From Oscillospiraceae bacterium (GTDB lineage: Bacteria > Bacillota > Clostridia > Oscillospirales > CAG-272): 32,313 nt of DNA. The translations under genes were made by a program, and so were the position numbers. A model generated the notes under the pieces. It did no database searches. It was not told the origin of the DNA and was given only the letters and a program-made list of their open reading frames with translations. The stretch is from positions 1-32,313 of the forward strand of contig SVTW01000024.1 of the NCBI GenBank assembly GCA_015063585.1, given 5' to 3'. This document shows positions 1-32,313 of the stretch, in pieces; position 1 is the first letter of the stretch, and each line of letters opens with the position of its first letter.

Positions 1-286
1 GCGGCAATTTTGCTATAACGCGCGGCAGGTAGCAAAATTTAACCGTTGCATAAATCCGCGCGTTTGAGTTCCGATTCTCCTCATCTCTGCTTTTTCGATC
101 GAATATTTCGAATCGGGCTCTGCAAATTGACGCTTGCGGCAATTTTGCTATAACGCGCGGCAGGTAGCAAAATTTAACCGTTGCATAAATCCGCGCGTTT
201 GAGTTCCGATTCTCCTCATCTCTGCTTTTTCGATCGAATATACCGAATCGGGCTCTGCAAATTGACGCTTGCGGCAATTTTGCTAT
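1..286. repeat. 135-bp tandem repeat, two full units plus a 16-bp partial third
   Basis: Positions 1-135 and 136-270 are the same 135-bp unit, differing only at 107-108 (tt) against 242-243 (ac). A third copy starts at 271 and stops matching after 286. Each unit carries an inverted repeat, AATTTTGCTA / TAGCAAAATT (6-15 and 30-39 in unit 1), around a GC-rich 14-nt loop. It also has a second pair, CCGATTC / GAATCGG (71-77 and 110-116). The unit length is a multiple of three, but the only frame-consistent ORF is stopped by TAA in every unit, so I read it as non-coding. The array begins at the window edge and may extend further left. Confidence 0.9.
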
Positions 287-328
287 TAATATGGTTCTTT
301 GATAATGATACGTTTTTATATTTAATGC

Positions 329-357
329 TTGACCTGTTGCATATTTCATGCTATAAT
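329..357 (+). promoter_or_regulatory. Sigma-A-type promoter of the BNR/sialidase-like gene
   Basis: TTGACC (329-334) and TATAAT (352-357) are separated by exactly 17 bases. The start codon at 393 lies about 30 nt past the expected transcription start. The promoter is 43 bp downstream of the end of the tandem repeat. Confidence 0.75.
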
Positions 358-392
358 TTACTCGCAACTCTATCTCAAAGGAGATTTTTAGT

Positions 393-1613
393 ATGAAAAA
401 AATAGTTGTAAAAAGCAGGACCGTTATTGCGGAAAGCGATCAGGAATCATTACTGTGGGGCGGATTTCAGATTCCCTTGATCCGTTATGCGAACGGCGCC
501 CTGATCGTAAAATTTATGGGCAGAAAAGATGCTGTAGAAACCTACGGAAAGGAAGATCTTGACCACATTTATATATCCCGTGACTACGGAAAAAATTGGG
601 AAAAAGGCTGTCTTGATGCTTGGAGAAAGGCCGCAACGCTCCTTCCCAACGGTGACAGGATCGATTTTGTGCAACGTAAAAATATTGTGGGAAGCTTTGA
701 CCTTCCGCCCGCGAAAAAGATGGCATTCGGCTCTAAGGATGTATTCGTATACCCCATAGATGAGCTGAAAGGAATCGTATCGGGACTCGAAAAAAGCTTT
801 ACTGTCACCCGCCTTCGCCGCGGTGAAGAAGAACCGCAAGAGGAAATATGCACCGTAAACTGGAAGGATATGCCCGTAAACTTCTACCCAAGGGAAGACG
901 GTAGCTTTTTCACGCAGATATCCTCCTGCGCAAACGACGTTAAGATAGACAAAAACGGGGTACTTTGGTTTCCCGTTTACGCGGAAGCACCTTTGTCGAA
1001 GCACGAGTCCGCAACCTCAAGATACTACTCCGTTCACCTTCTACGCTCCGATGATCTCGGACATAGCTGGGACTACGTCAGCTCCGTTTATTACGATCCC
1101 GCATGTAACGTCCCGGACGCCTATAGTGTGGAAGGCTTTAACGAGGCAACCCTGGAAATACTTGAAAACGGTGATTTTCTGATGATTATGCGCTCAGGCT
1201 CACTTCATCCCCTTCGTCAGGATGGCCGCCCAATTCCAAAAATGTTCTCTGTCCGCTCCTCTGACGAAGGCAAAACCTGGTCGAAGCCCCAAGTCTTCTT
1301 TGATTACGGCATACACCCTCATTCCCTGAAAACAGAGGACGGAACGATACTTCTCATCTCGGGGCGCCCCGGGGTATACCTTATGACCTGCGACGATCCG
1401 GAGGGGAAAACGTGGAGTCCGATTACCGAGCTTGTAAGCGTTCCCGAGTCGGATGTGATGACCAAATATTTTGAATACACCTGCAGCAACGCCGACCTGT
1501 GTATCTGCGATAACGGAAGAATCTTTGCGACTTACAGCGCCTTTGATCCCACAAAGCAACCGCCCGTAAAATCGATCGTGGTATCCGAAATAGGCATAGA
1601 GGATGCCGAATGA
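393..1613 (+). CDS. BNR/Asp-box (sialidase-like) beta-propeller protein
   Basis: This 406-residue protein is a six-bladed-propeller type, as in sialidases and related exo-glycosidases. Asp-box motifs (S-x-D-x-G-x-x-W) are seen at about residues 62-69, 219-226 and 289-296, with a degenerate one near 334-341. The stretch at 250-268 (EATLEILENGDF then R267) resembles the sialidase Glu/second-Arg region. The usual N-terminal FRIP motif reads FQIP (25-28), so the first arginine of the sialidase triad is missing. No signal peptide is visible, so the protein should be cytoplasmic. The start is fixed by AAAGGAG at 377-383. The gene is alone on the plus strand and converges on smpB with a 28-bp gap. 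The family fold is fairly sure, but the substrate is not; it could be a non-sialic exo-hydrolase or a binding protein. Confidence 0.75.
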   Translation: MKKIVVKSRTVIAESDQESLLWGGFQIPLIRYANGALIVKFMGRKDAVETYGKEDLDHIYISRDYGKNWEKGCLDAWRKAATLLPNGDRIDFVQRKNIVGSFDLPPAKKMAFGSKDVFVYPIDELKGIVSGLEKSFTVTRLRRGEEEPQEEICTVNWKDMPVNFYPREDGSFFTQISSCANDVKIDKNGVLWFPVYAEAPLSKHESATSRYYSVHLLRSDDLGHSWDYVSSVYYDPACNVPDAYSVEGFNEATLEILENGDFLMIMRSGSLHPLRQDGRPIPKMFSVRSSDEGKTWSKPQVFFDYGIHPHSLKTEDGTILLISGRPGVYLMTCDDPEGKTWSPITELVSVPESDVMTKYFEYTCSNADLCICDNGRIFATYSAFDPTKQPPVKSIVVSEIGIEDAE

Positions 1614-1641
1614 AAAGTGAGGCCGAGTCAAAAACTTTAGC

Positions 1642-2121
1642 TCATTCCTGATGGCTTCGATCCTTCATGTGCCGATCAATATCGCGGTTGGCTTGGCGTT
1701 CCGCGGCGGAATCACGCTTGTCGTAGAGCTTTTTACCGCGGCAAAGTCCAATTTCTACCTTAACGTGGCTTCCCGAAAAATAAAGTGACAATGGGATCAA
1801 CGTAAATCCCTTTTGCTGTACCTGCCCCTGAAGCTTCATGATCTCACGGCGGTGCATCAAAAGCTTGCGCTGCCGAAGCGGATCATGATTGAAGATGTTC
1901 CCCTGCTCGTAAGGACTAATGTGCATTCCTACAAGAAACAACTCGCCTTTTTCGAATGAACAGTAAGAATCCTTCAAATTCACTGCCCCCGCACGAATAC
2001 TCTTGACCTCGGTTCCGCGAAGCGCAATTCCCGCCTCATATTTTTCATCAACGAAATAATCATGCCATGCCTTTTTATTTTGGGCAATCGTTTGATTTCC
2101 CGTTTTCTTCTTTTCTGCCAT
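1642..2121 (-). CDS. smpB: SsrA-binding protein SmpB
   Basis: SmpB binds tmRNA (SsrA) and brings it to stalled ribosomes for trans-translation. The 159 residues match the family length. They show the family landmarks: an N-terminal [10 protein letters not shown] segment, [18 protein letters not shown] at about 29-46, an NLKDSYC core, and the basic C-terminal tail ([20 protein letters not shown]) that enters the ribosomal A site. It is the last gene of the rqcP-yabP-yabQ-divIC unit, starting 27 bp after divIC. No tmRNA gene is visible next to it. RqcP at the other end of the same unit also acts in ribosome rescue, which is a tidy functional pairing. Confidence 0.97.
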
Positions 2122-2148
2122 ATGTTTTACCGTCTCCTTGCTCCTTGC

Positions 2149-2442
2149 TCACTTGTTCTGATCGTTATAAAAAATCTCCTCATCGGGAAAATACAGCCCA
2201 AGCTGTTCCTTTGCGATCTTCACAATGGTTTCATAATCCATATCAGAATTGATTAGCTCTTCCAATTCTTCTTTCATCTCTCGATATTCTTCCAACTGTT
2301 GCTCAAGCTCGCGCTGTTCCCGCAGAAGGTCGTTGTATCGCATAGCACTATTTGCAAATACGCCGATGGACACGACTACCAAAACGCCGAGCAGAACGCG
2401 CATCAGAAGCGACAGACTGAATTGTTTCTTTTTTACTTCCAT
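2149..2442 (-). CDS. divIC: DivIC/FtsB-type septum formation initiator protein
   Basis: This 97-residue bitopic membrane protein belongs to the DivIC/FtsB family, a component of the division septum that pairs with FtsL. A short basic cytoplasmic N-terminus is followed by one transmembrane helix (about residues 10-31). An extracellular Leu/Glu-rich coiled coil follows (about 35-64), then the C-terminal motif of the family (DYETIVKIAKEQLGLYFPDEE). A GAAAGG Shine-Dalgarno lies 6 nt before the ATG. Its first 95 bases overlap out of frame with the end of yabQ, which is unusual. Position after yabP-yabQ is the classic Firmicutes order. Confidence 0.9.
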   Translation of the reverse strand: MEVKKKQFSLSLLMRVLLGVLVVVSIGVFANSAMRYNDLLREQRELEQQLEEYREMKEELEELINSDMDYETIVKIAKEQLGLYFPDEEIFYNDQNK

Positions 2443-3103
2443 TTTCTACCTTTCTTCCCTCTCGGAGGGCTTTTCTCCCCGTTTCCTTTTTCTCTGCCGT
2501 TGCCCCCATAACCGACGGCGGCAAAAGACCGCATGCGTCTTTTGTGGATCGCTTTTTCTGCTCCGCTGTGTATCGGCGGCGATCATTCTGTTGGTGGCGG
2601 TCGCGGCCCGCGGTGTAGCTGCGTTTGAGCAGTTTTGCGATCCACGTTGCAACCAATGAAATTGGCAACCAAATAAAATAGCAGAGATACCGTACTGCCA
2701 GCTCAATTCCAAAAGCAATGATCTCGGAAAAAAGCATTACGATCCTGCCGAGCGTTCCGCGGTAAAACAGGAACCCCGCCCCCACCGAAATCAGTGCAGG
2801 AAAGCGGAATTTGCCGCTGTTCACCTCATAAAACAGAATGACAAGCAAGATGCCCGTTATCATGCAAAAGATCAGGTCTTCTACAAAAATGACAAGCCCC
2901 AACGCACGGCTCTCTTTATGCTTTTGTATGGGTTTGAGCAGGGGCGGCTTCCACTCGCGCAGTTGCTTTGCGGCACGGCGACTGTAATGCATGCCGAGGA
3001 AAACACGCGTGATGCGAAAAAGATCATAAAACGCGCCCAAACCGATGCCGAGAAACACAGCATACAGATAGAGCCACGCCAATGCTGATTGCGAAACTGT
3101 CAT
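2348..3103 (-). CDS. yabQ: Spore cortex biosynthesis protein YabQ with basic C-terminal extension
   Basis: YabQ is a sporulation membrane protein needed for spore cortex formation in Bacillus. The N-terminal two thirds fit the family: a first helix at about 8-28 (LYLYAVFLGIGLGAFYDLFR), then helices at roughly 70-90, 98-112 and 120-155. The last 80 or so residues are hydrophilic, rich in Lys, Arg and Glu, and not recognisable as YabQ. They run 95 bp into divIC in another frame. The length of 251 is long for the family, and the tail may be poorly conserved or reflect a lost stop or frameshift near 2450-2600. The ATG follows the yabP stop by 6 bp. Confidence 0.85.
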   Translation of the reverse strand: MTVSQSALAWLYLYAVFLGIGLGAFYDLFRITRVFLGMHYSRRAAKQLREWKPPLLKPIQKHKESRALGLVIFVEDLIFCMITGILLVILFYEVNSGKFRFPALISVGAGFLFYRGTLGRIVMLFSEIIAFGIELAVRYLCYFIWLPISLVATWIAKLLKRSYTAGRDRHQQNDRRRYTAEQKKRSTKDACGLLPPSVMGATAEKKETGRKALREGRKVENGSKKETIQSVASDARSARRFGSRVHRRICK

Positions 3104-3109
3104 AGCGCT

Positions 3110-3406
3110 TTATCGGAAGATCCTTGCGAAAAATCCGCTTTTTCGCTGCTTGTCATCGTCCTCGGTGGAAAAATAACCAACGGAGTGTATTCTCCCATCC
3201 ATCGTGACAATGCCCTGCTCCACATTCAACACGCGAATATGAAGGTTCTCACCCTCAATGGCAAGACTCCCGCAAACCGTATCCAAAAGGACGGTCTGTT
3301 CATCAAAGCTGATCACGTCGCTCACACCGCGTACCTCGGCACTCTCTCGCCCTTGCATATGTATCCAATGCTCCGCGCGGTCCTGTTTGGTCATTTCCGT
3401 ACTCAT
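3110..3406 (-). CDS. yabP: Sporulation protein YabP
   Basis: YabP is a small spore-coat/cortex-associated protein that acts with YabQ during endospore formation. I place the start at the ATG of 3406-3404 because GGAGG (+ strand cctcc, 3415-3419) sits 8 nt upstream; the longer reading frame to 3553 would run back through the end of rqcP. The 98-residue product is the usual size. It carries the family pattern GRESAEVRGVSDVISFDEQ, followed by LNVEQGIVTMDGRI near the C-terminus. It lies between rqcP and yabQ, the standard order. Confidence 0.92.
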   Translation of the reverse strand: MSTEMTKQDRAEHWIHMQGRESAEVRGVSDVISFDEQTVLLDTVCGSLAIEGENLHIRVLNVEQGIVTMDGRIHSVGYFSTEDDDKQRKSGFFARIFR

Positions 3407-3479
3407 TGTGCAAACCTCCGACATTTGTTTGCTACAACCTATGCAATGACCGAAAAAAATATGCGGTGTGCCCTTGTCC

Positions 3480-3722
3480 TTATTCGAGGACCTCGTAAAG
3501 TGAGGTTGCCTCCGCTTTTGGTGTGTACTCCTTGACGTTGAGGACGCGCACACGAAGCGTTCTTTGACCGAAGGTAATTTCGATCACGTCGCCCTCTTTC
3601 ACGTCATAGGACGCTTTTGCGCGTTTGCCGTTCACCGAAACGTGTTCGGCATCGCAGGCATCGTTTGCAACGGTTCTGCGCTTGATAATGCGCGAAACCT
3701 TTAAAAATTTATCGAGACGCAT
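3480..3722 (-). CDS. rqcP: RqcP (YabO), S4-domain ribosome quality control protein
   Basis: This 80-residue protein is essentially one S4 RNA-binding domain (MRLDKFLKVSRIIKRRTVAN at 1-20, then VSVNGKRAKASYDVKEGDVIEI). In Bacillus, RqcP binds stalled 50S subunits and helps RqcH add alanine tails to blocked nascent chains. The start at 3722 is supported by CGGAG 8 nt upstream; the in-frame extension to 3785 would cross the promoter and lacks family sequence. It heads the rqcP-yabP-yabQ-divIC-smpB unit. The 3' end is 73 bp from the yabP start. Confidence 0.93.
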   Translation of the reverse strand: MRLDKFLKVSRIIKRRTVANDACDAEHVSVNGKRAKASYDVKEGDVIEITFGQRTLRVRVLNVKEYTPKAEATSLYEVLE

Positions 3723-3756
3723 AATGGGTTCTCCGTTTCTGCTTTCTTTCTTTTTT

Positions 3757-3785
3757 ATTTTACCATATTCTTGCCGTTTTCGCAA
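3757..3785 (-). promoter_or_regulatory. Promoter of the rqcP-yabP-yabQ-divIC-smpB unit
   Basis: Read on the minus strand, TTGCGA (3785-3780), a 17-nt spacer and TAAAAT (3762-3757) with a TGG extended -10 lie about 35 nt before the rqcP start codon. Confidence 0.6.
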
Positions 3786-3855
3786 GGGCTTTTACAATCA
3801 TTTTTCTATTTTTGAGGGATTCTCCTTGTTTTTCGCAAAAACCGTTTGATTCGGC

Positions 3856-4575
3856 TTATTTGCACTCTTCCTCTTTTGCAACACGATCGATCAGATGATC
3901 GGTTTCGTCCATGAGCGCATGCTCGGGGTCAACCCCGACAGCACGGGAAAGATTGCAAACCGCCATGAGGAGTTTTCCCATGCGTTCATGCATCTGCTCG
4001 GGATTCGCGTCATGAAATGCGGAAAGATGTGCCGATACCGCATCGGTGAGTGCCCCGACGGACTCCCCTTCTGCTTGTCCTGCCTTTTTCCCCACCTTTG
4101 TCGCACGCATCAGTGCCGGCATCATGGGGGGAATGGCGCGAAGCTTTTCAACCTTTGTATTTCGTTGCTTTTCCTCGGTTTTAATGCTTTCCCAATTTTG
4201 CAAAACATCGGCGCTGTTCCGAACTTGCACATTGCCGAATACGTGCGGGTGGCGGTGGATCATCTTCACGCTGATCTCATGAATCACGTCGTCAAGCGAA
4301 AAGGTTTGTCGTTCCCGTTCGATCTCGGCATGAAAAAGGATCTGAAAAAGCAGGTCTCCGAGCTCCTCACGCAAAAGCGCGGGGTTTTCGGTATCAATAG
4401 CCTCCACGACCTCATAGGTCTCCTCGATCAAACATTTGCGGATCGAGTGATGATCCTGCTCGCGATCCCACGGACAGCCTGCATCCGAGCGCAAAATCGA
4501 CATGATCGCGCACAGATCAGAGAAATCATATCTTGTTTTTTTCATCAAATCCTGAACGTTCTGTTCTACAGTCAT
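3856..4575 (-). CDS. mazG: MazG nucleoside triphosphate pyrophosphohydrolase
   Basis: MazG hydrolyses NTPs and dNTPs to the monophosphate and pyrophosphate, cleaning the pool and modulating stress responses. The metal-binding signature is clear: CPWDREQ (35-41), EETYEVVEAI (51-60) and EELGD (70-74), followed by KMIHRHPHVFG (104-114). The 239 residues hold one full MazG domain and a second, degenerate C-terminal one, typical of the clostridial enzyme. Its ATG overlaps the spoVB stop by 4 bp (ATGA), so it is translationally coupled. It is the last gene of the long cdaA-led unit. No hup (HU) gene lies between mazG and rqcP, although that position is often occupied by one in Firmicutes. Confidence 0.95.
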   Translation of the reverse strand: MTVEQNVQDLMKKTRYDFSDLCAIMSILRSDAGCPWDREQDHHSIRKCLIEETYEVVEAIDTENPALLREELGDLLFQILFHAEIERERQTFSLDDVIHEISVKMIHRHPHVFGNVQVRNSADVLQNWESIKTEEKQRNTKVEKLRAIPPMMPALMRATKVGKKAGQAEGESVGALTDAVSAHLSAFHDANPEQMHERMGKLLMAVCNLSRAVGVDPEHALMDETDHLIDRVAKEEECK

Positions 4576-6236
4576 TTAAAAGCTCCTTTTTTCTCGGTTG
4601 CGGGTGAAACACCGAGCAGCCGTAATTTCTTTAAAATTTTACACAAACGATCGCCCTGCGGAAGCATTTGGATCAAAGATTCTTTCACAGCTCCCATTGC
4701 AAGAGCAAATATAAGATAGAAGATCATTGCCAACAAAATGGCAGAAACCGTTAGCATTGCGTGCTTACCGATATGCGTGGATAAGATCCAATAGACCGCA
4801 TAAGAGACGCCGATGGATAGTGTTGCCGCCGCAAGAGGCCTCCAAAAAAGCTGCCATAGGCCCGACACGTGACAAAGCGTTGCGGCAAACAATAGATTGA
4901 CACACACAACCGTCACGTTGCAAAGGAATGTGCTGATCGGTGCGCCGAGTAAGGCAATGCGCGGATTTCCAATGAGCAGGTATGCCGTCAAGATCTTGAT
5001 TGCCGCGCCCGCAAGCATCGAAACAATGGGACGTTTTACGGCTTGATAGGCATGCAGGACCGAATTGGTGGCGGTGATCATACAAGAAAAGAATACCGAC
5101 ATGCCCAATGCGGAGAGCAACGGGGCGGCAATTTCCACGGCGGACGGAGTTCCTCCGAACAGCAGTCTCAAAATCGGTTCGGCATATGCCGCCACGCCAA
5201 GAGAGGCAGGAAGCGCGAATAAAGCCGTGAGCTGATAGGAATTGCGGATCATATCCTCCTGACGCGCACGGTCGCCCGAGGCAATTGCCGCGGAAAGCAT
5301 GGGAACCAGAGGTAAGGCGATGGAATTGACCAACGTTGGCAGAAGCCCATAAACCGAAAGCGCAAGCGTAGTATAGCTCCCGTATGCCTCATTTGCAAGG
5401 ACCTCGCTGTACCCGATCGATTGCAATCGGCGCAAGATCATCGTCATATCAACAAGCTTTGTCATGCTGACAAGCGAAGCGCCGAGCGTCATGGGAATTG
5501 CGAGCTTGGCAAGCCGCGACCAGATCCGAGCGGCGGACGGCAGCCTTGGCTCCGCCAATGCCGTGTCCTCTTCCTCCCCGGGGGAAAAGCGTATTTTTTC
5601 AAGCACAAGATAAAGCAACGAAAGTGCTGTTCCAAGGGTGAGTCCCATGCCCGCAAAAGCAGCGACGGTTGGGGTATCGTATCCGCGCCCCAGCGCGTAT
5701 CGCGCCAGCAAAACGCCAAAAACGATCTTTCCCAATGACTCAATAACCTGTGAGACCGCGGTGGGAAGCATGCGCTGATAGCCTTGAAAATAACCGCGCA
5801 AAGCCGATGAAACGCAAATGAAGAAAACCGTTGGCGAGATGGCGAGAATGGATCCCAACGCATGCTCGCTTTGAATCATTTGACAAAAGCGGCGGGAAAA
5901 CAGCAGCATCACCGCGGTTCCGAGCATACCAACCCCGATAAAGATCCGTAAAGAATGCCGCCAGATACAGCGTACCTCTCCCCCGTTTCCGCGCGCCCGT
6001 GCTGAGGCGATCATTACCGAGAGCGCAACAGGCAGACCCGCGGTGGAGATCACACAAAACAAGGCATAGATCTCATATGCCGAATTGAAATAGCCCATGC
6101 CAACCGATCCGAGATAGGTAAGCATGGGTATTTTATATATCAAGCCGATGATCTTTACAAGCACGGTAGACAGCGATAGCAACAGAACGCCCGATAAAAA
6201 GGTCTTCCCTGTATTTTCACGCAATCGCTCCGCCAT
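4572..6236 (-). CDS. spoVB: SpoVB/MurJ-like polysaccharide flippase (MATE/MOP superfamily)
   Basis: This is a polytopic membrane protein of about 554 residues with roughly 14 predicted hydrophobic helices. It belongs to the MOP superfamily that moves lipid-linked oligosaccharides across the membrane; SpoVB acts in spore cortex peptidoglycan synthesis. Family landmarks include KIIGLIYKIPMLTYLG near the N-terminus and the FQGYQRMLPTAVSQVIE stretch near 155-170. I prefer the ATG at 6236, with a GGCGG-type site upstream, over an in-frame GTG at 6242. It starts 16 bp after mtaD and overlaps mazG by 4 bp. A general cell-wall flippase role cannot be excluded. Confidence 0.88.
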   Translation of the reverse strand: MAERLRENTGKTFLSGVLLLSLSTVLVKIIGLIYKIPMLTYLGSVGMGYFNSAYEIYALFCVISTAGLPVALSVMIASARARGNGGEVRCIWRHSLRIFIGVGMLGTAVMLLFSRRFCQMIQSEHALGSILAISPTVFFICVSSALRGYFQGYQRMLPTAVSQVIESLGKIVFGVLLARYALGRGYDTPTVAAFAGMGLTLGTALSLLYLVLEKIRFSPGEEEDTALAEPRLPSAARIWSRLAKLAIPMTLGASLVSMTKLVDMTMILRRLQSIGYSEVLANEAYGSYTTLALSVYGLLPTLVNSIALPLVPMLSAAIASGDRARQEDMIRNSYQLTALFALPASLGVAAYAEPILRLLFGGTPSAVEIAAPLLSALGMSVFFSCMITATNSVLHAYQAVKRPIVSMLAGAAIKILTAYLLIGNPRIALLGAPISTFLCNVTVVCVNLLFAATLCHVSGLWQLFWRPLAAATLSIGVSYAVYWILSTHIGKHAMLTVSAILLAMIFYLIFALAMGAVKESLIQMLPQGDRLCKILKKLRLLGVSPATEKKGAFK

Positions 6237-6252
6237 GCTCACTCACCGCCTA

Positions 6253-7542
6253 TCAATCAAAGTAATGAGCAAACACCTCGCGGCTTTCAAAACGCAGGCG
6301 CTCCTCATCAAGGTAAGTATACGCGCCGTTGCGGTAAAGTATGCGTCCGTCCACCATGGTAAAGAGAACGTCTCCGCGATCCGCGCTGTACGCCAACATC
6401 GCGTAGTCGTCATAAGACGGCATATTATGAAGTGAATTTCGGTTGATCAGCACCAGATCGGCACGGTAGCCAACCTCTACGCGTCCGCAATCGAGGCGCC
6501 CCTGTGCGATCGCACCGTTTCGGGTGGCAAGCGGAAGCATTTCTGCCGCAACCGTAACGGCAGGATCACGCGTGATGCCCTTATGCAGGATCGCCGCCGT
6601 TTGCATCTCGCGCAAAAGATCCAAGCGGTTATTGGACGCTACCCCATCGGTTCCGAGCGACACGTGAATGCCCGCATCCAACATCTTGCGCAATGGCATA
6701 ACTCCGCTGCCGAGCTTGAGATTGCTCACGGGGTTATGCGCTACGTTCACACGCTTTTGGGCAAGAATTTCAAGATCCGAATCCTCTACCCAAACACAGT
6801 GCGCGGCGGTTGTGTTGACATCCAGCACACCCGTATCATGGAAGAATGCGGTAGGTGTTTTGCCGTGTCTGGCGATACAGTCGCGATGCTCCTTTTCGGT
6901 TTCGGAAAGGTGTATCTGCATACCAAAACGATTTTCACGCGCGTAATCCGCAACCTGTCTGCAATAGCTTTCTTGGTTGGTATATTCGGCGTGAAGCGAA
7001 AGATCCACAAGGATCCGATCGTCGTCCGCATGGTGATACGTACGCGCAAGCGACAAAAATTCCGCAAAACGCGAATCGCTTGCAAGCTTGATGTCAGGGT
7101 CAAAGGACACAAGGCTACGCGAAAGGTTGGCTTTGATTCCGCTTTCCAGAACCGCCTCCGCTACTGCGTCCTCAAACATATACATATCCGAAAAAGATGC
7201 GATTCCGTTACGAAGCATCTCGGCAATGGCAAGACGGGTGGCAACAAGCACGCTTTGGTAGGTTAAGCGATCCTCCGCGGCGAAAATTCGTTCCTCTAAC
7301 CATCTCTGCAAAGGAAGGTCCTCTCCGTACCCGCGAAAGAGCGTCATAGCGGCATGGCAATGCGTATTGTAAAAGGCGGGGATCAGTAAATCCCCTTTAC
7401 AGTCGATCACATCGGCATCGTCAAGGTCCTTCGGATCGAGGTCGATCGACACGATGCGTGCCCCCTCAACGGTCACCGAAACAAGACGGTTTCCATAGCC
7501 GTATTCGGGCAGAAGCGTTGCGTTTTTGAGTATCGTTTTCAT
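6253..7542 (-). CDS. mtaD: 5-methylthioadenosine/S-adenosylhomocysteine deaminase-type amidohydrolase
   Basis: A 429-residue metal-dependent amidohydrolase of the MtaD/TrzN group, which deaminates adenosine-type compounds (MTA, SAH, adenosine) to inosine derivatives. Metal and catalytic residues are visible: HCH (61-63), HLSE (211-214), H248 and D299 in LGTDGVASNN. The HNPVSNLKLGSG segment (269-280) is diagnostic of the group. The start codon shares its A with the stop of the upstream kinase gene (TAATG), so the two are coupled, which suggests nucleoside salvage. The exact substrate cannot be read from the sequence. Confidence 0.88.
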   Translation of the reverse strand: MKTILKNATLLPEYGYGNRLVSVTVEGARIVSIDLDPKDLDDADVIDCKGDLLIPAFYNTHCHAAMTLFRGYGEDLPLQRWLEERIFAAEDRLTYQSVLVATRLAIAEMLRNGIASFSDMYMFEDAVAEAVLESGIKANLSRSLVSFDPDIKLASDSRFAEFLSLARTYHHADDDRILVDLSLHAEYTNQESYCRQVADYARENRFGMQIHLSETEKEHRDCIARHGKTPTAFFHDTGVLDVNTTAAHCVWVEDSDLEILAQKRVNVAHNPVSNLKLGSGVMPLRKMLDAGIHVSLGTDGVASNNRLDLLREMQTAAILHKGITRDPAVTVAAEMLPLATRNGAIAQGRLDCGRVEVGYRADLVLINRNSLHNMPSYDDYAMLAYSADRGDVLFTMVDGRILYRNGAYTYLDEERLRFESREVFAHYFD

Positions 7543-8453
7543 TAAATAAATTCCTTATAAAGTGATTGGTCGGCTATCAGCGAAGATGGAATTGTCTGAA
7601 CCGACTGTATTTTTTGCAAAAGGGCTTGCGCGGACTCATAGCTGCGATCCTGCGGCATGACCTGCGGCAAAATAGCATTGAGATAAGGCTTGAGCATACC
7701 GATTTCATACGGCATGGTGGAATCGATCTTTTCATGGCAGGTATCGGCATACGGGAAGATACTTTTTTCCTCGTTTTCCCGCACGCTCTGCCAAAGATAG
7801 AAGGTAAACGCGGGATCGGACGCACGATAACGGAAGTCACGCACCAAACGACGCATCAAACGAATCTCATTTGGTAAAAAGACCTCCCCACCCACTTCAA
7901 TGGAGGAAACAGGCGAAATATAGATGCTGTGATAAGCGGTTCCCGACAAGATCTCTCGCACGCGCGGATATAGGATCTGAATGCCCTCAAAAAGGAAGAT
8001 ATCCCCCGCCTGCGGTGTAACCGTCACGCCGTCCACACGCAATCCCGATCGAAAATCAAAACGCGGCAGGCGCGTTGGCTTGCAGGCAAGCAAACTTTCG
8101 GTTTTCTCCGCCAAAAGATCGGCATCAATGGTATCCTCGGAATCGTAATCGATCTCGATGTTGGGGTCATCATCGGCGCGTTTTTTCAGATAATCCTTAT
8201 CAAAGTAAAAGTCGTCAACCGAGATCACGTGCACGCAATGTCCGTGCGACTCCATATAATCGGTGAAAAGCCGTGCCGCCGTAGTCTTGCCTGAACAAGT
8301 GGGACCCGTCAGCCCGATCAGGCGTTGATCGGAAGCTTTTGCAATATTGCGCGAGGTTGCCCGCATCTGATCGGCAAGAAAACGATCTCCGTCCATCACA
8401 AGACGGTGCATCTGATCGGTGGATAAAAGATTGGAAATTTGATATTGCTTCAT
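7542..8453 (-). CDS. Uridine kinase-like P-loop nucleoside kinase
   Basis: A 303-residue phosphoribulokinase/uridine kinase family protein, expected to phosphorylate a nucleoside with ATP or GTP. The Walker A loop GPTCSGKT is at 50-57. SVDDFYFDKDYL follows at about 77-88, and DIFLFEGIQIL carries the Walker B-like segment. The roughly 45-residue N-terminal extension and longer C-terminus distinguish it from the short Udk; many clostridial relatives are annotated simply as nucleoside kinase. GGAAAGGATC precedes the ATG. It overlaps mtaD by one base and follows hemZ. Confidence 0.85.
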   Translation of the reverse strand: MKQYQISNLLSTDQMHRLVMDGDRFLADQMRATSRNIAKASDQRLIGLTGPTCSGKTTAARLFTDYMESHGHCVHVISVDDFYFDKDYLKKRADDDPNIEIDYDSEDTIDADLLAEKTESLLACKPTRLPRFDFRSGLRVDGVTVTPQAGDIFLFEGIQILYPRVREILSGTAYHSIYISPVSSIEVGGEVFLPNEIRLMRRLVRDFRYRASDPAFTFYLWQSVRENEEKSIFPYADTCHEKIDSTMPYEIGMLKPYLNAILPQVMPQDRSYESAQALLQKIQSVQTIPSSLIADQSLYKEFI

Positions 8454-8501
8454 AAAAGAGATCCTTTCCTGATAAAGGCAAGGCTCACCGCTTCATCGAA
8501 A

Positions 8502-9995
8502 TCAAAGCATGTTTTGTTCCCGATAAAATGCCTCGATCTCATCCAGCTTTTGATCGGTGCTGGTATCCTTGAGATATTCATAAGGATATTTGGGATAGAA
8601 CAAGCGGCGAATCAGCGGTTTTCCGCCCGTTTGCGGACGGTAATCCACCATTTTGGATACCGCTCCCGCACCAACGGCGAAGATCGAATGAACCTCCTCC
8701 ATCATATATACGTTATAACGGCATTCCGTTTCGGGCAAAGCAAAGCCGACGTTTTCAAAATTGCCGACCGTGTTCTTTTGCCGATACATGTAATACGGAA
8801 TGTATCCCTCCTGCTGGGTTTTCAGTTGCGTATAGTCTACGCATTTTCCCGCGTCGCCTCCGCGCACCGAATAAATTTGACTGCCCTGCCGTAATATTTC
8901 GGCGGCTTTTTTTACACAGAAGGTATGTACGGTGATATTTTCGGGACGAAGCGCGAGAATGCGGTCGAAGGTATACGAAAACTTTTTAAAGGTATCACCG
9001 GGTAAGCCAACGATCAGGTCGGTGTTGATATTCGGAATTCCCGAATTGCGCGCAACCTCAAAGGCACGCATAAAATCGTCTACTGTGTGGCATCTGCCGA
9101 TTCCCTGCAATACCTCCTCGCAAAGAGACTGCGGGTTGACACAAACACGCGTAACACCAAACTCTTTGGCAACCGCGAATTTTTCGGCTGTGATCGTATC
9201 GGGACGTCCGGATTCCAGCGTATATTCCTCAAGAAGCGAAACGTCGGTAAGGGACGCGATCTTTCCGAGCAACATGCGGAGCTGGTCTGCCGACAGGATC
9301 GTGGGGGTTCCGCCGCCTATATAAACGGTACGAACGCGAAGTCCGAGTGTATTGATTTTTGCAAACGTTTTTTCCAGATCGATCAGAAGGTGCTCCAGAT
9401 ATGCGGGAATAAGCGACAGAAGCTTGGGGGAGGTGTAAGAAACGAAGGAGCAGTAGGAGCAACGCGTGGGACAAAATGGGATCGCAACGTAAACACTGCA
9501 ATCGCGCTTATCGGGTTCCCCGATCAATTTTTGCTCCGCGAGCGCAACGTCGGTTGCGAGCGCCGCCTTTTTGGGGATTACAAAATAATCCGACGCAAGC
9601 GTACGTTTCACGCGCGTTTTACTCATTCCGCTCTGCAACAGCTCGGTGGCAACCTTGGAGGGACGCACACCTGTGAGCATCCCCCACGAGGGTCTGTATC
9701 CGATCAATTCGCCGCATGCCGCGATCACTGCCGCGCCACAGGCAAGCTTTGCAAGCTTCTCACGGTCATAGCGCTCGCTATAGGGATAAAAACGCTCGGC
9801 ATCGGCTCTGCGGTCAAATGCTGTTACCGCAACCGACGCGGTGATCCCTTCCGCATTTTCGCGAAGGATCAACCGAAGCACGGGAGCATCGGGATTCTCA
9901 TTCTCGGATTGCCCAAACTTTTCTCCCGGGAAAAAGATCATGCAAAGCGTTTGAATATAATATACGTTAATATTTCCGTCTAATATCAGTTTCAT
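8502..9995 (-). CDS. hemZ: HemZ, oxygen-independent coproporphyrinogen III oxidase-like radical SAM protein
   Basis: A 497-residue radical SAM protein of the HemZ/HemN group. The cluster motif CxxxCxxC is at C175, C179 and C182 (IPFCPTRCSYCSF), followed by YIGGGTPT. The approximately 165-residue N-terminal region ahead of the radical SAM domain is characteristic of HemZ. HemN-type enzymes decarboxylate coproporphyrinogen III anaerobically; for HemZ the exact reaction in this organism is inferred. No other haem genes are nearby, so a different radical SAM role, such as haem handling, is possible. AAGGAAG precedes the ATG. The dtd gene ends 10 bp upstream. Confidence 0.9.
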   Translation of the reverse strand: MKLILDGNINVYYIQTLCMIFFPGEKFGQSENENPDAPVLRLILRENAEGITASVAVTAFDRRADAERFYPYSERYDREKLAKLACGAAVIAACGELIGYRPSWGMLTGVRPSKVATELLQSGMSKTRVKRTLASDYFVIPKKAALATDVALAEQKLIGEPDKRDCSVYVAIPFCPTRCSYCSFVSYTSPKLLSLIPAYLEHLLIDLEKTFAKINTLGLRVRTVYIGGGTPTILSADQLRMLLGKIASLTDVSLLEEYTLESGRPDTITAEKFAVAKEFGVTRVCVNPQSLCEEVLQGIGRCHTVDDFMRAFEVARNSGIPNINTDLIVGLPGDTFKKFSYTFDRILALRPENITVHTFCVKKAAEILRQGSQIYSVRGGDAGKCVDYTQLKTQQEGYIPYYMYRQKNTVGNFENVGFALPETECRYNVYMMEEVHSIFAVGAGAVSKMVDYRPQTGGKPLIRRLFYPKYPYEYLKDTSTDQKLDEIEAFYREQNML

Positions 9996-10005
9996 AACGA
10001 CTTCC

Positions 10006-10464
10006 TTATTTTTTCTTTTTCAAGATCTCGCTGTCCATCACAATGGTGACCGGTCCGTCATTGGTAAGGCTGACCTCCATGTGCGCACCAAAGACTCCGG
10101 ATTCGACGCGTCGGATCTCGGTGGCGGCAAGCGCTTTAAAATATTCATAAAGGCGATTGGCTTCATCAGGCTTTGCCGATGCAAGAAAATCGGGTCGGTT
10201 TCCATGGCGGTAATTTGCGAGCAACGTAAACTGTGAGATGATCAGCATTTCCCCGTCGATATCCTTGATCGAACGGTTCATTTTGCCTTCATCGTCACAA
10301 AAAATACGCAAATTAACAATTTTTTTGCAAAGAAGCGCGGCATCCTCCTCGGTATCGCCCTCTGCAACACCGAGCAGGATCATATATCCGTGGTTACAGC
10401 TTCCGACAACCGCGCCGTCCACCGCAACACTTGCACGCAAAACACGCTGAATAACTGCCTTCAT
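10006..10464 (-). CDS. dtd: D-aminoacyl-tRNA deacylase
   Basis: Dtd hydrolyses D-amino acids (and glycine mischarged on tRNA-Ala) from tRNA, a proofreading step after aminoacylation. The protein has 152 residues, the family size. Both active-site signatures are present: SQFTLLA (77-83) and TNDGPVT (134-140), the latter replacing the usual NxGPVT form with D at the variable position. AAAGG precedes the ATG. It sits directly after rel, the same rel-dtd order as in Bacillus. Confidence 0.97.
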   Translation of the reverse strand: MKAVIQRVLRASVAVDGAVVGSCNHGYMILLGVAEGDTEEDAALLCKKIVNLRIFCDDEGKMNRSIKDIDGEMLIISQFTLLANYRHGNRPDFLASAKPDEANRLYEYFKALAATEIRRVESGVFGAHMEVSLTNDGPVTIVMDSEILKKKK

Positions 10465-10500
10465 AATGTTTGAAACCTTTCTTTTCTGTTCATGCGGTCA

Positions 10501-12726
10501 TTACGAAAAACCGCGCAAAATATGCCCAACTCCGTTGAGATTGCGCAACCGTGAAACAATCGAATTGTAATGCTCAATGTTGCGGCATCCAACCTTAAGG
10601 CTGATGGTAGAGCGTCCGTCGCTATGATTCGCAACGCTCACCTGCAAAATTGACACGCGCATTTCAGCCAATGCGGTGGTAACGTCTGCCAGCATACCGA
10701 TACGGTCCTCTGCCATGATCTGCAAAAGCGCCTCGTAAATACCGCTACCTGCCCCCTGCGTTACCGAAGCTTCCCAATGCGCAGGCTTCCAGCGATCGGC
10801 GTTTTCAGGGTTCTTTTGCCCTTCCTTGACGTTGGGACAATCCAGCTTATGAATCGAAATACCAAAGCCCTTTGTAACAAAACCGATTACGGAATCTCCG
10901 GGAAGCGGGTTGCAGCACTTTGCGAACTTGACCATGCAGCCATGCTCACCGTCCACCACGATTCCGCTGTTGGACTTGATATTTTTCGGCTTGTTTACCA
11001 CGACCTGCTCAGGCTCGGTAATCACCTCCGGCTCAATGACCTCGGGCTTGAGAACACGCTCACACTCATCCTGCAACTTAGCAAGGATCTTAGAGATAGA
11101 GAGACCGCCGTAACCGATGGCATTATAGAAATCCTCTGCACCGGCATAGCCAACTCGCTCACTGATCGCGGTAACGATCGCATCGCGCTGTGCCTCGGTA
11201 CAGCTCTTGCGCATTTTGCGGATCTCAGCCTCAATTGCCGCCTTACCCATCACAATATTGTCGGCTTTCTTCTCACGCTTGAACCAAGCGCGGATCTTAG
11301 ATCGCGCCGCACTTGTTTTTACGATATTCAACCAGTCGCGGCTTGGTCCCTTGGAGGCGGAGGAGGTCATGATCTCCACGATCTCTCCGTTTTCAAGCTT
11401 GCGGTCGATCGGAACGATCATACCGTTTATCTTACCGCCAATCATTTTCTCACCAACCGCCGAGTGAATGGCATATGCGAAATCGATCACGTTCGCGCCG
11501 CTCGGCAACGCAATCACGTCTCCCTTCGGCGTGAAAACAAACACCTCGTCATGAAAAATATCGGTTTTCAGCGCATTCATAAACTCATCGGGGTCGCGTT
11601 GCTCGTTTTCGGTTTCGATCAGGCGTGAGATCCACTCCAGCTTGCGGTCCATTTCCTCCTTCGAGGAAGCGCCCGACTTATATTTCCAATGTGCCGCGAT
11701 ACCGTATTCGGCAACGTGATGCATTTCCCACGTGCGGATCTGCACCTCAAACGGAATACCGTCGCGACCGATTACAGTGGTATGCAGGGATCGGTACATG
11801 TTGGGCTTTGGCGTGGAAATATAGTCCTTGAAGCGTCCGGGGATCGAATTGAACATTTCATGGATCAATCCAAGTGCGGTATAGCACTCCAGCTCGGTTT
11901 CCACAATGATGCGGAGCGCGTAAAAGTCGTAGATCTGATCAAAAGACTTATTTTGATTATACATCTTTTTGTAGATCGAATAAACCGACTTAATTCTTCC
12001 CTCCAGCGTGAATTGAATATTGTTCTCGCGCATTTTCTGATCGACCGTTGCGCGAATATTCTCAATAAATCCAAGATTTTCGCCGTACTTCTCTTCAATA
12101 TGCTGACGAACCTCGGCATATCCGATGGGGTCGAGATAGCGCAGACCGAGATTTTCAAGCTCCTGTTTGATTCGCTGCATACCCAAACGGTGCGCAAGCG
12201 GCGCGTAAACCTGCATGGTTTCAAGCGCGGTAATACGGCGCTTATGGTCGGGCTTGACCTCAAGCGTGCGCATATTGTGGAGGCGGTCACAGAGCTTGAT
12301 AAAGATCACACGTACGTCCTTGGACATGGCAAGCAGCATCTTACGCAGGTTTTCAATATGTGCCTCTTCCTTATCCTCGACCTGAAGCGTTACAATCTTG
12401 GTCAATCCGTCAACTAAAAGAGCAACTTCGGGACCGAATTTCTTCTCGACCTCTTTCAGATCGGTCTTCTCCGAGCAATCCTCTACCGTATCGTGAAGCA
12501 ATGCGGCACAAATCGAATCAGTATCGAGTTCAAGTCCTGCCACAATCTCGGCAACCGCGATCGGATGCGAAATATAAGCCTCTCCGCTGACGCGAAATTG
12601 ACCCTCGTGCAGATCCCTCGCGTATTCAAACGCGCGCTGAATCTTATCTATATCATATTTTTTTCCGGTTGCCCGCAAAATGTCAAGCAATCGCGTTGTG
12701 TCGGTACTTATCTTAGTCTCATTCAT
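10501..12726 (-). CDS. rel: Bifunctional (p)ppGpp synthetase/hydrolase (RelA/SpoT, Rel)
   Basis: This long RSH enzyme makes and breaks the stringent-response alarmone (p)ppGpp. In order it has an HD hydrolase domain (H78-D79 in LLHDTVEDC), a synthetase domain (with FYALRIIV and the YRSLHTTV motif), a TGS domain (VFTPKGDVIALPSGANVIDFAYAIHS), a zinc-finger/CC region with GCMVKFAKCCNPLPGD, and a C-terminal ACT domain. I place the start at the ATG of 12726 because AAGGAG lies 5 nt upstream; the in-frame start at 12747 has no Shine-Dalgarno. The product is then 741 residues. Intact HD residues suggest that both activities are kept. Confidence 0.96.
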   Translation of the reverse strand: MNETKISTDTTRLLDILRATGKKYDIDKIQRAFEYARDLHEGQFRVSGEAYISHPIAVAEIVAGLELDTDSICAALLHDTVEDCSEKTDLKEVEKKFGPEVALLVDGLTKIVTLQVEDKEEAHIENLRKMLLAMSKDVRVIFIKLCDRLHNMRTLEVKPDHKRRITALETMQVYAPLAHRLGMQRIKQELENLGLRYLDPIGYAEVRQHIEEKYGENLGFIENIRATVDQKMRENNIQFTLEGRIKSVYSIYKKMYNQNKSFDQIYDFYALRIIVETELECYTALGLIHEMFNSIPGRFKDYISTPKPNMYRSLHTTVIGRDGIPFEVQIRTWEMHHVAEYGIAAHWKYKSGASSKEEMDRKLEWISRLIETENEQRDPDEFMNALKTDIFHDEVFVFTPKGDVIALPSGANVIDFAYAIHSAVGEKMIGGKINGMIVPIDRKLENGEIVEIMTSSASKGPSRDWLNIVKTSAARSKIRAWFKREKKADNIVMGKAAIEAEIRKMRKSCTEAQRDAIVTAISERVGYAGAEDFYNAIGYGGLSISKILAKLQDECERVLKPEVIEPEVITEPEQVVVNKPKNIKSNSGIVVDGEHGCMVKFAKCCNPLPGDSVIGFVTKGFGISIHKLDCPNVKEGQKNPENADRWKPAHWEASVTQGAGSGIYEALLQIMAEDRIGMLADVTTALAEMRVSILQVSVANHSDGRSTISLKVGCRNIEHYNSIVSRLRNLNGVGHILRGFS

Positions 12727-12764
12727 GGTTGCTCCTTCTACCGACATTGCTTGACGCAGTCGGT

Positions 12765-14963
12765 TTATCCCTCGGTTTTCCGTAGCTGTGACTTCAACCG
12801 TTTTAAGATCGATGACTTTTCAATGTTTGTTTTGGTTGTTTGATATTGGAATGAAAAAACGTAACGATCGGCGCTCGGCTCACTCACTTCGCATATCTGC
12901 AGCTCCTGCATGATGCGAATGATAAATTTCAGCTTGATGTATGAGATCTCACCGCACTCGGGAGAGGAGAACATGGTCAGCATCCGGCGCATCGGAAACA
13001 CACTGTGTCCCGCGCGGAATTCCCTTCTCAATGCGGTATAGACAATCGCAAAATCATTTCTTGTGGGCAAAATACGCTCGGATTCCAGATAGCTATCGCC
13101 TGCACAAATTTCCTCATACCGTGCCATATCACGGTCCAGCGCATCGGAAAAGCGCTTGGAAAGGTGAATATCCTGCACGATCATTTGCAGTGACATTACG
13201 TTTTGATATTCGTTGATACTCAACTGAAACAGAAGATCTACGGGATCGGTGGGTTCAAATTCAAATTGGCTGGTGGACATTCCAAACCAAAGCGCGATGA
13301 TTTCCCTGCCGTCCTTTTCCAGAATCAGCTTGGTATGCTTGCCCCCAACCAGGGGGATCACGCGCACGATCCTTGCCTCACGAAGAATAAAGTTCGGAAT
13401 CGGGTTGGATACGCCAAACGGCTCCATTGCGGTGATCTGCTGCGCAAGCTTCATATCCAGATCCTGCATCTCGACCTCGCAATCGGCATCCAGCGTGACT
13501 TCAAGCTCATTCTCCCCGAGATGCTCGCGCGCATACTGATTGATGCGGCGGCGGAAGGCATTGATATTGCACCGCGTGATGCTGAGCCCCGCGGCAAGCT
13601 CATGCCCGCCAAAACGAACCAGCAACTCCTCACTGTCGATCAATGCCTCAACCAAATTCATGCCCTTGATACTGCGCCCCGAGCCCTTTCCAACATCGTT
13701 TTCAAGCGGCTCGCCGTTGGCGGTTCCATCAAAAGAGATCAAAATGGACGGCAGTCCGTAATGCTCGGTAATGCGTGAGGACACAATTCCGATAATGCCC
13801 TGCTGCCACGTATCATCATCGATTACGATCACGCGATCCTCTACCGGATCAAAGGTTTCTTCGATCTTACGGTATGCCTGCTCGGCAATTCGGTTTTCTT
13901 CCACCTGGCGCTTCAAATTCAAGTCGCAGAGTGTTTCCGCAAGCCGATCGGCATCTGCCGCGGTTTCGGCAAGGAGAAGCTCTACCGCAATTGACGCACT
14001 GCTCACACGCCCTGCGGCATTGAGCCGAGGGGCAATGGTAAATCCGACAAAGCCGGAGTTGATCTTTCTTTTACGAGTCGGACGGGATCCGTCGCCGCGC
14101 GATCCCGACGCCGCTTCAATCAGCGCGCGAAGTCCGGGGCGATTTGTATTCTCAAGCAATTGCAGTCCAAGCGTTACGATCAAGCGGTTTTCGTCGATCA
14201 CAGGCATTACGTCGGCAATGGTTCCGATCGCAACAAGATCGGCATAGGAACGGCAAAGCCGCTCCACCCCATCGCGTACCGAAACGCCCTCTCGGCGGCA
14301 TCGCTCCATTTCAACAGCGCAGATCACCTTAAAAATGACACCTACGCCCGCAAGATCCTTAAACGGATAAGGGTCGCCTTCTCTGTGGGGGTTCACCACG
14401 GCACAGGCATTCGGCAGGATCTCACGACACTCGTGGTGGTCGGTGACAACCGTATCGATTCCGCACTCTTTGGCATACTCGATCTCATCAATCGCAGTTA
14501 CGCCTGTATCAACCGTGATCATCAGCTTCACGCCGCGTTCGGCAAGACGGTCAATTGCGGGATTGGAAAGACCGTAGCCCTCCAGCATACGGCTTGGAAT
14601 GTAATACCCAACGTCTGCTCCGCGCTCGGAAAGATAGAGATACAACAGGCTGACCGACGTGACACCGTCCACGTCATAGTCTCCGTAGATCGCGATTCGT
14701 TCCCCCGCTTCAATTGCCTGCTCAATGCGCGCAACGGCAGACGCGATATCCAACAAGGACGTGGGATCATGCAAGCAAGCCGCATCCTGCTCCAAAAAGG
14801 ATTTTACCGCTTTGGAATCGGTATATCCTCTTGTATAGAGCACCCGCGAAAGGATCTCGGAACATCCGATCTCCTGCGCCAAGGCTCGTATGGCGGCATC
14901 CTGCACGGGATTTCCCCGCGCACCGCGCACGCTCCATCTTTTTGTTTTTTTCGTTTGATTCAT
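12765..14963 (-). CDS. recJ: Single-stranded-DNA-specific exonuclease RecJ
   Basis: RecJ is a 5'-3' ssDNA exonuclease in recombination and base-excision repair. DHH-family motifs are intact: GDYDVDG (94-100), DTG (152-154) and the DHH triad (175-177), followed by the DHHA1 domain ending in GGHELAAG. The C-terminal 170 or so residues carry an OB-like and winged-helix-like extension, as seen in Firmicutes RecJ. The total length of 732 is within the family range. AGGAG lies just before the ATG. recJ-rel-dtd is a conserved Firmicutes arrangement. Confidence 0.95.
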   Translation of the reverse strand: MNQTKKTKRWSVRGARGNPVQDAAIRALAQEIGCSEILSRVLYTRGYTDSKAVKSFLEQDAACLHDPTSLLDIASAVARIEQAIEAGERIAIYGDYDVDGVTSVSLLYLYLSERGADVGYYIPSRMLEGYGLSNPAIDRLAERGVKLMITVDTGVTAIDEIEYAKECGIDTVVTDHHECREILPNACAVVNPHREGDPYPFKDLAGVGVIFKVICAVEMERCRREGVSVRDGVERLCRSYADLVAIGTIADVMPVIDENRLIVTLGLQLLENTNRPGLRALIEAASGSRGDGSRPTRKRKINSGFVGFTIAPRLNAAGRVSSASIAVELLLAETAADADRLAETLCDLNLKRQVEENRIAEQAYRKIEETFDPVEDRVIVIDDDTWQQGIIGIVSSRITEHYGLPSILISFDGTANGEPLENDVGKGSGRSIKGMNLVEALIDSEELLVRFGGHELAAGLSITRCNINAFRRRINQYAREHLGENELEVTLDADCEVEMQDLDMKLAQQITAMEPFGVSNPIPNFILREARIVRVIPLVGGKHTKLILEKDGREIIALWFGMSTSQFEFEPTDPVDLLFQLSINEYQNVMSLQMIVQDIHLSKRFSDALDRDMARYEEICAGDSYLESERILPTRNDFAIVYTALRREFRAGHSVFPMRRMLTMFSSPECGEISYIKLKFIIRIMQELQICEVSEPSADRYVFSFQYQTTKTNIEKSSILKRLKSQLRKTEG

Positions 14964-15023
14964 TTTTTCTCCTCATTCTGCGCCTTTCGAGCTTCGCGCA
15001 GCACATTTTACAACCGTGAAATT

Positions 15024-15461
15024 TTACGGTCCTTTTCTGATCACTTCAACAATTACAATATCGCAGCGTTTTTTTCGTATATATTCGGAATATGCAAAGA
15101 GGCCGCCAAAGGTTCCGCAAAGGCCGAAAAAGCCGGCACCGATCCGCCATCCGTTTGCGGCACCGAGCAATGCCGCCAAGCCGTAAAACAGCAAGGCAGA
15201 CAGCATGGGCAACAGAAAGACCAGCGCAGCATACCAAAGCATGCGTCCCGTTGCGCTTTCAATGATAACAGTGTCTCCAACCTCTGCCCCAACGAAATTT
15301 TCCGCCTCCGCGCGCATTTTACGGTCACCGCCCATTAAAGAGCAGACCGAGCAAGCGTTTTCGCCCTCGGATTTATGACAGCCCTCACACGCAGAGGTAC
15401 GCTCCGCTTCAACGGTTGCCCGCCTTCCACAGATCGCCACTACAGTAGCCTTGGTTCGCAT
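15024..15461 (-). CDS. RseC/MucC-like (SoxR-reducing system) membrane protein
   Basis: A 145-residue protein of the RseC/RsxC-associated family. The N-terminal soluble half has four cysteines in two pairs (C25, C28, C37, C40), which could bind an Fe-S cluster or zinc. Two transmembrane helices follow at about 72-97 and 103-122. In proteobacteria RseC is linked to SoxR reduction; in Clostridia it often accompanies Rnf genes, which are not seen here. It begins 3 bp after the end of the FAD oxidoreductase gene. Its function in this organism is unproven. Confidence 0.85.
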   Translation of the reverse strand: MRTKATVVAICGRRATVEAERTSACEGCHKSEGENACSVCSLMGGDRKMRAEAENFVGAEVGDTVIIESATGRMLWYAALVFLLPMLSALLFYGLAALLGAANGWRIGAGFFGLCGTFGGLFAYSEYIRKKRCDIVIVEVIRKGP

Positions 15462-15464
15462 GGT

Positions 15465-17123
15465 TTAAATTCCTTTCTGTTCGGATTTCGGAGGTGCAAA
15501 GCGAGCCATCAATGCGGACGCGACACGTACACCGTCAACCGCGGCACTTGTGATCCCCCCCGCATATCCTGCACCTTCTCCGCACGGATAGATCCGCGAA
15601 TGCCCGATGGCATACAGTTGTTCCCCGTCGCGCAGGATCCGAAGCGGTGCCGAGGTTCGGGTTTCAGCCGCTGTCAGAACGGTATCGGGAGCATCGTAGC
15701 CCTCCAGCTTTTTTCCAAAGGACGTCAACGCATATCGCAAAGCGCGAATCAAGAAATCGGGATAAATATTTTCAAAATTTGAAACACGAACCTTACCGCC
15801 CCGATAACTCGGCAGAACACGCCCGGGCTCCCTTCCATAACTGCCATTGAGAAAATCGCCCGCTGTCATGATCGGCGCATAATAATCGCCGCCGCCTGTG
15901 CGGAATGCCGCGCGTTCGATCAAGCGTTGAAATTCTATGGCTCCCAAAACGATACTTCCGTTCACAGCTTCCATATCGGCAGGTTCAACCGATGCCAGCA
16001 CCGCCGCGTTTGCGTTCTTTCCGTCACGCGCGTGATTGCTCATGCCGTTGACAACCAGTCCGCCCGACTCCGATGCCGCGGCAACCACCTCACCGCCCGG
16101 GCACATGCAAAAGGTATATACCCCGCGTTCTCCGCGTGTATCGGAGAGCGCGTATTCGGCATGACCGAGATTGGGATGTCCCGCAAAGCGCCCGTAAAGC
16201 GCGGCGTCGATTTTTTCCTGTAAATGCTCGGCGCGAAAGCCGATCGAGATTGGTTTTGGCTCCAGAACAAAATTCTTTTCAAGCAAGCACAGATAGGTAT
16301 CGCGCGAGCTGTGTCCCGGGGCAAGAATCAATGCGCCGCAACAAAAGCTCCCTTGATTGGTTTTGATCTGCAGGGTGCCGTCCGCTTGCTCGGAAAAGTC
16401 CTCCATCTTGCAACGGTAATGCAACGTGCCGCCCAAGCGCTCAATCTCCGCGAGCATTGCTTCGACAACACCGCGCAAAAGATCGGTTCCTACGTGTGGC
16501 TTTGCGTGATACAGGACCTCCTCCGGTGCACCGAATGCATGAAGTGTTTGCATAACGAATGCCGTTCGCGGGTCATGAATGCGCGTAACCAGCTTTCCGT
16601 CCGAAAAGGTTCCCGCACCGCCTGCGCCAAATTGAATGTTGCTTTCCGGATCCAGTACCCCCTCTGTGCGGAACTGCTCGACGTTGCGTACCCGTTCACG
16701 AACCGATGCACCACGGTCGATCAAAATCGGTGCATAGCCCTCTCTTGCGAGAAGCAATGCCGCAAAAAGCCCCGCGGGACCCATTCCAACCACAAGCGGA
16801 CGTGCAGAAAGATGGTCCGTACCGTGTTGGAACGATAACGTCTCATTTTCGTAGAGTCTTGCATCGGCACGTGCCAAAAGATGCGCGGGATAGGCACGCC
16901 GATCGGTCACGCCCTCCGCCAAAACCGTACACTCAAAGCGCAGATCATTGCGTCGGCGCGCGTCGACCGATTTTTTAAAAAGGCGAAAATGAAGCGACGA
17001 GGTCGTAAGCCCCGCTCGCTTCATTTTTTCTCGCGCCTTTTTCAGAATATCTTCATTGGTAGCATCGATCGGAACGCGAATCGAACCGATCAACACACCA
17101 AGTGTTCTTGCATCAGAGCTCAT
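15465..17123 (-). CDS. FAD-dependent oxidoreductase of the COG2509-type dehydrogenase family
   Basis: A flavoprotein of about 552 residues. An N-terminal domain of some 100 residues precedes a Rossmann FAD-binding motif GMGPAG (113-118), with QFGAGGAGTFSDGK further on and a C-terminal FAD motif GEGAGYAGGI. This fits the uncharacterised NAD(FAD)-utilizing dehydrogenases common in Clostridia; the substrate is unknown. I choose the ATG at 17123, which overlaps the preceding stop by 4 bp (ATGA), over an in-frame TTG at 17135. Neither has a good Shine-Dalgarno, so translation is probably coupled to the CdaR-like microprotein. Confidence 0.87.
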   Translation of the reverse strand: MSSDARTLGVLIGSIRVPIDATNEDILKKAREKMKRAGLTTSSLHFRLFKKSVDARRRNDLRFECTVLAEGVTDRRAYPAHLLARADARLYENETLSFQHGTDHLSARPLVVGMGPAGLFAALLLAREGYAPILIDRGASVRERVRNVEQFRTEGVLDPESNIQFGAGGAGTFSDGKLVTRIHDPRTAFVMQTLHAFGAPEEVLYHAKPHVGTDLLRGVVEAMLAEIERLGGTLHYRCKMEDFSEQADGTLQIKTNQGSFCCGALILAPGHSSRDTYLCLLEKNFVLEPKPISIGFRAEHLQEKIDAALYGRFAGHPNLGHAEYALSDTRGERGVYTFCMCPGGEVVAAASESGGLVVNGMSNHARDGKNANAAVLASVEPADMEAVNGSIVLGAIEFQRLIERAAFRTGGGDYYAPIMTAGDFLNGSYGREPGRVLPSYRGGKVRVSNFENIYPDFLIRALRYALTSFGKKLEGYDAPDTVLTAAETRTSAPLRILRDGEQLYAIGHSRIYPCGEGAGYAGGITSAAVDGVRVASALMARFAPPKSEQKGI

Positions 17124-17320
17124 TCTATCAACCAAAGCGCGTCATCTTCCCCTTCACCGTCAGAGGGGAAATGGTCATGTTTTTCGAAATTTACAACAAC
17201 CAGCCAAATCAAAAGCGCCAAAAGCAGACAAAGAAGCTTGGGGAAAAGATGCCAACGGCGCACTCTTGCGGTCACGGGCTCTTTTGCCGCAACCATGTGT
17301 CCCACTACGTTTTTCTTCAT
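17120..17320 (-). CDS. CdaR/YbbR-like microprotein reduced to its membrane anchor
   Basis: A 66-residue protein directly after cdaA, where cdaR (ybbR), the regulator of the diadenylate cyclase, is normally found. Residues 22-44 (WHLFPKLLCLLLALLIWLVV then VNF) match the N-terminal anchor of CdaR proteins, which is typically a K-x2-SLx2A-x2-LW-x-VV-type helix. All YbbR repeat domains are absent; after the helix there are only about 22 mostly acidic residues. A strong AAGGAGG lies 8 nt before the ATG, and the stop is fused to the next start, so it is probably translated rather than a decayed relic. The CdaR relationship is inferred from position and anchor pattern. Confidence 0.65.
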   Translation of the reverse strand: MKKNVVGHMVAAKEPVTARVRRWHLFPKLLCLLLALLIWLVVVNFEKHDHFPSDGEGEDDALWLIE

Positions 17321-17333
17321 GGAATACCCCTCC

Positions 17334-18416
17334 TTATCCGTTTTGTTCTTCGTCGGTTGTGGATTCCGATCCGTCCGCCCGCGGGGCTTGGATCACCTCC
17401 ACACTGTCAATGGAGCTGTCAGTCTCCTCGGTTGGCTCATCCTGACCGATCAGCTTTTGAAATTCCTTCTCAACAATTTCCTCTCGGCTGCTCTTTCGAG
17501 GCTCGGCAGGCGTTTTTACTCTTGCAACGTTTTCAAGCATTTCCAAATATTCCTTACGCATATTGGCACGCTTGAGACGCAAATACGCGTTTCCTGCAAT
17601 ATAGGTCATCAAAATATCGCGGAGCGTTTTCCCATCAACGTCGCGCAACAGCTTTCCGTCCTGCGCAACCGAAACGATCCCCGTCTGCTCGGATACCACG
17701 ATCACAAGCGCATCACTCACCTCGGTAATGCCAACAGCCGCGCGGTGACGGGTTCCCATCGTTCCGAAATTCATCTTGCTTTTGGTGGAAGGAAGCACAC
17801 AGCTTGCCGCCCAAATACGCATATCACGAATGATCAAAGCACCGTCATGAAGCGGAGCTCCGTTATAAAAAAGATTCTGCAAAAGCTTGGAGCTGACACG
17901 CGCATCCACGATTTTTCCCGTTTCCACGTACTCGCCCAGCTTTGTTAATCCTTCAAACACAATCAACGCACCGGTGCGGGATCCCGCCATTTTTTCAACT
18001 GCATCGGCGGTCTCGTCGGCAACCGCGCGCGCTTGATCCATACGCTTTTTCGGAATGGTATTGCTTCTCGGATTAAACAGAGTCAAATTTCCGATTTGCT
18101 CCAGCAGATCGCGGATCTCTGGTTGGAAGATAACAACAATGCTGAAAAACGCGGCAGCGGAAAAGAGCCGTACGATAAAATTAAGAGTGGGAAGCTTCAG
18201 CGACGTAATAATGGTGCTGACGATCACAACGGCAACAAGACCGAACACAACGCGGCCTGCGCGACGGTTTCGGGTAAAGCGGTAGAGCTGATAAAGAATG
18301 ACTGCAAGAAGCAAAATGTCCACCGCATCCCAAATTCCGATATTCAGGATCGGCGTGATAACATATTGGGTTGCAAAATGAGAAATCTCACTCCAAATTT
18401 TCGTCAAAAAATCCAT
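17334..18416 (-). CDS. cdaA: Membrane diadenylate cyclase CdaA (DacA)
   Basis: CdaA makes cyclic di-AMP from two ATP. Three N-terminal transmembrane helices lie at about 31-46, 56-72 and 80-97. The DAC domain carries both catalytic signatures: DGA (191-193, in PLHDGALIIRD) and GTRHRAA (221-227). A hydrophilic acidic C-terminal extension of about 70 residues follows, with little recognisable structure. GGAGG lies 8 nt before the ATG. cdaA leads the unit that continues with the CdaR-like microprotein; no glmM is seen downstream, unlike the usual cdaA-cdaR-glmM order. Confidence 0.95.
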   Translation of the reverse strand: MDFLTKIWSEISHFATQYVITPILNIGIWDAVDILLLAVILYQLYRFTRNRRAGRVVFGLVAVVIVSTIITSLKLPTLNFIVRLFSAAAFFSIVVIFQPEIRDLLEQIGNLTLFNPRSNTIPKKRMDQARAVADETADAVEKMAGSRTGALIVFEGLTKLGEYVETGKIVDARVSSKLLQNLFYNGAPLHDGALIIRDMRIWAASCVLPSTKSKMNFGTMGTRHRAAVGITEVSDALVIVVSEQTGIVSVAQDGKLLRDVDGKTLRDILMTYIAGNAYLRLKRANMRKEYLEMLENVARVKTPAEPRKSSREEIVEKEFQKLIGQDEPTEETDSSIDSVEVIQAPRADGSESTTDEEQNG

Positions 18417-18479
18417 TGGGCGCGCCTCCGCATCATGCTAAAAATTTACTGCTGCGTAAAAAATCGAATACTTATTTAT

Positions 18480-18508
18480 ATTATATCATATTCATTAAAA
18501 AATTCCAA
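18480..18508 (-). promoter_or_regulatory. Promoter of the cdaA-led operon
   Basis: On the minus strand TTGGAA (18508-18503), a 17-nt spacer and TATAAT (18485-18480) preceded by TGA (an extended -10) are seen. The cdaA start is about 63 nt downstream of the -10. Confidence 0.7.
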
Positions 18509-18551
18509 TAGATTTTATAAAAAAAATCTTTTTTTTTGTAAAAAAAGAGAA

Positions 18552-18607
18552 CAAAAAAACGCGTTATCCCCCACTGTAACAGTTACCTGTGAAGGACAAC
18601 GCGTTTT
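18552..18607 (-). terminator. Large hairpin terminator of pncB
   Basis: On the minus strand AAAACGCGTTGTCC pairs with GGATAACGCGTTTT (18607-18594 and about 18569-18556), 14 bp with one G-U pair. An inner GTAAC/GTTAC helix lies in the loop. A T-rich tract follows the stem. It lies 17 bp after the pncB stop and upstream of the cdaA promoter, so it insulates the two units. Confidence 0.85.
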
Positions 18608-18623
18608 GATTTATTGAAATGGA

Positions 18624-20093
18624 TCAGTTCTCATCCCCGTCGGTATAAACGCCTTTGGCGCGAAGCATGTTATGCTTGATATCCCAAAGCTTTTGTGACA
18701 GGTCAACGTAATAATTATGCGGGTTGCTGAAGCGGCGAACCTCATCCCACATACCTGCGATCTCATCGGCACAGTGCTGACGGATCTGTGCAAGCGTGGG
18801 AAGCGTATACACCTGTTCTCCGTTTTTGAAAATCGGTTGGAGAAGCTCCTCTGCGGTAAAATTCTCAAGCGTTTTCCGCTTCCACGTGTGATGCGGATCA
18901 AAAATTTCAAGCGGCTTGGTATCGTCAATCGTTTCGTCCCAAACGCAGAGCAGATCTACCTCTGCTTTTCCCGTGTCACGTCCGCGCAGACGATAGATCT
19001 TTTTGAAATGCGGAGTCGTAATTTTGCCTACATTCTCGCTGATCTTGATTTTCGGTTTGATCGATCCGTCCGCGCGCTCTACCGCGCAAAGCTTATACAC
19101 GCCGCCGAAAACAGGGTCGCTCTTGGCGGTGATCAAGCGCTCGCCAACGCCGAATGCGTCCACCTCTGCCCCCTGTCGGATCAGCTCACGGATCAGATAT
19201 TCATCAAGAGAGTTGGAAATGACGATCCGACACTCGGTCCAGCCTGCGTCATCCAGCATTTTACGAACCTTTTTGGTCAGATAAGTAATATCGCCCGAGT
19301 CGATTCGGATACCGCACTTGCGAATCCCCTTGGGGGCTAACACCTCGTTAAATACGCGAATCGCATTCGGGATTCCCGATTCAACAACGTTATAGGTATC
19401 CACCAGGAGCGTGGCATTGTTGGGATAGATCTCACAGTAGGTTTTGAACGCCTCATATTCCGAATCAAACATCTGTACCCAAGAATGTGCCATCGTTCCG
19501 GTTGCGGGAACCCCGTAAACCTGATCGGTGATCGTGCAGGCGGTTGCGTTGACACCGCCGATATATGCGGCGCGCGCGCCCAAAATTGCGGCGTCCGCTC
19601 CCTGCGCCCGTCTGGAGCCAAACTCACTGATTGCTCTTCCCTTTGCGGCACGCGTAAGTCTTGCCGCCTTGGTGGCGATCAAGGATTGATGGTTGATCAT
19701 CATTAAAACGTAAGTTTCGATAAACTGTGCCTCGATCGCGCGTCCGCGCACGATCATCAAAGGCTCACCCGGGAACACAACGGTGCCTTCGGGAATGGCC
19801 CAGATATCACCGCGGAAACGGAAATCCTTTAGAAATGCAAGGAAAGACTCCGAGAAGCAGCCTTTGGAGCGCAAAAATGCAATGTCGTCCTCTGTAAAGT
19901 GCAGATTTTTGATATATTCCACTACTTGCTCAAGCCCCGCTACCACGGCAAAGCCGCCGTTGTCGGGATTGTTGCGATAAAACACGTCAAAATAAACGAT
20001 CTTATCGCTCATACCGCATTCAAAATAACCATTGCTCATGGTCAGTTCGTAGAAATCACAGAGCATCGTCAAATTTCTGGATATGTCTTTCAT
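18624..20093 (-). CDS. pncB: Nicotinate phosphoribosyltransferase
   Basis: This enzyme joins nicotinate and PRPP to nicotinate mononucleotide (NAD salvage, Preiss-Handler pathway). The 489-residue protein shows the family N-terminus (MLCDFYELTMSNGYFECG), the FGSRRAQG segment near 154-161, and SHSW-like MAHSWVQMF near 203. The active-site stretch GIRIDSGDI is at about 262-270. It is a single-gene unit with its own promoter and terminator. NAD supply fits the NADH-linked hydrogenase and flavoprotein metabolism nearby, but no regulatory link is visible. Confidence 0.96.
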   Translation of the reverse strand: MKDISRNLTMLCDFYELTMSNGYFECGMSDKIVYFDVFYRNNPDNGGFAVVAGLEQVVEYIKNLHFTEDDIAFLRSKGCFSESFLAFLKDFRFRGDIWAIPEGTVVFPGEPLMIVRGRAIEAQFIETYVLMMINHQSLIATKAARLTRAAKGRAISEFGSRRAQGADAAILGARAAYIGGVNATACTITDQVYGVPATGTMAHSWVQMFDSEYEAFKTYCEIYPNNATLLVDTYNVVESGIPNAIRVFNEVLAPKGIRKCGIRIDSGDITYLTKKVRKMLDDAGWTECRIVISNSLDEYLIRELIRQGAEVDAFGVGERLITAKSDPVFGGVYKLCAVERADGSIKPKIKISENVGKITTPHFKKIYRLRGRDTGKAEVDLLCVWDETIDDTKPLEIFDPHHTWKRKTLENFTAEELLQPIFKNGEQVYTLPTLAQIRQHCADEIAGMWDEVRRFSNPHNYYVDLSQKLWDIKHNMLRAKGVYTDGDEN

Positions 20094-20134
20094 ATTCTTC
20101 TTCCTTTCATCGGAGAGATGGTTTCGTTTTATTC

Positions 20135-20163
20135 AGTATATCACATTCTTTTTCTTTTTTCAA
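20135..20163 (-). promoter_or_regulatory. Promoter of pncB
   Basis: On the minus strand TTGAAA (20163-20158), a 17-nt spacer and TATACT (20140-20135) lie about 42 nt before the pncB ATG. The -35 abuts the hairpin at 20164-20194. Confidence 0.7.
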
Positions 20164-20194
20164 GAGCATGTGCAAAAAATGCGGAAACATGCTC
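20164..20194 (-). other. Hairpin after the polysaccharide deacetylase gene
   Basis: GAGCATGT (20164-20171) pairs with ACATGCTC (20187-20194), with a nested GCA/TGC around six A. It is 8 bp past the deacetylase stop. The bases after the stem on the minus strand are TTG then A-rich, not a T tract, so it is a weak terminator at best. Confidence 0.45.
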
Positions 20195-20201
20195 AAAAAA
20201 A

Positions 20202-20909
20202 TCAATCAAAGAGCAAAACCTCGCGGTTTGTTCCGTAGAAAATCTCCTCACGTCCTGCAATCTTGCAGCAAAATGCCTCAAATTGCGCCCAACGTTCGGG
20301 GTAAAGATCAAACTCATAGGAGTGTCCCCAAATATAGAACAGCATTGGATCATCGGGCTCGGCAGAGAGAAAACGGTCTGCCATGTCAAAAAGACGGTCC
20401 CATTCACCGTGATGATAAACGGTGCCGCGAAAGCGGTAAAGATCGTCATATGGTTTGAAAATTCCGGTAGTTTTGATGTCTCTCGCATAACGGATTCCCG
20501 TTTGTTCGCGTATCAATTTTGCAACACGTGCGTCGTTATTTTCGCCGCCTCCCGGATATGCCATGCCAATGACCTCATATCCAACAAGTGCGGAAAGCTT
20601 GACGCGGTCCTCTTCCACCTGCCGAATGATCTCGGTGTCATCCGTGATTTTCGGCAAGCTCGGATGTGTGAGGGTGTGCGCGGCAACCTCATGCCCCGCA
20701 TAGATCGAACGCACGTCCGAAGGTGAAACCTTGTCATGGCGAACCTTCCTGCCCTTGATCTCCAATTCTCCCGTTCTTCCCAACAGTTCGGAATTGAGAT
20801 TAAATGTGGCTTTCAGTCCATAACGGTTAAAAATTTCCACCAAACGAATATCCTGCGTCACGCCATCATCATAGCTGAATGTGATCGCCTTCTTTTTTCC
20901 TCCGTACAT
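20202..20909 (-). CDS. Polysaccharide deacetylase (NodB-type) family protein
   Basis: A 235-residue carbohydrate esterase family 4-like protein. Metal-site motifs are visible: FSYDDG (11-16) and HTLTH (78-82), plus AYPGGG (117-122). No signal peptide is present, so it appears cytoplasmic, unlike secreted chitin or peptidoglycan deacetylases. The start at 20909 is supported by AAAGGAG 8 nt upstream; the frame extends to 21005 but would overlap the promoter. Its substrate is unknown. It is divergent from the XRE leader unit, with both promoters within 90 bp. Confidence 0.85.
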   Translation of the reverse strand: MYGGKKKAITFSYDDGVTQDIRLVEIFNRYGLKATFNLNSELLGRTGELEIKGRKVRHDKVSPSDVRSIYAGHEVAAHTLTHPSLPKITDDTEIIRQVEEDRVKLSALVGYEVIGMAYPGGGENNDARVAKLIREQTGIRYARDIKTTGIFKPYDDLYRFRGTVYHHGEWDRLFDMADRFLSAEPDDPMLFYIWGHSYEFDLYPERWAQFEAFCCKIAGREEIFYGTNREVLLFD

Positions 20910-20934
20910 TTCCGCTACTCCTTTATTTTTTCTA

Positions 20935-20963
20935 ATTATAGCATATTTTCTGACAAAAAGCAA
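20935..20963 (-). promoter_or_regulatory. Promoter of the polysaccharide deacetylase gene
   Basis: On the minus strand TTGCTT (20963-20958), 17 nt, then TATAAT (20940-20935), about 25 nt before the start codon. This gives a very short leader. Confidence 0.6.
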
Positions 20964-20992
20964 GAAAAATGTTAAATTGAACCAACGGTTGA

Positions 20993-21021
20993 TTGACAAA
21001 AACAAAAAATTCTGTTATACT
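20993..21021 (+). promoter_or_regulatory. Promoter of the leader peptide/XRE unit
   Basis: Perfect TTGACA (20993-20998), a 17-nt spacer and TATACT (21016-21021). No other promoter is seen before the XRE start at 21277, so this one probably serves both the leader and the regulator. Confidence 0.8.
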
Positions 21022-21094
21022 ATGTTTGTCGGTGTTTTCGGGAAGTACAACCGAGAATGCACGATCAAATTTTTTAAGAAAGGAGGCGGTCTGA

Positions 21095-21157
21095 ATGTCT
21101 AAGAAAAACAATAACGGATGTTTTACCCTCGCCTCAAAGGTGGTTCTCGCTCGATAA
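21095..21157 (+). CDS. 20-residue leader peptide ahead of the XRE regulator
   Basis: ATG at 21095 with AAAGGAGG (21080-21087) 7 nt upstream opens a 20-codon frame ending in TAA at 21155. The peptide is basic and not hydrophobic (begins MSKKNNNGCF, ends VVLAR). The stop codon lies in the loop of a GCTCG/CGAGC hairpin (21149-21153 and 21160-21164). Its CGGATG (21115-21120) is complementary to CATCCG in the 5' arm of the downstream terminator. No family is recognised. The position suggests a regulatory leader, though a free-standing microprotein is possible. Confidence 0.55.
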   Translation: MSKKNNNGCFTLASKVVLAR

Positions 21158-21203
21158 TACGAGCATCCTTCCATTTGTTGGCAGGTTAATCCCGTGTTTT
21201 TCG

Positions 21204-21239
21204 GGTGCATCCGTACATTGTTGCGGATGCACCTTTTTT
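21204..21239 (+). terminator. Intrinsic terminator or attenuator between leader peptide and XRE gene
   Basis: GGTGCATCCG (21204-21213) and CGGATGCACC (21224-21233) form a perfect 10-bp stem with a 10-nt loop, followed by six T. It lies between a strong promoter and a gene without its own promoter, so some read-through or control is needed. A smaller CCCG/CGGG hairpin (21191-21205) overlaps its first two bases. Confidence 0.85.
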
Positions 21240-21276
21240 ATCCCATACTTCAGCCGAAAAAACAAGGAGATTATAC

Positions 21277-21495
21277 GTGTTAAATATGGAAAGCTTTGGC
21301 CGCAGACTTGCTTATCTGCGCCATCAACAAAATTTGACGCAACGAACGATTGCTGAACACTGTTGCGTCTCGGTTCAAGCCGTTTCCAAATGGGAACGCG
21401 GGCAATCCTGCCCCGATATTCTGATTCTTGATGAGCTTGCCTCGGTTCTCGGTGTTGAGGTGAAGGATCTCTTTTTGACAGATGACGCAGGATAA
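21277..21495 (+). CDS. XRE-family helix-turn-helix regulator
   Basis: A 72-residue DNA-binding protein made of a single HTH_3 domain. The helix-turn-helix runs from about LTQRTIAEHCCVSVQAVSKW to ERGQSCPDI, with the usual LxxLAxxLGVxxxxLF ending. I choose the GTG at 21277 because AAGGAG (21264-21269) is 7 nt away; the ATG at 21286 is 16 nt away. Frames starting further upstream would run through the terminator. It has no effector domain. The target could be the flanking deacetylase or esterase genes (inference). Confidence 0.88.
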   Translation: MLNMESFGRRLAYLRHQQNLTQRTIAEHCCVSVQAVSKWERGQSCPDILILDELASVLGVEVKDLFLTDDAG

Positions 21496-21502
21496 GAAAA
21501 AA

Positions 21503-21534
21503 AGAGGATCTCGTAGAGTAGATTCTCTTTTTTT
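21503..21534 (+). terminator. Terminator of the XRE gene
   Basis: AGAGGATCT (21503-21511) pairs with AGATTCTCT (21520-21528) through one G-T wobble, followed by seven T. It lies 8 bp after the stop codon. Confidence 0.85.
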
Positions 21535-21535
21535 C

Positions 21536-21564
21536 TTGACAATTTTGAGAAAATGTGTTATATT
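21536..21564 (+). promoter_or_regulatory. Promoter of the esterase lipoprotein
   Basis: Perfect TTGACA (21536-21541), 17-nt spacer, TATATT (21559-21564). It begins at the T tract of the XRE terminator. It rules out the upstream in-frame ATG at 21553 as the esterase start. Confidence 0.8.
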
Positions 21565-21588
21565 AGAAAAAAAGAATGGAGGCTTGAA

Positions 21589-22782
21589 GTGAAAAACGTT
21601 ATTTTAAAGAAAATCCTTTCAGGCATTTTATTGCTTGCGATCTGTCTGACGCTCCCCGGGGGCCTGCTTGCATGCTCGCCTGCAAACATACCGGAAGCCC
21701 CCTCAGACACAGAATCCAATTCCGAGTCAAACACTACCGATCAGGAGGAATCGACATTGAAGGACACAACCGAAAGCACAAACGAGCAGGACAGCTCGGA
21801 TGAGACACAATCGAATGAAAAAACGATTGACCTTTACCTGATTGCGGGGCAATCAAACGCCACGGGGTGCACACAAATCAAGAAATTTTCCGATGCATAT
21901 GACTGGGCTCCTGAATTGAAGCAGGGATTTTCCAACGTACATTATGCAGGAAATTCGCGTTCCAACGGCTCTGAGCCGCGCGATCGGATCATTGCGTGGC
22001 AAAAAACAACCTTTGGATTGGGAATCGATGCGGCACACTTTGGCCCCGAAGCCGGTATGGCAAAAGCCTTGTCTGTTTACTATAATGAGGAAAGCGGAAA
22101 GCATGCGGGTATGATCAAATACGCGTTTGGCGGTTCCAGCCTTTTGAATGACACGACCGGGTCCACCGCAAAAGACGGAAACTGGGTCTCCCCCACTTAT
22201 CAAAAAACGCTCCCATCGAGTGAGGTCGTTCCCAACGTAACGGGTCAGATGTACCGTAATTTTTTAGCACAGGTAGAGAAAAACGTTTCGGAATTGATGG
22301 AATACGGCGGCTACACCTCGGTACGGATCTGCGGGCTTTATTGGATGCAGGGGTGTGCCAACAAGAGCAAACCGAACGAATATGAGCTGGCATTCAAATG
22401 CTTTGCGATCGACGTTCGCAAGGACCTTTCGGAGATCATGAAGAAATATACGGGGAGCGATGATGATTGCGGTGCCTCCAAAATGCCGATCATTGTTGGA
22501 ACCATTTCGCAAACGCAAAATCTGACAAGTGCCTCCACCGAATCGGTGAACATCACCTTTATCAACATGCAAAAAAGCTTTGCCAAGAAAATTGACAATT
22601 GCTACGTGGTAGATAATTCGGCTTACCCGATCACAGCATGGGAAAACGGCACGCAAGTAATCAAAGGAAGCGACCGTTGGCACTGGAATCAAGCTGACAT
22701 GCTGGAAATTGGAAAGAACGTGGGCGACGCGATGCTCTACTGTGCCGGCATTACAAAAACAGATCCCTTCCCTGCCTCTTAA
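21589..22782 (+). CDS. SGNH/SASA-type (sialate O-acetylesterase-like) lipoprotein
   Basis: A 397-residue secreted esterase. It has a signal peptide with an LLAC lipobox (Cys29), a Ser/Thr/Glu/Asp-rich linker (about 32-78), and then a SASA/SGNH hydrolase domain. The nucleophile motif GQSN is at 87-90, and DRWH with His365 fits the catalytic Asp-x-x-His. The domain family removes acetyl groups from sialic acid or plant and bacterial polysaccharides; the substrate is not determined. The start is the GTG at 21589, with GGAGG 6 nt upstream. It has its own promoter and terminator. Whether it works with the BNR protein at 393-1613 is speculation. Confidence 0.85.
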   Translation: MKNVILKKILSGILLLAICLTLPGGLLACSPANIPEAPSDTESNSESNTTDQEESTLKDTTESTNEQDSSDETQSNEKTIDLYLIAGQSNATGCTQIKKFSDAYDWAPELKQGFSNVHYAGNSRSNGSEPRDRIIAWQKTTFGLGIDAAHFGPEAGMAKALSVYYNEESGKHAGMIKYAFGGSSLLNDTTGSTAKDGNWVSPTYQKTLPSSEVVPNVTGQMYRNFLAQVEKNVSELMEYGGYTSVRICGLYWMQGCANKSKPNEYELAFKCFAIDVRKDLSEIMKKYTGSDDDCGASKMPIIVGTISQTQNLTSASTESVNITFINMQKSFAKKIDNCYVVDNSAYPITAWENGTQVIKGSDRWHWNQADMLEIGKNVGDAMLYCAGITKTDPFPAS

Positions 22783-22797
22783 ATTTTTACAAAAACA

Positions 22798-22845
22798 GCG
22801 GGCATCACAGCTATGATCCTCATATCTGTGATGCCCGCCTTTTTT
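22798..22845 (+). terminator. Terminator of the esterase lipoprotein gene
   Basis: GCGGGCATCACAG (22798-22810) and CTGTGATGCCCGC (22826-22838) form a perfect 13-bp stem, followed by CTTTTTT. Confidence 0.92.
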
Positions 22846-22855
22846 ATAACACATA

Positions 22856-22897
22856 GGGGGTGAGTCAAATGCAAAAATGCATTTGGTACTCACCCCC
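22856..22897 (+). repeat. Intergenic hairpin repeat, copy 1
   Basis: GGGGGTGAGT (22856-22865) pairs with ACTCACCCCC (22888-22897). CAAATGCA pairs with TGCATTTG inside, with a two-base bulge and an AAAA loop. Three bases later GTTTTTGC follows. A related sequence is found inverted at 31696-31734. Confidence 0.8.
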
Positions 22898-22928
22898 GAC
22901 GTTTTTGCTTTGCGGCTAAACACCGCAA

Positions 22929-22953
22929 TTTTCGACTGCTTTGCAGTCGAAAA
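22929..22953. other. Perfect hairpin in the esterase/hydA gap
   Basis: TTTTCGACTGC (22929-22939), loop TTT, GCAGTCGAAAA (22943-22953). TTGCGG and CCGCAA segments flank it (22910-22915, 22923-22928, 22954-22959) and can form a second small hairpin. Function unknown. Confidence 0.6.
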
Positions 22954-22971
22954 CCGCAAATTCCGCGCTAC

Positions 22972-22996
22972 AAAAAAGCCTACCGTCGGCTTTTTT
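22972..22996 (-). terminator. Terminator of the hyd operon (bidirectional shape)
   Basis: AAAAAAGCC (22972-22980) and GGCTTTTTT (22988-22996) form a 9-bp stem with a T run on either strand. On the minus strand it follows the hydA stop by about 38 nt. A second perfect hairpin, GAGGCTGCG/CGCAGCCTC (23002-23010 and 23018-23026), stands between it and hydA. Confidence 0.75.
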
Positions 22997-23033
22997 GAGC
23001 AGAGGCTGCGCCAATGACGCAGCCTCAAAGGTC

Positions 23034-24794
23034 TTACTGATACAGACCTCTCTTAACATAGGTGGTGTGCAGGATCTCGTGTGCCTTGTGGCTGTTGGGT
23101 TCACCAAAGAACTCATCATACAGCTTCTGAACAGCGAGGTTGTCCTGAGACTTACGCAAAGAATCGTTTGCGTCGTCATTGTACAGAACAGCCGCACGAA
23201 CAGCGCGCAGGTCGGTGTTCATACGAACCGATGCGGGCTGAATGGGCTGACCGCCGCCGTTTACACAGCCGCCGGGGCATCCCATGATCTCGATGAACTG
23301 AACGTCGAGCTCGCCTGCCTTAACCTTGTTGAGCAGCTTCTTTGCCATGCCCGTGCTCGATGCAACCGCAACGTTTACGGTCAGATCGCCAAGCTTGTAG
23401 GAAGCGGTCTTAATGCCCTCGGTTCCGCGAACCTCGGTAAAGTCAACCTTCTCAAGCTTCTTGCCGAGAATAACCTCTGCTGCGTAACGGAGAGCTGCCT
23501 CCATAACACCGCCGGTTGCGCCGAAGATCGCGCCGGCACCCGATCCGATTGCGAAAGGATCGTCAAACTTCGCGTCCTCAAGAGCGCGGAAGTTGATGCC
23601 TGCCTTGTGGATCATTCTGCCAACCTCGCGAGTGGTGATCGCATAGTCAACGTCGGGAACGCCTGCTGCCGCCTGATTGGGTCTGCCAACCTCAAACTTC
23701 TTTGCGGTACAAGGAATTGCAGAAACCATCACGATATCCTTGGGATCCCAGCCCATCTTCTGTGCATAGTAGGTTTTAACCACTGCACCGAACATCTGCT
23801 GAGGAGACTTACAGGTGGAGAGATTCTCGGTGTATTCCGGGAAGTAGTGCTCGCAGTATTTGATCCATCCGGGCGAGCAGGAGGTGATCATCGGCAGTGC
23901 GCCACCGTTCTTGATTCTGCCCAGAAGCTCATTTGCTTCCTCAACGATGGTCAAGTCTGCGGTGAGGTTCATATCGTAAACGCCATCAAAGCCAAGAGCC
24001 TTGAGTGCCGCTACCATCTTGCCCTCGCAGTCGGTGCCGGGCTCGTAGCCAAAGCACTCGCCGATCTGTGCGCGCACGGAAGGTGCGGTGCAGATTACGG
24101 TGTGCTTGGTGGGATCAGCCAATGCCTCGAATACTTCGTCGGTGTCGTCTCTCTCATAAAGAGCGCCAACCGGACATGCAACGATACACTGACCGCAGTT
24201 GATACAAGAAGTATTTGCAAGTGCTTCGCCAAACTGCGAACCGATGTAGGTATCAAATCCGCGGTTGTTAGCGCCAATTACACCGATCTCCTGGATCTTT
24301 GCGCAGGTTGCAACGCAACGACGGCAAAGAACACACTTGCTGTTATCACGAATGATGGGAGAGTTCGCGTCGATTACAGACTCGGTCTTTTCCCCAACAA
24401 AGGTAGAGGAGGTTACACCATACTCGCGGCAAAGGGTTTGCAGCTCACAGTTGGTGGAGCGTACGCAAGAGAGGCAATCCTGATTGTGGTTGGAGAGCAA
24501 CAGCTCAAGGTTCATTTTGCGCGAAGCGGCGATCTTGGGCGTGTTGGTCTTGATCTCCATTCCCTCGGTACAGGGATATACGCAGGCGGTTACCATGCGC
24601 CAAGGACCAAGTGCGGGACCGCGCATTTCAGCAACCTCTACAAGGCAGAGACGGCATGCGCCGATCTCGTTGATGTCTTTCAAATAGCAGAGCGTAGGAA
24701 TATCAATATGCGCTGCTTTTGCGGCTTCCAGAACCGTGGAACCCTTGGCGACCGAATAGTTGACGCCGTTAATTTTTACATTAATCATATCCAT
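23034..24794 (-). CDS. hydA: HydA, catalytic subunit of NAD(H)-linked [FeFe]-hydrogenase
   Basis: A 586-residue group A [FeFe]-hydrogenase that evolves or oxidises H2 at the H-cluster. In order it has an N-terminal [2Fe-2S] domain (C36, C47, C50, C71), a His/Cys [4Fe-4S] segment (HNQDCLSCVRSTNCELQTLC), two ferredoxin-type clusters (CVLCRRCVATC; CINCGQCIVACP), then the H domain. H-cluster motifs are TSCSPGW (304-310), IPCTAKKFE (360-368) and EIMGCPGGCVNGGGQP (502-517). The first has Ser where TSCCPxW has its second Cys. I choose the ATG at 24794, 11 nt after AAAGGAG. With HydB and HydC it would form the electron-bifurcating complex that uses NADH and ferredoxin. Confidence 0.95.
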   Translation of the reverse strand: MDMINVKINGVNYSVAKGSTVLEAAKAAHIDIPTLCYLKDINEIGACRLCLVEVAEMRGPALGPWRMVTACVYPCTEGMEIKTNTPKIAASRKMNLELLLSNHNQDCLSCVRSTNCELQTLCREYGVTSSTFVGEKTESVIDANSPIIRDNSKCVLCRRCVATCAKIQEIGVIGANNRGFDTYIGSQFGEALANTSCINCGQCIVACPVGALYERDDTDEVFEALADPTKHTVICTAPSVRAQIGECFGYEPGTDCEGKMVAALKALGFDGVYDMNLTADLTIVEEANELLGRIKNGGALPMITSCSPGWIKYCEHYFPEYTENLSTCKSPQQMFGAVVKTYYAQKMGWDPKDIVMVSAIPCTAKKFEVGRPNQAAAGVPDVDYAITTREVGRMIHKAGINFRALEDAKFDDPFAIGSGAGAIFGATGGVMEAALRYAAEVILGKKLEKVDFTEVRGTEGIKTASYKLGDLTVNVAVASSTGMAKKLLNKVKAGELDVQFIEIMGCPGGCVNGGGQPIQPASVRMNTDLRAVRAAVLYNDDANDSLRKSQDNLAVQKLYDEFFGEPNSHKAHEILHTTYVKRGLYQ

Positions 24795-24813
24795 TGTCCA
24801 CAATTCTCCTTTC

Positions 24814-26640
24814 TTATTGTTTCGAAATCGCTTTGAACTTACAGGTGGGTACGCATGCGCCGCACTTCACGCACTTCGTGCTGTCGATAGCAAAGGAAGC
24901 GAGCTTGTGACCGGGAGCAACGTAGTCGGTTCTTGCGATTGCAGATGCGGGACACTGCTTAGCGCACATGCCGCAACCGATACACTTATCGGCATCAATC
25001 ACAAACTGAACCAGCTTCTTACATACGCCTGCGGGACACTTCTTGTCCACGATATGAGCGATATATTCTTCTCTGAAGTAACGGAGCGTCGAGAGAACGG
25101 GGTTCGGAGCTGTCTGACCCAGACCGCAAAGAGATGCGGACTTGATGTAGTTTGCAAGCTCTTCCATTCTGTCAAGGTCCTCAAGCTCACCGTTGCCCGA
25201 AATAACCTTATCGAGCAGCTCAAGCAATCTCTTGGTACCAACACGGCAAGGCGTACATTTACCGCAGGATTCATCAACCGTAAAGTCGAGGAAGAAGCGA
25301 GCAATGTCAACCATGCAGTTGTCCTCGTCCATAACGATCAGACCGCCCGATCCCATCATCGAACCGATTTCAAGCAGGTTGTCGTAGTCGATGGGAGTGT
25401 CGATCAGATGCGCGGGGATACATCCACCGGAAGGACCGCCGGTTTGTGCTGCCTTGAACTTCTTGCCGTTCGGAATGCCGCCACCGATCTCCTCGATGAT
25501 CTGACGGAGCGTTGTTCCCATAGGAACCTCAACCAGACCGGTGTTCTTGATCTTACCGCCAAGTGCGAATACCTTCGTACCCTTGGATTTCTCGGTACCC
25601 ATAGAACGGAACCAATCCACACCGTTGACGATGATCTGCGGAATGTTTGCGTAGGTCTCAACGTTATTCAGAACGGTGGGACGGCCAAACAGACCCTTGA
25701 CTGCAGGGAACGGAGGACGGGGACGAGGCTCACCGCGCTTACCCTCGATAGAGGTCATCAGAGCGGTCTCCTCACCACATACGAACGCGCCTGCGCCGAG
25801 ACGGATTTCAAGATTGAAGTTAAAGTCGGTGCCGAAAATGTTGTTTCCGAGCAGACCGTATTCCTTAGCCTGATCGATTGCGATCTGGAGGCGGTTTACA
25901 GCGATCGGGTACTCTGCGCGAACGTAAACGTAACCCTGATCTGCGCCGATTGCATAACCGGCAATTGCCATAGCCTCGATCAATGCGTGGGGGTCACCCT
26001 CGAGGATCGAACGGTCCATAAATGCACCTGGGTCACCCTCGTCGGCATTACAGCAAACGTACTTCTGAACCTGTCCGCGGTTTCCGGAAGCAAACTTCCA
26101 CTTCATACCGGTCGGGAAGCCTGCGCCTCCGCGTCCGCGAAGTCCGGAATCGAGAATGGTCTGAATCACTTCGTCGGGGGTCATTTCGGTCAGCACCTTA
26201 CCAAGTGCTGCGTAACCGTCCATAGCGATATATTCTTCAATGTTTTCGGGGTTGATCACACCGCAGTTACGGAGTGCAACGCGCTTCTGCGACTTATAGA
26301 AAATGGTGTCGCTGAGAGCTGCGTGCGCTTCTTCCTTGCTTTCTGCCTCGGCTCCGGTGTCATTGTAAACCAGTCTTTCAACAATACGGCCCTTGAGCAA
26401 ATGCTCGCTGGTGATCTCTGCAACGTCTTCAACCGTTACGTTGCTGTAGAAGGTTCCGTCGGGGTAAACGATAACAACGGGACCGAGTGCGCAAAGACCG
26501 AAGCAACCGGTCTGAACGACCTTTACCTCTGCTTCCAAGCCGTTCTTTTTGATTTCAGATTCAAAAGCGGCTTGAATCTTGGGGCTTCCGGAAGAAGTAC
26601 AACCGGTACCGCCACATACCAATACGTGAGAACGAATCAT
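24814..26640 (-). CDS. hydB: HydB, NuoF-like flavoprotein subunit of the bifurcating hydrogenase
   Basis: A 608-residue NADH-binding subunit. An N-terminal thioredoxin-like [2Fe-2S] domain (CGGTGC, then CFGLC) is followed by the NuoF core with the NADH/FMN-binding GRGGAGFPTGMKW and CCNADEGDPGAF. ESCGKCTPCRVG is the [4Fe-4S] motif. Two C-terminal ferredoxin clusters (CIGCGMCAKQCP; CVKCGACVPTC) complete it. This domain set is that of HydB, where the flavin is thought to split electrons between NAD and ferredoxin. GGAGG lies 10 nt before the ATG. hydA follows 19 bp later. Confidence 0.96.
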   Translation of the reverse strand: MIRSHVLVCGGTGCTSSGSPKIQAAFESEIKKNGLEAEVKVVQTGCFGLCALGPVVIVYPDGTFYSNVTVEDVAEITSEHLLKGRIVERLVYNDTGAEAESKEEAHAALSDTIFYKSQKRVALRNCGVINPENIEEYIAMDGYAALGKVLTEMTPDEVIQTILDSGLRGRGGAGFPTGMKWKFASGNRGQVQKYVCCNADEGDPGAFMDRSILEGDPHALIEAMAIAGYAIGADQGYVYVRAEYPIAVNRLQIAIDQAKEYGLLGNNIFGTDFNFNLEIRLGAGAFVCGEETALMTSIEGKRGEPRPRPPFPAVKGLFGRPTVLNNVETYANIPQIIVNGVDWFRSMGTEKSKGTKVFALGGKIKNTGLVEVPMGTTLRQIIEEIGGGIPNGKKFKAAQTGGPSGGCIPAHLIDTPIDYDNLLEIGSMMGSGGLIVMDEDNCMVDIARFFLDFTVDESCGKCTPCRVGTKRLLELLDKVISGNGELEDLDRMEELANYIKSASLCGLGQTAPNPVLSTLRYFREEYIAHIVDKKCPAGVCKKLVQFVIDADKCIGCGMCAKQCPASAIARTDYVAPGHKLASFAIDSTKCVKCGACVPTCKFKAISKQ

Positions 26641-26658
26641 GAAAATGACACCTCCAAA

Positions 26659-27033
26659 TTATGCATTCTTTGCGGCAGTGATGGTGTATTCGGTTACAAC
26701 CTTGCCGCCTTTAATATGCTCTTTCAGCACTTTCTCTGCTTTTTCAACGGTCATCTTCACATAGGTGACCTTTTCCTTACCCGATGCGTAAACCTCTACG
26801 ATCGGCTCGTACTGACAAAGACCAATGCATCCGGTCTGCGATACGCTAACGGTGCTGTTCAGTCCTTCCTTCTCTACGCCCTCTACAAGAGCATTGAGAA
26901 CGGGACGTGCACCGGCAGCAATTCCGCAGGTTGCCATACCAACCACGATTCTCGTGTCGGTACTGCCTTCACGGAGCACGATCTTGTCCTTCATTTTTTC
27001 TCTGATCGCTGCAAGCTCTGCCAAAGATTTCAT
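26659..27033 (-). CDS. Small thioredoxin-like [2Fe-2S] ferredoxin-domain protein
   Basis: A 124-residue thioredoxin-fold ferredoxin of the type found next to hydB. ATCGIAAGA (C36) and TGCIGLC (C69, C73) are the cluster region, so only three cysteines are visible where the NuoE/HydB-type fold usually has four. The cluster may be absent or differently ligated. I place the start at the ATG of 27033, with AAGGAAGG upstream. An in-frame ATG at 27054 would give a 4-bp overlap with the preceding HATPase stop, like other junctions in this operon, and cannot be excluded. Confidence 0.85.
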   Translation of the reverse strand: MKSLAELAAIREKMKDKIVLREGSTDTRIVVGMATCGIAAGARPVLNALVEGVEKEGLNSTVSVSQTGCIGLCQYEPIVEVYASGKEKVTYVKMTVEKAEKVLKEHIKGGKVVTEYTITAAKNA

Positions 27034-27050
27034 TGTTTCAGTTCCTTCCT

Positions 27051-27614
27051 TCATTCATTATTCGTAATATTTTCATATTGCTCTTTTAAAAACTGCGTGA
27101 TCCAGCGAATGATCTCGGGATCACTCAGCGGAATTCCCTCACCCAATATCTCACGCATTTGCCGCGTATCCAATTCCACGCGGAATTGCGGCGAGGTATG
27201 GAGGAATTCGAAGTCAATCTCGGGGCTGCCCTGTATCAGGGTCACCACCGTAGATACGATATCTCCCATAGGAGTGTAATCAATATGCGTTTTGTAAAAC
27301 AGCGCGCTCGTTTCGGTGCCGTGATCCTCGGGATACTCCGACTCGTGGCGTGAGCAGATGCGGATCGAGCCGCCCGTTTGCTCTGCCGCCAACTTTAAAA
27401 GCGGAATTCCGAGCCCGACCTTTCGGGTGGTGCGCGTGGTATAGAAGGGATCGATCACGCCGCGCAGGATCTCCTCGCGCATACCGCAACCGTTATCGGC
27501 TACCGTCATGGTAAGCGTTTCCTCTGTCTCCGTAATCGTAATACGGATCAAGGACGCGCCTGCCTTCACCGAGTTCTCGGCAATATCCAGGACATTTAAC
27601 GAAAGCTCCTTCAA
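27051..27614 (-). CDS. GHKL-type ATP-binding protein in the hyd operon
   Basis: A 187-residue HATPase_c protein without a sensor or dimerisation domain. The N box (LDIAENSVKAGAS), G1 box (DNGCGM) and G2 box (GLGIPLL) are present, so ATP binding is likely. The C-terminal half has no recognised domain. Stand-alone ATPases of this type resemble anti-sigma or histidine-kinase catalytic domains. Its conserved place near hydA/hydB suggests a regulatory part in hydrogenase control. It overlaps the PHP gene by 4 bp. Confidence 0.85.
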   Translation of the reverse strand: MKELSLNVLDIAENSVKAGASLIRITITETEETLTMTVADNGCGMREEILRGVIDPFYTTRTTRKVGLGIPLLKLAAEQTGGSIRICSRHESEYPEDHGTETSALFYKTHIDYTPMGDIVSTVVTLIQGSPEIDFEFLHTSPQFRVELDTRQMREILGEGIPLSDPEIIRWITQFLKEQYENITNNE

Positions 27615-28351
27615 TTGCTCTTCCCTCCCAATATGCGGAACAGTTGGCTCCGAACAAAATCTGTGCTGTAGGGCTCATCCGCAAGCTCAAAATAATCTGC
27701 GCTGTCGCGGATATCCCAAAGATAATGTGCATCTGACCCGATCACAAGCCGCATGGAATTTAATTCACTGTGCTTTTCACGGTAACTGCCGATCTTTTCA
27801 GCATCGTGAAATTCGGCAATATCGAACCGCGGCGTTTCGGGAAAGCTTCCGAGTGTGGAAAGGATCCCATTCGCTTCGCGATCCACGTGCGCCGGAAAGC
27901 AGATCCCGTTGTGCGATGCCACCAAGGGCGGCACGTCATCGAGCATCAGCTCGGTCGCGTTGGATAGCAAAAACGCGTCGGTTCCGATCACGCGGTCCTC
28001 CTCGTCGGTCACAAGTTGATCGCCGAAGATGTCGGTGCGGTTTGGAATTCTGATCCTTCGCGCGTCCACCGCATCGCCAAACCGCATGGCATCCTCAAGA
28101 TGCTCGAACAGGCAAACGATGTGAATGTCCTCAGCCGTTGTCAGCTCCATTCCCGCGATCGGAATGATTCCCTGCTTCTTTGCCGCCGCGAAAAACGCGG
28201 GACAGTTTCGGCAGGTGTTATGATCGGTCAATGCAACGATATTCAAGCCTGCCAATGCCGCCATACCCGCGATATTATTCGGGGTCATATCATTATCGGC
28301 ACAAGGGGATAGACAGGAATGAATGTGAAAATCGTAATAGTAACGATTCAC
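27611..28351 (-). CDS. PHP-domain phosphoesterase in the hyd operon
   Basis: A 246-residue PHP-superfamily metallo-phosphoesterase. Metal ligands are visible in DFHIHSCLSPC (HxH), LTDHNTC, PAHVDRE and the C-terminal SDAHYL. Substrates in this family include nucleotides, histidinol phosphate and phosphorylated proteins; this one cannot be assigned. Sitting between a DRTGG protein and a HATPase with 4-bp ATGA overlaps on both sides, it is probably one component of the operon's signalling relay (inference). Confidence 0.87.
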   Translation of the reverse strand: MNRYYYDFHIHSCLSPCADNDMTPNNIAGMAALAGLNIVALTDHNTCRNCPAFFAAAKKQGIIPIAGMELTTAEDIHIVCLFEHLEDAMRFGDAVDARRIRIPNRTDIFGDQLVTDEEDRVIGTDAFLLSNATELMLDDVPPLVASHNGICFPAHVDREANGILSTLGSFPETPRFDIAEFHDAEKIGSYREKHSELNSMRLVIGSDAHYLWDIRDSADYFELADEPYSTDFVRSQLFRILGGKSN

Positions 28352-28677
28352 GCTTCAAAGCTTGCCAGTGCGGCGGCAAGCTCATATGCGGTTTTCTCCG
28401 AAGTGAAGATGTTGACCCCCTTCTGCTCTGCCGTGAGGCGTACGTTTTCTTCCAACGTAACCCCCTCCGCCAAAATGATGCATGCAACATCCGTAAGAGA
28501 CGCAACCGCAACGATATTGATATTGGACATGATGGTGATCCAGACCTGATCCTGTCCGGCTCTTCCCATCACCCAGCTCAGCAGGTCGCCGATATATGCG
28601 CCCGAGAATTCACGCTCGCCCTCCGACAAATTGATCGTCGTGAGTGAAAGCTTTTCTGCAAGTTCACGGACCGTCAT
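28348..28677 (-). CDS. DRTGG-domain protein (second in operon)
   Basis: A 109-residue protein with the DRTGG fold (named after a motif in the family), related to the N-terminal domain of HPr kinase and to domains near CBS and phosphotransacetylase proteins. GAYIGDLLSWVMGRAGQDQVWI and NIVAVASLTDVACIILAEG are family-like segments. The function is unknown; binding of a small ligand or phosphoryl signal is plausible. It is sandwiched between the sensory hydrogenase homologue and PHP genes with 4-bp overlaps at both ends. Confidence 0.8.
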   Translation of the reverse strand: MTVRELAEKLSLTTINLSEGEREFSGAYIGDLLSWVMGRAGQDQVWITIMSNINIVAVASLTDVACIILAEGVTLEENVRLTAEQKGVNIFTSEKTAYELAAALASFEA

Positions 28678-29963
28678 GATTCTTCCTCCTGCTTTTGCTT
28701 TTTGCTTTCCTTGATCGAACGCACGCGCTCAACCGGGCAATCCTCCCGCACCGCGTTTCCGCGAACAATGTCCTCGGCAAACGCACGGCAATTGGGTGCA
28801 CCGCAAGCACCGCAGTCAATTCCGGGCAGCTCCGCGCGGATCTTTTGAATTTCGGTCATCATCCGCAGCGATTCTGCAAAGTTCTCGCTCAGGCGCTGAA
28901 TGGGGCGATAGCTTGGAACCTCGTTAAAGAGGAAGCTCGCGGGAATAAAGTCGTCCTCCCCTTCCCGCAAAAAGGTTTGCGATACGGGAAGATAGCGTCT
29001 GAGTGATTGTAGTCTTGCCTTAGCGACAAAGGGATTTTCGGGAGCCATAACGCCTCCCACGCAACCGCCCGGACAAGCGTTCAATTCCACAAACTCCAAC
29101 GATGAAATATTGCCGTTGTCAAGCTGGTCGAGCACGCGGTTTACGTTATCAATACCGTCTGCGGCAAGATATTTATCATTGAAAATTGCGGAGGATTCAC
29201 CGCCCGAGGTTGCCCAACTGATCCCGATCATACCCGACCGTGAAAACGGAACGGGTGTGTTACCGCGACGCATTACGTTGATCAAGCTGAAATAAACGTC
29301 ACTGATCGAGAGGACCTCATTCACTTCACTTTTGTAATCTCCAAAGCCGTTTCGGACGTAGCTGACCTTTGCGGGACAGGGAGAAATAAAGCAAATGCAG
29401 ATATCCTCATCCTTGAGTTCGGGATGCTCCTTCTTCGTTTTTTCGCGCGCCATTTTCGCGGCGATCTCAACGGGTGGGAGCAGCTGCATGATATGATCAC
29501 GCAGCGTTGGATAACGCAATGAGATCAAACGCAGGACCACAGGGCAAGCCGAGCTGATCACAGGCTTGGTAATCCCCTCGGTTTTCAGATAAAGCCGCGT
29601 ATATGCGGATACAAGCTCTGCCGCCTGCGAGACCTCCACCACGTCGTCAAAGCCGATATCCAAAAGGCCCTGCAAAACGTAGTCGATGTCATCCAATTCC
29701 TCAAATTGACCGTACAGGGTCGGTGCCGGCAGGGCTACCTTCCACTTGTACTTCATTACAGTATCGAGTTTACTGTAGGTTGCTTTTTTTGCGTTGTTCG
29801 GACAGTTTCGGATACAATCGCCGCAGTCGATACACCGATTCGTGTCGATGTGTGCATGACCGTCGTGAACCCGAATCGCCTCTGTGGGACAATGCTTCAT
29901 ACAAAGCGTGCATCCCGTACAACGCGAAACATCCAACGAAACCGAATGGACATATGTATTCAT
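28674..29963 (-). CDS. Sensory-type [FeFe]-hydrogenase homologue (HydS-like) with C-terminal Fe-S domain
   Basis: A 429-residue protein. It has two N-terminal ferredoxin clusters (C15/18/21/25 and C44/47/50/54) and an H-cluster-like domain with diverged motifs: SSACP (137-141), SPCPAK (194-199) and ELNACPGGCVGG (293-304). In SSACP the cysteine used for proton transfer in catalytic enzymes is Ala, while the cluster-ligand Cys is kept; this is described for putative sensory hydrogenases. A C-terminal CGACGAPNC motif with C409 adds another [4Fe-4S] domain, and there is no PAS domain. I infer a redox or H2 sensor for the flanking ATPases and PHP protein. Confidence 0.88.
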   Translation of the reverse strand: MNTYVHSVSLDVSRCTGCTLCMKHCPTEAIRVHDGHAHIDTNRCIDCGDCIRNCPNNAKKATYSKLDTVMKYKWKVALPAPTLYGQFEELDDIDYVLQGLLDIGFDDVVEVSQAAELVSAYTRLYLKTEGITKPVISSACPVVLRLISLRYPTLRDHIMQLLPPVEIAAKMAREKTKKEHPELKDEDICICFISPCPAKVSYVRNGFGDYKSEVNEVLSISDVYFSLINVMRRGNTPVPFSRSGMIGISWATSGGESSAIFNDKYLAADGIDNVNRVLDQLDNGNISSLEFVELNACPGGCVGGVMAPENPFVAKARLQSLRRYLPVSQTFLREGEDDFIPASFLFNEVPSYRPIQRLSENFAESLRMMTEIQKIRAELPGIDCGACGAPNCRAFAEDIVRGNAVREDCPVERVRSIKESKKQKQEEES

Positions 29964-30016
29964 CGGACACGATCACTCCTTTTCGGGTTTTGTTCCGTTG
30001 CCTCCGGAAATAGGGA

Positions 30017-30439
30017 TTAAAGCGATACCGTCATCAGTATCGTGGTTCCGCGTCCAAGCTCGGAATCGATCTGCATCGAGTCGGTATAGCGCTTCATATT
30101 GGGAAGTCCCATTCCAGCTCCGAAGCCAAGAGAACGGATATTGTCAGGTGCTGTAGAAAAGCCTTCCTGCATCGCAAGCTCGATGTTGGCAATTCCGGGG
30201 CCGCGGTCAATCAATTGGATCTCTATGCGGTCCTCATAAATGAGCACGTCGGCTTCTCCGCCGCCCGCATGGATCACCATGTTGATCTCACCCTCATACA
30301 TTGCGATCGAAACCTTTCGAATGATCTCGGGTGCGATCCCGAGCTGACGAAGGCTCTTTTTTACCTGAACCGAAGCCTGCCCCGCAGACGTGAAATCGTC
30401 TCCGTCCACTACAAAGTGCAGCTTTACAACTTCGTTCAT
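30017..30439 (-). CDS. RsbW/SpoIIAB-like ATP-binding protein
   Basis: A 140-residue GHKL ATPase of the anti-sigma-factor kinase type. N-box (MYEGEINMVIHA), G1 (DRGPGI) and G2 (GFGAGMGLPNMKRYTD) are present. The start at 30439 has CGGAG about 7 nt upstream and overlaps the preceding DRTGG gene by 4 bp. In sigma-factor switching, proteins of this type phosphorylate an antagonist; no sigma factor or antagonist is seen here. The link with the sensory hydrogenase suggests a variant relay. Confidence 0.85.
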   Translation of the reverse strand: MNEVVKLHFVVDGDDFTSAGQASVQVKKSLRQLGIAPEIIRKVSIAMYEGEINMVIHAGGGEADVLIYEDRIEIQLIDRGPGIANIELAMQEGFSTAPDNIRSLGFGAGMGLPNMKRYTDSMQIDSELGRGTTILMTVSL

Positions 30440-30789
30440 TTTTTCTCTCCGTTTCCGCCGAGGCCGTTTGCATACAGCTTTCCACAAGCCTCATACATTC
30501 TCTTCCGCGTTTTCAGCAAAACCATATTGCTCTCGCGCGCCAGCGCGATCATTTCTTCTGTGGGGCACTTGGAACGGACGAACACAATGCAAACCATGTC
30601 CATCATTTCAGCCGTACGAACGACCTGCGAATTCACAAGTCCGGTCAGCAGCACCGCCTGATCCTTCACGTATGCGAGCACATCGCTCATCATGTCGCTT
30701 CCGCATGCGGAATATACCTCTCTGTCGAGAGCATCCTCTCCGCAAACGATTTCCGCCTGCAGCAATTCCTGAATTTCAGAGATTTTCAT
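30436..30789 (-). CDS. DRTGG-domain protein (first in operon)
   Basis: A 117-residue protein of the DRTGG family. LQAEIVCGEDALDREVYSACGSDMMSDVLAYVKD is strongly family-like, as is LTGLVNSQVVRTAEMMDMVCIVFVR. It is the better-conserved of the two DRTGG proteins in the operon. Spacing to hydC is 35 bp, and it overlaps the RsbW-like gene by 4 bp. Role unknown, presumably signalling. Confidence 0.85.
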   Translation of the reverse strand: MKISEIQELLQAEIVCGEDALDREVYSACGSDMMSDVLAYVKDQAVLLTGLVNSQVVRTAEMMDMVCIVFVRSKCPTEEMIALARESNMVLLKTRKRMYEACGKLYANGLGGNGEKK

Positions 30790-30824
30790 AAAACCCTGTT
30801 CCTGCCCTTTCCGTTTTGAATGGA

Positions 30825-31319
30825 TTATTTATATTTTGCGAGGATCGAATCAACGTCATCAACCGTCAGTCTTCCGTAAACCTCTCCGTTCACAGTAAGA
30901 ACGGGAGCCAGACCGCAGGCACCGATGCAACGGGTTGCTTCGATGGAATACTTTCCGTCGGGAGACGTGCTTCCAACCGGAACGTTGAGCTTCTGCGAAA
31001 TAGCCTCGATGATGTCACCCGAGCCCTTTACGTAGCAAGCGGTACCCAGGCAAACGGCAATTGCGTACTGACCGTCGGGGTTCAGCTTGAACTGTGCGTA
31101 AAAGGACACGATTCCAAAAATCTCTTCCAAAGAAACTCCTGTTTTTGCGGCGATGATCTTTTGGACTTCCAGAGGCAGGTAACCGTAAATTCCCTGTGCT
31201 TCCTGCAGAATGGGCATCATAGCGCCCTTCTCACCGGCATGCTTTTCAATTACGGCAAGCAATTTCTCCTCCTGCTCTTTTGTCCCGTGAAAATCGACCG
31301 TAGTCAATTTCTTTTTCAT
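30825..31319 (-). CDS. hydC: HydC, NuoE-like [2Fe-2S] subunit of the bifurcating hydrogenase
   Basis: A 164-residue thioredoxin-fold protein equivalent to NuoE. The [2Fe-2S] ligands are C90, C95, C131 and C135 (CLGTAC and CIGAC). It contacts HydB in the hydrogenase complex and carries electrons to or from NAD(H). AGGAGG lies 11 nt before the ATG. It is the first gene of the operon and follows a structured leader; in this arrangement hydC is separated from hydB and hydA by seven regulatory or accessory genes. Confidence 0.95.
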   Translation of the reverse strand: MKKKLTTVDFHGTKEQEEKLLAVIEKHAGEKGAMMPILQEAQGIYGYLPLEVQKIIAAKTGVSLEEIFGIVSFYAQFKLNPDGQYAIAVCLGTACYVKGSGDIIEAISQKLNVPVGSTSPDGKYSIEATRCIGACGLAPVLTVNGEVYGRLTVDDVDSILAKYK

Positions 31320-31445
31320 AATTCAAAATACCTCCTGAATTTTTATAATGAACTATCGGAACGGTGTTTTCTGCAACGGTTTGGCAAAATTGGCTGCTGT
31401 TTTTTTGCCCTCATCCGCCCTATGAGCACCGTTCACACATACGGA
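31320..31445 (-). promoter_or_regulatory. Structured 5' leader of the hyd operon
   Basis: From the predicted start near 31445 the RNA can form a three-way junction. Helix 1 is GAACGGTG (31434-31427) with CACCGTTC (31366-31359). Helix 2 is CTCAT/ATGAG directly inside it (31426-31410). Helix 3 is GGCAAAA (31409-31403) with TTTTGCC (31389-31383). A second ACCGTT (31380-31375) can pair with the same GAACGGT arm, so helix 1 has an alternative partner. The ribosome site AGGAGG (31336-31331) lies 22 nt after helix 1. No matching known riboswitch is recognised. Confidence 0.5.
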
Positions 31446-31451
31446 CATTTT

Positions 31452-31460
31452 ATTATACCA
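31452..31460 (-). promoter_or_regulatory. Extended -10 promoter of the hyd operon
   Basis: On the minus strand TGG TATAAT (31460-31452) is a consensus extended -10. The -35 region is AT-rich (TAGATT) and weak, as is usual for this class. No Rex-like TTGTTAA...TTAACAA operator is seen around it. Confidence 0.65.
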
Positions 31461-31695
31461 TATTATTTTAAAAAAATCTATACTTTTTTAAAAAAATATG
31501 AAATGTTTTTACATTTTCCGCGACATTTTTTCAATTTTTTATTGCATTTTTTCGTGTCTTTCTCATTTGAGACAAAAGCGGGCTGCGCCATTTGCTCAGT
31601 CCCCCTTTCAAAATACCGATAATAGATTTTTGTAGCCCATATTTTTGCGGTTTTCATTGTCAAGAAAGACGAAAAGCCGTTCATGCAAAAAGCAT
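31461..31695. other. AT-rich spacer between guaB and the hyd promoter
   Basis: Apart from the doubtful 37-codon frame, this stretch has long A and T runs (31480-31560) and a CATGC/GCATG hairpin around AAAAA (31682-31695). I see no other gene. Confidence 0.5.
31478..31591 (-). CDS. Possible 37-residue Lys/Cys-rich small protein
   Basis: ATG at 31591 has a GGGGG-type ribosome site 9 nt upstream and opens a 37-codon frame. The product is basic, with three Cys in the pattern C-x6-C-x3-C and a YFFKKV ending. The stop lies 18 bp upstream of the hyd -10. There is no clear promoter; a TTGACA at 31663-31658 lacks a matching -10. AT-rich DNA could give this by chance. Confidence 0.25.
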   Translation of the reverse strand: MAQPAFVSNEKDTKKCNKKLKKCRGKCKNISYFFKKV

Positions 31696-31734
31696 GGAGG
31701 TGAGCCAAAGCATTTCTGCATTTGACCCACCTCC
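31696..31734 (-). repeat. Intergenic hairpin repeat, copy 2 (inverted relative to copy 1)
   Basis: Read on the minus strand: GGAGGTGGGTCAAATGCA, GAAA, TGCTTTGG, then CTCACCTCC, followed after three bases by CTTTTTGC. It aligns with copy 1 (22856-22897) over the whole hairpin. It lies about 37 nt after the guaB stop in sense orientation, after a small AAAGGC/GCCTTT hairpin (31738-31752), and may act as a terminator. Confidence 0.75.
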
Positions 31735-31770
31735 TTCAAAGGCAAAGCCTTTTCCGTCTGTCCGCTCCGA

Positions 31771-32313
<543 letters not shown>

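Follow-up and report, generated by a model that had tools for sequence, protein, structure and literature searches.

Our analysis points to an unusual, minimal partner of the c-di-AMP cyclase CdaA. The small open reading frame directly downstream of cdaA probably encodes a true CdaR orthologue, which has lost every YbbR domain and persists as a CdaA subunit with a single membrane helix; we infer its binding to the cyclase, and an effect on cyclase activity, from published contacts between the helices of the two proteins. The stretch of DNA analysed here (the window, 32,313 nucleotides) belongs to a family of uncultured gut bacteria; most of its named close relatives are Clostridia MAGs from the ruminant gut. 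As PF07949 (YbbR) is found neither in the protein nor in its genome or genus, the product is by strict domain definition not a YbbR-domain protein, but a reduced CdaR orthologue. Anchor-only CdaR is a reduced version of a known regulator and not a novel type of system; no earlier description of it turned up in a literature search, with subscription papers largely beyond its reach.

The short gene and its conservation

The anchor-only cdaR (66 codons; 17120–17320, minus strand) starts 13 nt downstream of the cdaA stop codon on the same strand and occupies the same place across the genus. With 32 same-position ORFs in the genus, the window's included, it is far beyond what chance would produce. 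The original prediction had described a 66-residue protein with an anchor-like helix and an acidic tail directly after cdaA, served by a strong Shine–Dalgarno sequence and overlapping the next gene by ATGA, and all of these elements are indeed present: the Shine–Dalgarno sequence GGAGGGG lies at 17327–17333 (minus strand), with its core found upstream of the gene in 29 of the 32 genus members, and the ATGA stop/start overlap with the gene of an FAD-dependent oxidoreductase lies at 17120–17123 (minus strand), with the same type of overlap in 25 of the 32.

By alignment and charge, the protein can be divided into three parts. Residues 1–14 (17279–17320, minus strand) form a conserved motif predicted to be cytoplasmic, MKKNxxGHMxAxKE, within an N-terminal part of net positive charge. 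Residues 25–45 (17186–17248, minus strand) form the transmembrane helix LFPKLLCLLLALLIWLVVVNF, delimited by invariant columns and by alignment to the CdaR anchor; the AlphaFold2 model of the protein places its main helix at residues 25–49 and is of low confidence elsewhere. Residues 46–66 (17123–17185, minus strand) make up a variable acidic tail, which is predicted to lie outside and stands where the YbbR domains of other genera are found. A cytoplasmic N-terminus, one predicted helix and an exported C-terminus fit the charge bias of all 32 short CdaR proteins, each of which has a more positive N-terminus than tail (means +5.5 versus −3.0).

The anchor is under purifying selection across the genus. 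Measured in the closest pairs, where synonymous change is not saturated, its dN/dS is 0.05–0.25, while the short acidic tail changes freely in the same pairs. In the genus alignment C31 and W39 are invariant, with K3, N4, K13, L32, A35 and L40 nearly so. Together with the occurrence of the same form wherever the locus of a genus member was readable, these values bear out the earlier suggestion that the short form is maintained. They also speak against a functionless cdaR leftover heading for complete loss, a reading that could appeal to two relatives with no cdaR between cdaA and the FAD gene and to forms as short as 35–36 aa, but which is unlikely given the low dN/dS of the anchor, its persistence over the large divergence seen in the tree, the invariant cysteine and tryptophan and the retained start codon and Shine–Dalgarno sequence. 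Even less probable is a role mainly in translation, as a leader or coupling ORF that brings ribosomes to the FAD gene via the ATGA overlap: common as this overlap is, it is missing in 7 of the 32 genus members, and amino-acid conservation resides in the helix and the N-terminus and not at the 3′ end beside the FAD gene.

Kinship with CdaR

That the helix is a genuine CdaR anchor, as its appearance had suggested, emerged from several kinds of comparison. An anchor HMM was built from the anchors of 34 CdaR proteins of other genera, each of greater length than one-domain CdaR, and run against the 3,263 ORFs of the genus loci. The window ORF (E = 1.3e-7) and its 31 genus orthologues took ranks 1–32; the best unrelated ORF reached only E = 1.8, and CdaA's own helices also ranked below the 32 short ORFs. 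A profile–profile alignment of 31 short proteins with 21 full-length CdaR proteins covered 39 columns (E = 2e-9). A full-length CdaR profile searched against 35 genus genomes gave matches in 18 of them, all of which were short ORFs and all of which fell at anchor positions. Even single-sequence BLAST from the short protein reaches the N-terminus of full-length CdaR encoded beside cdaA in other genera (E = 9.7e-6 in G042).

There is very little room, then, for a different small membrane protein that took cdaR's spot and resembles it merely as hydrophobic helices resemble one another. The 66-aa protein does have no Pfam match, and weak CrgA-like matches (E = 0.13 with NCBIfam for the window ORF, E = 0.044 with Pfam for L117) illustrate that single helices can cross-match; yet the short ORFs rank specifically above 3,231 other ORFs, other membrane helices included, the full CdaR profile finds genome-wide nothing but these ORFs at anchor positions, and proteins of intermediate length occur at the same locus. 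An identity as the cell division protein CrgA itself was rejected (12.5 bits against an NCBIfam cut-off of 109).

The anchor is not unchanged, since it has lost a tyrosine two residues after the anchor tryptophan (WxY). By alignment this tyrosine is present in 33 of the 34 longer CdaR proteins (an automatic pattern counted 30, with three missed through a misplaced helix), in none of the 32 genus members and in 3 of 12 other reduced forms, i.e. lost in 9 of them. This distribution, whose statistical weight is lessened by shared ancestry, suggests that the tyrosine serves the ectodomain, while the remaining helix serves something that has been kept, most simply CdaA.

Graded forms and repeated loss of YbbR

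Across related genera, one and the same locus displays a graded series from full-length CdaR via shorter forms to the anchor only (35–98 aa) and, in two cases, to no CdaR at all; lengths along this series include 320–344, 249–267, 130–174 and 68–84 aa. The 165-aa form of G060 is predicted to consist of one membrane helix and one YbbR domain, the predicted fold of which matches the YbbR domain of Listeria CdaR (PDB 5hqh; E = 9.9e-5, TM 0.74 over the target). The short form is found at every readable locus of the window's genus, and likewise in 5 of 5 species with a readable locus in a second genus (G064). Further minimal forms come from named MAGs, the smallest having 36 aa (L161) and 35 aa (L162), and the proteins at the CdaR position in these two loci consist of a KK...G motif and one helix. 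In G056 (L110) and L166 no ORF lies between cdaA and the FAD gene, which starts at the cdaA stop or a few bases past it; both sit in or beside a clade in which anchors have shrunk to about 35–58 aa. With cdaR gone, the anchor must be dispensable at least there.

The spacing of the flanking genes follows the same pattern. In most of the genus, cdaA and the FAD gene are separated by about 200 nt (stop to start), compared with about 1,000–1,470 nt in long-CdaR genera, except for two with about 720–800 nt. As the gap between the cdaA stop and the next gene is no larger than about 200–400 nt in genus members with a readable locus, a lost ectodomain would not fit into it. Full-length cdaR in relatives combined with a frameshift in the window would have pointed to an artefact, and all readable genus loci turned out to be short. 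Thus, although the MAG that contains the window is only 86.5% complete, a frameshift or assembly error is ruled out for practical purposes by the genus-wide short form and the missing space.

It had also been proposed that the YbbR domains might have moved elsewhere in the genome. For the genus this is excluded within the limits of incomplete MAGs: among 35 genus genomes, some of them incomplete and the window's among them, none contained PF07949 or a second, full-length copy of CdaR detectable with the full-length profile. Most other genera of the family do possess PF07949, as do the other families of the order wherever our sample yielded a cyclase. Bacilli relatives retrieved by the cdaA search (L169–L202) do not have the trait, as all carry an ORF of about 450 codons that matches the full-length profile.

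Mapped onto a tree of CdaA and the FAD protein, YbbR absence requires about seven changes, at least five of which are forced by well-supported branches; on an earlier tree, from which the named MAGs were absent, the anchor-only state required six changes, at least four of them forced. These are quick two-gene trees, and change counts leave the direction unfixed; loss is the natural reading because YbbR is present in every sampled member of the outgroup families and in the family's early branches. Two assignments carry qualifications: G041 was scored as anchor-only though its 73-aa protein has no tryptophan signature, and G054, which has no FAD gene, was placed by CdaA alone. Across the roughly seven losses of YbbR, the anchor was nearly always kept.

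The cyclase locus, a possible role and known relatives

CdaA itself (360 aa; 17334–18416, minus strand), identified by profile matches and consisting of an N-terminal membrane domain and an acidic C-terminal extension, is intact in the window: it scores above the TIGR00159 cut-off, matches PF02457 and PF19293 and keeps the DGA and RHR motifs. The extension is long, acidic and of low complexity throughout the genus (17334–17500, minus strand, in the window; loci L059–L090), with a median of about 100 residues after the SE(E/Q)TG motif versus 54 in full-length-CdaR genera, where the tails are mildly basic. It might make up for the loss of the ectodomain from CdaR.

Downstream of cdaR, a same-strand run (10501–18416, minus strand, counted from cdaA) continues with the genes of the FAD-dependent oxidoreductase (15465–17123), which comes next after cdaR in most of the family and served as a syntenic marker, an RseC/MucC-family membrane protein (15024–15461), a recJ-type exonuclease (12765–14963) and a relA/spoT-type (p)ppGpp synthetase/hydrolase (10501–12747), all on the minus strand. 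Most of the family shares the cdaR–FAD portion; the remainder was observed in the window and, without the FAD and RseC genes, in L108 (G054), where cdaR consequently adjoins recJ directly, followed by relA. The run may constitute one operon for c-di-AMP and (p)ppGpp synthesis. In one MAG, G015, cdaA occurs twice (L071, L072) and a third contig has an additional match to short cdaR (G015:C55:4060–4236), which may reflect a strain mixture (3% contamination).

The original prediction had further noted that glmM is missing here. It is absent from the cdaA locus, but this has no special meaning, since the order cdaA–cdaR–FAD without glmM also occurs in family members with full-length CdaR and glmM is encoded on another contig of the window's genome (G000:C49:16970–18307, E = 1.9e-157). 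GdpP and, as KtrA-like targets, RCK_C-domain proteins of the KtrA/TrkA type are retained as well. With these and glmM present, decay of the c-di-AMP pathway is not supported as an explanation.

The CdaR ectodomain is usually suggested to have a role in sensing the outside. What an anchor-only CdaR retains is the part with known cyclase contacts; what it drops is the part thought to sense the outside. In such a protein, the positively charged N-terminus would stay in the cytoplasm, with one helix spanning the membrane and a short acidic tail ending outside. The helix would most likely pack against the N-terminal membrane helices of CdaA and could thereby stabilize the cyclase or set its basal activity or assembly, without the sensing role of the ectodomain; regulation might then come from inside, for example via GlmM. 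By analogy with other species, where the membrane-spanning parts of CdaR and CdaA touch (PMC10243994, PMC8573169), short CdaR may bind and tune CdaA. In Staphylococcus aureus, a suppressor of a ybbR deletion alters the third helix of DacA (PMC5207132) and a ybbR insertion raises c-di-AMP (PMC11520302); one study in this species, which counts against the regulator model, found no conclusive regulatory effect of YbbR on DacA (PMC6368335). Published reports conflict on whether CdaR activates or represses CdaA, and how it controls the cyclase is stated to be unknown (PMC10243994, PMC8573169).

It is a serious, albeit tentative, possibility that a lone helix plus a short cytoplasmic motif represents a sufficient and selected CdaA regulator, with the YbbR ectodomain being a dispensable sensor that one family discarded some seven times while retaining the synthesis, breakdown and targets of c-di-AMP; control of the cyclase would then have moved from outside to inside. 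A natural, ectodomain-less CdaR under selection separates the helix from the sensor and makes the question of whether the helix is enough directly testable. Minimal partners of 35–98 aa, intermediate forms with a reduced number of YbbR domains and two relatives naturally devoid of CdaR provide a ready set for such studies. The conserved cysteine and tryptophan of the helix are candidate CdaA contacts, and the WxY tyrosine that is missing here may be what links the anchor to the ectodomain in longer CdaR.

Like CdaR/YbbR of Firmicutes, the regulator of CdaA/DacA, the short protein is encoded directly after cdaA and has a homologous N-terminal one-helix anchor with inside-to-outside topology signals; unlike it, the short protein has neither any YbbR domain nor the WxY tyrosine of longer CdaR. 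In lactic acid bacteria, for comparison, CdaR exposes three or four YbbR domains outside (PMC10243994). The one-YbbR CdaR proteins of related genera (G060, G055, G038 and others) share locus and anchor with the short form and represent an intermediate step of reduction, but keep one ectodomain, which in G060 is predicted to fold like 5hqh. In the CdaA–CdaR fusions of some streptococci (PMC10243994), a CdaR helix likewise lies beside the CdaA helices, whereas there the ectodomain is retained and the two genes are fused.
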